From contig NZ_VCQU01000002.1 of the NCBI RefSeq assembly GCF_012932915.1, forward strand, positions 124,001 to 188,000: 64,000 nt of DNA. The letters run 5' to 3'. The notes under the pieces are model-generated. The model did no database searches and was not told where the DNA came from. It saw only the letters and a program-made list of their open reading frames with translations. The stretch is from Antrihabitans stalactiti. GTDB taxonomy: Bacteria > Actinomycetota > Actinomycetes > Mycobacteriales > Mycobacteriaceae. Shown here piece by piece: positions 1-64,000 of the stretch (position 1 is its first letter; each line of letters begins with the position of its first letter). The position numbers and the translations under genes were made by a program.

Positions 1-583
1 TGACGAAATCGAGTCCGGCCAGCATTGCGGCTCGTGGGGTATCGGCTGACGCGGCGCGGTGCTGCGCGGGCACGACGACCTGCCGTGGCAGCGTGACCAT
101 GGGTCCAGCGCCGAGACCGTCGATCAGCGCCGGGTGCTCGACCACTGCCACATGCAGCGTTCCTCGCCGAACCGCTTCGACAAGTTCGTCGGTGTGGGCT
201 GTCACAGTGGTGACCGGCAGCGGTTCTTCGGCCATGGCCGTGCGCAACGTTGCGATGCAAGCGGTAACGATTTCGGTGTCGACCTGCGGCACGATGCCCC
301 AGCGCAGGTGCTTGATCGGCCCGGACAATCGCTCGGCTTCGTCGAACAACCGGGCCACGTCGTCGACGATCAGTTTCGCGCGCGGCAGCAGGACCGCCCC
401 CTCGGCAGTCACGCTCGCACCTGTCGAACTGCGTTCGACCAGGCGTACTCCCAGCTGCTCCTCCAACCGGCGCAGACCTTGCGAAACCGGTGGTTGAGTA
501 ACTCCCAATCGGGTCGCCGCACGGCCGAAGTTGCGAAGCTCGGCGACCGCGACGAAGTACTTCAGATGTCGAATCAAGTCCAC
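1..583 (-). CDS. LysR-family transcriptional regulator (3' end cut by window)
   Basis: Reading from a GTG at 583 the product starts VDLIRHLKYFVAVAEL and continues with a typical LysR helix-turn-helix (residues about 5-62, including LGVTQPPVSQGLRRLEEQLG). A linker helix and the start of the periplasmic-binding-like effector domain follow. About 194 codons lie in the window and the C-terminus runs off the left edge. It is divergent from the class A beta-lactamase at 751, separated by 167 bp, the arrangement of AmpR-type regulators and their beta-lactamase. Control of the lactamase is inferred from position only. The start codon is not backed by a clear ribosome binding site. Confidence 0.85.
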   Translation of the reverse strand, partial: MDLIRHLKYFVAVAELRNFGRAATRLGVTQPPVSQGLRRLEEQLGVRLVERSSTGASVTAEGAVLLPRAKLIVDDVARLFDEAERLSGPIKHLRWGIVPQVDTEIVTACIATLRTAMAEEPLPVTTVTAHTDELVEAVRRGTLHVAVVEHPALIDGLGAGPMVTLPRQVVVPAQHRAASADTPRAAMLAGLDFV

Positions 584-679
584 CGGTCGATCGAAGCACG
601 GTCCGGCAGCGACGCGGTCGGCGCCGGACCGCTCCCGGCACATTTTCGGTCGTAACCGAGCGGCAGATGCTGCACCGAT

Positions 680-697
680 TCGTGATCGCTATCGCGA
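680..697. promoter_or_regulatory. Candidate LysR-type operator between lysR and bla
   Basis: The near-palindrome TCGTGAT-CGCT-ATCGCGA lies midway between the divergent genes and contains a T-N11-A core as expected for LysR-type regulators. A second inverted repeat, GGTCCGGC (600-607) with GCCGGACC (623-630), lies closer to the regulator start. Both are visible in the sequence; their role is inferred. Confidence 0.3.
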
Positions 698-750
698 CAC
701 GCTCGCAGGGGACTTGGCGTAACGGGCGGCCGACGTGATGTGTATGGAAC

Positions 751-1668
751 GTGATCAACGACAGGATGACCAGACGGCAAGTCTTGGCCGGATTTGCGGC
801 GGTGGGGCTCACCGCCGTCACCGGCTGCGCAAGCAAGCAGAAGGCAGACACCCCTACGGCAGCGGCCGACGAATCCGTCGATCCGGCATTCGTCGACCTC
901 GAGAAACGCTTCGATGGCGTGCTGGGACTGACGGCGATCGACCTGCGGACCGGTTCGACGATCCGGCACCGAGCGTCCACCCGGTTCGCGATGTGTTCGA
1001 CGTTCAAGGTCTATGCGGTCGCGGCGGTGCTCGGGCGGAGTGATCGTGGCGAACTCGATCTCGCGACATCGATTCCGGTGGCACCTGTCGATGTAGTCGC
1101 AAACTCGCCGGTCACTGCCGACCGTGCAGGTACGGACATGACTCTCGCCGATCTGTGTGCCGCAGCATTGATCAACAGCGACAACACCGCAGGCAACCTG
1201 CTGCTGCGCGAAATCGGGGGACCCTCTGCCATAACGGAATTCGCACGAACGGTGGGTGATGCGGTGACCAGACTCGATCGCTGGGAGACCGATCTCAACA
1301 CTGCGATACCTGGCGATGAACGAGATACGACGACCGCCGAGGCGTTGACGACGGGCTTTCTGAAAGTTCTGACTGGCGACGTTCTGTCCGTCGCGTCGCG
1401 CGACCGGCTCGAGAACTGGATGCGCTCGAACGTCACCTCCGCCAAACGGATTCGGGCGGGACTACCCGCCGAGTGGACCAGCGCGGACAAGACCGGCGGG
1501 GGAGACTACGGCGCGACCAACGACGCGGGACTGCTGACCGGTCCCGCCGGGCAGCGCGTGATGATCACCATCCTGACCCGCACCGCGACCAACCGTAGGG
1601 AGTCGGATCCGTTGAACGACTTGATCGCGGCCACCACCGCTGCGGCGTTGGATCGTCTCGGGCACTGA
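751..1668 (+). CDS. bla: Class A beta-lactamase, Tat-exported lipoprotein
   Basis: Serine beta-lactamase of 305 residues. All class A motifs are present: S83-T-F-K86, S143-D-N145, E179 in the omega loop (RWETDLN) and K247-T-G249. The N-terminus carries a twin-arginine signal (TRRQVLAGF) ending in a lipobox (TAVTGC, Cys26), so the enzyme is expected to be folded before export and lipid-anchored outside the membrane. GTG 751 gives the longest product; ATG 766 (MTRRQ) is an equally likely start because it begins at the Tat motif. The divergent LysR gene suggests inducible expression. It resembles chromosomal penicillinases of Nocardia and Mycobacterium. Confidence 0.93.
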   Translation: MINDRMTRRQVLAGFAAVGLTAVTGCASKQKADTPTAAADESVDPAFVDLEKRFDGVLGLTAIDLRTGSTIRHRASTRFAMCSTFKVYAVAAVLGRSDRGELDLATSIPVAPVDVVANSPVTADRAGTDMTLADLCAAALINSDNTAGNLLLREIGGPSAITEFARTVGDAVTRLDRWETDLNTAIPGDERDTTTAEALTTGFLKVLTGDVLSVASRDRLENWMRSNVTSAKRIRAGLPAEWTSADKTGGGDYGATNDAGLLTGPAGQRVMITILTRTATNRRESDPLNDLIAATTAAALDRLGH

Positions 1669-1690
1669 GCTGCGGTTGCCATGCGTAACC

Positions 1691-1734
1691 CCGTGCGCGC
1701 GTCTCACCCGCCCAGGGGTGAAATTCACGCACGG
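1691..1734 (+). repeat. Dispersed 44-bp palindrome, family 1, copy 1 (forward)
   Basis: Imperfect inverted repeat. The left arm CCGTGCGCGCGTCTCACCC faces a right arm reading GGGTGAAATTCACGCACGG. The outer (CCGTGCG/CGCACGG, with one extra mismatch in this copy) and inner (TCACCC/GGGTGA) stems pair around a conserved mismatch: CGTC opposite AATT. This asymmetry gives each copy a direction. It lies between bla and hemW, ending 13 bp before the hemW start. Other copies: 2925, 18526 and 20828. Confidence 0.85.
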
Positions 1735-1747
1735 TGGGTGGCGGACA

Positions 1748-2956
1748 ATGGCACGCATGACGTCCTTCGAGCTCCCGACGACGGCGCTCGCGGGTCTGGG
1801 CACGCGACCGTTCGGCATCTACATCCACGTCCCGTTCTGCGCGACCCGCTGTGGATACTGTGACTTCAACACCTACACGGCGGGGGAGTTGGGGTCGTCG
1901 GCGTCGCCGGAGTCGTGGCTCGAGGGATTGCGGACCGAACTCGACCTCGCCGTCGAGATGATCGGCTCGATACCCGCTGACACGGTCTTCGTCGGCGGGG
2001 GAACTCCGTCGCTGCTGGGCGGCGACGGACTGGCGGACGTGCTCCAAGCCGTACGGTCCACGTTCGGGTTGGCCGCCGACGCCGAGGTGACGACCGAGTC
2101 GAATCCGGAGTCGACGTCACCCGCGTTCTTCGACCGAATACGTGATGCTGGCTACACCCGAGTGTCGCTGGGTATGCAGTCCGCCGCGCAGCACGTGCTG
2201 AAAGTTCTCGACCGCACGCACACGCCTGGGCGTGCCGTTGCGGCAGCGATCGAAGCGCGCGACGCCGGCTTCGACCACGTCAACCTGGACCTGATCTACG
2301 GCACGCCAGGCGAACGCGACACCGACCTCGACGCCTCGCTGCAGGCCGTTCTTGCAGCTGGCGTCGATCATGTGTCCGCCTACGCGCTGATCGTCGAAGA
2401 CGGCACGGCGCTGGCCCGCAAGGTCCGTCGGGGCGAGTTGCCTGCGCCGGATGACGACGTACTCGCGTCCCGCTACGAACGGATCGACCAGGCACTGGAG
2501 AAAGCCGGTCTGCGCTGGTACGAGGTCTCGAATTGGGCCGCCGACGAAGACGCGCGTTGCCGCCACAACCTCGGCTACTGGGACGGCGGCGACTGGTGGG
2601 GTGCTGGTCCTGGAGCGCACAGTCACGTCGGTGGGGTGCGCTGGTGGAACGTCAAACACCCTGCGCGTTATGCCGAGCAGCTGGCCGGTGGTGTCCTTCC
2701 AGTCGGTGGGTCAGAGCAGCTGAGCGCCGCGGACCGACACCTGGAACGTGTGATGTTGACAACGCGGCTGCGGACCGGCCTGCCGCTCGCTGACCTCGAC
2801 AGCACGGAACGCGCCGCAGCCGAGCGCGCGGCCGACGATGGCCTGGTCCAGCAAACTGCAGGTCACTTCGTTCTGACCGACCGCGGGAGACTGCTCGCCG
2901 ACGCGGTGGTACGCGACATACTTACTGTGAGTGAATTTCTCCCCTCCGGGGGTTAG
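1748..2956 (+). CDS. hemW: HemW, heme chaperone (radical SAM, formerly HemN-like)
   Basis: Radical SAM protein of 402 residues with C31-x3-C35-x2-C38 plus the following D-F, the HemW/HemN cluster signature. The GGGTPS motif that contacts SAM follows, and a HemN C-terminal domain ends the protein. Actinobacterial HemW is understood to bind and deliver heme rather than oxidise coproporphyrinogen, but the two are hard to tell apart from sequence. The open frame extends upstream to 1676, but that part runs through palindrome copy 1. ATG 1748 (or 1757) matches the family N-terminus. Its own C-terminal codons (FLPSGG) overlap palindrome copy 2. It sits directly before hrcA, as in mycobacteria. Confidence 0.9.
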
Positions 2957-2968
2957 ACGCGCGCACGG
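2925..2968 (-). repeat. Dispersed palindrome, family 1, copy 2 (reverse, left arm diverged)
   Basis: The right arm GACGCGCGCACGG matches the family exactly. The left arm (GTGAATTTCTCCCC) is diverged and encodes the last residues of HemW. The AATT side is on the left, so this copy is inverted relative to copy 1 and the two bracket hemW. Confidence 0.7.
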
Positions 2969-3036
2969 GCTTGCGGCGCCTAAACTGGGACTTCAGGGTT
3001 GTCGCGAAGTTCGCCGCAGGCAGTAGGAGGTGGATT

Positions 3037-4080
3037 ATGTCGAGCACTGAAGACAGACGCTTCGAAGTGCTGCGGGCCATTGTCGCCGACTATGTGTCCA
3101 CCAAGGAGCCGGTGGGATCGAAGGTGCTGGTCGAGCGCCACAACCTCGGTGTTTCCAGCGCCACGGTCCGTAATGACATGGCCGTGCTGGAGGCCGAGGG
3201 CTACATCACGCAGCCGCACACCAGCTCGGGGCGCGTGCCTACCGACAAGGGCTACCGCCAGTTCGTCGACCGGATTTCCGAGGTCAAGCCGTTGTCGCCC
3301 GCCGAGCGGCGCGCCATTCTGGAGTTTCTCGAATCGGGTGTCGACCTCGACGACGTGTTGCGTCGTGGGGTCCGCCTGCTCGCCCAGCTGACTCGGCAGG
3401 TCGCGGTGGTGCAGTACCCGACGCTGACCTCGTCGTCGGTGCGCCACCTCGAGATCGTCGCGCTCAATCCCGCCCGGCTGCTGCTGGTGCTGATCACCGA
3501 CAGTGGCCGCGTCGACCAGCGGATCGTGGAGCTGGGTGACGTCATCAACGATGCGCAGCTGTCGCAGTTGCGCACGCTGATCGGCGCTGCCTTGGAAGGC
3601 AAAAGGTTGGCTGCTGCGTCGACCGCGGTCGCCGAGCTGGCCGACAACGCGCCGCCCGACATCCGAAATGTGGTCGTTCGCGCCGCGACTGTGCTGGTCG
3701 AGAGCCTGGTGGAACATCACGAGGAGCGGCTGGTCCTCGGCGGAACTGCCAACCTCACGCGCAATGCCGCAGACTTTGCCGGCACCAACGGCTTCCCGGG
3801 CTCGCTTCGCGCGGTCCTGGAGGCGCTGGAGGAGCAGGTGGTGGTACTCAAGTTGCTCGCTGCCGCCCAGCACCCCGGAACGGTGACCGTGCGGATCGGC
3901 GAAGAGACTCAGGTCGAGCAGATGCGCGGGACGTCGGTGGTGTCGACCGGTTACGGCACAGCGGGGACGATCTTCGGGGGAATGGGGGTTCTCGGACCCA
4001 CTCGGATGGACTACCCGGGAACAATCGCATCGGTCGCTGCCGTTGCGAGATATATCGGCGAGGTACTCGCCGAGCGCTAG
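3037..4080 (+). CDS. hrcA: HrcA, heat-inducible transcription repressor
   Basis: Repressor of class I heat-shock genes that binds CIRCE elements; 347 residues. The winged-helix N-terminus ([20 protein letters not shown], then [13 protein letters not shown] and [14 protein letters not shown]) is diagnostic, followed by the GAF-like HrcA domain. ATG 3037 has an excellent ribosome site (TAGGAGG, 6 nt spacing); the frame is open to 2971 but lacks conserved sequence there. No CIRCE element is visible upstream, so targets are probably groES/groEL elsewhere. It heads the hrcA-dnaJ2-rsmE cluster. Confidence 0.95.
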
Positions 4081-4084
4081 TTCG

Positions 4085-4127
4085 ACGCCTGCGACCATCC
4101 TCGACGGATTTGGTCCTACGCAGGCGT
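4085..4127 (+). promoter_or_regulatory. Long hairpin between hrcA and dnaJ2
   Basis: A perfect 9-bp stem, ACGCCTGCG (4085-4093) with CGCAGGCGT (4119-4127), encloses further pairing (ACC/GGT and ATCC/GGAT) around a short loop. No U-run follows, so it is not a classical terminator. A role in RNA processing, partial attenuation or temperature response between the two heat-shock cistrons is inference. Confidence 0.5.
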
Positions 4128-4170
4128 GTTGCAAGATAGATGGACACCAAACAGGACGAGAGACTCGAAC

Positions 4171-5325
4171 GTGGCACGCGACTACTACGGAATACTGGGC
4201 GTCGGCAAGGACGCGTCAGACCAGGAACTCAAGCGGGCCTACCGCAAACTCGCACGCGAGTTGCACCCCGATGTGAATCCAGACGAATCAGCGCAGGAGC
4301 GGTTTCGCGAGATTTCCAGCGTTTATGAAGTGCTGTCCGACCCGGAGAAGCGCCGCATCGTCGACCTCGGCGGTGACCCGCTGGAATCGGGTGGCGGCGG
4401 TGGCGGATTCGGTGGCGCAGGCTTCGGTGGCGGACTCGGTGACGTGTTCGAGGCGTTCTTCGGTGGCGGAGCTGCAGGTGGCGGTCAGCGTCGGACTCGT
4501 GGCCGCGTACAGCCTGGCGCTGCATCGTTGCTGCGCACGCGGCTGACGCTGGAGGAGTGCGCGACCGGCGTCACCAAGCACATCACCGTCGAGACCGCGA
4601 TTCTGTGCGACGTCTGCATCGGCGCTGGTACGAACGGCAATTCGAAGCCGGTCCGTTGCGATACCTGCAAGGGCATGGGCGAAGTTCAGACGATTCAGCG
4701 CTCGTTCCTCGGTCAGGTCATGACCTCGCGCCCCTGCCCGACGTGCCGTGGTGTCGGCGAAGTCATCCCCGACCCCTGCCGCAAGTGTGGCGGTGACGGA
4801 CGTGTCCGGGCGAAGCGCGAGATCACCGCACGCATTCCGGCCGGCGTCGGCAATGGCATGCGAGTGCGGCTCGCGAGTCAGGGTGAGGTCGGGCCCGGTG
4901 GCGGTCCGGCAGGTGACCTGCACGTCGAGGTCGTCGAGCAGCAGCACGACATCTTCGTCCGTGACGGCGACGACCTGCACTGCAGTGTCCGGGTGCCCAT
5001 GGTCGACGCTGCTCTCGGTACGACGGTCGTCATCGACACGATTCTCGGCGGTCCAACGGAAGTGACCATCGACGCAGGCACGCAGCCGGGTGCGGTCGCG
5101 ACGTTGCGCGGGCAAGGCATGCCGAAGCTACGGTCCACGACTCGCGGCGACCTGCACGCGCACTTGGAGGTCGTCGTCCCGACCAGGTTGGACGGAAAAC
5201 AGGCGCACGCGCTTCGCGACTACAAGAAGCTGCGCGACAGCGAGCACGCCGAAGTCGTGTCGTCGCATTCAGCAACACCGGGCGGGTTGTTCTCCCGTCT
5301 CCGCGCGTCGTTCTCCGGGCGCTGA
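4171..5325 (+). CDS. dnaJ2: DnaJ2, Hsp40 co-chaperone
   Basis: Type I J-domain protein of 384 residues that stimulates DnaK. The J domain carries H32-P33-D34. A Gly-rich linker at about 70-110 is followed by four zinc-binding repeats CxxCxGxG ([32 protein letters not shown]) and the C-terminal substrate-binding domains. GTG 4171 begins at the conserved [10 protein letters not shown]; the open frame upstream runs into the hrcA-dnaJ2 hairpin. Pairing with hrcA rather than with dnaK-grpE marks it as the second actinobacterial DnaJ. Confidence 0.95.
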
Positions 5326-5334
5326 GCTAATTCT

Positions 5335-6081
5335 GTGGCGGCCACCGTTTTCTACCTCGACCCGCTGCCGGAGGTAGCTGCAGTCGCGGTGCTCGACGGT
5401 CCGGAAGGCCACCATGCCGCAACGGTCCGGCGGATCCGCGTGGGCGAGCGGCTGACGCTCTCGGACGGTCGTGGTGGACTAGCTCAGACGGAAGTTGTTG
5501 CTGCCGAGCATGATCGGCTCGATCTGCTCGTGAAGTCGCGTTCTGTCGCGCCGACGCCGCACCCGAAAGTGACTCTCGTCCAAGCACTCCCGAAATCGGA
5601 GCGCTCGGAATTGGCGGTCGAGCTCGCGACCGAGGCAGGCATCGACGCAATCGTGCCGTGGGAAGCGGCACGATGCGTCGCGCGGTGGAAGGGCCCGAAA
5701 GCTGAAAAAGGTGTGGCGAAATGGCGCGCCGCTGCACTCGCGGCAGCGCGGCAGTCGCGTCGTCCGTACGTCCCACCGGTCGCCGAACTCCACGACACTG
5801 CTGCGGTCGAGACTCTCATCCACGACGCAGTGGTTCGGGGCGCGCTCGTCGTCGCGTTGCACGAGTCGGCGATCGTTCCCTTCGGGAAGCTGTTGCTCGC
5901 TGCTGCCGAGGAGGTCGTGCTGATCGTCGGACCCGAAGGTGGTATCGACGACGCCGAGCTGGAGCGATTCGGTAAGGCCGGAGCCGCGACCGCCCTGCTC
6001 GGTCCGACGGTGTTGCGCACGTCAACGGCCGCCGCCGTGGCGTTGGGTGCGATCGGCGTGTTGACACCGCGGTGGGGTTGA
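5335..6081 (+). CDS. rsmE: RsmE, 16S rRNA (uracil1498-N3)-methyltransferase
   Basis: SPOUT-class rRNA methyltransferase of 248 residues. An N-terminal PUA-like part includes GPEGHHAATVRRIRVGE. The SAM-binding knot is shown by LVQALPKSERSE, the LIVGPEGGIDDAE motif and the terminal LLGPTVLRTSTAA motif, all hallmarks of RsmE. It starts at GTG 5335, 9 bp after dnaJ2, so the two are probably co-transcribed. It acts on the assembled 30S subunit in the cytoplasm. Confidence 0.93.
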   Translation: MAATVFYLDPLPEVAAVAVLDGPEGHHAATVRRIRVGERLTLSDGRGGLAQTEVVAAEHDRLDLLVKSRSVAPTPHPKVTLVQALPKSERSELAVELATEAGIDAIVPWEAARCVARWKGPKAEKGVAKWRAAALAAARQSRRPYVPPVAELHDTAAVETLIHDAVVRGALVVALHESAIVPFGKLLLAAAEEVVLIVGPEGGIDDAELERFGKAGAATALLGPTVLRTSTAAAVALGAIGVLTPRWG

Positions 6082-6174
6082 GCGCTCCACTAATCCACTG
6101 GGCCGTTGTCGGACCCCGGAGTTAGACTTTGGAGACACGCCGCGCGAAACCGGAAAGTAGGCCATAGCTACACA

Positions 6175-7230
6175 TTGACTGAACAGAGCGATAGCCCGAG
6201 CGGGATTGCTACTGGTCCGGCCGCGCGGACAGTCCGCTCAGGCATCGAAATCGCCCCTGAAGCTGTCTTCCCACTGCTGGGTTCGTCGGATGAGAACCTC
6301 CGCCAGCTGGAGAAGCTATTCGACGCGGATATCCATGTTCGTGGCAATTCGATCACCCTGACCGGCAAAGCTGCGGACGTTGCGCTAGCCGAGCGAGTGA
6401 TCGAGCAGCTCGTGTCGTTGGTCGGACGCGGTCAGGCCATCTCGACAGAGACGGTCCGGCACACGTATTCGATGCTCACCCAAGGCCTTTCGGAATCACC
6501 CGCCGAGGTATTGAGTCTCGACATCCTGTCGCGACGCGGCAAGACGATCCGACCGAAGACGCTGAATCAGAAACGCTACGTGGACGCGATCGATGCGAAC
6601 ACCATCGTGTTCGGCATCGGTCCGGCCGGTACCGGCAAGACCTACCTCGCCATGGCGAAGGCGGTCCAAGCGTTGCAGGCCAAGCAGGTCACGCGCATCA
6701 TTCTGACGCGCCCGGCGGTTGAGGCGGGGGAGCGGCTGGGCTTCCTGCCTGGCACGTTGAACGAGAAAATCGACCCGTACCTGCGGCCGCTCTACGACGC
6801 GTTGCACGACATGATGGATCCAGAGTCGATACCGAAGCTCATGGCTGCGGGAGTGATCGAGGTCGCGCCGCTGGCGTACATGCGTGGCCGCACGTTGAAC
6901 GACGCGTTCATCATCCTCGACGAGGCGCAGAACACGACGGCCGAGCAGATGAAGATGTTCCTCACTCGGCTCGGCTTCGGGTCGAAGATCGTCGTCACCG
7001 GCGACGTCACTCAGGTCGACCTTCCTGGTGGCGCGCGGTCCGGGCTGCGGGCAGCGTCGGAGATTCTCACCGATATCGACGACATCCACTTCGCGCAGCT
7101 CAACAGCAGCGACGTCGTCCGGCACCGGTTGGTCTCCGACATCGTCGACGCCTACGAGCGCGCGGAGACGAATCTCGACCGGGCGCCGCTCGGCAATCGG
7201 GCCCACCGCCGTGCAGCGGGAAGGCGTTGA
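6175..7230 (+). CDS. phoH: PhoH-like ATPase (PhoH1/YbeZ)
   Basis: Cytoplasmic P-loop ATPase, 351 residues from TTG 6175. It carries Walker A GPAGTGKT at residues 149-156, Walker B IILDEAQN, and a conserved TGDxTQVDLP motif typical of PhoH. An N-terminal KH-like segment precedes the ATPase. YbeZ proteins partner with YbeY in RNA metabolism, and ybeY lies 28 bp downstream. The start is uncertain: TTG 6106 is also in frame, but 6175 (MTEQSDS...) agrees better with family length and the conserved part begins soon after. A TAGACT -10-like hexamer lies at 6123-6128. Confidence 0.9.
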   Translation: MTEQSDSPSGIATGPAARTVRSGIEIAPEAVFPLLGSSDENLRQLEKLFDADIHVRGNSITLTGKAADVALAERVIEQLVSLVGRGQAISTETVRHTYSMLTQGLSESPAEVLSLDILSRRGKTIRPKTLNQKRYVDAIDANTIVFGIGPAGTGKTYLAMAKAVQALQAKQVTRIILTRPAVEAGERLGFLPGTLNEKIDPYLRPLYDALHDMMDPESIPKLMAAGVIEVAPLAYMRGRTLNDAFIILDEAQNTTAEQMKMFLTRLGFGSKIVVTGDVTQVDLPGGARSGLRAASEILTDIDDIHFAQLNSSDVVRHRLVSDIVDAYERAETNLDRAPLGNRAHRRAAGRR

Positions 7231-7258
7231 GTGTCTCGCCTGCAGATAAGGTGAGCGC

Positions 7259-7807
7259 ATGAGTATCGAGATCTCGAACGAATCGGGGATGGACGTCTCC
7301 GAGGAAGACTTGATCAACGTCGCCCGCTTCGCCATCGCACGGATGGACGTGCACCCTGCCGCGGAACTGTCGATGGTCCTCGTCGACCTCGACACCATGG
7401 CAGATCTGCATATGCGCTGGATGGAGCTGCCAGGCCCGACCGACGTGATGTCGTTCCCGATGGACGAGCTCGAGCCCGGTGGTAGGCCGGACAGTCCGCT
7501 GCCTGGTCCGTCGATGCTCGGCGACATCGTTCTGTGCCCCGCGTTCGCGGCGAAGCAGGCCAAGAAAGCCGGCCACTCGCTCGGAAACGAACTGGCGCTG
7601 CTCACCATTCACGGTGTGCTGCATCTGCTCGGGTTCGATCATGCCGAGCCCGAGGAAGAAAAAGAGATGTTCGGCCTGCAGAACCGCCTCCTGGAGGAGT
7701 GGTACGAAGGCCTGCGTCGGGCCGAGCGGGAAGCGGCACTTGCCGAAAAAGATCGGCGACTGCTGGGCAAGGCCGGATTTTTCGACGGTCCCGGCAGTAC
7801 GCGTTGA
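7259..7807 (+). CDS. ybeY: YbeY, rRNA maturation endoribonuclease
   Basis: Zinc-dependent endoribonuclease of 182 residues needed for 16S rRNA 3'-end maturation and ribosome quality control. The metal motif HxxxHxxxxxH is present as H118, H122 and H128 ([11 protein letters not shown]), with the preceding [10 protein letters not shown] and MLGDIVLC motifs. The C-terminal tail after the metal site is longer than in E. coli, as is usual in actinobacteria. It lies between phoH and a CorC-like gene in a run of closely spaced, probably co-transcribed genes. Confidence 0.96.
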
Positions 7808-7819
7808 TGAGGCTCCGCC

Positions 7820-9148
7820 TTGAATAGCCCTCCGGCACTGCTCGTCATGGCAATTCTGCTCGTCCCGATCGGTGGGTTGTTCGCCGCTGTCGATTCCGCT
7901 TTGAACACGATTTCCCCCGCGCGAGTGGAGGATCTGGTTCGCAGTGGTGAAAAGCCGGGGTCCGCAACCTTGTTGCGGATCGTCGGCGACCGTCCCCGCT
8001 ACATCAACCTCATGGTGCTGCTCCGGATCCTGTGCGAGATCACCTCGACGGTGCTGCTGGCAGGCGCGCTCATCGAGTTGATGGGTACGTCGGGTGCTTT
8101 GATCGTCACCGCTGTCGTGATGGTTCTCGTCGACTACGTCGTGATCGGCGTCGGCCCAAGGACTCTCGGCCGCCAACACGCCTACACGATTGCACTCGCC
8201 GCCGCAGTTCCATTGAAAGGCATCGGATTTGCGCTCGGGCCGCTGAGCCGATTGCTGATTCTCATCGGTAATGCGATCACGCCCGGTAAGGGATTCCGCA
8301 ACGGCCCGTTCGCCTCCGAGATCGAGCTCCGCGAGATCGTCGACATGGCACAGGAACGTGGGGTGGTCGCCGACGACGAGCGCAGGATGATCCAGTCCGT
8401 ATTCGAGCTGGGTGACACAGCTGCACGAGCGGTGATGGTTCCGCGGACCGAAATGGTCTGGATCGAATCCGACAAGACAGTGGGCCAGGCAATTTCCCTC
8501 GCGGTCCGTAGCGGGCACTCGCGAATCCCGGTGATCGGGGAGAACGTCGACGACGTGCTTGGTGTGGTGTACCTGAAAGACCTTGTCCAGCGCACGAATA
8601 CGTCGTCGGGTCGCGACCGTGACCTGCCGGTCTCGGAGGTGATGCGGCCTGCCGTGTTCGTGCCCGACTCCAAGGCACTCGACACATTGCTCGCGGAGAT
8701 GCAGCGCGACCGCAACCACATGGCCTTGCTGGTCGACGAGTACGGCGGCATCGCCGGTCTCGTGACCATCGAAGACGTGCTCGAAGAGATCGTCGGGGAG
8801 ATCGCCGACGAATACGACCTCGACGAAACACCGCCCATCGAGGACCTCGGCAACGGCAAATACCGAGTGTCGGCCCGGCTTTCGATCGATGACCTGGGCG
8901 ACCTGTTCGGTCTCGAACTCGAAGACGACGACGTCGACACGGTCGGCGGCCTGATGGGCCACGAACTGGGGCGCGTGCCGCTGCCTGGGTCGAAAGTCGT
9001 CAGTCACGGTTTGGTGCTGCGTGGCGAGGGCGGCGCCGATACGCGCGGTCGGGTGCGGGTCAATACGGTGCTGGTCCGTCGAGTCCCGAACAAGAAGGCG
9101 AAAGAGACTGCCGACGCGCAGACCACGGAGAGGGCTCAGGATGAGTGA
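7820..9148 (+). CDS. CorC/HlyC-family membrane protein (DUF21-CBS-CorC_HlyC)
   Basis: Integral membrane protein of 442 residues. A DUF21 domain with about four membrane spans covers residues 1-190, a CBS pair about 205-330 ([41 protein letters not shown]), and a CorC_HlyC domain the C-terminus. Relatives are linked to magnesium/cobalt efflux or resistance; the haemolysin label in old annotations is not a function. TTG 7820 is the only start that keeps the first hydrophobic span. It overlaps the next gene by 8 bp. Confidence 0.9.
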
Positions 9149-9467
9149 ATTGGATGCCGAGGACCAGAAGCTCGTCGTGCTCGCCCGTGGCGCGTTGGCT
9201 CGGACCGGCGGTCGCACCGGGGCAGCGGTTCGCGACAGTGACGGCAGAACCTATGCGGCGGGCGAAGTAGGGCTCGCGGCGTTGACGCTGAGCGCTCTAC
9301 AGGCGGCCGTTGCCGCAGCAATTTCCAGCGGTGCGGAGGGATTCGAGGCCGCGGTGATCGTCGGCGGCGCGAGCGACGATCCCGGATTCGCCGCCGTGTC
9401 CGAAGTGACGACGACTGCGAAGTTGATCGTCACGCGGCCTGACGGATCGGAACCGACTCATGCCTGA
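9141..9467 (+). CDS. Cytidine-deaminase-like small protein (Rv2365c type)
   Basis: Protein of 108 residues, conserved at this position between the CorC-like gene and era in mycobacteria. It resembles a short cytidine deaminase fold ([44 protein letters not shown]). The zinc-binding Cys/His-Ala-Glu and PCxxC signatures of active deaminases are absent, so catalysis is doubtful. ATG 9141 overlaps the end of the upstream gene, and its own end overlaps era by 8 bp, which suggests translational coupling. Confidence 0.85.
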
Positions 9468-10365
9468 CACCGAATTCCATTCCGGCTTCGTCTGTTTCGT
9501 CGGGCGTCCCAACACCGGCAAGTCGACGTTGACCAACGCGATGGTCGGCTCGAAGATCGCGATCACGTCGTCGCGCCCACAAACGACGCGGCACACGATT
9601 CGCGGCATAGTCCATCGCGAGCACGCGCAGCTGATTCTCGTCGACACCCCTGGCCTGCATCGTCCGCGAACGTTGCTCGGACAGCGACTCAACGAACTTG
9701 TGCGCGATACGTATTCGGAGGTCGACGTCATCGCCCTCTGCATCCCGGCGGACGAGAAAGTCGGTCCGGGCGATCGGTGGATTCTCGAGCAAATCCGCCA
9801 CATGGCACCGAAGACGCCGATCGTCGGACTGGTGACCAAGATCGACAAGGTCGGCAAGGCGCAGCTGGCTCCGCAGCTGATGGCAGTGTCGAAACTGCTC
9901 GGACCGGAATGCGAGATCGTCCCCGTGTCTGCGACGAAGGGCGAGCAGGTCGAGGTCGTCGTCGATGTGCTGGCATCGAAGTTGCCGGAAGGTCCCGCGT
10001 TCTACCCAGACGGCGACCTGACCGACGAGCCGGAAGAAACGCTGATGGCGGAACTCATCAGGGAGGCTGCGCTCGAAGGCCTCGACGACGAGATGCCGCA
10101 CTCACTCGCCGTCGTGATCGAGGAAGTCCGCGACCACGAGGGTCGTGAGGACATGCTCGATGTCCATGCGTTGCTGTACGTCGAGCGGTCCAGCCAGAAG
10201 GGCATCATCATCGGCAAGGGCGGCGCGCGGTTGCGCGAAGTCGGCACAGCCGCACGCCACCAGATCGAACGATTGCTCGGCACCAAGATCTATCTCGAAC
10301 TGCACGTGAAGATCGCGAAGGATTGGCAGCGCGACCCCAAGCAGCTCGGCCGCCTCGGCTTCTGA
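9460..10365 (+). CDS. era: Era, ribosome-assembly GTPase
   Basis: GTPase of 301 residues that binds the 16S rRNA 3' end during 30S assembly. G1 is GRPNTGKS (residues 15-22), G3 is DTPG and the G4 position reads TKID in place of NKxD, as in mycobacterial Era. The C-terminal KH domain includes IIIGKGGARLREVG. The start overlaps the preceding small gene by 8 bp. A 46-bp palindrome 11 bp after the stop probably terminates the operon. Confidence 0.96.
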   Translation: MPDTEFHSGFVCFVGRPNTGKSTLTNAMVGSKIAITSSRPQTTRHTIRGIVHREHAQLILVDTPGLHRPRTLLGQRLNELVRDTYSEVDVIALCIPADEKVGPGDRWILEQIRHMAPKTPIVGLVTKIDKVGKAQLAPQLMAVSKLLGPECEIVPVSATKGEQVEVVVDVLASKLPEGPAFYPDGDLTDEPEETLMAELIREAALEGLDDEMPHSLAVVIEEVRDHEGREDMLDVHALLYVERSSQKGIIIGKGGARLREVGTAARHQIERLLGTKIYLELHVKIAKDWQRDPKQLGRLGF

Positions 10366-10376
10366 CCCAGCACCTG

Positions 10377-10422
10377 CTCGTGAGTCTTTTAGGAGTCCAG
10401 GGACTCCAAAAAGACTCACGAG
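10377..10422. repeat. 46-bp palindrome, family 2, copy A
   Basis: Arms of 22 bp (CTCGTGAGTCTTTT, one mismatched base, then GGAGTCC) around a 2-bp loop; the right half is the reverse complement except at one position. It lies between the stops of the convergent era and neprosin-like genes, where each strand has a T-rich stretch, so it may act as a bidirectional terminator. A second copy is at 40487-40532. Confidence 0.85.
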
Positions 10423-10428
10423 GGTGGG

Positions 10429-11670
10429 CTATGCGCTGCCGGGGTTCTTTCCTGGGCCGCCGTAGTAGAAGTAGCTACCCCAGTTATCGGTGTTGTCGAA
10501 GAAGCCGTCGATGCCGTAGCAGGCGGGATCCGATTCCCACGCAACCGGGTTGTATCGCTCCATCTTGCCGTCAGTCGTCGCTTGGTAAGCCAGGTTTCGC
10601 ATGAAAGCCGCGTGGCGCCAACCTTCTTCGGGCCAGCCACCGCTGCCCATATCGGTGCGTGTGATGCTTCCCTCGTTCGCGTCGATGACCTGCCCACCCC
10701 ACGCGACGGTGGTCGCAGCCTTTCCGAGACCATCGGAGTGAAACAGTGACGCGGGGTAGTACCCGATCCAGGTTCCGTTGATCCGGACCCACCAATTGCC
10801 CTGCCACAGCTGGACTTTGATCTGGAGCTCACACTGGGAGCCACCCTCGTGGGACAGCGACGCATAGCTGGCCTCGGGGAAGATCTCGTTCGAGTACTGC
10901 ACCCAGCCGTCGACTTCGGTGTTGTAGCCGCCCTTGTTGTCGCCGGAATCGGTGTAGTGGTTGGTCGTGTAGTGGACGAAGAGGTGGGGCACCCAGTCGC
11001 CGTACTTGTTCCGATATTCCTGGTGCCCGACCTCGACCGTCTGGGTGCCGATGTGCTCGCCGGCGCTCAGCCACAGCTGTCCCGCGGAGAACTCGTTGGC
11101 GTACTCGACGTAGGGATCCCAGACGTTGATGGCGCCTTCGGTGCCGTAGCTGACGACACCCTGGCTGGTGTAGCTGTACTTGTGAGTTTCGCCGGTCGGC
11201 ATGTCGCTGCGCGGGTCGTCGGCGGGCCGCAGCCGCCGGGCGCGAGTGCCCTTTGCCAACCAGTCGCTCAACGGCACGTTGGGGTTGATCTCGGCGAACG
11301 GTTTGCGAACGATCGGGACGGTTCCCTCGGGGCCGATCTTCGCTCCCGGACCTTGGAGTTCGAACCTGACCGGGTCCACGCACCGGTCGCCCTCTTCGGT
11401 GTGCACAGGCACGTCTTCGCTCGGCGGAGTCGCGAGCGTCGTTGCGCCGGGCTGGGATTCGATCGGGACCCAGTCGAGCTGTTGCCCGGAGGGAGTACGA
11501 GTGGTCTTGACGATGTCGAGCTTGGCGTGACGATCGCGGAGGTACTGCCGGATCTCCTCGTTGCGAAGCTCCGCCCACTTACCGAGTTCGGCGTCCGAGC
11601 GTCGACGCTGCGACCGCTTACGCCTCCGACTGTCGTGCTCTGGGTTCCGATTGAGCGAGCTGGTCGCCAT
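10429..11670 (-). CDS. Neprosin-domain protein (DUF239-like)
   Basis: Protein of 413 residues. Residues about 165-410 match the neprosin (DUF239) domain: GAINVWDPYVEYANEFSAGQ, a VE(213)VG motif, GNWWVRINGTWIGYYPASLF, VAWGGQ(327)V and MGSGGWPEEGW. Plant neprosin is a glutamate prolyl-endopeptidase; E213 matches the first proposed catalytic Glu. The second position, usually Glu in WGGEV, reads Gln here, so activity is uncertain. The N-terminus is strongly basic (RRRKRSQRRR) with no signal peptide. ATG 11670 has a GGAGG site. It is divergent from a subtilase, 101 bp away, suggesting shared control. Confidence 0.8.
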   Translation of the reverse strand: MATSSLNRNPEHDSRRRKRSQRRRSDAELGKWAELRNEEIRQYLRDRHAKLDIVKTTRTPSGQQLDWVPIESQPGATTLATPPSEDVPVHTEEGDRCVDPVRFELQGPGAKIGPEGTVPIVRKPFAEINPNVPLSDWLAKGTRARRLRPADDPRSDMPTGETHKYSYTSQGVVSYGTEGAINVWDPYVEYANEFSAGQLWLSAGEHIGTQTVEVGHQEYRNKYGDWVPHLFVHYTTNHYTDSGDNKGGYNTEVDGWVQYSNEIFPEASYASLSHEGGSQCELQIKVQLWQGNWWVRINGTWIGYYPASLFHSDGLGKAATTVAWGGQVIDANEGSITRTDMGSGGWPEEGWRHAAFMRNLAYQATTDGKMERYNPVAWESDPACYGIDGFFDNTDNWGSYFYYGGPGKNPGSA

Positions 11671-11771
11671 TGTCAGACCTCCGTGGTGTTCTCATATCCG
11701 GGCTTGATCACGGACGCTACTACTGTGCTCAGCGGAAATTCCTGAGACTTAGTGATTCCAAAGGGGAGTTA

Positions 11772-13802
11772 ATGACACGCATCACGATTAACGGGGTCTC
11801 GCTGGATCCGGCGCGGCAGTCGAGGGCATTGGCAGCTGCGGTGCCCGACATCGGGGATGCGTCGCAGTCGAATTACGTCTTGGTCCAGGCGAGTGGACCG
11901 CTGTCGACCGAGGACCAGGCAGCCCTTGCCGACCTCGGCTGCGTCATCCACGAATACGTACCCGACGACACCTATCTCTGCGGCTACGCGTCGGCGGACC
12001 TTGCCGCGATCAGCGCCTTGCCGTTCGTCACCTGGGCCGGTGTCTACCTTCGCGGCTTCAAAGTAAATCCGTCGTTGCGGCCGACCGCGCCCGATCCGTC
12101 GCGGTCGATCGTCACGACCGCCGATCGACGGCCCTCGCGCAGAACGCGCATGGTCGACGTCGTGTTTCACGACGACGTCGACGGCACCGCGTCGTCCATC
12201 GTGGCGGCGGTCGCCGCGGCGGCAGGGCTGGATCCTGCTGTACTGCAGAGCAGTCGGGGGAAGGTGCGGTTGACCGTCGAGGAGGGCAGGCTCGATCGGA
12301 TCGCCGCTCTGGACGCGGTGCGACACATCGAGGAGGTGCCGCGGCGGCAGTTGTTCAACAATAGGGCGCGCAAGATCATCAACGCCGAGGTCGTCGTCAA
12401 CAACACGACGTTTCAGGGCGAAGGCCAGGTCGTGGCGGTGGCCGATACAGGTTTCGACGAGGGTTCCACGTCAGACGTGCATCCGGCGTTCACCGGCCGC
12501 GTTGCCAAGCTGTACGCGCTCGGGCGCCCGAAGCCTGCGCGCGCGGACGACCCGGACGGGCACGGCACTCATGTTGCGGGATCGGTTCTCGGTGATGGTA
12601 TGTCGGCGTCGATGGGTGGTGCGATTCAAGGCACGGCGCCTCGCGCAACCTTGGTCCTGCAATCGACGTTGGATGCGGCGGGGGAGCTGGGCGGGCTGCC
12701 GAGCGACCTGCACGATCTGCTCGGGCCGCCGTACGACAACGACGGCGCGCGAGTCCACACGAACTCGTGGGGTGCGACGCGTCCCGGATTGCCGTACGAC
12801 TCGACTGCGAACGAAATCGACGACTTCGTCTGGAACCACCCTGATCTGGTCGTGGTGTTCGCGGCAGGCAACGACGGATCGGACGCGAACGGAAATGGCA
12901 TCGTCGACGCCGGATCCATCGGATCGCAGTCGGCCGCAAAGAATTGCATCACCGTAGGTGCGAGCGAGAACGATCGGCCGGACTTCGACAAGACCTACGG
13001 CGAGTACTGGCCCAACGACTTTCCACGTGATCCGGTGAAAACCGATCTGCAGGCGGACAATCCGGAAGGGCTGGTCGCGTTCAGCAGCCGGGGTCCGACG
13101 AAGGAACGCCGTATCAAGCCGGATGTCGTCGCGCCTGGAACATCGATTCTGTCGACCTTGTCGCGCCGCGTCGTCACGCCGTCGGATGCATTCGGCACGT
13201 CATCGGATCCGTTGTTCTTCTTCGAGAGCGGCACCAGTATGGCGACGCCGCTGGTCGCGGGATGCGTTGCGGTACTGCGGGAAACACTCGTGAAGAACGG
13301 AACTCCGAAGCCCAGTGCAGCGCTCGTGAAGGCGTTGCTGATCAACGGTGCCTCGGCGCTCGAGGGGCAGTATTCGCCGACCGAGGCCGGAGCCTCGCCG
13401 AACAACGATTCCGGTTACGGCCGCGTGGATCTGGCGGGCGCGGTCGTGATACCGGGAACGACGGTGGGCGCGGGTTTCCGTGAAGGCGGACCGCTTTCCC
13501 AAGGTCAGGAAGAAAAAGTAGCGCTGACGGTCCCTGCCGGTGCGGCGCGATTGAAGGTCACACTCGTGTGGAGCGACCCGCCGGGGCCTGCACTGCAGAA
13601 CGATCTCGATCTGATTGTCCGGGCCGACGGTGCTGCCGAGCGGCACGGGAATATGGGAACGGCTGCGGGATTCGACAGGGTGAACAATGTCGAGCAGGTT
13701 CTATGGGAGGGCGCCCCATCCGGAACGGTGGACGTCGTTGTCCACGCGTTCCGGATTACCCGCTTCCCGCAGCCGTTCGCCGTTGTGTGGCGGTTCAGCT
13801 GA
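11772..13802 (+). CDS. Subtilisin-like serine protease (S8, Kp43-like)
   Basis: Subtilase of 676 residues with an intact triad: D225 (AVADTGFDEG), H264 (DGHGTHVAG) and S489 (SGTSMATPLVAG), plus the oxyanion Asn in AAGND. Residues 1-200 look like the Kp43-type prodomain, and the last 120 residues form a beta-rich domain (VTLVWSDPPG, LQNDLDLIV) typical of that group. No signal peptide is visible after ATG 11772, which follows AAGGGGAG. That is unusual for a subtilase and suggests cytoplasmic action or an unrecognised export route. It is divergent from the neprosin-like gene. Confidence 0.9.
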   Translation: MTRITINGVSLDPARQSRALAAAVPDIGDASQSNYVLVQASGPLSTEDQAALADLGCVIHEYVPDDTYLCGYASADLAAISALPFVTWAGVYLRGFKVNPSLRPTAPDPSRSIVTTADRRPSRRTRMVDVVFHDDVDGTASSIVAAVAAAAGLDPAVLQSSRGKVRLTVEEGRLDRIAALDAVRHIEEVPRRQLFNNRARKIINAEVVVNNTTFQGEGQVVAVADTGFDEGSTSDVHPAFTGRVAKLYALGRPKPARADDPDGHGTHVAGSVLGDGMSASMGGAIQGTAPRATLVLQSTLDAAGELGGLPSDLHDLLGPPYDNDGARVHTNSWGATRPGLPYDSTANEIDDFVWNHPDLVVVFAAGNDGSDANGNGIVDAGSIGSQSAAKNCITVGASENDRPDFDKTYGEYWPNDFPRDPVKTDLQADNPEGLVAFSSRGPTKERRIKPDVVAPGTSILSTLSRRVVTPSDAFGTSSDPLFFFESGTSMATPLVAGCVAVLRETLVKNGTPKPSAALVKALLINGASALEGQYSPTEAGASPNNDSGYGRVDLAGAVVIPGTTVGAGFREGGPLSQGQEEKVALTVPAGAARLKVTLVWSDPPGPALQNDLDLIVRADGAAERHGNMGTAAGFDRVNNVEQVLWEGAPSGTVDVVVHAFRITRFPQPFAVVWRFS

Positions 13803-13811
13803 CCGCCGGGC

Positions 13812-14006
13812 TCACCGTCGCCGCAGGGCGGAGACGCAGCTCGGGCAAAGGTCACGATCCGCCACGATCCAGCCCTTGGACTGGGCGCTGCGGATGGCCG
13901 ACGCCGCCGCCGAGCGTGCAGGGGAGTAGGTCCATCGTTCACACCGGTCACAACGGATTCCCCAGCTCAGCGACCCTGTGCTGCTGCGCGCTGACTGCAT
14001 ACCCAT
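13812..14006 (-). CDS. Small zinc-ribbon-like protein
   Basis: 64-residue protein with two CxxC pairs (CDRCERW and LCPSCV) about 30 residues apart, consistent with a structural zinc site. ATG 14006 is preceded by GGAG with good spacing. It is convergent with the subtilase (stops 9 bp apart). No function is recognised. The following 277 bp to recO show no gene. Confidence 0.55.
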   Translation of the reverse strand: MGMQSARSSTGSLSWGIRCDRCERWTYSPARSAAASAIRSAQSKGWIVADRDLCPSCVSALRRR

Positions 14007-14283
14007 GTGCTTCTCCGTTGCTCATAGCCAATCGCTGGGCTGTCCGGCAGATGAATGTGGTTTACGCCACTGATGAAGTGTGACACATTCGTGACCATTC
14101 CGATACCGGATCGATGCAACGAACCTTGGGGTCTGTTTTAGTGGGGTTGTGCGCGAACTGCGCTGTGCATGAGCCTAGATCGCGGAGGCCTAATCCGCAT
14201 CAGCTGGCGGTGCGCCTAGGCGAACGTGTCGGGGTGTCGTGCCAGACTGGATCGGATTAGGTAAGTGACGGGAGACGGCCAGC

Positions 14284-15060
14284 GTGCGGTTGTATCGAGA
14301 CAATGCGGTCGTGTTGCGCCAGCACAAGCTGGGCGAAGCCGACCGGATCGTCACGCTGCTCACCCGCGAGCACGGATTGGTGCGCGCGGTGGCCAAAGGT
14401 GTTCGTCGTACGCGGTCCAAGTTCGGCGCGCGGCTCGAGCCGTTCGCGCATATCGATGTCCAGCTGTACCCGGGTCGCAATCTCGACATCGTGACACAGG
14501 TGCACACGGTCGATGCCTTCGCCGGCGACATCGTCAACGATTACGGTCGCTACACCACCGCATGCGCCGTCTTGGAAACCGCCGAGCGCCTCGCTGGTGA
14601 GGAGCGCGCACCTGCGCTGCAGTTGCACCGGCTCACGGTCGGAGCGTTGCGCGCGTTGGGGGAGCGGGCTCGGCCCTCGGAGCTGGTTCTCGATGCATTC
14701 CTGTTGCGGGCCATGGGTTTTGCAGGCTGGGCGCCTGCGCTCGACGAGTGCGCGAAGTGTGCCGCACCCGGCCCGCATCGCGCGTTCCACGTGGCTGCAG
14801 GTGGCATGGTGTGTGTCCATTGCCGTCCCGCAGGTGCGGCCACACCATCGTCGGGCGTGCTCGATCTCATGGATGCATTGCGTCGCGGCGACTGGGCGTT
14901 CACCGAGACCACGTCGGAAGCGGTCCGTCGGCAGGCGAGCGGACTGGTCGCTGCGCATCTGCAATGGCATCTCGAACGGCAATTGCGCACCCTTCCACTG
15001 ATCGAACGCAGCAACCCGCATACTTCAGAGTGTGATTCGCCGCTCCGATCCCACGCCTAG
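14284..15060 (+). CDS. recO: RecO, DNA repair protein
   Basis: Recombination mediator of 258 residues that works with RecR to load RecA on SSB-coated DNA. It has an N-terminal OB fold ([37 protein letters not shown]) and a helical C-terminal domain. A zinc knuckle CAKCA ... CVHC sits at residues about 156-180. The start is GTG 14284. The last 29 bp overlap the start of uppS in another frame, so the two are co-transcribed. Confidence 0.95.
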
Positions 15061-15823
15061 TCGCCCCATCCGCCCACCTGACCCACATCCGTCGGGCGCG
15101 AGACCGCCGATCCTGCAGTCCGAGCTGATCCCTCAACACGTTGCGCTGGTGATGGACGGTAACGGGCGCTGGGCGCAGGAGCGCGGCTTGCCGCGGACCG
15201 CCGGGCACGAGCGCGGCGAGGCCGTGTTGATGGACACGGTGTGTGGCTGTATCGAAATCGGCGTGAAATGGCTTTCGGCTTATGCCTTTTCGACCGAGAA
15301 CTGGCGGCGCAGCCCCGACGAGGTGCGCTTCCTCATGGGATTCAACCGCGATGTCATCCGTCGGCGACGCGACGAGATGCACGAGATGGGCGTGCGCGTG
15401 CGCTGGGCGGGCAGGCGACCGAGGTTGTGGCGCAGCGTGATCAAGGAACTCGAGATCGCCGAAGAGCTCACCAAGGACAACACCGAGATGACGTTGACGA
15501 TGTGCGTCAACTACGGCGGTCGGGCCGAAATTGCGGACGCGGCAAGGGAAATCGCGCGTCGCGCGGCAGCGGGGGAGCTCGATCCCGAACGTGTCACCGA
15601 AGCGACCGTCGCGCGCTACCTCGACGAACCCGACATGCCGGACGTCGACCTGTTCCTGCGTCCGTCAGGAGAGTTGCGGACCTCCAATTTCATGCTGTGG
15701 CAGTCCGCGTACGCGGAGTTCGTGTTTCAGGACAAATTGTTTCCCGACTTCGACCGCCGCGATCTGTGGGCTGCGTGCGTCGAATATGCATCCCGTGATC
15801 GCCGCTTCGGAGGAGTGAAATGA
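15032..15823 (+). CDS. uppS: Long-chain Z-isoprenyl (decaprenyl) diphosphate synthase
   Basis: cis-Prenyltransferase of 263 residues making the polyprenyl carrier lipid for peptidoglycan and arabinogalactan. The family motifs are intact: [13 protein letters not shown] with the catalytic Asp, [18 protein letters not shown], and [19 protein letters not shown]. It corresponds to Rv2361c of M. tuberculosis by position. GTG 15032 lies inside recO. The next gene overlaps its stop by 4 bp. Confidence 0.95.
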
Positions 15824-16221
15824 CCGACTCGTCTGCGGACCTGCTGCAGCAGCGCGCGATGGCGGTGCTGGCGCCGTTCGTCGAGGTACGGACCAACGAC
15901 GACGGCTCGCTCGGCTTCGAGTACGCGGGATCGCTGTGCTCGATGCGGTCGATGACGCTGTCGCCAGGCCTGGACGTGCTGTCGCTGACCTGCGTACTCA
16001 CCTGGGACCGTCCGCTGCGTGCTGCCCTGACCAAGCGCGTCGCCGACCGAAACAATGCACTGCAATTCGGGTCGATCACGATCATCGGCAACGGCAAGCT
16101 TGCCGACGTCATCTTGCGCTACACGTTTCCCGCTGGGGGTCTGTCCGACGAGGCGCTGACCACGATGCTGTTGTTGGTGCTGTCGGGAGCGGATCGCAGC
16201 AGGCAGGGCCTGGTGCCTTAG
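15820..16221 (+). CDS. YbjN-domain protein (Rv2360c type)
   Basis: Conserved 133-residue cytoplasmic protein with the YbjN/secretion-chaperone-like fold pattern; function unknown. ATGA overlap with uppS indicates translational coupling. In mycobacteria the orthologue occupies the same slot between uppS and zur. No catalytic motif is visible. It is convergent with zur and the two genes overlap by 4 bp at their stops, leaving no room for a separate terminator. Confidence 0.8.
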
Positions 16222-16622
16222 ACCTGCGCACACGCCTTGCAGGTACCGAAGATCTCGACGGTGTGGCTGACGTCGGTGAAGTCGTGCAGGTCGGCCACCG
16301 ATTGCGACCACTGCTCGACCGTCGGACCCTCGACCTCGACCGTGTAGCCGCATTGCCGGCACACCAGGTGGTGGTGGTGCCCTGACGAACAACGCCGGTA
16401 CACCGACTCGCCCGTGTCGGTACGCAGTACGTCGACCGTCTTGGCTTCCGCGAGCGTTTGCAGCGTCCGGTAGACGGTGGTCAGGCCGATGCCTTCGCCA
16501 CGTTTGCGCAGTTCGTCGTGCAATTCTTGGGCCGACTTGAACTCGTCGATGTCGTCGAGCAATGCCGATATCGCGCTTCGCTGGCGGGTGCTGCGAACGC
16601 CTACCTTGTTCCCGGGATGCAC
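16218..16622 (-). CDS. zur: Zur, zinc-responsive Fur-family repressor
   Basis: Metalloregulator of 134 residues. The winged helix (STRQRSAISALLDDIDEF, GLTTVYRTLQTLAE) is followed by the metal-binding part with SSGHHHHLVCRQCG and a C-terminal CKAC, giving the structural Cys4 zinc site. GTG 16622 has a GAGGAAGG site and lies next to the smtB stop, so smtB-zur form one operon, as in M. tuberculosis, where SmtB regulates it. It represses zinc uptake genes when zinc is sufficient. Confidence 0.93.
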   Translation of the reverse strand: MHPGNKVGVRSTRQRSAISALLDDIDEFKSAQELHDELRKRGEGIGLTTVYRTLQTLAEAKTVDVLRTDTGESVYRRCSSGHHHHLVCRQCGYTVEVEGPTVEQWSQSVADLHDFTDVSHTVEIFGTCKACAQV

Positions 16623-16623
16623 G

Positions 16624-16989
16624 TCATCCTTCCTCTGCGTGGGCGACCGCGTCCACGACGATGTGAGCGAGGTGGTCGTCGACGAGTTCGTAGAGCACCT
16701 CACGCCCGTTGCGTTCGCCGCGGACGACGCCTGCGGCCTTGAGTATGCGCAGGTGCTGGCTGATCAGCGGTTGCGTCACGCCCAGTGCTTCGACGAGTTC
16801 GTGCACGCAGCGCCCGGATTCCATGAGCTGCAAGACAATTGCAATGCGTACCGGCGCCGCGAGCGCGCGCAGAATCTCCCCTGCGGATTCGAGAGTTGCC
16901 CTCGGGGGCACCGGCGCAGGCGGAACCTCGCCGAACGGGTCGTGGCTGTGTGCTGTGATGTCGATGTCGCCTGTTCCAGCCGTCGCCAC
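16624..16989 (-). CDS. smtB: SmtB/ArsR-family zinc-sensing repressor
   Basis: ArsR-type winged-helix repressor of 121 residues. The DNA-binding part reads RCVHELVEALGVTQPLISQHLRILKAAGVV. A C-terminal alpha-5 metal site is suggested by DDHLAHIVVDAVAHAEE (Asp/His ... His/Glu) and there is a His-rich N-terminus. Start GTG 16989 follows AAGGAG. It heads the smtB-zur operon and is divergent from glyS. Low-zinc SmtB is expected to repress this operon at the operator-like repeat upstream. Confidence 0.92.
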   Translation of the reverse strand: MATAGTGDIDITAHSHDPFGEVPPAPVPPRATLESAGEILRALAAPVRIAIVLQLMESGRCVHELVEALGVTQPLISQHLRILKAAGVVRGERNGREVLYELVDDHLAHIVVDAVAHAEEG

Positions 16990-17022
16990 GTCGTCTCCTT
17001 ATTGCAAACCGATTTCATTATG

Positions 17023-17042
17023 ATATGCATGGTTGTGCATGT
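17023..17042. promoter_or_regulatory. Candidate SmtB operator
   Basis: Inverted repeat ATATGCA-N6-TGCATGT (6 of 7 positions match between half-sites) in the AT-rich smtB-glyS intergenic region, 34 bp upstream of smtB. ArsR/SmtB operators are typically AT-rich 6-7-bp half-sites with a short spacer. The role is inferred. Confidence 0.45.
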
Positions 17043-17131
17043 CAAACGGGGGGTGCCGCTGTTCGTCGCCTCGGCAGATAGGCTTGACGTCGTCAGATCC
17101 CCCTTACCCCGCAAGATGGAGAGCTCTCGAC

Positions 17132-18523
17132 GTGGCCCCGAAGTCCAAGATCGACACCGTTGCCAACCTCGCCAAGCGCAGGGGTCTGGTGTACCCATGC
17201 GGCGAGATCTACGGCGGCACCAAGTCGGCCTGGGATTACGGACCGCTCGGCGTCGAACTCAAGGAGAACATCAAGCGGCAGTGGTGGCGCAGCATGGTCA
17301 CCAGTCGTGAGGACGTCGTCGGCCTCGATTCGTCGGTCATCCTGCCGCGCGAGGTCTGGGTTGCGTCCGGCCACGTCGGCGTCTTCAACGACCCACTGGT
17401 CGAGTGTTTGAACTGTCACCACCGGCACCGCCAGGACCATCTGCAAGAGGCGTACGCGGAGAAGAAGGGCATCGACAACCCTGACTCCATCTCCATGGAG
17501 ATCATCACCTGCCCGGATTGCGGCACCACCGGTCAGTGGACCGAGCCTCGCGACTTCAACATGATGCTCAAGACCTACCTCGGCCCGATCGAGTCCGAAG
17601 AAGGCATGCACTACCTGCGCCCCGAGACGGCGCAAGGCATCTTCATCAACTACGCGAACGTGCAAACGACGTCGCGCAAGAAGCCGCCGTTCGGAATTGC
17701 CCAGATAGGCAAGAGCTTCCGCAACGAAATCACGCCTGGCAACTTCATCTTCCGCACCCGCGAGTTCGAGCAGATGGAGATGGAATTCTTCGTCAAGCCC
17801 GGCGAAGACGAAGAGTGGCACCAGTATTGGATCGATACGAGGCTTGCGTGGTACACGGGTCTTGGTATCGACCCGGAGAACCTGCGGCTCTACGAGCACC
17901 CGAAAGACAAGCTGTCGCACTACTCCACCCGGACCGTCGACATCGAATACCGCTTCCACTTCCAGGGCAGCGAGTGGGGCGAGCTCGAAGGTGTCGCCAA
18001 CCGGACCGACTTCGACTTGTCCACGCATTCAAAGCATTCCGGCACGGACCTGAACTACTTCGACCAGACGACGGGGGAGCGGTACACCCCTTACGTCATC
18101 GAGCCCGCAGCGGGACTCACGCGGTCGCTGATGGCGTTCCTCGTCGACGCCTACGCCGAAGACGAAGCGCCGAATGCCAAGGGCGGCATCGACAAACGGA
18201 CCGTGCTGCGGCTCGACCGCCGTCTGGCGCCGGTCAAGGCAGCGGTCCTGCCGCTGTCGCGCAACGCCGACCTGACACCGAAGGCGAAAGATCTAGCCGC
18301 CGCGCTGCGTCAGAACTGGAACGTCGAGTTCGACGATGCAGGCGCAATCGGCCGTCGCTACCGGCGCCAGGACGAGATCGGCACGCCGTTCTGCATCACG
18401 GTCGACTTCGACACGCTCGAAGACCAAGCGGTCACCGTGCGTGAGCGCGATTCAATGGCACAGGAACGGGTTTCGCTCGACCAGGTCGAGGGCTACCTTG
18501 CTCAGCGGTTGATCGGCTCCTGA
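17132..18523 (+). CDS. glyS: Glycyl-tRNA synthetase (class II, alpha2 type)
   Basis: Charges tRNA-Gly; 463 residues, the usual actinobacterial length. Class II signatures include [34 protein letters not shown] (positions about 190-225) and [18 protein letters not shown]. The insertion contains [12 protein letters not shown] and CPDCG zinc-type pairs. The anticodon-binding domain occupies the C-terminus. GTG 17132 starts the conserved [17 protein letters not shown]; upstream codons run into the smtB operator region. A family 1 palindrome follows 3 bp after the stop. Confidence 0.96.
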
Positions 18524-18525
18524 CC

Positions 18526-18569
18526 CCGTGCGCGCGTCTCACCCCTGAAGGGGTGAAATTCGCGCACGG
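18526..18569 (+). repeat. Dispersed 44-bp palindrome, family 1, copy 3 (forward)
   Basis: Best-preserved copy: CCGTGCGCG-CGTC-TCACCCC, a short loop, then GGGGTGA-AATT-CGCGCACGG. It starts 3 bp after the glyS stop and lies upstream of the DUF6875 gene. With copy 4 (20828) it forms an inverted pair around three genes. Confidence 0.9.
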
Positions 18570-18684
18570 TTGTGTCAGCGCCGACACACTTTGAACGTCG
18601 CAGCGCCGACAGACGTATAAGCCTCTCGGACGAAGAATTGTCATCACAAGCAGATGACCTTCTTCTCACCCGAAAGGATCGACG

Positions 18685-19347
18685 ATGTACTCAACGAGCT
18701 TCGACGCCCCGAGCTCCGTTAGCACCGAGATCACGTTGTCGAGCCTCTTCACAGGTGCGCCGGCACCGCAGCACGAAGGTGCTGCCGGAATCCTGCGGCG
18801 TTGGGCAACAGACTATTTGAGCAAGTCGCACCCCGAGCTCGGTCGTAAGGGCGCGGTCTGCCCCTTCACGATGCCGTCGATCAAGAAGGACCTCTTCTGG
18901 GTTGCCTTCCTCGACGGCGACAACCTGGACCGCGCGGCAATCTCCGGCGCGCTGACCGAGGTGATCGAGGAGTTCCAATCCTCACCGCCGGTCGACGCGA
19001 ACGACGAGATGCTGAAGACGGCGCTGTTGGTCTTTCCCGACCTAGAGGACCACAGCTTGATCGACGAGATTCAGCTCGAATTCAAGAACCTCTTCATCAA
19101 GTACGACCTGATGATCGGTCAGTTCTATCCGGGCTGTGGCGAAAGTGGTTTGTGGAATACCCATTTCCGGCCGCTCGACGCGCCGTACGCGATGATCGCC
19201 ATCCGCCACGTCACCAGCAGCGACTATCCGTTTCTCGCCAGTGACGAGAACTGGGCCGCCGCCTACCTGACGAAGTTCGCACCACACATTCCCGCGCGAG
19301 TGCGCAACGACATGGCGAAACGAATCGCCAGTGGAAAGGCCGCCTGA
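18685..19347 (+). CDS. DUF6875-type protein
   Basis: 220 residues. Contains HPELGRKGAVCPFTMPS, a pattern I associate with the uncharacterised DUF6875 family, then GQFYPGCGESGLWN and RPLDAPYAMIAIRHV. No signal peptide or membrane span. A GAAAGGA ribosome site precedes ATG 18685. The next gene starts 1 bp after its stop, so the pair is an operon. The reaction is unknown; the conserved Cys and the acyltransferase-like partner suggest a biosynthetic or modification role, which is inference. Confidence 0.75.
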   Translation: MYSTSFDAPSSVSTEITLSSLFTGAPAPQHEGAAGILRRWATDYLSKSHPELGRKGAVCPFTMPSIKKDLFWVAFLDGDNLDRAAISGALTEVIEEFQSSPPVDANDEMLKTALLVFPDLEDHSLIDEIQLEFKNLFIKYDLMIGQFYPGCGESGLWNTHFRPLDAPYAMIAIRHVTSSDYPFLASDENWAAAYLTKFAPHIPARVRNDMAKRIASGKAA

Positions 19348-19348
19348 C

Positions 19349-19963
19349 ATGTTGCAGTCCTATCGCATCGTCGGTTCCAATTGCCGCATGATCGCGGCGG
19401 TCCCGTCGGAAGCACCCGAATTGTGGGCGGCGTACCTGGAAGGCGCGATGGCGAGCTACCGCAAGTTCGGAGTGGAGAACGCCCTGGAGCTCGATGAAAT
19501 CCGTGACGGCACATCGACATCGCTGTTTCTGGTCGCCGTGACGCCGGACGGTGAGGTGGTCGGTGGGGTGCGTGCACAGGGTCCGTATGCGGTGGCCGAG
19601 CAAGCACATGCCATTCAGGAATGGGAAGGCTGCGAAGGTCAGGACGACGTTCGGCAGATGGTCGCCGACCGCATCGCCGACGGCGTCGTCGAGATGAAGA
19701 CGGCGTGGGTGTCCGACCGCAGCCCGGACCGCAAAGCCCTCACCCAAGCGCTCGCGCGGATCCCGTTGGTCGCGGTGCTGGACCTGCTCGATGTCCGGTA
19801 CGTGATGGCCACGGCCGGAACGGATCCCGTCATCAAGCTCTGGCTGACCACCGGCGGCGAGATCGCGACCCACATCCCGACCGCGCCCTACCCGTCGGAC
19901 CGCTACCACGCGACGCTGATCTGGTGGGACCGCGAGGCGCTGACCGACCTGCAGGCCGCTTAG
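19349..19963 (+). CDS. Putative GNAT-like N-acyltransferase
   Basis: 204 residues, translated directly after the DUF6875 gene. The pattern ENALELDEIRDGTSTSLFLVAV ... GEVVGGVRAQGPY ... KTAWVSDRS (positions about 40-135) resembles autoinducer-synthase/N-acyl-amino-acid-synthase relatives of the GNAT fold. No single catalytic motif is decisive and the assignment is tentative. It is convergent with the MerR gene and overlaps its stop by 4 bp. The longer frame from 19331 would overlap the previous gene; ATG 19349 is preferred. Confidence 0.6.
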   Translation: MLQSYRIVGSNCRMIAAVPSEAPELWAAYLEGAMASYRKFGVENALELDEIRDGTSTSLFLVAVTPDGEVVGGVRAQGPYAVAEQAHAIQEWEGCEGQDDVRQMVADRIADGVVEMKTAWVSDRSPDRKALTQALARIPLVAVLDLLDVRYVMATAGTDPVIKLWLTTGGEIATHIPTAPYPSDRYHATLIWWDREALTDLQAA

Positions 19964-20778
19964 TGCACGACGGCTTGCAACTCGGTGACCCAGCCGGCGG
20001 GGTCCTCGGGGCAGTGGATGGTGAGTTCTCTTGCATAGCGTGAGGATTCGTAGCCGTTGGCCTCGATCCAGCGCGCGAGCGTCTGCCACGACCATAAGAC
20101 GGTGTCCATGCTGCCTTTGTGCAGAATGGTCGCGGCTTGGTCGACCTCGGGCAGGTCGACGATCGCGAAGTCGTAGTCGTCGCGCGGGTCGGCGTTGACC
20201 GGCATCGCGGCGTGCACGATCACCGAACCGTCGCCGGCAGGGGCGTCTTCGTAGTGTGCGAGCGCCGGACCGACCGGCTTGACGTCCACCCTCGCCATCC
20301 GCTCGTATAAGTCCTTGAACAACTGCTGAATCACCGGACCGATGAAGTCGGGCTGGTAACCTGCGGCCTCGGCGGTCAATTCGGCCACTCGGACGGCTGG
20401 AAGCGTCTTGAGTACAACATCATTGGTCGGCATGGCGCCCTCACTCTCGATGATGTGGAGCCTCGTCTCGACCTGGGTGAGCCGCGCTGCGTCGCTGGCC
20501 AACTGCGCCTGCAGCTCCGACTGTCGCAGCCGCAACATCCCGCGCAGCTCCGCGGCACTGACCTGGTCGTCGAGGATGTCCTGCACCTGCGACAGCGTGA
20601 ACCCCAGGTCTTTCAGCGCGATGACGCGATTGAGGCGAGCCAACTGGTCGGCCTCGTAGAAGCGATAGCCGCTCGACGGGTCGACGTGTGCCGGCTGCAG
20701 TAGCCCGATGGCGTCGTAGTGGCGAAGCATCCGGACCGATACGCACCCGTGTCTGGCGAAATCTCCAATACTGAACAT
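19960..20778 (-). CDS. MerR-family regulator with GyrI-like effector domain
   Basis: 272 residues. The N-terminal MerR helix-turn-helix (MFSIGDFARHGCVSVRMLRHYDAIGLL, positions 1-27; then SSGYRFYEADQLARLNRVIALKDLGFTL) is followed by a dimerisation coiled coil to about 115. A GyrI/BmrR-like ligand-binding domain fills the rest. Such regulators usually respond to hydrophobic or cationic drugs and activate a neighbouring gene. The target is unclear: the DUF6875-GNAT pair is convergent with it. It lies inside the inverted palindrome pair. Confidence 0.88.
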   Translation of the reverse strand: MFSIGDFARHGCVSVRMLRHYDAIGLLQPAHVDPSSGYRFYEADQLARLNRVIALKDLGFTLSQVQDILDDQVSAAELRGMLRLRQSELQAQLASDAARLTQVETRLHIIESEGAMPTNDVVLKTLPAVRVAELTAEAAGYQPDFIGPVIQQLFKDLYERMARVDVKPVGPALAHYEDAPAGDGSVIVHAAMPVNADPRDDYDFAIVDLPEVDQAATILHKGSMDTVLWSWQTLARWIEANGYESSRYARELTIHCPEDPAGWVTELQAVVH

Positions 20779-20827
20779 GACGTTCTCCGTTGTATGGGCT
20801 CACACGGTGTCAGAGTCAAGCCTGCAA

Positions 20828-20871
20828 CTGTGCGCGAATTTCACCCCTGGGAGGGTGAGACGCGCGCACGG
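20828..20871 (-). repeat. Dispersed 44-bp palindrome, family 1, copy 4 (reverse)
   Basis: Reads GTGCGCG-AATT-TCACCCC, loop, GGGTGA-GACG-CGCGCACGG, the reverse orientation of copy 3. It sits between the start of the MerR gene and the stop of the TPM gene, one base before that stop codon. Confidence 0.88.
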
Positions 20872-20872
20872 G

Positions 20873-22840
20873 TTAGAAGCGGCCGCCCCGACCGATGCGA
20901 CGCGAACTGCTCGTCCCGCCGAACGACCCCGGACCGAAACTGCCGCCGCGACTGCCACTGAGGCCACCGCGGAGCATGCTGTCGATCAGGATGCCGCCCA
21001 GGACAGCCCCGGCATGGCCGCCCGATTGTGTAGAGCGGGTTTGGCTTTCCCACTGCGAGACGTCCGATTGTGCGGCCGACAAGGCACGCGCACCGAGACC
21101 CGATGCCGCTTGCGCGGCGGCCAGGGCGCGGGACGGGTCCGAGGCGCGAAGGCGCTGGGCGTCGTCGAGCTGGCGTTGTGCCTCGGAAAGTCGGGTGCGT
21201 GCCTCGGCATCCACGACACCCCGTCGGGTCGAGATGAAATCACTCGCCGCAGCGACCTGCGACTGAGCTGCCGTCAACGCCTGGTCGACCTGCTGTGCGA
21301 GCCGCTCGGCGTTCTGCTTCTGCTCGGTGGCTGCAGCGAGGGCGTTGTCGAGTTCGACGTCGGCGGCGACGATCTCGTTGAACGCACCCAGTGGATTGGT
21401 GTCCTTGACCGCGTCGGCCCGCGACACTGCGGCCTCGGCCGCCGACTTCGACTGTCCCAACTCCGGACCGCCGTACCCGACCAGATCTGCCGCCGCAGCG
21501 ATGTCGCGCCGCGCGTCGTCCAATGCTGCTGGGAGAGTGGCGATTGCATGGCGAATATCGGCTGCCGCGCGATCGACGGCGTCGAGCAACGCGCGGGCCT
21601 GCGTGACCGCACTTTCCGCGGTCCGGATTGCGAATACCGCCGGACCTTGCTTACCCGCGGGCAGCGCGACCGCATCGCGCCCGAGCCCGATGTTCTTGTC
21701 CGCGAACGTGAGCCGCTCCTTCGCCATCGACACGTTGTCCTTCACCGGCGCAAGTGCCGGAGCTGGAAACTCGGTGGTCAGGCTCGCGAGAGTCGTCTCC
21801 GAATTCGGTATCCGCGCGGTCAGGTCGACGATGTCGCGCGTCAATGCGTCCAATCGGTCACTCGCGTTGATCAGCAGATCGCGCATCCCGTCGAATTCCG
21901 CGACGACGGCGTCAAGTTCCTTGTCGGCCTTGCCGATAGTGCTGATCAGGTGGATCAACATGTCGCGGGTCTGCTCTTCGGTTTCCGGGATGTTGTCGTC
22001 GAGCCGTTGCCGAATCGAGAAGGCTTGGGCGAGTGTGTTCTTGGCCTTGGCGAACGCGTCGATGAACGGTCGGGCAGCGACGTCGCCGAATTCGCCCTTG
22101 GCAAGATCGAGTTCTTCTTCGCTGGTCCGCAATGCGTTGTCCATCTCGACGAGAATTTCCTTCGCTCTCGCGTCGAGTGCTGGAAGCGGTAGGCCTGCAA
22201 GCACAGTCGTGTCGGTCGGGTCGGCTTCGCGCGCCGCTTTGGTGCTCGCTTCGAGCCGATCGCGTCTGCGTTTGCGCGACCACAACAACACGCCGCCGGT
22301 GCCGGCAACGATCGCGCCGCCGCCGACGAGGAGGACGGTCGTCGAACTGCTGTCGGACGTGCTCATCGCGTCGGAGATCCCGTTGGCTGCCGCGATTGCC
22401 GCGCCCGCCCAATCGCCGTCGTGCAACGCGGGGGCGACCTTGTTCACGTCGATGTCTTCGAGTTCGGAGTCGGATATGTCCTTCGGCAGACCGATCGGGT
22501 CGATGTAGTAGGCACGGTCGGACACGGCGACCGCCAACAGCACGTCCCTATCGCCGAGCGAGCTTGCCTTCGAGGTGTTTTCCGCCCATTGCTGCGGGCT
22601 CTGACCGGAGAAATCTCCGACGTAGACGACCCACAGCCTGATGCGGTGGGTCGTGTAGAGCTCGTCGAGCGCGTCCTGTGTCTTGCGTTTTGCCGCGGTG
22701 TCGAGCGCCGCGATGTGGTCGGTGATCTGGTTCTGCAGCCGCGACGGCTTCTCGGCCGTGGCTGTCGCGGGCAGGCAGACGAGCGCGAGGAGGGCAGCAA
22801 TGAACCCGAACGTGACGAACCTGAACGCGGCGACCGGCAT
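20873..22840 (-). CDS. TPM-domain membrane protein (Rv2345 type)
   Basis: 655 residues. Signal peptide 1-29, a TPM domain at about 35-155 (THRIRLWVVYVGDFSGQSPQQWA, DVLLAVAVSDRAYYID), one membrane span at about 168-188 followed by WSRKRRRDR, then a long Ala-rich helical/coiled-coil cytoplasmic region. The tail is Gly/Ser-rich (GGHAGAVLGGILIDS, GSFGPGSFGG). TPM domains are extracytoplasmic and have been linked to acid phosphatase or membrane-protein quality control. Position next to dgt is conserved with M. tuberculosis. Confidence 0.88.
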   Translation of the reverse strand: MPVAAFRFVTFGFIAALLALVCLPATATAEKPSRLQNQITDHIAALDTAAKRKTQDALDELYTTHRIRLWVVYVGDFSGQSPQQWAENTSKASSLGDRDVLLAVAVSDRAYYIDPIGLPKDISDSELEDIDVNKVAPALHDGDWAGAAIAAANGISDAMSTSDSSSTTVLLVGGGAIVAGTGGVLLWSRKRRRDRLEASTKAAREADPTDTTVLAGLPLPALDARAKEILVEMDNALRTSEEELDLAKGEFGDVAARPFIDAFAKAKNTLAQAFSIRQRLDDNIPETEEQTRDMLIHLISTIGKADKELDAVVAEFDGMRDLLINASDRLDALTRDIVDLTARIPNSETTLASLTTEFPAPALAPVKDNVSMAKERLTFADKNIGLGRDAVALPAGKQGPAVFAIRTAESAVTQARALLDAVDRAAADIRHAIATLPAALDDARRDIAAAADLVGYGGPELGQSKSAAEAAVSRADAVKDTNPLGAFNEIVAADVELDNALAAATEQKQNAERLAQQVDQALTAAQSQVAAASDFISTRRGVVDAEARTRLSEAQRQLDDAQRLRASDPSRALAAAQAASGLGARALSAAQSDVSQWESQTRSTQSGGHAGAVLGGILIDSMLRGGLSGSRGGSFGPGSFGGTSSSRRIGRGGRF

Positions 22841-22928
22841 GTGACGAATCTAATCGGTCTACGCTTGTGTGACGACGCGCTGCCTGTGGCTCCGTGTTCG
22901 TCAGCCAGACGACTGGCAGACTTGGGGG

Positions 22929-23621
22929 GTGACATCGGCTCCCGTGCGCTACCGACCTGCGCCAGAACTCGAACCCGAACGCCTGGGTTTCGTGTCGGTG
23001 GTCGGCGTCTGGATTCGCCGATTCATCGTCGGAACCATTCTCATCGCGGCGATCGTCGTCGCCGGTACAGCGGTCCGGGTGTGGCAAGTTGCGCGCATCA
23101 GCGACTACTCGCCCGCCGATGCGATCGTGGTACTCGGCGCCGCCCAGTACTCCGGCACACCGTCGTCGGTGTTCGAAGCCCGCCTGGAACAAGCGCTGAA
23201 GCTGTACGAGCAAGGCGTCGCGCCGATGGTTGTGACCGTTGGTGGCAAGCAGGAAGGCGACCTCTATACCGAGGCCTGGTCGGGCAAGAAGTACCTCACC
23301 GATCGTGGTGTGCCGGACGACGCGGTCGTCGCCGTCGAGGAGGGGTCCGACACGCTGCGCAGTATCGAAGCGGTCGGTGATGCGCTGCGAGCGCGAGGCA
23401 AATCGTCGGTCGTGCTGGTCAGCGACCCGTGGCACTCGTTGCGTACGCGGACCATGGCGCGCGACGACGGACTCGACGCCTGGACCGCTCCGACTCGGCA
23501 AGGACCTGCTGTGTTCACGCGCGAATCGCAAGCGCATGGAATCGCCAGGGAAACCGGCGCGTTGATCTGGTACCAACTGACCCACTTCTCGGCGGACTTC
23601 CCGTACACGGCTGGTCAGTGA
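22929..23621 (+). CDS. YdcF/SanA-like (DUF218) membrane protein
   Basis: 230 residues from GTG 22929 (GTG 22869 is also open but adds an atypical N-terminus). One membrane span at about 30-52 is followed by a DUF218 domain: [69 protein letters not shown]. Members are linked to envelope integrity and vancomycin tolerance in E. coli (SanA); the substrate is unknown. Its stop overlaps the dgt start (GTGA), so they are coupled. It is divergent from the TPM gene. Confidence 0.82.
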
Positions 23622-24907
23622 CCTTGACCGAAGGGCCATACTCCGACCACGACCGGGAACGCATGGTCGCCGAGCCCGCGAAAACGGCGGGGCTGCCTGG
23701 CGCCAGCGCGGCCCATCGTGGCGATTTCTCCAGGGATCGTGCGCGAGTGCTGCACTCGGCTGCCCTCCGTCGGCTCGCCGACAAGACCCAGGTCATGGGG
23801 CCGCGCGAAGGCGACACGCCACGCACGCGGCTCACTCATTCGCTGGAGGTCGCGCAGATCGGCCGCGGCATCGCGGACGGTCTCGGCTGCAACCCCGACC
23901 TCGCCGACCTCGCCGGTTTGGCGCACGACATCGGCCACCCACCGTTCGGCCACAACGGCGAACAGGCACTCGACGAATTTGCCGACGCCTACGGCGGATT
24001 CGAGGGCAATGCCCAGAACCTGCGCATCCTCACACGACTCGAGCCGAAGGTCCTCGCGGACGACGGCGACAGTGTCGGCCTGAATCTCACGCGCGCGGCA
24101 CTCGACGCCGTGACGAAATATCCGTGGGGACGGCAGGGGTTGGGAACGAAGTTCGGGGCCTACGGCGTGGACCTCGAACGGCTCGGTTGGGTTCGCGACG
24201 GCGCGCCTGGTGTGCGGCAATGCCTGGAAGCCCAGGTCATGGACTGGGCCGACGACGTGGCCTATTCGGTGCACGACGTCGAAGACGGTGTCGTTGCCGG
24301 GCGCATCGATCTGCGTGCACTCGCCGATCCGAGCGAGCAACGCGCCCTCGCCGACCTCGGCGCTTTGCAGCGCACGACGCTCGTCGCCGATCAGCTGGTC
24401 GAGGCGGCGCAACGGTTGTCGACCATGCCGGTCGTGGCGGCCGCATCGCCGTACGACGGGACCATGGCGAGTTCGGTCGCGCTGAAGAAGTTGACCAGCG
24501 AGTTGGTCGGACGATTCGCTTCGGCGGCGATCAGCAGCACGCGGGAGGCCGCTGGAGCCGGACCGTTGTCGCGCTATGACGCCGACCTCGTCGTCCCGGC
24601 GATCGTCGCGGCGGAGGTTGCAGTGCTGAAGACGGTCGCGTTGCGGTACGTCATGTCCGATCCTGGCCATCGGAACAAGCAGGCTGAGCAACGGGACCGC
24701 ATTCACGAGGTCGCCTACCGGCTACTCGCGACCGCACCGGACGGTCTGGATGCGATGTTGCTCCCGCTGTGGGAGCAGGCAGCCGACGACACCGCCCGGG
24801 TGCGGGTGATCGTCGACCAGATCGCGTCGTGCACCGAGAGCAGGTTCATGCACCTCAGCAGGGCTGGGCAGTCCAGCACTGTCCGGGGCACGACATACAC
24901 TTCCTGA
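23618..24907 (+). CDS. dgt: dGTP triphosphohydrolase-like protein (HD domain)
   Basis: Deoxyguanosinetriphosphate triphosphohydrolase-like enzyme, 429 residues. The HD metal site is formed by [29 protein letters not shown] and the distal [18 protein letters not shown]. This is the DGTPase type conserved upstream of dnaG in mycobacteria. GTG 23618 overlaps the previous stop; the open frame upstream (to 23429) is a shadow of the YdcF-like gene. It is expected to control dNTP pools. Confidence 0.93.
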
Positions 24908-24908
24908 C

Positions 24909-26813
24909 GTGCCCGGCCGAATCCCAGATCGCGATATTGCGACTATCCGTGAGCGCAACCGGATCGAGGACGTCGTCGGCGAATACGTCTCGTTGAAGCG
25001 TGCTGGCGGCGATTCGATGAAGGGGCTGTGCCCGTTCCACGACGAGAAGTCGCCGTCCTTCCACGTTCGGCCCAATCACGGGCTCTATCACTGCTTCGGC
25101 TGCGGTGAAGGCGGCGACGTCTTTGCGTTTCTGCAGAAGATCGAACACATCAATTTCATCGAGTCGGTCGAGCAGCTGGCCGACCGGATCGGCTTCTCGA
25201 TCTCGTACGAGGGCGGCGGCACGTCGGTCCAGCGCGACAGGGGAACGCGGTCGCGGCTGGTTGCCGCGAACCTGGCCGCGCAGGAGTTCTACGCCGCGCG
25301 GTTGCGTGAGCCCGACGCCGAAGCGGCCCGAAAGTACTTGACGGAGCGCAAGTTCGACAATGCCGCTGCCGTGCAGTTCGGGTGTGGTTATGCGCCGGAC
25401 GGCTGGGACACGCTGACGAAGCACCTGCTGCGCTTGGGTTTCGAGTTCAAGGAACTCGAAGCGGCTGGTCTGTCGCGGCAGGGAAAACGCGGTCCGATCG
25501 ATCGATTCCACCGTCGTCTGCTGTGGCCGATCCGCAATCTCAGTGGCGACATCATCGGTTTCGGCGCACGCAAATTGTTCGACGACGACACGATGCCCGG
25601 CAAATACATCAACACTCCGGAAACCGTGCTGTACAAGAAGTCTCAGGTGCTGTTCGGTCTCGACCATGCGAAGCGCGACATCGCGAAGGGCCACCAGGCA
25701 GTCGTCGTCGAGGGCTACACCGACGTGATGGCCATGCACCTCGCCGGAGTCAAAACCGCTGTCGCAGCGTGCGGTACGGCGTTCGGCGAAGAGCACCTCG
25801 CGATGCTGCGGCGACTTCTCATGGACGACAGCTACTTTCGCGGTGAAGTGATCTACACGTTCGACGGTGACGCGGCGGGGCAGGCTGCGGCGTTGAAGGC
25901 ATTCGAGGGCGACCAGAGCGTCGCAGGCAAGACGTTCGTCGCCGTCGCGCCCGATGGTCAGGATCCGTGCGATCTTCGGCAACGGTCCGGGGACGCGGCG
26001 GTCCGGGATCTGGTTGCGCGGCGCGTCCCGATGTTCAAGTTCGCGATCAAAGCTGCGTTGGCCGAGCACGACCTCGACACGGGGGAGGGGCGCGTCGAAG
26101 CACTGCGCCGAACGGTCCCGATGGTCGCCAGGATCAAAGACAAGGCGCTGCGTGACGACTATGCACGCCAACTCGCGGGGTGGGTCGGCTACGACGACAT
26201 TCCCGCCGTGCTCAAGCGCGTCCGCGAAGAGGCTGCGAAGACGCAACCGACCGCCGATACCCGGACGCCGCGGCGCTCCCGCGAGCCACAGCGCAACGGC
26301 AACTCCGCACCGGCTGCAGCCCGGCCCAAGGCGACAGACCCTTCACTCTGGCCGCAGCGCAACGCGCTCAAGGCGGTCCTGCAGTATCCGGCTATCGCAG
26401 GGACAGTGTTCGACTCGTTGCCCGCGGAATCGTTCACCCAGCCTGCGTACATGGCGGTCCGGACGGCCGTTGCTGCTGCCGGCGGCGCAAGCCGGGGCCT
26501 CGGAGGCGGGGAGTGGGTCGCCGCGGTCGCGGATCAGACCGAAGACCTCACACTGCGGTCCCTGGTGATGGAACTGGCTGTCGAGCCGCTGCCCGCCGAG
26601 GAAGATACGGTGCCCCGCTACATCAGCGGCGTCCTCGCGCGCTTGCAGGAGGTCTGGGTCGGTCACCAGGTCGCCGAGCTGAAGTCGAAGCTGCAGCGCG
26701 TCTCACCCGCGGACGCACCGGACGAATATCACGCGATGTTCGGCGACCTCGTCGCCCTGGAGCAGTACCGCAGAAGCCTGCTCGAGCAAGCGATGGGCTC
26801 CGAGTTCAGCTAG
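24909..26813 (+). CDS. dnaG: DnaG, DNA primase
   Basis: Replicative primase of 634 residues. The N-terminal zinc-binding domain includes CPFHDEKSPSFHV and YHCFGCGEGGDVF (CHC2 type). The TOPRIM core has VVVEGYTDVMAMH (catalytic Glu) and TFDGDAAGQAA (DxD). The C-terminal DnaB-interacting region is at about 480-634. It starts at GTG 24909, one base after dgt, so dgt-dnaG are co-transcribed. Confidence 0.97.
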   Translation: MPGRIPDRDIATIRERNRIEDVVGEYVSLKRAGGDSMKGLCPFHDEKSPSFHVRPNHGLYHCFGCGEGGDVFAFLQKIEHINFIESVEQLADRIGFSISYEGGGTSVQRDRGTRSRLVAANLAAQEFYAARLREPDAEAARKYLTERKFDNAAAVQFGCGYAPDGWDTLTKHLLRLGFEFKELEAAGLSRQGKRGPIDRFHRRLLWPIRNLSGDIIGFGARKLFDDDTMPGKYINTPETVLYKKSQVLFGLDHAKRDIAKGHQAVVVEGYTDVMAMHLAGVKTAVAACGTAFGEEHLAMLRRLLMDDSYFRGEVIYTFDGDAAGQAAALKAFEGDQSVAGKTFVAVAPDGQDPCDLRQRSGDAAVRDLVARRVPMFKFAIKAALAEHDLDTGEGRVEALRRTVPMVARIKDKALRDDYARQLAGWVGYDDIPAVLKRVREEAAKTQPTADTRTPRRSREPQRNGNSAPAAARPKATDPSLWPQRNALKAVLQYPAIAGTVFDSLPAESFTQPAYMAVRTAVAAAGGASRGLGGGEWVAAVADQTEDLTLRSLVMELAVEPLPAEEDTVPRYISGVLARLQEVWVGHQVAELKSKLQRVSPADAPDEYHAMFGDLVALEQYRRSLLEQAMGSEFS

Positions 26814-26834
26814 CGACCGGTGCGCGGTTCGCTG

Positions 26835-27083
26835 TCAGCGACGCCGGAGCTGGTCCTGGGGGACGAGGATCGTGGTCCGCTCGTCGATGGGTTCCATCGG
26901 CTCCAACCGCGGCTGCGTATCCAGCGCGTCGGAGAGTTTCTGCCTGCTGACCTCGACGATCTTCTTGGTAGCTGGGCTCGCCGCAACCGCCCGAGCGGCA
27001 CGGCTGATCTGCTCGTATCGCCCACGCCCGGCCTTCGTCCCCAGGACGTACCCAGCCGCAACTCCGACGACCAAACCGATCAT
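26835..27083 (-). CDS. YtxH-like small membrane-anchored protein
   Basis: 82 residues from ATG 27083, which has GAAGGGA upstream; ATG 27116 is in frame and gives 93. It starts MIGLVVGVAAGYVLGTKAGRG, a glycine-zipper membrane anchor, followed by a charged helix (RYEQISRAARAVAASPATKK). The orthologue (Rv2342) lies in the same place between dnaG and tRNA-Asn in mycobacteria. Function unknown. Confidence 0.75.
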   Translation of the reverse strand: MIGLVVGVAAGYVLGTKAGRGRYEQISRAARAVAASPATKKIVEVSRQKLSDALDTQPRLEPMEPIDERTTILVPQDQLRRR

Positions 27084-27176
27084 GCTCGAGATCCCTTCGT
27101 TGAACGCTGTTCCCATCCTGCCTGACGCTCGCGACGGCTGTCGATCCGAGGTCCGCCATGCAGAAGGGCAAGGGAT

Positions 27177-27206
27177 TTGGGCTCACGTTTAGGGATGCGC
27201 TAGAGT
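27177..27206 (+). promoter_or_regulatory. Probable tRNA-Asn promoter
   Basis: TTGGGC (27177-27182), 18 bp, TAGAGT (27201-27206), located 33 bp before the tRNA. Resembles a SigA-type housekeeping promoter. Confidence 0.5.
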
Positions 27207-27238
27207 TTTACTCCGGCCCACAGGGCCAACGAGCACGG

Positions 27239-27311
27239 TCCCCTGTAGCTCAATTGGCAGAGCATTCGACTGTTAATCGAACGGTTACTGGTTCAAGTCC
27301 AGTCGGGGGAG
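27239..27311 (+). tRNA. asnT: tRNA-Asn (GTT)
   Basis: 73-nt cloverleaf. The acceptor TCCCCTG pairs with CGGGGGA; the anticodon loop CTGTTAA gives GTT; the T arm contains GGTTCAAGTCC. The 3' CCA is not encoded in full. Same position after dnaG as in mycobacteria. Confidence 0.96.
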
Positions 27312-27325
27312 CAAGGTTCAGAAAT

Positions 27326-27368
27326 GCCCTCTGACCTGCAAGTTTATACTTGCGGGCGGAGGGCAATT
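27326..27368 (+). terminator. Terminator after tRNA-Asn
   Basis: Hairpin GCCCTC ... GAGGGC with inner CTGCAAGT/ACTTGC pairing, followed by AATTTT; 15 bp after the tRNA end. Confidence 0.7.
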
Positions 27369-27602
27369 TTCGTGGAGTTGTCCACATCGCTCGTGATGCG
27401 CTGATTGCTGGTTCGAGAGTGCGCGAGATGTCGGTTGACGTGGGATTTTACGTGGTCGAGTGTGGTCGATTCGTGCCCCATGGGGAGTCGGATCGGTGAG
27501 ACGGCGCCGTTCGCGGCGCGCACATACGTCTGTCCGCAGCGAGATGATCGGCAATGTTGAGGCCTCGGCGATTGGCGTTCGATTCGCGCATCCTGCAAGG
27601 TT
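27369..27602. other. Non-coding stretch, no gene recognised
   Basis: All six frames are short or lack recognisable sequence. A minus-strand frame contains LPMGHESTTLD, weakly like a tyrosine-recombinase tail, but no catalytic Arg/His/Tyr pattern supports that. Possibly decayed DNA next to the tRNA. Confidence 0.4.
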
Positions 27603-27773
27603 TCACGCCTTCGTCTGTTCCTGGACCTTCGCCTTGAGGGCATCGATCGCCATCTTCGCACTGTCGCCGGTCGCCATCAGGGCCGGAAGCTCCACGACCG
27701 AAGCGATGAAAGCGCGCGCAGGGGGTGACCACCGCACCTGGAAGGTAAAGCCGGAACCAGAACGAGCCTTCAT
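27603..27773 (-). CDS. HicB-like orphan antitoxin-type protein
   Basis: 56 residues from ATG 27773. FQVRWSPPARAFIASVVELP followed by ALMATGDSAKMAIDALKAKV fits the HicB partial RNase-H-like fold (beta strands, the ELP turn, then a helix). No hicA-type toxin frame is visible beside it and no DNA-binding domain is attached. A short inverted repeat (GGACCCT, 6 bp, AGGGTCC; 27817-27836) lies 44 bp upstream. Could also be a remnant of a longer gene, because the frame is open, without a start, for 16 codons upstream. Confidence 0.55.
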   Translation of the reverse strand: MKARSGSGFTFQVRWSPPARAFIASVVELPALMATGDSAKMAIDALKAKVQEQTKA

Positions 27774-27934
27774 CAGGTCAACATAACCGGAAGATAGTCG
27801 CCAAATGCCTGCCGCTGGACCCTAGGACGAGGGTCCTTGGTCCCAACTTTCACGTGCCCACGAACACGAATTTCACCGTTGTCTCGCTCAGTGGACCGTA
27901 GATCGCTGTCATATCGAGGTTAGGGCTCGGTACT

Positions 27935-28933
27935 TCAGAGCCAGTCTCGACGCCGGAACATCACGTAGAGAGCAGCGACGATCAGAACGATGATCGTGGT
28001 ACTGGCGAGGAAGCCGGAGAATTGGTCGAAGCCGGGATAGGGAACGTTTTGACCGTAGAACCCAGTGACGGCGGTGGGCACCGCGATGATCGCAGCCCAG
28101 CCGGTCAACTTCTTCATCACCGTGTTGAGACGCATGTCCTGCAGGGAGAGGTTGGTTTCGAAGACCGCGGTGATCATGTCGCGCAACGCTTCGGTCCATT
28201 CCGAGACCCGCAGAACGTGGTCGTATAGATCGGCGAAGAGCGGATCCAATTCGGGCGCGATGTCGCCGTCGCGGCGACGGTGCTGAATCGTGTTGACGAC
28301 CTCGCGGACGGGAAGGACGACGCGGCGGAATTCGACCAGGTCCTTGCGGAGCCGGAACGTCCGTCGTTGCAGTCCGTGACCAGTGGTCGTGTCGAAGAGA
28401 TCATCTTCGAGTGCTTCGATGCCGTCGTCGAGGGCTTGGACCGCATCGAAGTGCCCGTCGACCACCACGTCGAGCAGACCGTGTACGAGGGCGCCGACAC
28501 CGTGCTGCAGGGAGTCCAGATCGGCCCAGCGCGCAGTAACGGTATCGAAGTCGAAGTACGGGGAGAGCCGCACTGTGATCAACGCACGGGGAAGCACGAA
28601 CGCCGAGATGCGGTGCGTCGAAAGCATTCCCGAGTCGGTCTCGGTAGTTGCGTCCTGATCGATCTGCACGGCGTAGACGGTAAAGAAGGTGTGGGTCGAG
28701 TACGACGATGCCTTGACGCGTTCTGCGTCGGCGACGGCGTCTTCGACAGCCCACACGTTGAGGCCTAGCTCGTCGGCGAGGCGGGTCAACACCTCATGGT
28801 CTGGTTCGTAGAGGTCGACCCAGACCAATACGTCCTCCTGTTGCAGGTAGTCCGAAATCTTGTCGAACTCGAATTCGTCCTGGCGGGTACCGGATCGCCA
28901 TACCTGACCTCGCACACTGCTCTGAGCGTCCAT
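27935..28933 (-). CDS. corA: CorA-family Mg2+/Co2+ transporter
   Basis: 332 residues. A cytoplasmic alpha/beta domain and long helix lead to two C-terminal membrane spans. The loop motif reads TGFYGQNVPYPG where classical CorA has YGMN; GQN in place of GMN is common in actinobacterial relatives and may alter ion preference. The C-terminal RRRDWL is typical. Start ATG 28933. It stands alone, convergent to nothing nearby, with 176 bp to the divergent GGDEF-EAL gene. Confidence 0.92.
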   Translation of the reverse strand: MDAQSSVRGQVWRSGTRQDEFEFDKISDYLQQEDVLVWVDLYEPDHEVLTRLADELGLNVWAVEDAVADAERVKASSYSTHTFFTVYAVQIDQDATTETDSGMLSTHRISAFVLPRALITVRLSPYFDFDTVTARWADLDSLQHGVGALVHGLLDVVVDGHFDAVQALDDGIEALEDDLFDTTTGHGLQRRTFRLRKDLVEFRRVVLPVREVVNTIQHRRRDGDIAPELDPLFADLYDHVLRVSEWTEALRDMITAVFETNLSLQDMRLNTVMKKLTGWAAIIAVPTAVTGFYGQNVPYPGFDQFSGFLASTTIIVLIVAALYVMFRRRDWL

Positions 28934-29109
28934 GCCGGATATGTTGCCGGTCGTTCGAAATTCGGGATACGTGGGTCGACTGGCTGCAAGTCCTGTGCTC
29001 CCGGCGAAGACGGATTGCTCGCGAGCTACCAGACCGTGCTTGCTGCTGAATCGTAAATATCGGACTGCGAGATCGCCGGCTCGCGGGGGCTAGCTGGTTA
29101 GGGTGCAGC

Positions 29110-30867
29110 ATGCAACGCACATCGTGGTGGGCTCCGCGAGGTCCCGGCGTGGGGCCGGTGTACACCAGCCGGGACCTGATGGGCCGGACGACTGCGGGAT
29201 TCTTCGTCGTAACCGGTCTGGCCGGTGTCGTCTTCGGATTGTCGATACCGAGTCCATGCTCGAACCGACTCGTCTTTCTCGGCGGTGCCGCGTTCGCGAT
29301 CGCGACGGGGCTCGGCGTGTACGTGATGCGGTCACGACTGTCGTCGAAGATGCACGTGGGGTTCATCGCGGTCGCGATTGCCAGCGTGACGATGCTGATC
29401 GGACAGTCCCCGTCAGTGGCCGGCGATGTGGCCGTTGCTGCGCTGTATACCTGCATCGCCTGTCATGCCGCCCTGGCATTTCCGTGGCGAACAGCGACGG
29501 TGCTCACCGTTATCGTGGTCGTGGCTTGTCTGGTCGCCGGCGTCGTCGATAGCGACATGCCCTGGTGGTCGACGATTCCAGTCGCGACCGCCGCCGGGCT
29601 CATCGGTGCTTCGGTGATCGCGCTCAATCTCGTTGCGAACCAGGCGATTCTCGACCCGCTGACCGGCCTGCTCAACCGACGCGGCTTCGACCGCGCCATG
29701 TACGTCGAGATGGGTAAAGCTGCCGCATCCGGCGACCCGTTGACCCTCGTGCTGTTCGATCTCGACCGTTTCAAATCGGTCAACGACCATCTCGGCCACA
29801 CCAGTGGTGACCAACTCCTGCAAGATGTCGCGACCGCCTGGCGCGCCGAACTCCCGAGCGCCCAAGGATCACTGTCGCGCTACGGCGGCGATGAGTTCGC
29901 GCTGCTGCTCCCGCGCACCTCCGAAATCGCCGCGATCGCGATGGCGGACAGGCTCCGCGCCGTTGCTCCGACCCCAAGCTCGGCGGGCATCACCAGCTGG
30001 CGCCACGGTGACACCGTGTCGTTGTTCGTCGGTCGGGCCGACATCGGGCTTTATCGAGCCAAGAACACCGGACGCGAACGCACTGTCGTGGAGTCCGCGG
30101 AACGGCCCGCCATCGTGGAAGCACTCCGGGCGGCAATCGAACAGCGTGCGCTCACCGTGGCGTTCCAACCGATCGTCGACATATCAGGAGCCGGTGCGGT
30201 CGCGGTGGCCGTCGAGGCTCTGGTCCGCTGGCCCGACCTCCACACACCCGACATCAGCCCTGAGGGGCTCGTCCGCATCGCCGAGAACAACGACCTCATC
30301 TCTGGACTCGGCTTGCTTGTCCTCGAGCTTGCCTGCACCCAGATCCAGCAGCTGGCCGCCACCAACTGCGATCGTCGGCTCGACCTGCACGTCAACGTGT
30401 CCGGTACCGAACTTACCGATCACTCTTACGTCGACCTGGTTCTCGACACTCTGACCCGCACGGGTTGGCCCGCGCATCGGCTCGTCCTGGAAGTCACCGA
30501 GACCGATCTCGCCGCAGACTCGCCGGCTGCAGCACGAGCCCTGCACACCCTGCGTCAGCAAGGAATCCGTGTCGCGGTCGACGACTTCGGCTCCGGCTAT
30601 TCTTCGCTGACCAGAATCGCCACCCTGCCCTGCGACATCCTCAAAGTCGACCGCGCAATCGTTGCCGACACGACATCCGCGGTTCCGCTGCTCAATGCCG
30701 TCACCGCCATCGCTGCCGCTTTCGCCCTCGAGGTCATCGTGGAAGGAGTGGAAACCTCCGAACAGGTCGACCTGCTCGCATCCCACGGCATCGCACTCGG
30801 CCAAGGCTTCTACTACGCGCGTCCGCAACCCGTAAACGACTTGCACATTTCCCTCGCCAACGGATGA
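29110..30867 (+). CDS. Membrane GGDEF-EAL protein (c-di-GMP synthesis/breakdown)
   Basis: 585 residues. Five or six membrane spans (about 30-175) precede a GGDEF domain starting ILDPLTGLLNRRGFDR, with the signature intact at 259-263 (RYGGDEF). No RxxD inhibitory site lies upstream. The EAL domain (about 335-580) keeps E369-A-L, VNVSG, EVTETDL, DDFGSGYSS, KVDR, EGVET and GQGF, so both cyclase and phosphodiesterase activities are possible. The layout resembles M. tuberculosis/M. smegmatis DcpA-type proteins, though without GAF. ATG 29110 is the longest start; ATG at residue 24 is an alternative. Confidence 0.92.
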   Translation: MQRTSWWAPRGPGVGPVYTSRDLMGRTTAGFFVVTGLAGVVFGLSIPSPCSNRLVFLGGAAFAIATGLGVYVMRSRLSSKMHVGFIAVAIASVTMLIGQSPSVAGDVAVAALYTCIACHAALAFPWRTATVLTVIVVVACLVAGVVDSDMPWWSTIPVATAAGLIGASVIALNLVANQAILDPLTGLLNRRGFDRAMYVEMGKAAASGDPLTLVLFDLDRFKSVNDHLGHTSGDQLLQDVATAWRAELPSAQGSLSRYGGDEFALLLPRTSEIAAIAMADRLRAVAPTPSSAGITSWRHGDTVSLFVGRADIGLYRAKNTGRERTVVESAERPAIVEALRAAIEQRALTVAFQPIVDISGAGAVAVAVEALVRWPDLHTPDISPEGLVRIAENNDLISGLGLLVLELACTQIQQLAATNCDRRLDLHVNVSGTELTDHSYVDLVLDTLTRTGWPAHRLVLEVTETDLAADSPAAARALHTLRQQGIRVAVDDFGSGYSSLTRIATLPCDILKVDRAIVADTTSAVPLLNAVTAIAAAFALEVIVEGVETSEQVDLLASHGIALGQGFYYARPQPVNDLHISLANG

Positions 30868-31082
30868 AGCCGCGAACCCCGGCGGTCCAAACAGCAGAGC
30901 GATCGACCGGCGCGACCGCGCTGGGCACGAAGCAACGACTTGATGAACAAAGCCGCACTTCCATGTCGCCGGGCAGACCCGATGGTTCAATTGACAGCCA
31001 ATCGGGCAACGGGCTGGAACGGAACCGACCAATCGTCAGTGTTGCCCCGCCAGGTTATTTCGGTTTGTCGGCGGAGGTCCGA

Positions 31083-31649
31083 ATGATATTGCGGTCGAAG
31101 CTTTTTGCCGTCGCGAGCGTTTTCGCCGCCTCGGCTGTCGCGGTGGCATGTGGGCAAGATGCGAGTCGCAACGCCGATACCGCGGTTGCGGCGACAACTC
31201 AGGCGAGTTCGCCTGCCACGTCGACCGCTGTGCAGACCGAGACGGTGGACGCTGGCAGCGCCTGCAATCTGGTTCCGCGAGATGAGGTCGCGACCGTACT
31301 CGGGCCAAACACGATCGTCGCTTTGAGTGCCACCCCGCGCTGCCGTTACGAGGCTGGTGACAAGACCCTTGCGATCGAGAGCGGCGCGCTGACGAGCGGA
31401 TACGACAACCTCGAGGACTATAAATCGTTCAACAGTGGGTTTGCCTTCGAGGAACCCGTTCCCGGCATCGGTGATGCCGCGTTCTTCAGCCACGTGTCCT
31501 CAGAACTGTCGTTCGTCAAGGGTGACAAATTGGTGACGCTGCAAGTCCACCTGGACGCCGAATCCGAAGACTACAACGCTGCGTCAGACAAGAACGAGGA
31601 ACTTACCGCGTTGACCAGCTGGGGCAAGTCTGCCGCAGCCCGGTTATGA
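31083..31649 (+). CDS. Secreted lipoprotein, DUF3558-like
   Basis: 188 residues. A lipoprotein signal ends in ASAVAVAC (Cys about 23), then a Ser/Thr/Ala-rich linker and a globular domain starting SACNLVPRDEVATVLGPN with PRCRYEAGD, the pattern of DUF3558 lipoproteins of mycolic-acid bacteria. ATG 31083 follows GGAGG. Function unknown; surface-anchored. Confidence 0.8.
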   Translation: MILRSKLFAVASVFAASAVAVACGQDASRNADTAVAATTQASSPATSTAVQTETVDAGSACNLVPRDEVATVLGPNTIVALSATPRCRYEAGDKTLAIESGALTSGYDNLEDYKSFNSGFAFEEPVPGIGDAAFFSHVSSELSFVKGDKLVTLQVHLDAESEDYNAASDKNEELTALTSWGKSAAARL

Positions 31650-31680
31650 CGCGCGAGCAGGCACACCATCACCCGGGATT

Positions 31681-32031
31681 CGTGCCCGGTCGCCGCGTGC
31701 GCGGATTCTCGTCATCGACTACCTCGCGGGGATGTCTCCGAATTCGTTGTGCGGAGCCGCGAACTTCATGACCGATCCCGACCTCGGCTGGATCGGTGAG
31801 AAGTTGATCGAGCTCAATGACATGGTGCGTCGTGCTGCCGCGGCCGGTGGCGTCGAATTCGTCGATACCTACAGTTCGAGCGTCGGCCACGACGTGTGCC
31901 AGGCGCCAGGAGTCCGCTGGGTGGAGGGCACCTCGCCCTTCGCGCCGCAGGGAGTCGCGATTCCGTTCCATCCCAACCAGTTCGGCGCTGATCACCAGGC
32001 TCTCGTGGTCAAGCAGGCGCTCGGCATCTGA
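31681..32031 (+). pseudogene. SGNH/GDSL hydrolase remnant (C-terminal part only)
   Basis: The frame RARSPRARILVIDYLAGMSPN ... ADHQALVVKQALGI is the C-terminal half of a secreted SGNH esterase. It keeps the region FVDTYSSSVGHDVC, RWVEG and the catalytic-type HPN (FHPNQFGADHQ). The N-terminal half with GDS and the signal peptide is missing: upstream the frame runs into the lipoprotein gene. ATG 31732 could start a 99-residue peptide, but it would lack the nucleophile. A truncated, non-functional copy is most likely. Confidence 0.65.
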
Positions 32032-32216
32032 TCGCGCGAGAGTTTGCCTGGTCGTTTCGAATGGCAAACATTTTCGCCAATGGGATCGTGAACGCTCCGC
32101 CGCCGGTGTCGGCGGCACAGCGACCCTGGAAACAGGATTTTCAACGTCGATCCGCGCGGCTGCCGAAAGTGAGACAGTGGCTTCAATGGTGGTCGCATTT
32201 CAGCGAAGGAGGTTGG

Positions 32217-32600
32217 ATGAACCTCGAGAAGGTGGTCTTCGGTTTCTTCGTGTTGCTGGCTGCGACACTGAATTTCGGGTTCTTCATCGGTGACATGTCG
32301 GATCCGGTACTGCACAACACCTATGAGCTGTTCGCTGCGCTCACGATCAGTCTGATTGCCACAGTGCTCAAGTTCGGCGACCGGACTCAGCTCGGGGCCG
32401 TGCACCTCGCGACCAGCTTGGTTGCCGATCTCCAGCTCGTCACCGCCGGCTTGGTCTGGGTATTCGCTGAGCAGATCAGCGGACACGGCATGACGGCTGG
32501 CTCGACGGCCAGCATGGTGTCGTTGTCAGGAGGGGCGCTGCTGGCCAACCTCGTGTCGGTGGTCCTACTGGTGTCCGAGACACTGACGTTTCGCCGCTGA
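32217..32600 (+). CDS. DUF6394-like small membrane protein
   Basis: 127 residues, four membrane spans, starting MNLEKVVFGFFVLLAATLNFGFF at an ideal AAGGAGG site before ATG 32217 (the frame is open from 32061 but unsupported). I associate this pattern with DUF6394, which is often encoded beside potassium channels. Here the channel gene starts 15 bp downstream, so an auxiliary or modulatory role in the same complex is likely but unproven. Confidence 0.78.
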   Translation: MNLEKVVFGFFVLLAATLNFGFFIGDMSDPVLHNTYELFAALTISLIATVLKFGDRTQLGAVHLATSLVADLQLVTAGLVWVFAEQISGHGMTAGSTASMVSLSGGALLANLVSVVLLVSETLTFRR

Positions 32601-32615
32601 AGCGGAGCTGCGACG

Positions 32616-34415
32616 ATGGCCAACCCGCTGCTGATCGCGCTCCGACAACTCGGCGCTCGCAAAGGTTTGCCGCCACCGTCGGCGGCGGCGGAGCTGGAGT
32701 TCGCCCCACCCTCCGCCGCGATCTTCCTGGTTATGCGCCGCCTTCGGGCGCCCCTGATCAGCTTGATCGTGCTGTTCGCGATCAGCGTGGTCGGCCTGGC
32801 GCTCGTTCCCGGTGAAGATCCGGCAGGCAACCAGTACCACCTGACGCTGTTCGATTCCTTCTACGTGATCAGCTACACGGCGACAACTATCGGGTTCGGC
32901 GAACTGCCCTACGCGTTCACGACCGGGCAGCGCCTGTGGTTGACAATTTCGATCTATCTATCCGTCGTCGGCTGGGCGTACGCGATCGGTTCGATGTTGA
33001 CGATGCTGGGCGACCAGTCGTTCCGCCGCGCTGTGGCGCTGCAGCGATTTGCACGGAAAGTTTCCAGGCTCCGCGAGCCGTTCTTGTTGCTTGCCGGCTA
33101 CGGACAGGCTGGTCGGCTCTTGGTCAAGGCGTTCGACGAGCTGGGCCAGCGAGTCGTGGTTCTCGACAAATCCGACGAACGAATCGAGGCACTCGATCTC
33201 GAACCGCTGCACGCGGACATCCCCGTGCTCGTTGCCGATGCCGCCAGTCCGCACCTGCTGACGCTGGCCGGCCTGGGTCATACGAATTGTGCTGGCGTCC
33301 TTGCGCTTACCGACAACGACGAGACCAATTTGACGATCTCGATGGCCGCCGCCCTGCTGCGCCCCGACCTGCCTGTGTTCGCTCGCACGGACTCGGTGAC
33401 CGTTGCAGATCGACTTCGCGCGTTCGGCACTCCGACGGTCGTGAATCCATTCGACCTGTTCGGCGACAACCTCCGGGTGGCTCTGCGCGCGCCGGCGACC
33501 TATCAACTGCTGGAATGGCTCGAAGCCGGGCCAGGTGCCCAGCTGCCGCAAAGGGGAAAGCTCCCACCAGAGGGGCGCTGGGTGATGTGCGGTTACGGCC
33601 GATTCGGCCGCGAACTGACGGCGGACCTGCGTGCAGCCGGATTGGACGTCACCGTGATCGAGTCGAGAGGAATGCACGACGACGTCATCGAGGGAGACGC
33701 GTCCGAACTCGGCGTACTGGAGCAGGCCAGCCTGGACACCGCGATCGGCTTGGTCGCGGGAACGGACAACGACACGACGAATCTGTCAATCCTCGCCAAT
33801 GCTCAGCAGCTGAACCCGAACCTCTTCCTTGCCGCGAGACAAAATCGGCGGTCGAACGCCGCATTGTTTCGGGCAATGAAAGTCGACGCGCTGCTTGTAC
33901 CGACCGAAGTGGTGGCCCGACAGGTGTATGCCCAGATCAGCACGCCGCTGCTGTGGCGATTTCTGCGCGAGGTGCCGGCGCGGGGCGACGATTGGGCCGC
34001 TGATCTGGTGGATCGGCTTCATACCCGCTGCGGCCGGGCCTTGCCCGCGCTGTGGAAGGTCACCTTGGACCGTGCGCACGCGCCCGCACTCGTCGACCTG
34101 TTGGACGAAGGCAGGGTCACCCTGGCTGGGCTGTTGCGCGATCCGGAGGACAGGTCACGGCAGTTGAGTGTCGTGCCCCTGTTGCTGGCACGTCAGGACC
34201 AGAATGTTGTATGTCCTGACGGCGAGTTCGTCCTCGCCGCCGGCGACGAATTGCTGTTCGCCGGTAACGGCCACACTCGACACGAACTGCTCCTCACGAT
34301 GGTGGCCGACTCGACTGCCTCCTACGTTCTGTTCGACCGGCATGTGCCGGCAGGTCTTCTGTGGCGGAAGTTGTCGGAACGGTTCGCGTCGGAGCCGAAA
34401 ACGCGCCCGACCTAG
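32616..34415 (+). CDS. Potassium channel with two TrkA-N (RCK) domains
   Basis: 599 residues. Two membrane spans (about 45-65 and 104-130) flank a pore with the filter TTIGFGE (residues 90-96), a variant of TVGYGD. Two Rossmann RCK domains follow: LLAGYGQAGRLLVKAF and VMCGYGRFGRELTADL. A C-terminal TrkA-C-like part ends the chain (VVCPDGEFVLAAGDELLFAG). Expected to be a ligand-gated K+ channel at the cytoplasmic membrane. Co-transcribed with the DUF6394-like gene. Confidence 0.9.
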   Translation: MANPLLIALRQLGARKGLPPPSAAAELEFAPPSAAIFLVMRRLRAPLISLIVLFAISVVGLALVPGEDPAGNQYHLTLFDSFYVISYTATTIGFGELPYAFTTGQRLWLTISIYLSVVGWAYAIGSMLTMLGDQSFRRAVALQRFARKVSRLREPFLLLAGYGQAGRLLVKAFDELGQRVVVLDKSDERIEALDLEPLHADIPVLVADAASPHLLTLAGLGHTNCAGVLALTDNDETNLTISMAAALLRPDLPVFARTDSVTVADRLRAFGTPTVVNPFDLFGDNLRVALRAPATYQLLEWLEAGPGAQLPQRGKLPPEGRWVMCGYGRFGRELTADLRAAGLDVTVIESRGMHDDVIEGDASELGVLEQASLDTAIGLVAGTDNDTTNLSILANAQQLNPNLFLAARQNRRSNAALFRAMKVDALLVPTEVVARQVYAQISTPLLWRFLREVPARGDDWAADLVDRLHTRCGRALPALWKVTLDRAHAPALVDLLDEGRVTLAGLLRDPEDRSRQLSVVPLLLARQDQNVVCPDGEFVLAAGDELLFAGNGHTRHELLLTMVADSTASYVLFDRHVPAGLLWRKLSERFASEPKTRPT

Positions 34416-34467
34416 ACGCAAAGTGTGGCGTGTGTCACATTTTGGCGGGTCGAAGCGATTAACAGAT

Positions 34468-35034
34468 ATGAATACGCGCACTCCAAGCGCGATGCGAAGC
34501 TTCTTGCTCGTCGCTCTCAGTCTCATCGTCGTGACCATCGGTGGTACCTCCGGAGTTGCCCGTGCGGCACCGTTGGATTACGGCAACGGATGTGCCCTCT
34601 ATCCGGACAACCGAGCCGCCACGGTGGACGCGCTCCGGTTTCGATGCTCACCCCAACAGGCGGCGCAAATCTATGCCGCGGCCAGTCCGGGCGCGGTGCC
34701 CACCGGTGTATTGAACGGCTGGGTCACCAGCCCGCCACCACTGGCCCTTCTCGCACCACCGTTCTGGATCGGCAAAACTTTCTACACCGGCCCCAATGGC
34801 GGCATGCTGCAGAACCGCCTTACCGGAGCCGGGTTCGAAGCCTGGCCGGCCTTCGTCTACATCGGTGCTTCCTGGGTCGATCAGCAACCAACTTGGGTAT
34901 TGGACTACGCACCGTCACCGACCCCGCCGGTTCACGACGAAATTCGGGAGATCACTCCTGGTGTGTGGTTCGGCTATTCCTACTGGCGCGGCATCTTCGC
35001 GAGCCCACAACTGCTCGCGTTTATCGTCGCCTGA
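34468..35034 (+). CDS. Secreted protein of unknown function
   Basis: 188 residues. A signal peptide (RSFLLVALSLIVVTIGG ... VARA|AP) and a mature part with GNGCALYPDNRAATVDALRFRCSP and repeated aromatic motifs (WIGKTFYTGPNGG, WPAFVYIGASWVDQQPTWVLDY). Two cysteines probably form a disulphide. ATG 34468 gives the longest product; ATG 34492 (MRSFLL) would also preserve the signal. Family not recognised. Confidence 0.7.
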   Translation: MNTRTPSAMRSFLLVALSLIVVTIGGTSGVARAAPLDYGNGCALYPDNRAATVDALRFRCSPQQAAQIYAAASPGAVPTGVLNGWVTSPPPLALLAPPFWIGKTFYTGPNGGMLQNRLTGAGFEAWPAFVYIGASWVDQQPTWVLDYAPSPTPPVHDEIREITPGVWFGYSYWRGIFASPQLLAFIVA

Positions 35035-35123
35035 CCATTCGAAAGGGCACAGACAGCATTCTCGGGCCGTCGCTGATCGGCGCAGCTATCGTATTGACCA
35101 GCGTGCGGACAGGCCGAGGAAGG

Positions 35124-38100
35124 GTGGCTGACGTGCCCCCTCAGCGCGGATCGGACGGGCCGGTGCTCGAGGACGGCCGGGTTCGGGTCTGGCGCACCGT
35201 CGAGCCCGATGTCGGTGTACTCATTCACAAAGAGGCGTTCGGCGAAGGGGCTTTGGAGCGGATCGCACATGAGGTGTCGGTCTTGCGCCGTCTACACGGA
35301 GTGCCGGGTGTACCCAGGTTGCTGCCGGTGCTCGACCCCTCAGGTCTGGTGGTTGCTGGGGTCGGCGGGCGTCGTTTGGCGGAGCTACTGGCCGAGCGTC
35401 GGTTGACCGCACGCGAGGTCGTTGCCGTGGGACACCGCTTGGCGTTGACCCTGGAGGCGGTGCACGAGGCAGGCGTCGCACACCACGGTTTGCAGCCTGG
35501 CAATGTTCTCGTGGCCGCGGACGGCAGCGTCGAGTTGGTCGACTTCGACCTCGCCACGATGATGGCTGATGTCCGCCCGGGCTTCACCCACCACCGCGAA
35601 ATTCTCGGCCCGCTGCCGTATCTGTCGCCCGAGCAGACCGGGCGAACGGGCTCTGTCGTCGACCGCCGCTCAGACCTGTACGCCGTCGGCGCAGTGCTGT
35701 ACGAGGCCGCGACCGGCCGGCCCCCGTTTCTCGAGGAAGACGCTTTCGAGTTGGTCCGGGAAATACTCACCCGTAAGCCCACACCCGTGACCGAGCTGGA
35801 CCCGACGCTGCCACCGATGTTGGACGCAGTGCTCGCCCGGCTGCTGGAGAAGGAGCCCGAGCGGCGCTACCAGTCAGCAGCGGGCCTCGCCCACGACCTT
35901 GCCCGGATCGCCGCCGACACGGCGGCGACCTTCACGCTGGGGGAGCGCGACTTCCCGAGCCGACTGTCCCCGCCCGCGCAGCTGGTCGGCAGGGACACCG
36001 AGATCGCGGTCCTGGCAGCGGCATTGGATGCCGTTGCCGACCCGATCGACGACAGCATCCGTGCCCGACGCACGGGCGGTGTTCTGTTGGTCAGCGGCCC
36101 TCCTGGCGTCGGCAAATCGACGTTGGTCAACACACTGCGTCCGCTGGTAACTCAGCGTGGCGGTTGGTTCGTCTCCGGCAAAGCCGACCAGGTCGTCCCG
36201 GACTCGACAGCGGGACTGCGCGAGGCCTTGCGCGGGCTCGCGCGACTGCTGCTGGCCGAGCCGACGGACGCGCTGGAGGCTCAGTCCCGCGAGCTCGGTC
36301 GACGGCTGCGGTCGAACGCCGCGGTTCTGGTCGCGATGGCCCCAGAGTTTGCGCAGGTACTCGGGGAGCCGGTAGTTGCCGGCGACCTGGACGAGCGCGA
36401 GCTCGAGGACCGCACCCGTCAGGCCGTCATCGATTTGCTACGGGCCATCGCCTCTCCTGGCCGTCCCGTCGTGCTCGTCCTCGACGACTTGCAGTGGGCG
36501 CCACCGGGTGCCCTGGAGATCCTCGACGCTATCGCGAATGCCCAAGCGGTGGAGGGCTTGCTGCTGGTCGGCACCTACCGGGACTCCGACGTCGACCCGC
36601 GGCTCGCGACAATGCTGGCCCGCTGGGAGCGGCTGGGTGTCGGACAGCGGACCGTGCGGCTCGCGCCGCTCGACGTCGAACACCTCGCGCTCCTGCTCGG
36701 GCACATTCTGCGGATCCCCCTGGAGCACGCCGCGGGGCTGGCACACATCGTCCGAGAACGGACCGGGGGCAACCCTTTCGACACGATCGAGCTACTGAAC
36801 TCCCTACGGGAACAGGGCGCTCTGGCGCTCGGGGATGACGGCTGGACCTGGGATGCGGACGCGGTCCGGCAGCACGTCGGGCACAACGACGTCGGACACA
36901 GTGACGTGGTCGCGCTGCTCACCACCCGGATCGAGAACCTCGGGCCGGACGCAGTCCGCGTGCTCGGTGCAATGGCCTGCCTCGGCGCGGAGGTATCAGG
37001 GACCGATCTCGCGATCGCCTGTGGCATGCCGTTCGATCAGCTCGTCACCGTCCTGACCAAGCCGTTGGCGGCGGGCCTGGTGACGCCGGTGCGGCACGGC
37101 GGGCTCGCGACGGACGCGGTGGTCGGGCAGCTGCGATTCCGGCACGGGCGCGTTCAGCAGGCCGCTTTCGAGCGGTTGGGTGCCGAAGCGCGACGGCGGT
37201 TCCAGGCGGAGATGGGCTGGCGGCTGGCTGCGGCAGGGCGGGACCTGCTCGCTGCTCGACTACTGCTCGCAGCGAGTGTCGCGCCGCAGGATCGGACGCA
37301 ACGCAGGCTCGTCGTACGGCTCTATCGTGCCGCCGCCGACGACGAGCGGCGGCGGACCGAGTTCACCGCCACTGAACAATTTCTCGCCGCTGCGGCGAAC
37401 ATTCTGCGGGACGAGCCGACGGCGGCGCGCGAGCATTTCGCGGTGGAATCCGAGCGTCACCAGGCGTTGTACCAGCTGGGACGGCTCGACGAGGCGGACA
37501 GCCTGTACGAGTCACTGTGCGTGCTGACCGGCGACGCAGGTGAGCTTGCTCAGGTCACCGCCACCCAAGTGGCCTCGTTGACCAACAGGCAGCTGTCCAC
37601 GGCCGCCGTGGAGCTCGGGTTGCTCTTCTTGGCACGGCTGGGGGTGCGGTACCCGGAGCACGATGCGGAGGCGGAGGTCGTCCGCGGGCTGACGGACGTC
37701 GTTGCGTGGACCAACGAGCTCGATCCGAAACTCTTCGCAGGCGGCCCAGCGCTGACCGACCCGGCCGTCTCGGCGCTCGTCGCGGTGATGGCTCGGCTCA
37801 GCCCAGCGGGCTTCTTCGCCGCGCCGTTGGTATCCGGGTGGCTGGTAACCCAGGCTAAGCGACTGTGGGAGGAGCACGGCCCGAGCAGCGACCTGATGGC
37901 GGTGCTGGGGCACGGTCCAGTGGCGTTCGTCGCCCTACTCGACGAGTACCGCGCGGGCGAGCGCCTGCTCACCTACCTCATCGCCACCGGGGAGGCCCAC
38001 GGCTGGGAACGAGCAGTCGCCTACACGGAGTTCCTCTACGCAGTGTCCAGCGCGCATTGGTTCGAGCCACTCGACGCATGCGTCGCCGTCGCAAAGCAGG

Positions 38101-40064
38101 CCCGGGACGGGCTGTTGCACGTCGGCGACCTGCCGCAGGCGGGCTGGGCGTCGTTCCCGCTGGTCATCGATACTTTCGAGACCGCACCGCACGTCGACGA
38201 GGCACTTACCGAGCTCGCCGCTGCGCTCGCTCTTGCGGACCGCACGGCCATCGTCCCGGTGCAGCGCTGCTTCTCGATCGTTCGCCAATTCTGCTTTAAG
38301 GCACGAGGTGGTCCGGATGCCGCGACGGGCCTGCCGACATCGAATGCGGACGGGCCGCCGGTCGAGGAGCTTGCGGAGCTCATCCCCATCATCGGTGCGT
38401 ACCTGTGGCTCTTTCGCAGCATCGCGGCGGCTTTGGCGGGGGACTGGGAGTCGCTCGCGGCTAACAGTCGAGCCGCCCACCGGGAGGCGCGGCACCTCCC
38501 TGGAATCGTGATCACTCTGATGTCCACTGTGCCGTTCGGGCTCGACCTCTGCCTGCAATTGCGTCAGCAGCGACCGGGCGAACGTGCGCACGCAGCACTC
38601 CTCGCCGACCTCGACGAGGTGCTGACCTGGTTGCGGCGCCGCGCGCTAGACCAACCGGACAACGTCGCCCACATCGTGAGCTACCTCGAAGCCGAGCGTG
38701 CATGGGCGCTGGGCGACCACGACGGTGCCCTCGCCGCGTTCGACTCCGCTTTGTCTGCCGTGGAACGGGTGTCACGGCCGTGGCACCACGCGCTCCTTGC
38801 CCGCCGGGCCGGGGAGTTTCATCGTGAACGAGGCCTCGAGCACAGCGGTCGGCTGCAGCTCGCCGAGGCGCGGCAGGCACTCGTCGACTGGGGTGCAGAC
38901 GCGCTGGCGGTCGAGCTGGAACGCACCTATCCGTTTCTGCGTGACCGGTCGATCGTGCGCCCCGGCGTCGTCGCCGGCGCGATTCTCACTGCTGACACCA
39001 TGGACACCACCGCGATCCTGCGCGTCGCACAAGCGCTCGCGTCCCAGACCACGATGCCCGAATTGCACGGCGCGATCGTCGAACACCTCCGGGCGATCAC
39101 CGGCGCAACAGCGGTGCAGGTCGTATTGCACGACGAGAGCGCTGGTTGGCAGATCTACCGGGCGGCCACGGACGCGGGTGGCGACATCGCCCTCGACGGT
39201 CCAGGCGCAACGGCCCTGGTGCCGGTCAGCGCCGTTCGGTACGTGCTGCGCACGCGCGAGGCTCTCGCCGTCGATGACGCGACCGCCGACGACCGGTTCG
39301 CCAGGGACGCCTATCTCGTCGGCGAAGAACGGCTCGCCCTGTTGGTGGTCCCAGTGCTGCGCGCGGGTGAGCTCCGAGCAGTGCTCGTTCTGGAGAACCG
39401 CCTCACCACCGGGGCCTTCACCACCGACCGGCTCGGTTTCGTCGACATGCTCACGGGCCAGCTTGCGGTCGCCCTCGACAATGCCCAGCTCTACACCTCG
39501 CTCGAACGACGCATCGCCGAGCGGACCGTGGAGTTGCGATCAGCGAACGCGCAGCTGGAGATGCTCAGCACGACCGACCCTCTGACGGGAGTGGCGAACC
39601 GCCGTCGCTTCGACGCTGCCCTCGCGGTCGAGTGGACACGCTCGCTCGGCACCGGCCAACCTGTCTCGGTGATCATGGCGGACGTCGACCACTTCAAGCA
39701 GTACAACGATGACTACGGTCATCTCGCGGGCGACGCGTGCTTGGTCGAGATCAGCCGGCTCCTCGCACGCAGCCTGCGCGACACCGACTTGCTCTGCCGT
39801 TATGGTGGCGAGGAATTCGCGGCGATTCTGCCTCGAGCAGACCTCGACGCTGCGGTGGCCGTAGCCGAGCGGATGCGGCTCGCGGTCGAGGGCGCGCGGC
39901 TGCCGTACACCTTGGATGCGCGGATCGTGACGGTCAGCGTCGGCGTGGCCTCGGCGCTGGCAACGGCGAGCGATCAGCGCAGCGAATTGCTCTCCGGTGC
40001 CGACGCGGCGCTGTACGAAGCGAAACACGCAGGTCGAAACTGCGTCCGGACACACACCTTCTAG
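35124..40064 (+). CDS. Giant kinase-like/AAA ATPase/GAF/GGDEF signalling protein
   Basis: 1646 residues from GTG 35124 (GAGGA 4 bp upstream). Domain order: a Ser/Thr-kinase-like domain (about 25-270), an AAA_16 ATPase with Walker A GPPGVGKST at 325-333, a long helical TPR-like part, GAF (about 1290-1430), a short coiled coil and GGDEF. In the kinase K36 and the DFG Asp (D140) remain, but the catalytic loop reads H121-G122-L-Q124-P-G-N127 where HRDLKPxN is expected, so phosphotransfer is doubtful. The cyclase signature G1561-G-E-E-F is intact, with an inhibitory RxxD site at 1552-1555. Similar multidomain kinases usually end in histidine kinases; ending in a cyclase links stress input to c-di-GMP. 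Confidence 0.9.
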   Translation: MADVPPQRGSDGPVLEDGRVRVWRTVEPDVGVLIHKEAFGEGALERIAHEVSVLRRLHGVPGVPRLLPVLDPSGLVVAGVGGRRLAELLAERRLTAREVVAVGHRLALTLEAVHEAGVAHHGLQPGNVLVAADGSVELVDFDLATMMADVRPGFTHHREILGPLPYLSPEQTGRTGSVVDRRSDLYAVGAVLYEAATGRPPFLEEDAFELVREILTRKPTPVTELDPTLPPMLDAVLARLLEKEPERRYQSAAGLAHDLARIAADTAATFTLGERDFPSRLSPPAQLVGRDTEIAVLAAALDAVADPIDDSIRARRTGGVLLVSGPPGVGKSTLVNTLRPLVTQRGGWFVSGKADQVVPDSTAGLREALRGLARLLLAEPTDALEAQSRELGRRLRSNAAVLVAMAPEFAQVLGEPVVAGDLDERELEDRTRQAVIDLLRAIASPGRPVVLVLDDLQWAPPGALEILDAIANAQAVEGLLLVGTYRDSDVDPRLATMLARWERLGVGQRTVRLAPLDVEHLALLLGHILRIPLEHAAGLAHIVRERTGGNPFDTIELLNSLREQGALALGDDGWTWDADAVRQHVGHNDVGHSDVVALLTTRIENLGPDAVRVLGAMACLGAEVSGTDLAIACGMPFDQLVTVLTKPLAAGLVTPVRHGGLATDAVVGQLRFRHGRVQQAAFERLGAEARRRFQAEMGWRLAAAGRDLLAARLLLAASVAPQDRTQRRLVVRLYRAAADDERRRTEFTATEQFLAAAANILRDEPTAAREHFAVESERHQALYQLGRLDEADSLYESLCVLTGDAGELAQVTATQVASLTNRQLSTAAVELGLLFLARLGVRYPEHDAEAEVVRGLTDVVAWTNELDPKLFAGGPALTDPAVSALVAVMARLSPAGFFAAPLVSGWLVTQAKRLWEEHGPSSDLMAVLGHGPVAFVALLDEYRAGERLLTYLIATGEAHGWERAVAYTEFLYAVSSAHWFEPLDACVAVAKQARDGLLHVGDLPQAGWASFPLVIDTFETAPHVDEALTELAAALALADRTAIVPVQRCFSIVRQFCFKARGGPDAATGLPTSNADGPPVEELAELIPIIGAYLWLFRSIAAALAGDWESLAANSRAAHREARHLPGIVITLMSTVPFGLDLCLQLRQQRPGERAHAALLADLDEVLTWLRRRALDQPDNVAHIVSYLEAERAWALGDHDGALAAFDSALSAVERVSRPWHHALLARRAGEFHRERGLEHSGRLQLAEARQALVDWGADALAVELERTYPFLRDRSIVRPGVVAGAILTADTMDTTAILRVAQALASQTTMPELHGAIVEHLRAITGATAVQVVLHDESAGWQIYRAATDAGGDIALDGPGATALVPVSAVRYVLRTREALAVDDATADDRFARDAYLVGEERLALLVVPVLRAGELRAVLVLENRLTTGAFTTDRLGFVDMLTGQLAVALDNAQLYTSLERRIAERTVELRSANAQLEMLSTTDPLTGVANRRRFDAALAVEWTRSLGTGQPVSVIMADVDHFKQYNDDYGHLAGDACLVEISRLLARSLRDTDLLCRYGGEEFAAILPRADLDAAVAVAERMRLAVEGARLPYTLDARIVTVSVGVASALATASDQRSELLSGADAALYEAKHAGRNCVRTHTF

Positions 40065-40070
40065 ATCGGA

Positions 40071-40448
40071 CTACACGCGCTCGCCGAGCGTGGCGACGAG
40101 CGTCGTTGCAGCGGCCCGGGTGTAGACGCCCGCGATGCCCTTCGCGCTGATCTCCGATGCGGGGACGACCCTCGGGTCGACGAGCTTGTAGCGCCTGCCG
40201 CCCCGCTGGATTTCGCCGCCACCCGCGGCGAGCAGGTTCTTGACCCAGTGGCTCTGCGGCCCGTAGAGCATCGGAATCGCAAAGCCCTCCGGGGTCTTGA
40301 AGCCCATGATCGGCGTCTTGAATGCGCGGCCCGAGGATCGTCCCGTGTGATGCACGACCGCCCACGGCGGGAGCAGCCACGCCCACAGGCCCTGAATGTT
40401 GTTGGTGACGTACTTGTTGAAGCTCGCGACCGCGCGGGGCACCTGCAT
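40071..40448 (-). CDS. DUF385 / deazaflavin (F420)-dependent nitroreductase family protein
   Basis: 125 residues from ATG 40448 (MQVPRAVASFNKYVTNNI). Contains VVHHTGRSSGRAFKTPIMGF, the family signature, and YKLVDPRVVP near the end. Relatives such as Ddn use reduced F420 to reduce quinones or nitro compounds. The frame is open to 40529, but that extension is palindrome copy B, so the shorter start is preferred. Convergent with the GGDEF protein, 6 bp apart. Confidence 0.8.
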   Translation of the reverse strand: MQVPRAVASFNKYVTNNIQGLWAWLLPPWAVVHHTGRSSGRAFKTPIMGFKTPEGFAIPMLYGPQSHWVKNLLAAGGGEIQRGGRRYKLVDPRVVPASEISAKGIAGVYTRAAATTLVATLGERV

Positions 40449-40486
40449 GACGGCCAACGCTACCGCGTGACCGTGCAGCTCTTCCT

Positions 40487-40532
40487 GTCGTGAGTCTTTT
40501 TGGAGTCCCTGGACTCCGAAAAGACTCACGAC
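40487..40532. repeat. 46-bp palindrome, family 2, copy B
   Basis: 22-bp arms (GTCGTGAGTCTTTT, variable base, GGAGTCC) around CT; the single mismatch is at the same position as in copy A (10377). Lies between the divergent DUF385 and DUF6285 genes, so here it cannot be a shared 3' terminator. Confidence 0.85.
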
Positions 40533-40556
40533 CAGTCCGACCCCTAGAGTCGAGCC

Positions 40557-40853
40557 ATGCAGTATCGGCCAACGGCGACCGAGATACTAGAGACCCTTGC
40601 GGAGCTTCTCGAGGAGACGCTTTTGCCTGCGCTTCCGTCGGGATTGCAACACCAGGCGCGGGTGGGGGCGAATCTGGCGCGGATCGTGGGCCGCGAGCTC
40701 GAGCTCGGTCCGGATGCGGCTCGGCGCGAACAGGAATTGCTCACATCGCTACCACCAGACGACCCCACCGCGCTGTGGGAGGCGCTTGTCGCGATCACGC
40801 GGGCTGACATCGCAATCGCCAAGCCCGGGCACGACGGGTGGGAAGCCGGGTGA
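40557..40853 (+). CDS. DUF6285-type protein
   Basis: 98 residues, acidic and helical, starting MQYRPTATEILETLAELLEE with RVGANLARIVGRELELGP. I associate it with DUF6285, which is usually found, as here, beside an APH-type phosphotransferase and an acyl-CoA dehydrogenase. Its stop overlaps the next start (GTGA). It probably helps the phosphotransferase; the mechanism is unknown. Confidence 0.78.
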   Translation: MQYRPTATEILETLAELLEETLLPALPSGLQHQARVGANLARIVGRELELGPDAARREQELLTSLPPDDPTALWEALVAITRADIAIAKPGHDGWEAG

Positions 40854-41845
40854 GCGCGGACCTCACAGCCGGATTGGCCGCCTTCCTCAGCGTGGACCTC
40901 GGCACGCCGGTGACGGTGTCGAACCTCGTACCGGTGTCCGCTGGAGCGCGGCGCCGCAACGTGGTGTTCGACGCCGACACCGGCAGCACCGTGCTGCACC
41001 TCGTCGCGACGATCGTCCCGGAAGCTATTGCGCTGGTGCCGATTAGCACCGAGGCCGACGTGCGAGAGCTTGCCAGGGCGAACGGCGTGCCCGTCCCTGC
41101 AGTTGTGGCGACGTGCACCGAGACCGAATTTGTCGGTAGCCCGTTTCTGCTCTCGGATCGGGTCGACGGAGAAACTGTGCCGCGCAAGGTGCTACGCCTC
41201 GTCGAGCAGAACGGGGTCGGGGAGTTGGTCGCCACCCAACTCGGGGAGGCGATGGCCGCGTTGCACGGAATCGACCCAGCGCTGGCGCCGGATACGTTGC
41301 CGGGCAGCGCCGGTGGTGATCCGGCGCGGACCTTGCTGGCAGAGCTCACGACCGCGGTCGCGCATTTGCTACCGGATCGGCGCGTCTTCGCGTTCGCGCT
41401 GGACTGGCTCGAGCGGAACCTACCTGCTCTGCCCGCACAACCTGCCATCGTGCACACCGACATTCGCAACGGCAACATCATCGTAGGCTCGGACGGCCTG
41501 CGTGCCGTGCTCGATTGGGAAGGCGCACAACGATTCGGCGACCCGATGCGAGACGCCGCATGGTCGGCGCTGCGGATGTGGCGGTTCCGGCAAGACGACC
41601 GCGAGATCGGTGGGTTCGCCGGTAGGGATGTGTTCGCCGCCGCCTACGAGCGGCGCGGCGGGACTTTCGATGCCGATCGGTTCCACTGGTGGAAGGTCCT
41701 CGGCACGCTGTGGTGGGGTGTCGGACTCGCCAGCCAAGCTGCCGCGCACCTCGATGGCAGTTTCAGAAATGTCGTGATGGCTGCCAGTGGGCGGCGGATC
41801 CACGAGATCGAATGGGATCTCTTGATGTTGGTGCGACCGACCTGA
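40850..41845 (+). CDS. APH-family phosphotransferase
   Basis: 331 residues, aminoglycoside-phosphotransferase/choline-kinase-like fold. The catalytic loop is IVHTDIRNGNIIVG (HxDxxxxN) and the metal motif AVLDWEGAQRFGDPMRDAAW (DxE/DxD). Homologues next to acyl-CoA dehydrogenases (ACAD10/11-like arrangement) are thought to phosphorylate hydroxy-fatty-acyl intermediates so that the dehydrogenase can act. Translationally coupled to the DUF6285 gene. Resistance to aminoglycosides is not implied. Confidence 0.85.
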   Translation: MSADLTAGLAAFLSVDLGTPVTVSNLVPVSAGARRRNVVFDADTGSTVLHLVATIVPEAIALVPISTEADVRELARANGVPVPAVVATCTETEFVGSPFLLSDRVDGETVPRKVLRLVEQNGVGELVATQLGEAMAALHGIDPALAPDTLPGSAGGDPARTLLAELTTAVAHLLPDRRVFAFALDWLERNLPALPAQPAIVHTDIRNGNIIVGSDGLRAVLDWEGAQRFGDPMRDAAWSALRMWRFRQDDREIGGFAGRDVFAAAYERRGGTFDADRFHWWKVLGTLWWGVGLASQAAAHLDGSFRNVVMAASGRRIHEIEWDLLMLVRPT

Positions 41846-41861
41846 GAAGTCAGGAGCTGTA

Positions 41862-43124
41862 ATGGATTTCGACCTACCCGCCGACCTCGTCGCCTACCTC
41901 GGCGAGTTGGACGAGTTCATCGAGGCAGAAATCGTTCCGTTGGAACGCGAGGGCGACAACATTCGCTTCTTCGACCACCGACGCGAGGACGCCCGGACCG
42001 ACTGGGATCGCGGTGGACTACCCAACGCCGAGTGGGAGGCGTTGCTTGCCGAGGCGCGCCGTCGCGCCGACGCCGCCGGGCACCTGCGGTATCCGTTCCC
42101 GAAGGAGTACGGCGGCCGCGACGGCACCAACCTCGGCATGGCGGTGATCCGCGAGCACCTCGCCCATCGCGGTCTGGGTTTGCATTGCGACCTGCAGAAC
42201 GAGCATGCGATCGTCGGCAACAACATCGGATTGCTCTTGATGCTCGAATATGGCTCGCCTGCACAGCAATCCGAGTGGGTCGATGACCTGGCGACCATGC
42301 GGCGATTCTTTGCGTTCGGCATCACCGAACCCGACCACGGTTCCGACGCAACGCATATGGAGACCGTGGCAGTACGCGACGGCGACGACTGGATCATCAA
42401 CGGCACGAAGACCTGGAACACCGGCATACACGCTGCTGCTGCAGACCTCATTCTCGCCCGCACCTCCGGAAAGGCCGGTGACGCTACGGGAATCACCGCC
42501 TTCTTGGTGCCGGTGGACGCGCCGGGGTTCACCGTCGACGAGTATCTGTGGACGTTCAACATGCCCACCGACCACGCCCGGATATCGCTGCACGACGTCA
42601 GGGTGCCGTCGAGTGCGATCTTCGGTCAGGAGGGTCGAGGGCTTGCGGTGGTGCAGCATTTCTTCAACGAGAACCGGATTCGCCAGGCCGCGTCCAGCCT
42701 CGGTGCGGCGCAGTACTGTATCGACGAATCAGTCGCGTATGCCAAGCAGCGCAAGCCTTTCGGGAAGCCGCTTGCTGCCAACCAGGCGATCCAGTTTCCG
42801 CTTGTAGAACTGCAGACGCAATGCGAGATGTTGCGGCTGCTGATCCACAAGACCGCATGGTCGATGGACCGCAACGGTCCTTTCTCGGCGTCGGAGCAGG
42901 TGTCGATGTGCAATTACTGGGCCAACCGGCTGTGCTGCGAAGCCGCAGACCGCGCAATGCAGGTGCACGGCGGACTCGGCTACTCGCGGCACAAACCGTT
43001 CGAGCACATCTACCGGCACCACCGTCGGTACCGAATCACCGAGGGGGCGGAGGAAATCCAGCTGCGCCGGGTTGCGGGCTATCTGTTCGGCTTCATGAAA
43101 CAGGCGTCGCCGAAGGGTGTATAG
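41862..43124 (+). CDS. Acyl-CoA dehydrogenase family protein (ACAD10/11-like)
   Basis: 420 residues. FAD-dependent dehydrogenase fold with FAFGITEPDHGSDATHMET, WIINGTKTWNTG, QAASSLGAAQYCIDESVAYAK and MQVHGGLGYSRHKPFEHIYRHHRRYRI (C-terminal region). The operon with the APH-type kinase suggests catabolism of 4-hydroxy or branched acyl-CoAs. An AGGAG-type site precedes ATG 41862. Convergent with the first OpuC operon, 6 bp between stops. Confidence 0.9.
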   Translation: MDFDLPADLVAYLGELDEFIEAEIVPLEREGDNIRFFDHRREDARTDWDRGGLPNAEWEALLAEARRRADAAGHLRYPFPKEYGGRDGTNLGMAVIREHLAHRGLGLHCDLQNEHAIVGNNIGLLLMLEYGSPAQQSEWVDDLATMRRFFAFGITEPDHGSDATHMETVAVRDGDDWIINGTKTWNTGIHAAAADLILARTSGKAGDATGITAFLVPVDAPGFTVDEYLWTFNMPTDHARISLHDVRVPSSAIFGQEGRGLAVVQHFFNENRIRQAASSLGAAQYCIDESVAYAKQRKPFGKPLAANQAIQFPLVELQTQCEMLRLLIHKTAWSMDRNGPFSASEQVSMCNYWANRLCCEAADRAMQVHGGLGYSRHKPFEHIYRHHRRYRITEGAEEIQLRRVAGYLFGFMKQASPKGV

Positions 43125-43130
43125 CCAGTC

Positions 43131-44123
43131 CTACGGTTTCGTCACGAAACCTTCTTGAACGAGCCAGTCGCGTGCGACGTCGGCAGGCTCGGTGCCGTCG
43201 ACGTCGACCTTCCGATTGAGTTCGGTCATCACCTTGTCGGTCAGGCGCGCGGAGATCGGCGTCATCACATCGGCGACTTGCGGGTGTGCCTCGGCAAAGC
43301 TGGTCTTCATTACCAGCGCTGGGTTGTACTTCGGGAAGAACTGTCGATCATCTTCTAGCAGAACAAGATCCAGTGCGATGATGCGACCGTCCGTGGTGAA
43401 CACCTCGCCGAACTTGCATTGGGCTCCGTCGGCTGTCGCTTGGTAGATGATGCCGGTCTGCAAAATCTGCCGCTTGGCCTGCCCGGCGTCGAACTCGTAT
43501 TTCGCAGCCATGCCGGGGAAGCCGTCCTGCCGGACGTTGAACTCGGTTTCCACGCACGTTGTGGCGGCGTCCGGGTTGCTGGCGACGAGCCGTGCGTAGT
43601 CCGAGAGCGTCTTGACGCCTGTCTGCTCCGCGGTCTGCCGATTCATCGCCAGCGCGTAGGTGTTGTTCATCGGTGCAGCTACGGCCCAGATCATGTCGTT
43701 GGCTGCCAAATCCGCGTCGCGGACGGCCTCGAACTGGGCCTGGGAACCCGGGACGGGATTCTCGTTGCCGAGGTAGTTGATCCAGCCTGTACCCGTGTAC
43801 TCGTAAGTCAGGTCGATCTGTCCGTTCAGCTGCGCGTCACGGGTGCTGTTGGAACCCTGGATATTGGTCAAGTCGCGGATATCTGCGCCCGCGGCTGCCA
43901 ACGCGAATTCGATGATGTAGCCCAGGGTTATTTGTTCGGTGAAGTCTTTCGAGCCGACGGTGATCTTCACTCCCTCGAGTTCGGGGACCGGCTGAATGCT
44001 GCCGGGACCGACCTCGAGCGGCAGCGCGCCGCCGGATTGCAATCCGCACGACGCAACGAAGGCCAGACTTGCAGCGATCCCGACCGCCGCGAGCGGTCGC
44101 CGCAGGCGACGAGCGCGGCGCAT
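43131..44123 (-). CDS. Glycine-betaine/choline-type substrate-binding lipoprotein (OpuCC-like), system 1
   Basis: 330 residues. The signal ends in a lipobox (AFVASC). The OpuAC-type binding domain starts VKITVGSKDFTEQITLGYIIE and has DLTYEYTGTGWINYLG and FGEVFTTDGRIIALDLVLLEDD, typical of osmoprotectant/choline binders. ATG 44123 overlaps the permease stop by one base. Last gene of the four-gene operon. Confidence 0.9.
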   Translation of the reverse strand: MRRARRLRRPLAAVGIAASLAFVASCGLQSGGALPLEVGPGSIQPVPELEGVKITVGSKDFTEQITLGYIIEFALAAAGADIRDLTNIQGSNSTRDAQLNGQIDLTYEYTGTGWINYLGNENPVPGSQAQFEAVRDADLAANDMIWAVAAPMNNTYALAMNRQTAEQTGVKTLSDYARLVASNPDAATTCVETEFNVRQDGFPGMAAKYEFDAGQAKRQILQTGIIYQATADGAQCKFGEVFTTDGRIIALDLVLLEDDRQFFPKYNPALVMKTSFAEAHPQVADVMTPISARLTDKVMTELNRKVDVDGTEPADVARDWLVQEGFVTKP

Positions 44124-44929
44124 CAGCGCAGCCCCTTCGGCCCGAGGAACTGTTCGGCCAGCGCGCCGACCCAATCGATCAGCAGCGCAAGCGATACCGC
44201 AAGAACCGCACCGACGACGAGGGTCACGTTGTCGCGCAACTTGTAGCCGGTGTCGATCAGAATGCCAAGGCCACCAGCGCTGACGAGAAAGCACAGGGTC
44301 GCGGTGCCGACCGCGAGGACGAGCGAAGTACGCAGTCCGGCAAGGATGTACGGCACAGCCATCGGGAACTCGACGCGGCGCAGCACCGTCATGGGTGACA
44401 TACCCTGACCGCGCCCCGCGTCGATCAAGGTCCCATCGACCTCTTGGTAGCCGAGGATCGTATTGCGCAACACGGGAAGCAATGAATAGAACGCGATAGG
44501 GAGAACACCGATCCAGAAGCCTGTGGTGCGCGTCGCGAGGTAGAAGAGCACCAGCAACCCGATAGCAGGCGCTGCGGCGCCGACATTCGCGACACCGACG
44601 AAGAGCGGTGCGAGGCGGGTATAGCCGGGACGGGTCAACAAGGTTCCCAGCGGCACGGCGATGACGACGACGATCACAACGACCGCGATCGTGATCAACA
44701 CGTGTTGCCAGGTCAGAGTCGCAATGTTGGACAGGCTGATGCTGCCCTTCTGGGTCGCGGTGAGATCGCGACTGAATGCCCAGGTCAGCACGCCTGCAAC
44801 GAGGATGAGCACGAGTACCGGTTGCGCGAGCAAGCGGATTCGATCGGCCCGCTTGGCTGCTGAGTTCTCTTTGACGCTGAGGTCCGGCTCCTGCTCCATA
44901 TCGGGCGGCGCGGTTGTCGGAGCACTCAT
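44123..44929 (-). CDS. OpuC-type ABC permease, system 1
   Basis: 268 residues, about six membrane spans. The inner-membrane permease signature is GVANVGAAAPAIGLLVLFYLA with the EAA-loop-like region VDGTLIDAGRGQGMSPMTVLRRVEFPMAVP. The N-terminal 35 residues form a charged cytoplasmic tail. Overlaps its neighbours by 1 and 4 bp. Confidence 0.9.
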   Translation of the reverse strand: MSAPTTAPPDMEQEPDLSVKENSAAKRADRIRLLAQPVLVLILVAGVLTWAFSRDLTATQKGSISLSNIATLTWQHVLITIAVVVIVVVIAVPLGTLLTRPGYTRLAPLFVGVANVGAAAPAIGLLVLFYLATRTTGFWIGVLPIAFYSLLPVLRNTILGYQEVDGTLIDAGRGQGMSPMTVLRRVEFPMAVPYILAGLRTSLVLAVGTATLCFLVSAGGLGILIDTGYKLRDNVTLVVGAVLAVSLALLIDWVGALAEQFLGPKGLR

Positions 44930-46134
44930 GACCTTGTACCACTGTGGTCGATATCGCTGGCTTCTTCGGCGTGGTCGTCCGCGTGTTCTGCTCGCATCGA
45001 CGACAGGTGTCCGACAAGGGTGTCGATCGTGATCAAGCCGACGTATTCACCTCGTCGTCCGGTGACGCACGTCGACGCTGTGCTCTCGGCGAGCAGCGCT
45101 TCCAAAGCATCCTGCAGCGTCGACTGAGTCGAGACCATCTCGCCGACGTTCTGTCCGACGCCGCGGAGTGTGGTGGCGTGGGCGAGGTGAGCGGGAGATA
45201 CCCAGCGCAGCGGGCGGCTCCGGTCGTCGAGTATCAAGGCCCACTGACGCTTTCGGGTTTCGAGAAGTTGACGCAACTCGTCGACGGAATCGTCCTCGGT
45301 AACCGTCGGACATTGCAGCAGTTCCACATCGCGCACGCGAGTCAGGGTCAACTGCTTCAGCGACGCGTCCGCGCCGACGAAACCTGCGACCATGTCATTG
45401 GCTGGGTTGGCGAGAATTGCTTCGGGCGTGTCGTACTGCATGATGCTGGATTGATTGCCCAGCACCGCAATTCGGTCGCCGAGCTTGACCGCTTCGTTGA
45501 AATCGTGGGTGACGAAGACAATCGTTTTGCTCAGTTCGGTTTGCAGGCGCATCAATTCGTCCTGCAGGAGTCCCCGGGTGATGGGATCGACTGCGCCGAA
45601 AGGTTCGTCCATCAGGAGCACTGGTGGATCAGCCGCGAGTGCACGCGCCACGCCGACCCGTTGTTGCTGACCGCCGGAAAGCTGGCGCGGATAGCGATCT
45701 CGGTAGATATCGGGATCGAGGCCCACCAGGTCGAGCATCTCGTCGACTCGTGCGTTTATCCGCTTCTTGTCCCATTTGATCAGACCCGGCACGGTCGCAA
45801 CGTTTTTGGCGATCGTCATGTGTGGGAACAGACCCGCTTGCTGGATCGAGTAGCCGATCCCGCGACGCAATTCGTTTGGATCGATCGACAGTGCGTCCTT
45901 GCCGTCGATCGTGATCTTGCCCGACGACGGCTCGATCAGGCGATTGATCATGCGCATCGTCGTGGTCTTGCCGCAGCCCGACGGTCCCACGAAGACGACG
46001 GTCTCGCCTGCGGGCACAGTGAGCGATACATCCTCGACTGCAGCGTCGCGTTGTCCCGAGTAGCGCTTCGTTACGGACTCCAGCACTATCTCGACCCCCG
46101 AGACTGTCGATTCCGTTGTGGCAGAGTCAGTCAC
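44926..46134 (-). CDS. OpuC-type ABC ATPase with CBS domains, system 1
   Basis: 402 residues. Walker A GPSGCGKTT, signature LSGGQQQR, Walker B VLLMDEPFGAVDP, H-loop VTHDF. A C-terminal CBS pair (about 275-385) would sense ionic strength or nucleotides, as in OpuA. GTG 46134 overlaps the upstream permease stop by 8 bp and is preferred to the longer frame from 46173. Confidence 0.92.
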   Translation of the reverse strand: MTDSATTESTVSGVEIVLESVTKRYSGQRDAAVEDVSLTVPAGETVVFVGPSGCGKTTTMRMINRLIEPSSGKITIDGKDALSIDPNELRRGIGYSIQQAGLFPHMTIAKNVATVPGLIKWDKKRINARVDEMLDLVGLDPDIYRDRYPRQLSGGQQQRVGVARALAADPPVLLMDEPFGAVDPITRGLLQDELMRLQTELSKTIVFVTHDFNEAVKLGDRIAVLGNQSSIMQYDTPEAILANPANDMVAGFVGADASLKQLTLTRVRDVELLQCPTVTEDDSVDELRQLLETRKRQWALILDDRSRPLRWVSPAHLAHATTLRGVGQNVGEMVSTQSTLQDALEALLAESTASTCVTGRRGEYVGLITIDTLVGHLSSMRAEHADDHAEEASDIDHSGTRS

Positions 46135-46777
46135 GGATACCCCTAGATGTTGTGAAGCGGCCGACGAGGACATAGAGCCCGTCGAGAATCAGCGCGAGAA
46201 TGACGATGAGAACGGTGCCGACCAGTGCTTGCGGAACTGCGTTGGGACTGCCGACGCGAGAGAGCCCGGAGAAAATCAGATTCCCGAGACCAGGACCTTT
46301 GGCGTATGCGGCGATCGCGAGGATGCCCATGATCATCTGGGTGCTGACGCGCATACCCGTCAGGATCGATGGCCACGCCATCGGCAATTCGATACGAGTC
46401 AGCACACCGACTCGATTCATTCCGACGCCACGGGCCGCATCGGTGACCGCTGGGTTCACGGACGCAAGGCCGATGATGGTGTTTCTGATGATCGGCAGCA
46501 ATGCATACAAAACGAGCGCGGTGATGGTTGGGGCTACCCCCAAGCCGAGCAGTGGAATGAGCAGTCCGAGCAGTGCGAACGACGGAATGGTGAGAATCGT
46601 GCTGGCAGCCGCGGTGGCGACCGCCGAGCCGATCGGGCTGCGATATACGAGGATTCCGATCGCGACGGCAATGATTGTCGCAATGACGACCGATTGGACG
46701 ACCGCCGAAACATGCAGATAGGAATCGGTAAGCAATTGCTGCCGCCGATTCACGACAAAATTCCAGAGGGCGTCCAT
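46127..46777 (-). CDS. OpuC-type ABC permease (first gene), system 1
   Basis: 216 residues from ATG 46777 (MDALWNFVVNRRQQLL). Five or six spans with LTIPSFALLGLLIPLLGLG and the EAA loop VTDAARGVGMNRVGVLTRIELPMAWP. The frame is open to 47065 but that part is antisense to the NUDIX gene. First gene of the operon, divergent from NUDIX with 69 bp between. Confidence 0.88.
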   Translation of the reverse strand: MDALWNFVVNRRQQLLTDSYLHVSAVVQSVVIATIIAVAIGILVYRSPIGSAVATAAASTILTIPSFALLGLLIPLLGLGVAPTITALVLYALLPIIRNTIIGLASVNPAVTDAARGVGMNRVGVLTRIELPMAWPSILTGMRVSTQMIMGILAIAAYAKGPGLGNLIFSGLSRVGSPNAVPQALVGTVLIVILALILDGLYVLVGRFTTSRGIRD

Positions 46778-46846
46778 TGGAGCGAGTGGTACCCCTTTAA
46801 CCTGGGGTTCAAACCATTTTCTCGAGCCTTTACGCTCGACGGCGAA

Positions 46847-47416
46847 ATGGGAAACGATGCGGTCGACCTCGATGCGGTACTGAGCCGCGTTGCCGAACAC
46901 CGGCCGCGGATCGAACCCCCGGCTACATGGCATGCCGCCACAGCGCTGGTCTTCACCGCCAAGCCCGAACCGCAGTTCATCGTGATCCGTCGGAGCGTTC
47001 GGCAGGGTGACATGTGGTCCGGACATGCGGCGTTGCCCGGCGGTAGAGCGGACCCATCGGATCAAGACGTCGTGGCGACCGCACGCCGTGAGACGTTCGA
47101 AGAGGTCGGCGTCACGCTGGGCGACGCGGTCGGCAGGCTCGACGATATCGCTGGTCGAATGATGAAAGGCGTCGTCTCGACGGCCGTCTTCGTCCTCGAC
47201 GAGGCAGTTCCGTTTACTCCCGATCCCGCCGAAGTTGCTGCAGCGTATTGGGTTCCGCTGTCGCTGCTATCGAACCGCGCGGCGCGAGTCCGGCATCCAC
47301 ATCGATTGTTCGGTCCCTGGCCGGCGTGGGAGTTCCGGACCGGCGAAGAACCTCCGCACGACAAGTTGATCATCTGGGGCCTGACGCACCGCATCCTGTC
47401 GTCGTTGCCCAGCTGA
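46847..47416 (+). CDS. NUDIX hydrolase (CoA-pyrophosphatase-like)
   Basis: 189 residues. The NUDIX box reads PGGRADPSDQDVVATARRET then FEEVGV; the REXXEE core is intact while the first Glu is replaced by Gln, as in several CoAse-type members with a DP.D motif. Substrate likely a nucleoside-diphosphate derivative. ATG 46847; the upstream open frame overlaps the permease. Divergent from transporter system 1. Confidence 0.88.
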   Translation: MGNDAVDLDAVLSRVAEHRPRIEPPATWHAATALVFTAKPEPQFIVIRRSVRQGDMWSGHAALPGGRADPSDQDVVATARRETFEEVGVTLGDAVGRLDDIAGRMMKGVVSTAVFVLDEAVPFTPDPAEVAAAYWVPLSLLSNRAARVRHPHRLFGPWPAWEFRTGEEPPHDKLIIWGLTHRILSSLPS

Positions 47417-47458
47417 ACGCGAATTGAGCTTTGCGGCTCCGTGCGGTAGTAAGGAGAA

Positions 47459-47533
47459 GTGTCCACGACCCTGCTAGTTCGACGTCGAACCGTCGATCTG
47501 TGTCGTGTGGGCTCGAGCTTCTGTTGTCGGTAG
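47459..47533 (+). CDS. Cysteine-rich leader peptide upstream of the TauD-like gene
   Basis: 24 codons from GTG 47459, with AAGGAG 3 bp before it. The product contains VRRRTVDLCRVG and ends CCR, matching the actinobacterial leader peptides (V-RRHVDLCR ... CCR type) found upstream of sulfur-assimilation genes. Ribosome progress through the Cys codons would report cysteine supply. The two UGU codons lie in the 5' arm of the following hairpin, and the peptide ends 49 bp before the dioxygenase start. Confidence 0.82.
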   Translation: MSTTLLVRRRTVDLCRVGSSFCCR

Positions 47534-47550
47534 GCGTCTGCCCCCGACAA
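47524..47550 (+). promoter_or_regulatory. Attenuator-like hairpin overlapping the leader's Cys codons
   Basis: TTGTCGG (47524-47530) pairs perfectly with CCGACAA (47544-47550), with an inner GGC/GCC. A ribosome stalled at the UGU-UGU codons would block this stem. No long U-run follows, so control is more likely translational or Rho-linked than intrinsic termination. Mechanism inferred. Confidence 0.65.
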
Positions 47551-47582
47551 CCCTGCTCGCATTCTCAGAAAGCCCAATACGC

Positions 47583-48452
47583 ATGTCTGTCTCTTTCGAC
47601 GTCGCACCTGTCCAATCACAGCTCGAACTGACTCCGCTCGGACCGCATTTCGGCGCAGAAGTAGCCGGGATCGATGTCGAGACGGCCTCGCAGGAGCAGC
47701 TAGCTGCGCTGCGGTCGGCGCTCGTGCAGCACAAGGTGTTGTTCCTGCGCGACCAGTTCATCGACGACGCTGCCCACATCGAGCTCGGCCGTCGGTTAGG
47801 CGAGCTCACCGCCGGACATCCAGTGCACGACAGCGGGGACGTTCCGGCCGAGGTGTATGCGCTCGATAGTCAGGACAATGGATTTGCCGACGTCTGGCAC
47901 ACCGACGTGACGTTCATGCCGCGTCCACCGCTCGGGTCGATCCTGCGACCGCTGGTGCTTCCGCCCAACGGCGGCGACACCAACTGGGCCGATTCGCAGC
48001 TCGCGTACGAATCGCTGTCGACGCCGATGCAGCGGTTGGTGGATCAGCTGACGGCGGTGCACGACGGCAATCGCGAGTTCGGCTACTACCTGAAGCAACG
48101 CCGCCAGGGGCAGGGGAACCTCTGGGACGGCGAACGGGTGACCGCGCTGGTGCCGGTCGAACATCCGGTCGTGCGAGTGCATCCCGAGACGGGACGCAAA
48201 GGGCTGTTCGTCAATCCCGGCTTCACGTCACACATCGTCGGCGTCTCGGAGGCGGAGAGCCGGGGCATTCTCGACGCCCTCTACGCGCACCTGACGAAGC
48301 CGGAACATGTGGTGCGGCACCGCTGGCGTCTCGGCGATCTTGTGTTGTGGGACAACAGAAGTACCGCGCACTATGCCAACCGGGATTACGGCTCGCAGCG
48401 TCGGATCATGCACCGCATCACCTTGCGCGGTGACATCCCGGTCGGGCCCTAG
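47583..48452 (+). CDS. TauD-family Fe(II)/2-oxoglutarate dioxygenase
   Basis: 289 residues from ATG 47583. The iron triad is H106-T-D108 and H263 (STAHYANRDY), with the 2-oxoglutarate-binding Arg near RRIMHRITLRGD. The family releases sulfite from taurine, other sulfonates or alkyl sulfates. The cysteine-rich leader supports a sulfur-scavenging role under sulfur limitation. It lies between two OpuC-type transporters; whether either imports its substrate is unknown. Convergent with the second transporter operon, 2 bp between stops. Confidence 0.9.
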   Translation: MSVSFDVAPVQSQLELTPLGPHFGAEVAGIDVETASQEQLAALRSALVQHKVLFLRDQFIDDAAHIELGRRLGELTAGHPVHDSGDVPAEVYALDSQDNGFADVWHTDVTFMPRPPLGSILRPLVLPPNGGDTNWADSQLAYESLSTPMQRLVDQLTAVHDGNREFGYYLKQRRQGQGNLWDGERVTALVPVEHPVVRVHPETGRKGLFVNPGFTSHIVGVSEAESRGILDALYAHLTKPEHVVRHRWRLGDLVLWDNRSTAHYANRDYGSQRRIMHRITLRGDIPVGP

Positions 48453-48454
48453 CC

Positions 48455-49423
48455 TCAGTCGATCAGCCCCTCGCTCTTCAGCCAGTCGTAGGCGACGTCT
48501 GCCGGATCCTCGCCTTTGATGTCGACCCGGCCGTTCAACTCCTGCATGACGTCGTCGGTGAGTCGCTCGGAGATCTTGGCCATCAGGTCGGCTATCACCG
48601 GGTTGTCTTCGAGTACCTGGGCTCGAATCACAGCGGAACCGCTGTAGGGCAGGAAGAACTTTCGGTCGTCCTCGAGGACAGTGAGGTTCAGGTTCTTGAT
48701 GCGACCGTCGGTGGTGTAGACCATGCCGAAATTGCACGGTGCGCTGCGCGCAGTCGATGTGTATACAACGCCGGCGTCCATTCGAGTGACTTTGTCCTGC
48801 GGAACGCCGTTGGGTGCGTTGAGCTCGATGCCGTAGGTCTTCAGCATCGGAACGAATCCGTCTGCACGACTGAAGAACTCGTCGTCGACGCAGAAGGACC
48901 GGTCCGCTGGCGGCAACTTGGCGACATCGGAGAGCGTCTTGACGCCGAGTCGTTCTGCTGTCGCCGCCGACGCTGCGAAGGCGTAGGTGTCGTTGAAGTT
49001 GGCCGGGGGCAACCACTCCAAGTCGTGATCGCGCTTTTCGACGTCGTGGACGCGCTGCCACAGCTGCCCTGGATCGGAGATCGTCTCGGTCTCGCCGTGG
49101 TAGTTCACCCACCCCGTGCCCGTGTACTCCCACAGAATGTCGGCATCACCGTTCAATTGCGCCTGCCGTGACGACGCCGATCCGGGTGCGCCCGTGAGGT
49201 CGGTGACCTTGGCGCCGGCCGCCGCGAGATAGGTCGCGGTGATCTTTCCGAGGATTACGCCCTCGGTGAAGCTCTTGGACGTCACCACGATCGACGCACC
49301 CGCCAACGGACGCTCGCCACCGGGCAGTGACGCGTCATGGAAGGTGCCCGACGAACTGACCAACCCACAGCCGGCTGCAGCCGTGACGGCGAGTACTCCT
49401 GCGGCGAGCCGAAGCCGGGTCAT
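48455..49423 (-). CDS. Glycine-betaine/choline-type substrate-binding lipoprotein, system 2
   Basis: 322 residues. Lipobox VTAAAGC, then ASIVVTSKSFTEGVILGKI, DILWEYTGTGWVNYHG and FGMVYTTDGRIKNLNLTVLEDDRKF. Clearly paralogous to the system 1 binder but diverged in the ligand region, so the substrate may differ. ATG 49423 overlaps the permease stop by 4 bp. Last gene of the operon. Confidence 0.9.
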   Translation of the reverse strand: MTRLRLAAGVLAVTAAAGCGLVSSSGTFHDASLPGGERPLAGASIVVTSKSFTEGVILGKITATYLAAAGAKVTDLTGAPGSASSRQAQLNGDADILWEYTGTGWVNYHGETETISDPGQLWQRVHDVEKRDHDLEWLPPANFNDTYAFAASAATAERLGVKTLSDVAKLPPADRSFCVDDEFFSRADGFVPMLKTYGIELNAPNGVPQDKVTRMDAGVVYTSTARSAPCNFGMVYTTDGRIKNLNLTVLEDDRKFFLPYSGSAVIRAQVLEDNPVIADLMAKISERLTDDVMQELNGRVDIKGEDPADVAYDWLKSEGLID

Positions 49424-50157
49424 GCCACTCCTCGAGGGGTTGCGACCAGCTCGACCAACCGTCCGAGCCAATCGATCGTCAATGCAAGCAGCCCGACCAG
49501 AATGGCGCCCGAGATGAGCAGTTTCGGCAAGAACAGGGTCACTCCGGTCGTGATGAGCGTGCCCAAGCTGGTGGCGCCGATGAAGGTGCTGAGCGTTGCT
49601 GTGCCGACCAAGATGACGAGTGCGGTCCGTACGCCGTTGAGAATGACCGGAACTGCGAGTGGCAATTCCACCTGCAACAGCGTGCGCGTGCCTGAGTAGC
49701 CGATTCCGCGCGATGCCTCGATGGTTCGTTTGTCGACCTGGTCTATGCCGGTGATGGTGTTCTGCAGGATCGGCAGGATTGCATAGACCACGAGACCGAC
49801 TACAGCAGTGCGGAATCCGGTGCCGAGCCACATCGTGAGCAGCACGATCAAACCGACTGCGGGCGCTGCCTGGCCTACGTTGGCGATGTTCACGACGATC
49901 GCCTTGAAGGGCTTTGCCTTCTCCCGAGTGAGGAGAATGCCCAGTGGGATCGCGATCGCCACGACGATCGCCGTCGCAGTCAAGGTCAGGGTGATGTGGT
50001 CGAGAATCGTGGTGCGGAGGTTGTCCCAACCCAGCGATGCTGCCTCGGTCGACGTGAATGTCGCCGATCGGTACCACAGGATGTAGCCGACGCCGAGAAT
50101 CAGGATGATGAGCGGCTCGAACCACACATCGATCGGGGTGCGCCGAAGTGTTTTCAT
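49420..50157 (-). CDS. OpuC-type ABC permease, system 2
   Basis: 245 residues, about six spans. Contains ANVGQAAPAVGLIVLLTMWLG and the EAA-loop VDKRTIEASRGIGYSGTRTLL. Counterpart of the 44123-44929 permease. Overlaps both neighbours by 4 bp. Confidence 0.9.
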   Translation of the reverse strand: MKTLRRTPIDVWFEPLIILILGVGYILWYRSATFTSTEAASLGWDNLRTTILDHITLTLTATAIVVAIAIPLGILLTREKAKPFKAIVVNIANVGQAAPAVGLIVLLTMWLGTGFRTAVVGLVVYAILPILQNTITGIDQVDKRTIEASRGIGYSGTRTLLQVELPLAVPVILNGVRTALVILVGTATLSTFIGATSLGTLITTGVTLFLPKLLISGAILVGLLALTIDWLGRLVELVATPRGVA

Positions 50158-51338
50158 GCCGTGCCCTCGGTGTGGTCGCTGTAGGTGACTTGCTCCTCGT
50201 CAGCCCGTGCGTCGGAGAGTTGCCCGCGGATGACCGCCATCACGGTCGCGATGGTGAGCGCGCCGGTGACGGCACCTCTGCCGTCGGTGACCAGCACGCC
50301 ACCCTGGCTCGCTGCCAGCATCGAGTCGAGAGCGTCGTTGAGCGTCGACGACGGCGCCACGGTGGGGAGTCGCGGATCGACGTAGTCGGAGATGCGTTCT
50401 TTGGTCGCCACCTCGTCGAGCGACGGCCATGCCCGACCCCGGCCTTGGTCGTCGACGACGACGATCCACGTCGCGCCTGCCGCCTTCGCCCGATTGATGA
50501 CCTCTCGCGACGAATCGCCGACGCGCGCCGTCACGACCGGGTTGTGGTCGACGTCCTTGACTCGCGTGAGCGTCAGGTGAGCGAGCGTGGCGCCCGATCC
50601 GATGAACTCCTCGACGAACGCGTTGGCGGGTTTCGCGAGGATCTCCTCAGGTGTCCCGTACTGCTCGATCTTCCCGCCCTCGGACAGGATGAGGACTTTG
50701 TCGCCGAGCTTCGTCGCCTCTTCGAAATCGTGCGTTACGATCACGATCGTTTTCGCCAGCTCGTGCTGAATGGCGATCAAACTGTCCTGCAACCGAACTC
50801 GGGTGATCGGATCGACCGCTCCGAATGGCTCGTCCATCAGGAGTACCGGCGGATCCGCGGCGAGGGCGCGTGCGACACCGACGCGCTGCTGCTGTCCGCC
50901 GGACATGTCCTTCGGTAACCGATCGCGGAAGGTGTCGGCATCGAGGCCGACGAGATCGAGGAGGTACTCGGTGCGTTCGGCGATGCGGGCTTTGTCCCAG
51001 CCGAGCACGCGCGGGATTGCGCCGATGTTCTTGCTCACCGACCAGTGGGGGAACAATCCGCCCGACTGGATGACGTAGCCGATCGACTGGCGCAGCTTGT
51101 CCGGGTCCTCGCCGGTGACGTCGCGGTCGCCGATGAAAATGCGACCCTCGGTCGGCTCGATCAGGCGGTTGATCATCTTCAAGGTCGTCGTCTTGCCGCA
51201 ACCGGACGGACCGACGAACGCCACGATGTGGCCGGCTTCGATATCGAGATCGATCTTCTGCACAGCGGGCTTCGCAGTGCCTTTGTACTGCTTGACGACG
51301 CCGTCGAGCCGAATGGAGGCACCGGTGATGTCTGTCAT
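50154..51338 (-). CDS. OpuC-type ABC ATPase with CBS domains, system 2
   Basis: 394 residues. Walker A GPSGCGKTT, signature MSGGQQQR, Walker B LLMDEPFGAVDP, H-loop VTHDF. A CBS pair occupies about 260-375. ATG 51338 (MTDITGASIRLDGV) overlaps the upstream permease stop by 4 bp; the longer frame is a shadow. Confidence 0.92.
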   Translation of the reverse strand: MTDITGASIRLDGVVKQYKGTAKPAVQKIDLDIEAGHIVAFVGPSGCGKTTTLKMINRLIEPTEGRIFIGDRDVTGEDPDKLRQSIGYVIQSGGLFPHWSVSKNIGAIPRVLGWDKARIAERTEYLLDLVGLDADTFRDRLPKDMSGGQQQRVGVARALAADPPVLLMDEPFGAVDPITRVRLQDSLIAIQHELAKTIVIVTHDFEEATKLGDKVLILSEGGKIEQYGTPEEILAKPANAFVEEFIGSGATLAHLTLTRVKDVDHNPVVTARVGDSSREVINRAKAAGATWIVVVDDQGRGRAWPSLDEVATKERISDYVDPRLPTVAPSSTLNDALDSMLAASQGGVLVTDGRGAVTGALTIATVMAVIRGQLSDARADEEQVTYSDHTEGTA

Positions 51339-51979
51339 GACAGTCCCTTCGCAATGGTGAGGCGCCCGAGTAGGACGAGCAGGGCGTCGAACACCAAGGC
51401 GATGACGACGATGAGCACGGTGCCGGTGATGGCCATTTCTACGGAGTTGGTGCCGCCCAACCGGGACAGACCGTTGAAGATCAGCGAACCGAGGCCCGGG
51501 CCGAGCACGTAGGCGACGATCGCGGCAACGCCGACGACCATCTGCGTCGAAACGCGAATTCCGGTGAGGATTACCGGCCACGCGATCGGCAGCTCGACCG
51601 AGAAGAGAATGCGTCTGCGGGATAGTCCGATCCCACGCGCGGACTCGATCACCGATTCGGGAACCGAACGCAGTCCGACGATCGCATTTCCGATTACCGG
51701 CATCGCGGCGAAAAAGGCCAGCATGATGAACGACGGAATTACTCCCAAGCCGAACGGGACGATCAGCAACGCGAGCAATGCGAGCGACGGGATGGTCAGC
51801 GCGACTCGGCTGGACGTAAGGGTCAGCGCGGCAATCAGGGGGAGTCGATACACCGCAATTGCAATGGCAATGGCGACGATGGTTCCGACCAGAACGGTTT
51901 GAAACGCAAGCGACGCATGCTGATACGTCAGGAACGTAAGGAACCCACCTCGTCCCTGCAGGTAATCCCAGATGTGCAT
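51335..51979 (-). CDS. OpuC-type ABC permease (first gene), system 2
   Basis: 214 residues, MHIWDYLQGRGGFLTFLTYQ followed by five or six spans and LTIPSLALLALLIVPFGLG, VIESARGIGLSRRRILFSVELP. Same size and order as the first gene of system 1. A 203-bp gap upstream holds the operon promoter, but no clear motif is seen. Confidence 0.9.
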   Translation of the reverse strand: MHIWDYLQGRGGFLTFLTYQHASLAFQTVLVGTIVAIAIAIAVYRLPLIAALTLTSSRVALTIPSLALLALLIVPFGLGVIPSFIMLAFFAAMPVIGNAIVGLRSVPESVIESARGIGLSRRRILFSVELPIAWPVILTGIRVSTQMVVGVAAIVAYVLGPGLGSLIFNGLSRLGGTNSVEMAITGTVLIVVIALVFDALLVLLGRLTIAKGLS

Positions 51980-52182
51980 GAAACCCCTCTCGCAGCCACA
52001 AAGCGCCGGACCGGCGACGATACCGTCCAGATATCGACCATGACGGTATTTCGGTCTCGATCGTCACGATGCCCGATCATTTGCGAGAGACTACCCAGAA
52101 CTGTTAACTGCGAAAACGCAGGTTTTCGGTCGGTGCCGAATTTCGCACTGCACTTTAATTCTGGGCGATTCTAAATATCGAC

Positions 52183-52647
52183 TCAGCGAAACGCGGGGCC
52201 CGGTTCCGGGGTCACCTTGTCTGCGCTGATCTCACCGCCACAGCTGCGGCAGGCCAGGTATGGATCGGCGATCTCTCCACACTCGTTGTGTCGCAGCAGG
52301 ATCGGCGGACCATCCGGACCGGCGAGGTAGCGGTCACCCCAGCGCATCAGAACCACGATCGCCGGAAACAGTTCTCGCCCAGCGTCGGTCAGCCGATACT
52401 CGTGCCGGTCCGGATCTGTCGCGTAGAGCACACGGTCCAGCAAACCGGCATCGACGAGCGTGGTGAGCCGTGCCGACAACGTGGGCCTCGGGATGGACAG
52501 ATTTCGCGCGAACTCGCTGTAACGCCGCACTCCGAAGAAGGTCTCACGCAGGATCAACAGGCTCCACCGCTCACCGACGAGTGCAAGGGCGCGGCCGACC
52601 GATTCGCCTTCGAAGCGATGGCTGAGGTCCATGTTCGGCGAGGTCAT
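52183..52647 (-). CDS. HxlR-family regulator
   Basis: 154 residues. Winged helix with ALALVGERWSLLILRETFFGVRRYSEF and IPRPTLSARLTTLVDAGLLDR. A C-terminal zinc-type pair (ECGEIADPYLACRSCGG) is common in this subgroup. ATGA overlap with the LLM gene: last cistron of a three-gene operon, so probably autoregulatory. Effector unknown. Confidence 0.9.
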   Translation of the reverse strand: MTSPNMDLSHRFEGESVGRALALVGERWSLLILRETFFGVRRYSEFARNLSIPRPTLSARLTTLVDAGLLDRVLYATDPDRHEYRLTDAGRELFPAIVVLMRWGDRYLAGPDGPPILLRHNECGEIADPYLACRSCGGEISADKVTPEPGPAFR

Positions 52648-53615
52648 GCCGTGGCCTCCCGGAGTGCGCGCAGGACGGCGCGGCCGCCGGGATCCTCGGC
52701 GGTGCTGGGTACGACGCCGACGTGATCGGCGCCGGCAGCGTGGTATTTCGCGATCTGGTCGGCGATCTCGCGTGCGGACCCGACCGCGCAGACCTGCGTA
52801 AGCAACTGGGCGGGAATGTCGGTCGCGAGCTGCGAAGGGGGAGTACCTGCCCTCGCCTTGGCGACCAGGCCGCCGTAGCCGAGCGCAGCAAACATCTCGC
52901 CGTAACCGGGCGGCCTGAAATAGACAGCGATCTGGTTCAGCATCTGCCGAATGCTCGCCACGCCCGGATCGAGCGCGACCGTTACCCAGACCGCAATCCG
53001 TGGCGGCGCGACTCCGGCGTTGCGCGCGTGTTTGTCGACAGTCTCGCGAACGCTGGCCACGTGCGCCGGGGTGACCAGGTTGAGCACGACCTCGTCGGCC
53101 ACCTCCGCGGCAACCTTCGTCATCGCCGGGCCGAAGGCGGCGACCGAAATCGCCGGCGAGGGTAACGGGTTACGGAGGCGAAATCCGCGCGTGCGAATGT
53201 ATTGCCCCTCGAAGGAGCCGCGCTCGCCACCGAGGATCGGCCGCAATGCGCCCACGGTCTCCCGCATCCGCGGTGCGGCATGGCCCCACGGACGGTCGTG
53301 CCAGCCGCTGACGATCGCCGGGCTGGACGCACCCAATGCGATATCCACCCGGCGGTCGCTCAGGCGTGCCACAGACGAGAGGCCGAGGGCCATCGCGACC
53401 GGGCTGCGCACACCGATCGCCAACGGACCGACTCGCAAGCCGATCTGCTTGGTACGCAAAGCGATTGCCGTTGCCGCCACGAAGGCGTCGAAGGTGACCA
53501 TCTCGCCGACCCACAGCGTCTCGAAGCCCGACTGGTCGGCTTGGGTGGCGATGTCGAGGGCTTCGGTGTCCGGGCGGTCCAGCCAGAATGGCGTGACAAC
53601 GCCGATCTCGCTCAC
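52644..53615 (-). CDS. LLM-class (probably F420-dependent) oxidoreductase
   Basis: 323 residues. Luciferase-like TIM barrel: GFETLWVGEMVTFDAFVAATAIAL, KQIGLRVGPLAIGVRSPVAMAL, RVDIALGASSPAIVSGW and a C-terminal AGADHVGVVPSTAEDP. Members use F420 or FMN to oxidise or reduce small molecules. GTG 53615 overlaps the upstream stop by 4 bp. Substrate unknown; pairing with an acyl-CoA-dehydrogenase-like protein suggests a degradation pathway. Confidence 0.88.
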   Translation of the reverse strand: MSEIGVVTPFWLDRPDTEALDIATQADQSGFETLWVGEMVTFDAFVAATAIALRTKQIGLRVGPLAIGVRSPVAMALGLSSVARLSDRRVDIALGASSPAIVSGWHDRPWGHAAPRMRETVGALRPILGGERGSFEGQYIRTRGFRLRNPLPSPAISVAAFGPAMTKVAAEVADEVVLNLVTPAHVASVRETVDKHARNAGVAPPRIAVWVTVALDPGVASIRQMLNQIAVYFRPPGYGEMFAALGYGGLVAKARAGTPPSQLATDIPAQLLTQVCAVGSAREIADQIAKYHAAGADHVGVVPSTAEDPGGRAVLRALREATA

Positions 53616-54769
53616 AGCTGCTCGGTCCTGGCCGGGAGTCCCAGCAAGAGTTTGCCCGGCAGCTCGAAGCTTGCCGGGTTCACCTGGAAATGCGCTGTGG
53701 CGGTGTGCGCGTCCCGGAACCGCCGCTGCAACGGCGACGACTCGTAGATCGCCGCGCCGCCGCCGAGTTCGTACATCGCTTCGGCAACCTTCGCGGACGT
53801 CCGCACGGTGTGCGTGGCCGCCAACCGAATGCCCATCCGCAACTTCTCCGGCACAGGCTCGAGGCCCTGCGCGGCTTGCCATGCATCGTCGATCGATTGA
53901 AACATCAGCACCCGAGCCGCCCGGAGCGCGGCCTCCGACTCTGCGACGACGGACTGAGTCTGCGATCGCTCGGCGAGCGTTCGGCTTGACCCGAGTGTCT
54001 TGCGTCCAGCGGCCAGTTCGACGAGGTCGTCGATCGCGCCTCTCGCGTTCCCGAGTGCAGCAGCTGCGATCGAGAGCGCGAAATAGCCGAAGATCGGAAA
54101 CCGATGCAACGCAGTGGCTCCCGGTGGGGGACCGCCGACAACAGCGAAGATCCGGTGCTCGGGAACGTAGACGTCCTTGGCGACGCAGTCATGGCTGCCG
54201 GTCCCGCGCAGTCCGCCCGTGTGCCAGGTGTCCAGCACCTCGAGGTCGGCCTTGGGAATTGCGGCAACCTTCAGTTCGTCATCCAACACGAACCCTGCGA
54301 AAAGCCAATCCGCATGCGGGATTCCGCTACAGAAACCCCATCGTCCAGTCAAGACGACTCCACCGCTTTCCCTGCGGCCTTTGCCTCGCGGCGCCCACAC
54401 TCCCGCGGCGACGGTCATCGGGTCGCCGAAGACCTCTTCGGCGCCCGCCTGCGAGATGTATCCAGACAGCAGGCTGCTCGTGATGGCGATGGACGTGCAC
54501 CAACCCGCCGAACCGTCTCCGCGCGCGATCATTTCGGCGGTCTCCAGGCCCACGGCGGGCGGCGCCTCGGGCCCACCCAACCGCGTCGGCACCCCAGACC
54601 GCAACAAACCCGGCTTCGCCAGCTTCTCCACCAATTCCGGTGGAAGGGCCCTGTTCTGCTCGGTGGTGTCGGCAAGACTGCGGGCAAGCTCGGCGCACTC
54701 CAGCGCGGCTCCTCGCAGTTCCGCGAACTCCTCAGTCGTTACGGCATCGCTAACGACAGAAGCGGGCAT
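53612..54769 (-). CDS. Acyl-CoA dehydrogenase-like flavoprotein
   Basis: 385 residues. LARSLADTTEQNRALPPELVEKLAKPGLLR, ETAEMIARGDGSAGWCTSI, LTGRWGFCSGIPHADWLFAGF and a C-terminal MYELGGGAAIYESSPLQRRFRD. This pattern belongs to the HsaA/DszC/IBAH-like branch (flavin-dependent hydroxylases with an ACAD fold) rather than to true beta-oxidation dehydrogenases. TTAGGAG precedes ATG 54769. First gene of the operon. Confidence 0.85.
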   Translation of the reverse strand: MPASVVSDAVTTEEFAELRGAALECAELARSLADTTEQNRALPPELVEKLAKPGLLRSGVPTRLGGPEAPPAVGLETAEMIARGDGSAGWCTSIAITSSLLSGYISQAGAEEVFGDPMTVAAGVWAPRGKGRRESGGVVLTGRWGFCSGIPHADWLFAGFVLDDELKVAAIPKADLEVLDTWHTGGLRGTGSHDCVAKDVYVPEHRIFAVVGGPPPGATALHRFPIFGYFALSIAAAALGNARGAIDDLVELAAGRKTLGSSRTLAERSQTQSVVAESEAALRAARVLMFQSIDDAWQAAQGLEPVPEKLRMGIRLAATHTVRTSAKVAEAMYELGGGAAIYESSPLQRRFRDAHTATAHFQVNPASFELPGKLLLGLPARTEQL

Positions 54770-54781
54770 AAGTGGCTCCTA

Positions 54782-54813
54782 ACTGCACGGTTCATTTTTC
54801 TTACCGGTGCAGT
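54782..54813. promoter_or_regulatory. Candidate HxlR operator
   Basis: Inverted repeat ACTGCAC-GGT (54782-54791) and ACC-GGTGCAGT (54803-54813) just upstream of the first gene's ribosome site. Placement suits repression of the operon by its own HxlR protein. Inferred. Confidence 0.4.
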
Positions 54814-54846
54814 CTTCCTACCACCCGCCCGTGGGTCGGGCAAGGC

Positions 54847-55242
54847 TCACAGATGGTTCGTGGTGCACACCCATCGCAGGACTTTGGCGTTGGGGCCATT
54901 GGTGTGTGACAGCGCCTGGGCTTCGGCATCAGCGCGAGACGCTCCGTAGCCCCAACCCCAGGCAAGGTTGTCGGCTTGCGCTACGGCGCCACAGCCGTTC
55001 TGGAACCACACGACCGACTCGCAATCGGCGGCATTGCATTTTTGGACGGCCGTAGCCTCAGCGTCGGCGCGCGTCGTGGTGTCGTACGCCCAGCCGATGT
55101 TGCCCGTCTTGACCGAGATCGCGATCGACCCGAAGTAGTCGGTGGCCGCGTTCGCTGTACCCGCCGTGCCCGTGGTCAACCCGGCAGCTACGACCACCGA
55201 GACCAACGCGGATTTGACGACGGAGTTGGTGAACCTCTTCAT
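54847..55242 (-). CDS. Secreted DUF4189 protein
   Basis: 131 residues from ATG 55242. Signal peptide MKRFTNSVVKSALVSVVVAA ... ANA, then a DUF4189 domain: YFGSIAISVKTGNIGWAYD, RADAEATAVQKCNAADCESVVWFQNGCGAVA (about 45-100), and the repeated half YGASRADAEAQALSH. Four cysteines suggest disulphides. ATG 55260 is an alternative start. Function unknown. Confidence 0.85.
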   Translation of the reverse strand: MKRFTNSVVKSALVSVVVAAGLTTGTAGTANAATDYFGSIAISVKTGNIGWAYDTTTRADAEATAVQKCNAADCESVVWFQNGCGAVAQADNLAWGWGYGASRADAEAQALSHTNGPNAKVLRWVCTTNHL

Positions 55243-55330
55243 TGTTTTCGGCTTTCGCATGGGAGAACTGACATCCCCGACGCCGCAAATCAGAGAATAC
55301 GCTGGTGAGCGTCGAATCGAATAGGTTTCG

Positions 55331-56179
55331 TCAGCTCGCGATCGATTGCGCAGACACGCGGCGCATCCCGACAGTGCCCGCTATGCCGACCACGATCAGC
55401 GCGATGCCGACGGAGGCCGGTGTGGCATCGGTGACCAGTCCGGCAACGCCGACCGCGGTGACGAAGGTCGGCACCCAGTCGAAGAGTTTGGTCACCGGCA
55501 GCGGGGGATCGGTGGGTTCGCCGGCGGCTTGTAATGCCTTGTTGGGCGCGTAGTCCGGGTACCACTCGGTGAACGAGATCGCGAAGATCGTGGCCCCGAG
55601 TTGCAGAATCCAACCGGTCCAGAAGTTGTCCGAGCTGTGCAGGACAGCGTCGCCGTACAGGCCCGCGAGGGCGTTGAACGTGAAGGCACCTGCCCACACC
55701 GAGGTGATCATGTAGTTCACTCGAATGAAGATCGGGCTGTCCCAATATTCTTGCGGTGTTTGCTCTTTCGCGTACTGCAGGGTGAACGGAACGCGGATGG
55801 CGATGGACACGATCGCGAACAGCGCGAGCGCAATATTGGACAGCTCACCTGCCCACAGCTCCAGCCAGCTGAGTGTTCCATCGTTCGCGACCAGTCCGAC
55901 GATCACCAGGACGCCGAAGAAGACGACGTCGAAGACCTCGAGCAGCTTGATCGAATGATGTTTGCTGCGGGCCGCAAGGAAGAACAGCAGGGAGAGTCCG
56001 AACGCGCCCGCGACGGCCTCTTCGAATCTGCCGGGACCCGAGAACAGCGACATCAGGATCCAGGGCGCTATGCCCGCCAGCGGCGAACGCAAGAAAGCGT
56101 CCACGATCCGGGAGCCGCCGAATGTGCTGCCCGCCTTCGCATTGTCGTCGTCGGACGGTCCTGCGTTCGTCTCGTTCAT
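55331..56179 (-). CDS. Polytopic membrane protein of unknown function
   Basis: 282 residues from ATG 56179, preceded by GGAGG; seven or eight predicted spans and a short acidic N-terminus. WYPDYAPNKALQAAGEPTDPP forms a polar loop before the last two spans. No recognised family. Divergent from the broken serine hydrolase, 54 bp away. Confidence 0.75.
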   Translation of the reverse strand: MNETNAGPSDDDNAKAGSTFGGSRIVDAFLRSPLAGIAPWILMSLFSGPGRFEEAVAGAFGLSLLFFLAARSKHHSIKLLEVFDVVFFGVLVIVGLVANDGTLSWLELWAGELSNIALALFAIVSIAIRVPFTLQYAKEQTPQEYWDSPIFIRVNYMITSVWAGAFTFNALAGLYGDAVLHSSDNFWTGWILQLGATIFAISFTEWYPDYAPNKALQAAGEPTDPPLPVTKLFDWVPTFVTAVGVAGLVTDATPASVGIALIVVGIAGTVGMRRVSAQSIAS

Positions 56180-56233
56180 CGCGGCCTCCACGAGCTCGAT
56201 GTGCTGTCCCGACCAGCGTATGGTATCTGGGCT

Positions 56234-57388
56234 ATGAGCACTTCGAACGGACGAACTACGACGTCCCTGCGTTGGTTGATCAGTCTCGTTGTCGCGTTGT
56301 TCGTGGTTGCCTCATGCGGATCCGACAGCGAGACGGCGGGCGTGAAGCTCGACGACGCAACGCGAGCGAAGCTGGACCAGACGTTGGACGCCGCGTTTGC
56401 CAAGTCCGGCATGCCGGGTGTTGTCGTCTCGATCTGGATCGGCGACCATCAATGGGTCAAATCGCTCGGCGTCGCGGACCTGACCACGAAGGCGCCCTAC
56501 AAAATCGACGACTACGGTCGAATCGCGAGTATCAGCAAGACATTTACCGCAACGGCGATCCTTCAACTCGTCGACCAGAAGAAGCTCTCACTCGACGACA
56601 AGCTGGAGTCGTTCGTTCCCGGCATCGTGAACGGCGCAAAGATTTCGATTCGGGATCTGCTCGACATGCGATCGGGTCTTTACGACTTCACCGCAGACGA
56701 CGCGTTCGTGAACGCTTTCGACGCGAATCCCACGATTGCGTGGACGCCTGAACAAGCAGTCGACATCGTAAGAGCCCATCCGGCCGACTTCGAACCGGGC
56801 GCAAAAACCGTCTACTGCGACAGCAATTACATCCTGCTCGGATTGATTCTGGAGAAGGTGACGGGGCGTAAAGCGGACGACGTCATCAACAACGACGTCG
56901 TGGCCAAGCTGCCGGGCTTGTCACACACGAATTTTCCAACGGGATTTACTGTCCCGGAACCACATCCGACCGCTTACCTGCCCGACGAGAACGATCCGAG
57001 TAGGCCGCCTACCGTCGTGAACGAGGTCAATCCGGCGGTCGGCTGGACTGCAGGCGCGATGACCTCGACCGTCGACGACTTGAAAGTCTGGACACGAGAA
57101 CTCACCGACGGGAAGCTGCTCTCGCCTTAGCTGCAGGCAGAACGCTTGCGTACCAACCGGATCGACGGGGTGCCGCTCAACTTGGGGTACGGACTGGGCG
57201 TGATGACCATCAATGATCTCGTCGGCCACAACGGTGCGATCGTCGGCTACTCGTCCGTTGCGCTGCGGCTGCCAGAAGCAGACGCGACGTTCGTCGCTAT
57301 CGGTAACTCGTCGACCAACGAGACGACTCCCACCACCGAAATCGTGCTCGAGCTGATCAAGCAGCTGTATCCGGAGCAAGTCAAATAA
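56234..57388 (+). pseudogene. Serine hydrolase (beta-lactamase/DD-peptidase family) lipoprotein, amber-interrupted
   Basis: Lipoprotein signal (LFVVASC, Cys28) and a class C-like fold with S99-I-S-K102. The frame reaches TAG at 57128-57130 after ELTDGKLLSP and then continues in the same frame as LQAERLRTNRIDGVPLNLGY ... GHNGAIVGYSS to TAA at 57386. The C-terminal part holds the HxG motif that completes the active site. A single change (for example GAG to TAG) explains the stop. The middle motif reads YCDSNY where YSN is usual. As written, a 298-residue truncated product would lack the third motif. Confidence 0.85.
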
Positions 57389-57390
57389 GC

Positions 57391-57443
57391 AAAAAGGCCC
57401 CCTCGCCAGCTTTCAGTAGAAAGCGTTGGCGAGGGGGCTTTTT
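57391..57443. terminator. Strong bidirectional terminator
   Basis: GCCCCCTCGCCA (57397-57408) pairs with TGGCGAGGGGGC (57427-57438), with inner GCTTTC/GAAAGC. Flanked by A5 on the left and T5 on the right, so it works on both strands, for the serine hydrolase and for the small minus-strand gene that ends at 57455. Confidence 0.93.
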
Positions 57444-57454
57444 CGCGTGTCGAA

Positions 57455-57583
57455 CTAGCTGCTGCCTGCTGCGCCGCCAGTGCCGAGGAGAGTTCCGAGC
57501 AGGCCGGTGAGGAGTCCGCCGGTGGTTCCCCCACCGAGAAGTCCGCCGAGCAAGCCGTCAAGCAAGCCGATGTCACCCAACAT
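57455..57583 (-). CDS. 42-residue Gly/Leu-rich peptide
   Basis: ATG 57583 with AGAGGAA upstream and a stop 12 bp before the terminator. The product starts MLGDIGLLDGLLGGLLGGG and consists almost only of Gly, Leu and Thr (GLL repeats), an amphipathic or membrane-active composition. Ribosome site, stop and terminator together support expression. Function not recognised. Confidence 0.6.
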   Translation of the reverse strand: MLGDIGLLDGLLGGLLGGGTTGGLLTGLLGTLLGTGGAAGSS

Positions 57584-57818
57584 TTGTGATTCCTCTTCTC
57601 GTTGTTTCCCAACCTTGCCCGCGAAGGCTACACGTTATATGCCCGTGATGTCACCGTTATGGGAATGTGACGCGAAGAAATTCCAAAGCGGACAGATTTG
57701 CCCGAGACCGAAGCCCGGAATCACGTTGACAACAATGCCGTTCGCTACGGGGAGATAGTCCGGCAACCCGTACCCTCCCTGACCTGGGTGACCCGAGCGG
57801 CCCTCGCTGCCATCTGGC

Positions 57819-58250
57819 TCAACTCACCGGTCGCAGCGCGACGACAGGGATCTCCCGCTTCGTCTTTTCTTGGTACTTGTCGTACGTTCCGTGGTTGATT
57901 TTGTTCATCTTTTTCCACATGCGGTCGTAGTCGGGGTCGCCCGGCAAGACGGACCGCGCGATCACCTTACGTCGGGTCCGTCCGATCTGGATCTCGCACT
58001 CAGGCTTGGCATTGAGGTTGTGCCACCACGCGGGCGGGCGAGGGGAACCGCCTTTCGACGCAACGACGAGGTACTCGTCGCCATCGCGGCCGTAGATCAA
58101 CGCTGCAGTGCGCGGCTCGCCAGTCTTCCGCCCGACCGTGTGCAGCAGGAGGCACGGCATCCCGAAAAGCAGGCGGTGGCCGAACAGCCCACCGCTGCGC
58201 TCATAGATCGCTTGTTGGACTTCGAGCAATTTCACGAAGGGATCAGCCAT
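57819..58250 (-). CDS. DUF385 / F420-dependent nitroreductase family protein
   Basis: 143 residues. LLLHTVGRKTGEPRTAALIYGRDGD, YLVVASKGGSPRPPAWWHNLNAKP and a conserved C-terminal VVALRPV, the Ddn/F420H2-dependent quinone-reductase signature. Likely reduces quinones or xenobiotics with F420H2. The 235 bp between it and the small peptide gene hold no recognised feature. Confidence 0.88.
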   Translation of the reverse strand: MADPFVKLLEVQQAIYERSGGLFGHRLLFGMPCLLLHTVGRKTGEPRTAALIYGRDGDEYLVVASKGGSPRPPAWWHNLNAKPECEIQIGRTRRKVIARSVLPGDPDYDRMWKKMNKINHGTYDKYQEKTKREIPVVALRPVS

Positions 58251-58294
58251 CCCTGAAACCTACCCAAGTTTCGCAGCAACGTGGGGCGCACGCT

Positions 58295-58486
58295 GCCGTC
58301 GAACGTGTACTTGTTCAGGTGCACTCTCGCCGAGGCGAGGTCATCGAGCGCATAGAAATGGTGGCAAATCTAGCCGAATCCGCAACCAAAACTATGCGCT
58401 CGACGGCCGTCGCGGGGCAGGTGGTGTGTTGCTCGGGTGCGGCGCTCGTTGTCTATCGTTGCCGTCGAGCGTGTACTTGTTCAGGT
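58295..58486 (+). repeat. Direct repeat pair upstream of the glycine-zipper gene
   Basis: GCCGTCGAACGTGTACTTGT (58295) and GCCGTCGAGCGTGTACTTGT (58461) both continue TCAGGT, giving 26 bp with one mismatch, 166 bp apart. A related GCACTCTCGCCG/GCACTCTCGGCG pair follows each. The 378-bp gap 58251-58628 holds no convincing gene; these repeats may be duplicated promoter or operator sequence. Confidence 0.7.
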
Positions 58487-58628
58487 CGAAAAGCCCAAAT
58501 CAGGCTGCATAACTGCACTCTCGGCGGGCGCCGGCTGGCACCCCTTTCTGCGCAGGAAGATGCCGTATCGGAAAGGGGCAGCCAGTCGTAGATTGAGATC
58601 GTCACCCCAGCTCACGAAGGAGCACACA

Positions 58629-58949
58629 ATGCTCAAGTCGCTGATTATTGCCGTTCTCGTTGCGGGTGGGATTGCGCTCGCAGCTCCGACCGCTCAGGCC
58701 GAGGTTTATGTTCCCCAGCCGACTCCGGTGAGCACGCCGCTCGGGCAGGGCGCTGGTGCTGTGGCAGGAGCCGTTGTAGGCGCGGCTGTCGGAGCTGCGA
58801 TCGGTGGAGCAATCGGCTGTGCGATCGGCGTGCCGGCCGCCGGCGTCGGGTGTGTTGGCCTCGGTATTGCCGGAGCAGTCATCGGCGGCGTCAGCGGCGC
58901 GGCTATCGGTGGTGCCCTGGGTGGGACTGGAGCCATTCTCTTGCCCTGA
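58629..58949 (+). CDS. Secreted glycine-zipper protein
   Basis: 106 residues. Signal peptide (LKSLIIAVLVAGGIALA ... AQA|EV), a short Pro-rich segment, then repeated GxxxG/GxxxA (AGAVAGAVVGAAVGAAIGGA; GIAGAVIGGVSGAAIGGALGG), typical of membrane-inserting glycine zippers, with two Cys. GAAGGAG precedes the ATG. Function unknown; similar small proteins are widespread in Nocardiaceae. Confidence 0.82.
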   Translation: MLKSLIIAVLVAGGIALAAPTAQAEVYVPQPTPVSTPLGQGAGAVAGAVVGAAVGAAIGGAIGCAIGVPAAGVGCVGLGIAGAVIGGVSGAAIGGALGGTGAILLP

Positions 58950-59035
58950 TCGTCGCGACATCTATGGCCCCGGCCGCTTGGTCGGAGGCGTTTTTGCGTA
59001 GGCTCTTCGCGTCATCGACATTCGGTCGGAGACCA

Positions 59036-59109
59036 GGGGCGGTAGCTCAGTCGGTTAGAGCCGTGGACTCATAATCCATTGGTCGCGGGTTCGAGCCCCG
59101 CCCGCCCCA
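59036..59109 (+). tRNA. tRNA with CAT anticodon (tRNA-Met, elongator)
   Basis: 74-nt cloverleaf. GGGGCGG pairs with CCGCCCC, anticodon loop CTCATAA, T arm GCGGGTTCGAGCCCCGC. Similarity to actinobacterial elongator tRNA-Met is the basis; a tRNA-Ile2 with lysidine cannot be excluded from sequence alone. Confidence 0.93.
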
Positions 59110-59183
59110 CTTTCGAGCTTCGAGCTCACCCCTCGGCGTGGGCCAACATTGCACAGTTGACCAAACTCCGACACTGTGGAGGA

Positions 59184-59645
59184 ATGAGCGACAACACAAA
59201 AGTCATAGTCGAACGCACCATCACGGCGCCCGTCGACGCGATTTTCGACGTCCTCTCCAACCCCGAGCGGCATCAGGAGCTCGATGGTTCGGGGTTTATC
59301 CGCGGCGTGGAGCATGCCGATCGGATCCAGAATGTCGGCGAAGTGTTCACGATGAACATGCAGGGCGATCACATGGGCGGCGAGTACAAAACCGACAACC
59401 ACGTCTCCGGTTACGCGAAGGACAAGCTGCTGGCATGGAAGACCGCGCCGGCGGGCACAGAGCCGCCCGGGTGGGAGTGGTTGTGGGAGTTGGAGTCTCA
59501 GGGGCCGAACGAAACTTTGGTTCGCCACACCTACGACTGGTCGAAGGTCACTGATAAGAACCTGCTCGAAAAGGTGAAGTTCCCGCTCGTCACGAAGGAT
59601 CAGCTGGCTGACACGCTCGGTCGGCTTGCCACCGCTACTGCATAG
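59184..59645 (+). CDS. SRPBCC (START-like) family protein
   Basis: 153 residues. VERTITAPVDAIFDVLSNPERHQELDGSG is the typical polyketide-cyclase/SRPBCC start, followed by GEYKTDNHVSGYAKDKLLAW and LVRHTYDWSKVTD. A ligand-binding helix-grip fold for hydrophobic molecules; ligand unknown. GGAGGA precedes ATG 59184. Confidence 0.88.
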   Translation: MSDNTKVIVERTITAPVDAIFDVLSNPERHQELDGSGFIRGVEHADRIQNVGEVFTMNMQGDHMGGEYKTDNHVSGYAKDKLLAWKTAPAGTEPPGWEWLWELESQGPNETLVRHTYDWSKVTDKNLLEKVKFPLVTKDQLADTLGRLATATA

Positions 59646-59670
59646 GTAAGTATTTCGCGAGGAGTGCAGC

Positions 59671-60180
59671 ATGAAGGCCGCGGTGTCGGTTTCCTTGTTG
59701 GCCGGCGCGCTGTTCGTCAGCGCTGTTGCGTGTTCGAGCGGGCAGGCGGACCCGCCGGCGAGTAAGGACTCGGCGTGCGCGTCGGGGCAACTGACAGTGA
59801 CCGCGTCGACAATGTCGCCAGGCTCGATGCATCGCGGGGTGCGGCTGAATTTCAGCCTGCCGGAAGGCAATTCCTGTGTGCTGACGGGTTATCCCGGCGT
59901 CGACTCGGGCGCGGGCGGACCGTTGTTGCACGCCGCCCGCACTCTTCGCGGCTATCTCGGCGGACTGCCATCGGGCGCAGACGAATTGCCGGTGGTCACA
60001 GTCTCGCCTGGCCACGACGCACACGCCGTTGTCGAGGGACTGGCGACGAACTCCCAAGGTGACCAATGCCCGACGTACACCGATCTTCGCGTCACTCCAC
60101 CGAACACAACTGACGTGGCGACGGTCTCGGCGACCATAGACACCTGCGCGTTGCAGGTCCATCCGGTCAGTGCGAGCTGA
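59671..60180 (+). CDS. Secreted lipoprotein, DUF4232-like
   Basis: 169 residues. Lipobox FVSAVAC, then a beta-sandwich-like domain: LTVTASTMSPGSMHRGVRLNFSL, NSCVLTGYPGVD and a terminal DTCALQVHPV, the pattern of DUF4232 exported proteins. Function unknown. Follows the SRPBCC gene by 25 bp. Confidence 0.83.
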   Translation: MKAAVSVSLLAGALFVSAVACSSGQADPPASKDSACASGQLTVTASTMSPGSMHRGVRLNFSLPEGNSCVLTGYPGVDSGAGGPLLHAARTLRGYLGGLPSGADELPVVTVSPGHDAHAVVEGLATNSQGDQCPTYTDLRVTPPNTTDVATVSATIDTCALQVHPVSAS

Positions 60181-60931
60181 TGTCTGGTCCGTATTCGTCG
60201 TGGCGGCGAAGCCAACTCATCATGGGGTCGTCGCCGCGGCGCGGCTCCAACTCCCAGTCTTCCTGGCGGCCGCGGGCCGTGAGGTCGAGCCAGTGGTAAG
60301 TGCCGACAACGGATTCGGTGCCGCGCGCGTACGCGGAGTAGGTGTGGAAGATGCGGTCGCCCTGGCGTAGGAAGGCGCTGACGCCGTGCTCTTCGCCGGA
60401 CCACCCTCTCCATGCGGGGTCGAGCGCGACCAGCTCCGCCTCGTCCTTGTAGTTGTATTCGACGGGTGCGACGCCCGCGTCGAGGGTGACGTGGAAGTCG
60501 TAGTTGAAGTCGCTGCCGAGCGAGGAGTACCAGGGGAACGTCCAGCCCATGCGGCGGCGGTAGTGCTCGAGTTCGGGTAGGGGAGCGCGCGACACGGCCG
60601 CGAAGGCGGTGTCTCGGGCGTGCAGGTGTTGGAGGGGGCCGACGTTGTCCATCGTGAACGAGCACGACGGGCAACCTTCGTCGGCGTCGGGTTCGAACAT
60701 GAAGTGGTAAATCAGGAGCTGGCTGTCCGAGCCGAAGAGATCCGGCAGCGTGACCCTGCCGTCGGGACCGTCGAACTCGTAATTCTTGGTGACCTCGACC
60801 ATCGGTAGCGCGCGTCGTGCGGCGTTGACTTCGTCGAGGTGGCGGGAAAGCTTCTTCTCCTCGACGAGTAGTTCGCGGCGCGCAACGAGCCATTGTTCCC
60901 GGGTAACGACCTGCGGATCGGACGATGTCAT
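60167..60931 (-). CDS. DUF899 thioredoxin-like protein
   Basis: 254 residues from ATG 60931 (GAGGAG upstream). TREQWLVARRELLVEEKKL, a thioredoxin-like CPSC (EGCPSCSFTMDN), FPWYSSLGSDFNYDFHV and GTYHWLDLTARGR are DUF899 hallmarks. Probably a redox protein. Convergent overlap of 14 bp with the DUF4232 gene. Confidence 0.88.
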   Translation of the reverse strand: MTSSDPQVVTREQWLVARRELLVEEKKLSRHLDEVNAARRALPMVEVTKNYEFDGPDGRVTLPDLFGSDSQLLIYHFMFEPDADEGCPSCSFTMDNVGPLQHLHARDTAFAAVSRAPLPELEHYRRRMGWTFPWYSSLGSDFNYDFHVTLDAGVAPVEYNYKDEAELVALDPAWRGWSGEEHGVSAFLRQGDRIFHTYSAYARGTESVVGTYHWLDLTARGRQEDWELEPRRGDDPMMSWLRRHDEYGPDISSH

Positions 60932-61011
60932 GGTTTCGTCTCCTCTCATCGTGCGGATTTCCTGTCGCCCGATGCCGTAAACCTGGGTGCTGCGACTACT
61001 AGTCTGTCGGT

Positions 61012-61527
61012 GTGACCGACACGATCGAGGTCGTTGATTTCGCGACATCGCTGCAGTTCACGTTCGACGACCTGCGACGCTACAGCGGGCCCAGATCGGT
61101 TGGTGGACTGGCGCATTCGTTCAGAGTCATGCAGCGGGTGTTCCCGTTGCTGTCGCCGGACGGTCCGCCTGCGCGACGAGAGATCCAGGTGCGGACGGCT
61201 CATCCCGGGCCGGGTCTTCGCGATGGTGTCGAATTGGTGACGCGAGCGGTCACCGAGGATCGCTTCCGGTACGACCCTGCGTTCGCCCGAACGGACGGTG
61301 GGCAGCGGATGTCGTGGTGGGTGTTCGAGTTCACCTACCGCGACAAGATCGTCACGGCGCATGCGCGCGAGGAGTTCGTTCCCGAGGCGCTGATGCATTT
61401 CGCGCTGTTGGGGCGCAAGGCGACGCCCGACGAGCGAGAGCGATTCCTCGCAGAGATTCAGAAGATGTCGGCGCTCGTGCTGGCTGCGCGGCCCGAGGAG
61501 ATCTACGACATCGTCGGTCTCGGCTAG
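61012..61527 (+). CDS. Conserved protein of unknown function
   Basis: 171 residues from GTG 61012. FTFDDLRRYSGPRSVGGLAH, MSWWVFEFTYRDKIVTAHAREEFVP and a C-terminal acidic helix; no signal peptide. I do not recognise a named family. Divergent from DUF899, 80 bp apart. Confidence 0.7.
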   Translation: MTDTIEVVDFATSLQFTFDDLRRYSGPRSVGGLAHSFRVMQRVFPLLSPDGPPARREIQVRTAHPGPGLRDGVELVTRAVTEDRFRYDPAFARTDGGQRMSWWVFEFTYRDKIVTAHAREEFVPEALMHFALLGRKATPDERERFLAEIQKMSALVLAARPEEIYDIVGLG

Positions 61528-61538
61528 GCCAGCAGCTC

Positions 61539-61576
61539 GTTTACATTGTAAGCGCTTTGCTGTTTACATTGTAAAC
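61539..61576. promoter_or_regulatory. Tandem TetR-type operators upstream of the STAS gene
   Basis: GTTTACATTGTAAGC (61539-61553) and the perfect palindrome GTTTACATTGTAAAC (61562-61576), centres 23 bp apart, about two helical turns. The same GTTTAC-N3-GTAAAC element is at 63743. Two TetR genes lie nearby. Confidence 0.75.
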
Positions 61577-61587
61577 GGGCAGGGCTA
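61562..61587 (+). promoter_or_regulatory. SigB/SigF-like promoter for the STAS gene
   Basis: GTTT, 16 bp, GGGCTA. Consistent with general-stress sigma promoters (GTTT ... GGGTA); the -35 element lies inside the second operator. The start codon is 133 bp downstream. Confidence 0.45.
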
Positions 61588-61720
61588 CCCTTGGGGTCTA
61601 CCTCATTTCGGTGGGTCCGCGCCACGCGAGCGCACCCACCGGATGTGGCCTCCGCAGGTTTCGCATTTCGCGTCGTGCGACGAGGCAGTCACGGACGCTG
61701 CGGTCCGCTAAGGAGAATCC

Positions 61721-62146
61721 ATGTCGGTGAGTATTCGACTAGCCAGCGACAATGCGCTGGATGTTATTGCGTTGCAAGGGGATCTGGACTTGGCGTCGTG
61801 CCCCGAAGTGCTGGAACAACTCGGCACGAGGGCACTCGCGGGGCGTCACCTCGTGATCGATCTGGCCGGAGTGACGATGTTCGGAGCGGCAGCGATGACG
61901 CTCGTCCAGACCTTGCATTGTGACGCCACGGCCGCAGGCGGGTCATGTTGCTTGACCGCCGTACCAGCACAAATCCTTCGGATCATGACTCTGGTCGGCT
62001 TCGAGCACGTCGTGCCGATCGTGCACGACCACCACGAAGCGCAGCGACGAGTCGCTCGCCGTAAGGGGCTCGGACCCGAGTCGGCGTATAGCCTGCCACC
62101 GGCCAACGGCCCTAGAATGTTGCGAGTCTGCGAGGGTATGCGGTGA
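61721..62146 (+). CDS. STAS-domain protein (anti-sigma-antagonist-like)
   Basis: 141 residues; STAS fold over about 1-105: IALQGDLDLASCPEVLEQL, LVIDLAGVTMFGAAAMTLVQTL, LRIMTLVGFEHVVPI. The loop that normally carries the phosphorylated Ser (DSSG) reads MFGAAAM, so classical kinase control seems absent. AAGGAG precedes ATG 61721. A basic C-terminal tail (RRVARRKG) follows the domain. Confidence 0.85.
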   Translation: MSVSIRLASDNALDVIALQGDLDLASCPEVLEQLGTRALAGRHLVIDLAGVTMFGAAAMTLVQTLHCDATAAGGSCCLTAVPAQILRIMTLVGFEHVVPIVHDHHEAQRRVARRKGLGPESAYSLPPANGPRMLRVCEGMR

Positions 62147-62185
62147 CGTAGCGCGAAGATCGCGAACCGAGGATGGGGGCCCGAT

Positions 62186-62917
62186 GTGAGCCAGGACGTG
62201 GACGATGGTGACCGGGTCGCTTCCGGGCAGGGCATAGAGCGGCGCGCCGGTGCCTTGAGTCGTCGCGCGATCCTCGACGCAGCAACCGAGATGATCGACC
62301 AACACGGTCTGCAGCAGTTGACGATGCGTCGGTTGGGTACCTGGTGCGGAGTAGAGGCTATGGCGCTCTACCGGTATGTCTCCGGTCGCGAGGATTTGCT
62401 CAATGGAGTCGTCGACAATCTGATCGACGACCTCTACGAGGATCAGCTCGCGAGCCGGGATGCCGAAGACGGTGGCTGGCAGGACTATCTGCAGCGCGTC
62501 GCGCACGGTGTTCGTGCCATCGCACTCGAACACCCGCAATTGTTCCCCGCCATAGCGACACGTCCGCCGGAGGCGCCGTGGGTGCGTCCCCCGCTGCGGA
62601 GCCTGCGATGGATGGAGACGTTTCTTGCGACCTTGCGCGGCTTCGGGTTCAATCGCGAAGCCGCTGTCGGGGTGTACCGGTCGTTCACGACGTTCCTCTT
62701 AGGGCAATTGCTGCTCGAAGTGGCTGCGCACGGCGCTCCGTTGAGCCCAGCGATGGACGCTGTCGACGGTGGAGCGCCTCTGCCGCTGGATTTGCAGCAG
62801 TACCCGAACCTACTCGAGTTGGCCCCCATGCTCGCTGAAGATCACTCGCTTGCCGAGTTCGAGGAAGCGCTGGAGGACCTGCTGGATCGAATCGAGACGA
62901 ACACGCACACGCCGTAG
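62186..62917 (+). CDS. TetR-family regulator, paralogue 1
   Basis: 243 residues. Helix-turn-helix LSRRAILDAATEMIDQHGLQ, LTMRRLGTWCGVEAMALYRYVSGREDLLNGVVD (about 28-85), then a TetR C-terminal domain with EAPWVRPPLRSLRWMETFL. Clearly paralogous to the convergent gene at 62942. GTG 62186; follows the STAS gene by 39 bp. Confidence 0.9.
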   Translation: MSQDVDDGDRVASGQGIERRAGALSRRAILDAATEMIDQHGLQQLTMRRLGTWCGVEAMALYRYVSGREDLLNGVVDNLIDDLYEDQLASRDAEDGGWQDYLQRVAHGVRAIALEHPQLFPAIATRPPEAPWVRPPLRSLRWMETFLATLRGFGFNREAAVGVYRSFTTFLLGQLLLEVAAHGAPLSPAMDAVDGGAPLPLDLQQYPNLLELAPMLAEDHSLAEFEEALEDLLDRIETNTHTP

Positions 62918-62941
62918 TGCCGACTGCGTGACAACCGAACG

Positions 62942-63661
62942 TCACTGCTCAGTAGTAGGTCCGGTCGAATCGATGCGGGCCAGAAGTTGCTCGAGATCGT
63001 CGTCGAAGTCGTCGGTCGAGCGATCGCGGGACAGAGTCGCCTTCAGTCGCTTCAGATGCTCATAGCCGTCCAGATTCACAGTGTCGCTTCGCACGTCGGC
63101 GCCAGCCACCTCGAGGAGCAGGTGACCCAACAGGAATGTGGTGAACGAGCGGTATGCCGACGCAGCGGATTCGTCGTCGAAGTCGTGGGCAATGAGCGTA
63201 TCGAGAAATGTGTCCAACCACCGGAGGCTGCGCAACGGTGGGCGTACCCACGGCTCGCGAGGTGGGTTGGTGGCTATCAGTGGGAACAACTGCGGATGCG
63301 CGTGCGCGGCCTTTCGGACGTTGTCTGCGACGCGGACCATGAAATCTTGCCAGCCGTCTTCGGCATCGCGGGTACGGAGATGATCGGCATGCAACGTCTC
63401 CATCATTCGGTCGACGATTCCGTTCAGCAGATCGTCGCGACCGGACACATACCTGTAGAGCGCCATAGCCTCCACCCCGCATGCCGTCCCGAGGCGACGC
63501 ATATTCAGATGGTGAAGGCCGCCCTGATCCACCAATTGTATTGCGGTATCGAGGATCAAGTCGCGACTCAACTGTCGTCGATGGTCGCCCGCGATCCGGT
63601 GTGCGGTGTCGTCGGCACGGACGTCGGTCGTTCGAGCGCTGTAACGCTCAGGGTCACCCAC
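62942..63661 (-). CDS. TetR-family regulator, paralogue 2
   Basis: 239 residues from GTG 63661, which follows AGAGGA. Shares LNMRRLGTACGVEAMALYRYVSG, PPREPWVRPPLRSLRWLDTF and YRSFTTFLLGHLLLEV with paralogue 1. The upstream extension to 63730 lacks family sequence. The GTTTAC palindrome at 63743 lies between it and the divergent csbD gene, so it probably controls both. Confidence 0.9.
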   Translation of the reverse strand: MGDPERYSARTTDVRADDTAHRIAGDHRRQLSRDLILDTAIQLVDQGGLHHLNMRRLGTACGVEAMALYRYVSGRDDLLNGIVDRMMETLHADHLRTRDAEDGWQDFMVRVADNVRKAAHAHPQLFPLIATNPPREPWVRPPLRSLRWLDTFLDTLIAHDFDDESAASAYRSFTTFLLGHLLLEVAGADVRSDTVNLDGYEHLKRLKATLSRDRSTDDFDDDLEQLLARIDSTGPTTEQ

Positions 63662-63742
63662 GGAAATCCTCTTTGTCGATGGTGTGAATTGGGAATACCC
63701 AGACCGGGTGGATGCCAACCAGAGCGACATCGGATGGAGCCT

Positions 63743-63768
63743 GTTTACAAAGTAAACTGGCGGGGTAA
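63743..63768 (+). promoter_or_regulatory. TetR operator overlapping a SigB/SigF-like csbD promoter
   Basis: GTTTACAAAGTAAAC (63743-63757) is a perfect palindrome. GTTT at 63743, 16 bp, then GGGTAA at 63763-63768 matches general-stress sigma promoters with the same spacing as upstream of the STAS gene. Confidence 0.6.
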
Positions 63769-63813
63769 CTCCACCGCAGCGGCGTGAACCCGCGCTGCCA
63801 ACTGGTGGAAGGA

Positions 63814-64000
63814 ATGCAATTGAGCAACGACAGCGGAGTAGAAGCCGGAATCAAGGGCGTCGTCGAGGACGTCAAGGGAAAGGTGAAGGAAGCCGCAGGC
63901 AACGTCGTCGGTGACGATTCGCTCAAGCGTGAGGGCGATGCGCAGCAGGACAAGGCCGAGGCGCAGCGTGACGTCGCGGCAAAAGAGGCTCAGGCCGAGA
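63814..64000 (+). CDS. CsbD-family stress protein (3' end cut by window)
   Basis: 62 codons visible from ATG 63814 (GGAAGGA upstream). VEAGIKGVVEDVKGKVKEAA followed by GNVVGDDSLKREGDAQQDKAEAQRD is the CsbD signature; the Lys/Glu/Ala-rich tail continues past the edge. Members are small, hydrophilic general-stress proteins of unclear mechanism. Confidence 0.92.
   Translation, partial: MQLSNDSGVEAGIKGVVEDVKGKVKEAAGNVVGDDSLKREGDAQQDKAEAQRDVAAKEAQAE

Follow-up and report, generated by a model that had tools for sequence, protein, structure and literature searches.

A candidate cysteine-responsive leader peptide ahead of a tauD-like dioxygenase gene in Antrihabitans stalactiti

What does a 24-codon reading frame with tandem cysteine codons do immediately ahead of a gene for a TauD-like dioxygenase? 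We examined this locus in a window of 64,000 nucleotides, meaning the whole stretch of DNA that was analysed from the soil bacterium Antrihabitans stalactiti, for which a preliminary description had proposed a cysteine-sensing leader peptide and had assigned the enzyme to sulfur scavenging. Both proposals are supported, because the peptide matches a leader family, is conserved, and stands in a fitting gene context. On sequence and modelling taken together, we regard it as reasonably probable that the frame mediates cysteine-responsive translational attenuation of a tauD-like sulfonate dioxygenase, as in the polycysteine short ORFs of mycobacteria. The features of the locus are as follows.

47424..47429, plus strand: TTGAGC, a predicted -35 box separated from the -10 box by 17 nt; relatives share the TTG
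47447..47452, plus strand: TAGTAA, a predicted -10 box separated from the leader start by 6 nt; relatives share a hexamer starting with TA
47451..47456, plus strand: AAGGAG, 2 nt from the GTG, more likely -10/discriminator sequence than the Shine-Dalgarno site it was first taken for
47459..47533, plus strand: leader ORF encoding MSTTLLVRRRTVDLCRVGSSFCCR, GTG start, 24 codons, TAG stop, identified by its NF042934 match and conservation
47501-47503, plus strand: further UGU Cys codon of the leader, from the ORF sequence
47522..47527, plus strand: two adjacent UGU Cys codons, where stalling is predicted, from the ORF sequence
47583..48452, plus strand: tauD-like Fe(II)/2-oxoglutarate dioxygenase, 289 aa, TauD/TfdA family (PF02668, 4.7e-66)

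The leader peptide gene and the start of its translation

Judged by its sequence, the leader peptide gene at 47459-47533 is genuine. It begins 42 bases after the end of a NUDIX gene (47416), and the GTG frame reads VRRRTVDLCR...CCR as first described, closing with UGU UGU CGG UAG and thus placing tandem Cys codons near the stop of a short ORF. The peptide had been said to match known leader peptides, and it does belong to NCBIfam NF042934 (cis_reg_atten, "putative leader peptide"), scoring 28.2 bits against a curated cut-off of 27, although in a six-frame scan of the whole genome the same site reached 25.9, just below that cut-off. The profile of the Cys-rich leader Ms5788A (NF042933) is matched in part, at 26.5 bits, below its cut-off of 45. 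An Rfam search of 47000-48000 gave two matches, both at chance level, and a DNA pattern scan with up to three mismatches returned mostly noise. Related leaders were identified by motif, the NF042934 score having been obtained for the window leader, and 17 distinct 75-nt sequences among them share RR, D, C-R and CC without exception, the CC being present in every one of these 24-codon frames. Their variable columns number 15, 7 and 21 of 23 at codon positions 1, 2 and 3, and this concentration of variation at third positions is the pattern of a translated peptide.

It was proposed that the leader has its own ribosome-binding site, AAGGAG. The sequence is present, but a gap of 2 nt to the GTG is shorter than a Shine-Dalgarno site normally needs, and the hexamer is not common to the leaders of relatives. 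What these leaders share is the spacing of promoter-like boxes, which in the window is TTGAGC-17-TAGTAA-6-GTG. A TTG box lies 17-18 nt 5' of a -10-like hexamer in 26 of the 28 leaders compared, and a hexamer starting with TA (TAGGAA in 23) ends 6-7 nt before the start in all 28, the script having taken the best fit among gaps of 5-8; in an alignment of 14 loci both boxes are in register. Under a strict sigma-70 consensus, no promoters were detected in 47300-48600. A match of four of six bases to AGGAGG is found 4-9 nt before the start in 26 of the 28 leaders, mostly within the TAGGAA box itself, a distance at which initiation of the Shine-Dalgarno type would be feasible. Because the promoter spacing is conserved, and because AAGGAG is both too near the GTG and unshared, the leader is probably leaderless, with a transcript that would begin at the GTG and need no Shine-Dalgarno site.

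Sulfur genes and the spread of the leader

The dioxygenase gene follows the leader as first described, and its product carries the TauD domain with the PF02668 match given above. The best NCBIfam model for the enzyme is PRK09553, taurine dioxygenase, at 285.6 bits; as this is below the cut-off of 313 for an equivalog, taurine is not established as the substrate. The gene neighbours found among relatives support a role in obtaining sulfur from sulfonates. At the locus L071, permease and ATPase genes adjoin the gene of a substrate-binding protein (SBP), the one SBP tested, whose best match is the taurine binding protein model TIGR01729 (220 bits, below the cut-off of 304); at L081, a gene for a TauE/SafE sulfite exporter comes after tauD; and a homologue of the Cys/Met-metabolism PLP enzyme of L066 is encoded downstream in 20 of 27 Rhodococcus/Antrihabitans loci. 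The leader therefore lies upstream of genes for sulfur or cysteine supply, namely tauD and taurine-type transporter genes. An excerpted report (PMC8557817) groups TauD proteins with sulfur acquisition in Rhodococcus cultures whose sulfur source was dibenzothiophene. In the A. stalactiti genome, the taurine SBP has only two matches, 30-33% identical and both located elsewhere. As judged by reading the ORF translations, NUDIX-leader-tauD is flanked on both sides by minus-strand genes (window 43131-52067), which form two neighbouring sets for ABC transporters of the Opu type (glycine-betaine-like).

Four TauD homologues were found in the genome, and within flanks of 1.5 kb an ORF with the leader motif is present near the window one and near none of the other three. 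Two other leaders of the genome exceed the NF042934 cut-off.

C23:392042-392098, minus strand: leader VQTSQELMLTRRRAVDLCRLAGCCCRTCR (L035), followed by DUF4395 and rhodanese genes of the cysA2 type; TAAACT lies 7 nt ahead of its GTG
C23:96043-96096, plus strand: leader ending RRHIDLCRTASGWCQG (L036), upstream of a 208-aa ORF

By inspection, a TANNNT box precedes the start of each at a distance of 7 nt. The gene order behind the first, DUF4395 followed by rhodanese, identifies it with the cysA2-type locus of PMC4633059, an excerpt of which describes a short ORF upstream of cysA2 and ribosomes occupying the locus in M. smegmatis. For the 208-aa ORF behind the second, the match to the NtaA/DmoA monooxygenase model is confined to the C-terminal part of that model, and there is no Pfam match at 0.001.

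Among the best 80 of 412 tauD relatives, which were those examined for leaders, 47 loci have one. It lies directly 5' of tauD in 25 of them and at the head of a permease-SBP-ATPase-tauD gene cluster in 22; the latter, distal leaders comprise L066, L071 and 17 others recovered by a stricter motif and L105, L113 and L123 recovered by a looser one. All 27 Rhodococcus/Antrihabitans loci among the best 80 have the leader (25 direct, two distal), a count whose members are not all independent, since L064 and L065 belong to one genome and appear identical there. The 33 loci where no leader was found, several of them with incomplete sequence, are 20 from Gordonia, one from Williamsia and 12 others. In the Gordonia DNA examined, the stricter motif found a leader in none of the 20 loci, many of which stop before the end of the cluster; the looser scan covered 20 of the 36 loci lacking a stricter match, including seven of the 20 from Gordonia. 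The cysteine codons themselves vary to some degree. The Rhodococcus leaders L070 and L077, each of 23 codons, close with MRCR and contain no tandem Cys codons, and in several distal leaders (e.g., L104, L108, L114 and L120) there is just one Cys near the end. An extra leader-like ORF (RRHVDYCRT..SAVCPSVH) occurs downstream of tauD in L105 (near 4997) and in L113 (near 5309).

Predicted folding of the leader transcript and the possible output of a stalled ribosome

If the frame senses cysteine by translational attenuation, transcription would start at the GTG and the leader would be translated without a Shine-Dalgarno site, as the conserved promoter spacing suggests. With ample Cys-tRNA the ribosome would complete the leader and leave, and the freed leader RNA would, according to folding calculations, fold onto the tauD start region and limit initiation. 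Stalling at the Cys codons is predicted to expose that region, and the TauD enzyme made in consequence would, to judge from its family and gene neighbours, liberate sulfite from a sulfonate, either taurine or one like it, and so refill cysteine. Two nested structures are predicted in this RNA.

47508..47576, plus strand: larger predicted fold enclosing the hairpin, in which 47508-47513 pairs with 47571-47576 and 47514-47518 with 47555-47559
47523..47551, plus strand: 8-bp hairpin (47523-47530/47544-47551), with an inner 3-bp GGC/GCC stem enclosed

The larger fold extends to the sequence immediately 5' of the tauD start. The Shine-Dalgarno sequence of tauD is weak (AGAAAG), a point against the attenuation model. 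For 47459-47600 the predicted energy is -52.7 kcal/mol (z -4.25), and none of 200 shuffles was as stable. The cost of opening the tauD initiation region is 12.4 kcal/mol for the native RNA against 6.9 +- 1.6 over 400 synonymous recodings of the leader, only four of which cost as much (native above 396), and none of 40 leader shuffles reached the native value. Placing a ribosome on the tandem Cys codons brings the cost from the 12.4 of the free RNA down to 7.2 kcal/mol, a drop that includes any effect of trimming itself, as the calculation omits the RNA up to the ribosome. A ribosome at the leader stop codon frees the start region likewise (6.9 kcal/mol), so that masking requires fast release of the ribosome. 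A palindrome in the leader, TTCGACGTCGAA (47478-47489), has about 10 bases complementary to tauD codons 5-8 (47595-47604), a possible long-range pairing.

Among the relatives, whose rows are related rather than independent observations, the opening cost drops by 1 kcal/mol or more under a stalled ribosome in 17 of 24 loci, these being the loci of 26 that remain when L067 and L068, where no tauD start was found automatically, are left out. The native cost is above the leader-shuffled mean in eight of the 12 loci (of the 24) given the shuffle test, and above the synonymous mean, mostly by little, in 13 of the 17 tauD loci (of the 24) given the synonymous test, in which the L036 row was left out and codon weights from two window genes were applied to all loci. 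The cysA2-type leader of the same genome gave no sign of masking in the synonymous test (z -0.01). Start-site masking thus appears, in these models, strong in the window and uneven among relatives, and the Rhodococcus leader-tauD spacers, at 101-214 nt, are long for direct masking.

Those long spacers would suit a different output of the same sensor, which we consider rather unlikely for the locus, namely that the stalled ribosome shields a C-rich stretch from Rho and that, upon its departure, Rho stops transcription before tauD. The only terminator-like site in 47300-48600 is at 48321, inside tauD, and no intrinsic terminator lies between the leader and tauD; classical terminator attenuation is therefore not indicated, and this negative result counts in favour of Rho. 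In each of the 12 loci for which bases were counted, the interval from the leader stop to tauD holds more C than G, and the 34 nt of this interval in the window include 16 C and 6 G. These are raw counts, unadjusted for composition, and C-richness is not specific. Rho was proposed for mycobacterial cys leaders without terminators in an excerpted study (PMC1262725), which itself reports that the Rho motifs are unconserved and the prediction weak, and the predicted masking of the window tauD start is strong without Rho.

The preliminary description had instead placed the switch in a perfect stem over the tandem UGU codons of a leader started by a Shine-Dalgarno site. The stem exists and overlaps the UGU codons, with 8 bp rather than the 7 first given, and 47520-47556 is predicted to fold at -16.4 kcal/mol (z -4.5). 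It is also partly conserved, since GUCGG/CCGAC is kept in 18 of 28 leaders (L052-L055 have a different, larger stem and six have neither), and across 14 aligned loci 78.6% of its pairing cells can pair, against 30-52% when slid. Covariation, which had been named as a check on the leader, gave no such signal, as these 14 loci contain no compensatory changes and score 0.101 against 0.109 in shuffles. Equally stable folds occur in 501 of 18276 local 37-nt windows on both strands (2.7%), 34 of 400 synonymous recodings have a 3'-end hairpin at least as stable, and local folding exceeds that of shuffles (z < -2) in five of 28 leaders. Moreover, the stem has no U-tract, its 3' end sits 31 nt before the tauD start, and the AAGGAG on which this version relies is unconserved and only 2 nt from the GTG. 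We therefore reject the local stem as the sole switch and as the main reading, given the missing covariation and its common stability, and consider that version improbable; in this window the models favour the wider fold burying the tauD start as the better fit. That the conserved peptide acts otherwise, for example through translational coupling or a function of its own, and does not sense cysteine is very improbable, as the conserved RR and D, which Cys decoding leaves unexplained, and the missing tandem Cys of L070 and L077 are set against Cys codons otherwise conserved, a sulfur gene context across genera, and published relatives that reportedly respond to cysteine (excerpted in PMC13236596).

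A wider reading of cysteine-responsive attenuation, which we hold to be rather unlikely, makes the Cys leader the ancestral head of the actinobacterial taurine gene cluster, kept in place while the transporter genes behind it came or went, so that sulfonate use would be tied to ribosome-sensed cysteine across several families; the same sensor may drive start-site masking over the short spacers found in Antrihabitans and Rho-type termination over the long ones found in Rhodococcus. If attenuation operates here, the tauD-like enzyme is probably made only when cysteine is short, ribosome-sensed cysteine control would extend to organic sulfonate scavenging, and, of the four TauD homologues found in the genome, one would have regulatory evidence for its function. 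The natural leader variants, with spacers from 45 to 214 nt, would then lend themselves to testing which output the stalled ribosome controls.

Relation to known cysteine leaders

The kind of switch is already known; within the literature covered, its tauD target and the spread of that arrangement are the new part. Polycysteine leaderless short ORFs were reportedly described as attenuators in mycobacteria by Canestrari et al. in 2020 (doi 10.1111/mmi.14498). That work is cited in excerpted portions of PMC9094748 and PMC13236596, and the latter calls cysteine genes of M. smegmatis translationally attenuated. A literature search that was largely without subscription papers, and that returned sources in part, found no such leader described before tauD. 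The S. lividans metL peptide MSTTSDRTPATEATTTPGARCMCRRMCAF, located before metNIQ and described in an excerpt of PMC8079986 as having several methionines and threonines, has three Cys near its end as well, and to judge from these residues it may be a cysteine leader.

The window leader resembles NF042934 members in scoring above their cut-off, though below it genome-wide, and differs from the Ms5788A family (NF042933), which it matches in part, as the downstream gene is tauD and not DUF4395-cysA2. It also resembles the predicted cys-operon leaders of Seliverstov et al. (2005; PMC1262725, in excerpt) in having Cys codons near the stop and no terminator, whereas those leaders precede cys operons and cbs, with no tauD case in the excerpt. 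With the mycobacterial polycysteine attenuators it shares a short ORF, Cys codons near its end, a sulfur gene downstream, a predicted leaderless start, and predicted masking of the next start that stalling would relieve. It differs from them in belonging to another organism, in being known here from computation, in apparently controlling tauD alone in this genome, and in its cysteine codons, which are two tandem UGU and one earlier UGU.
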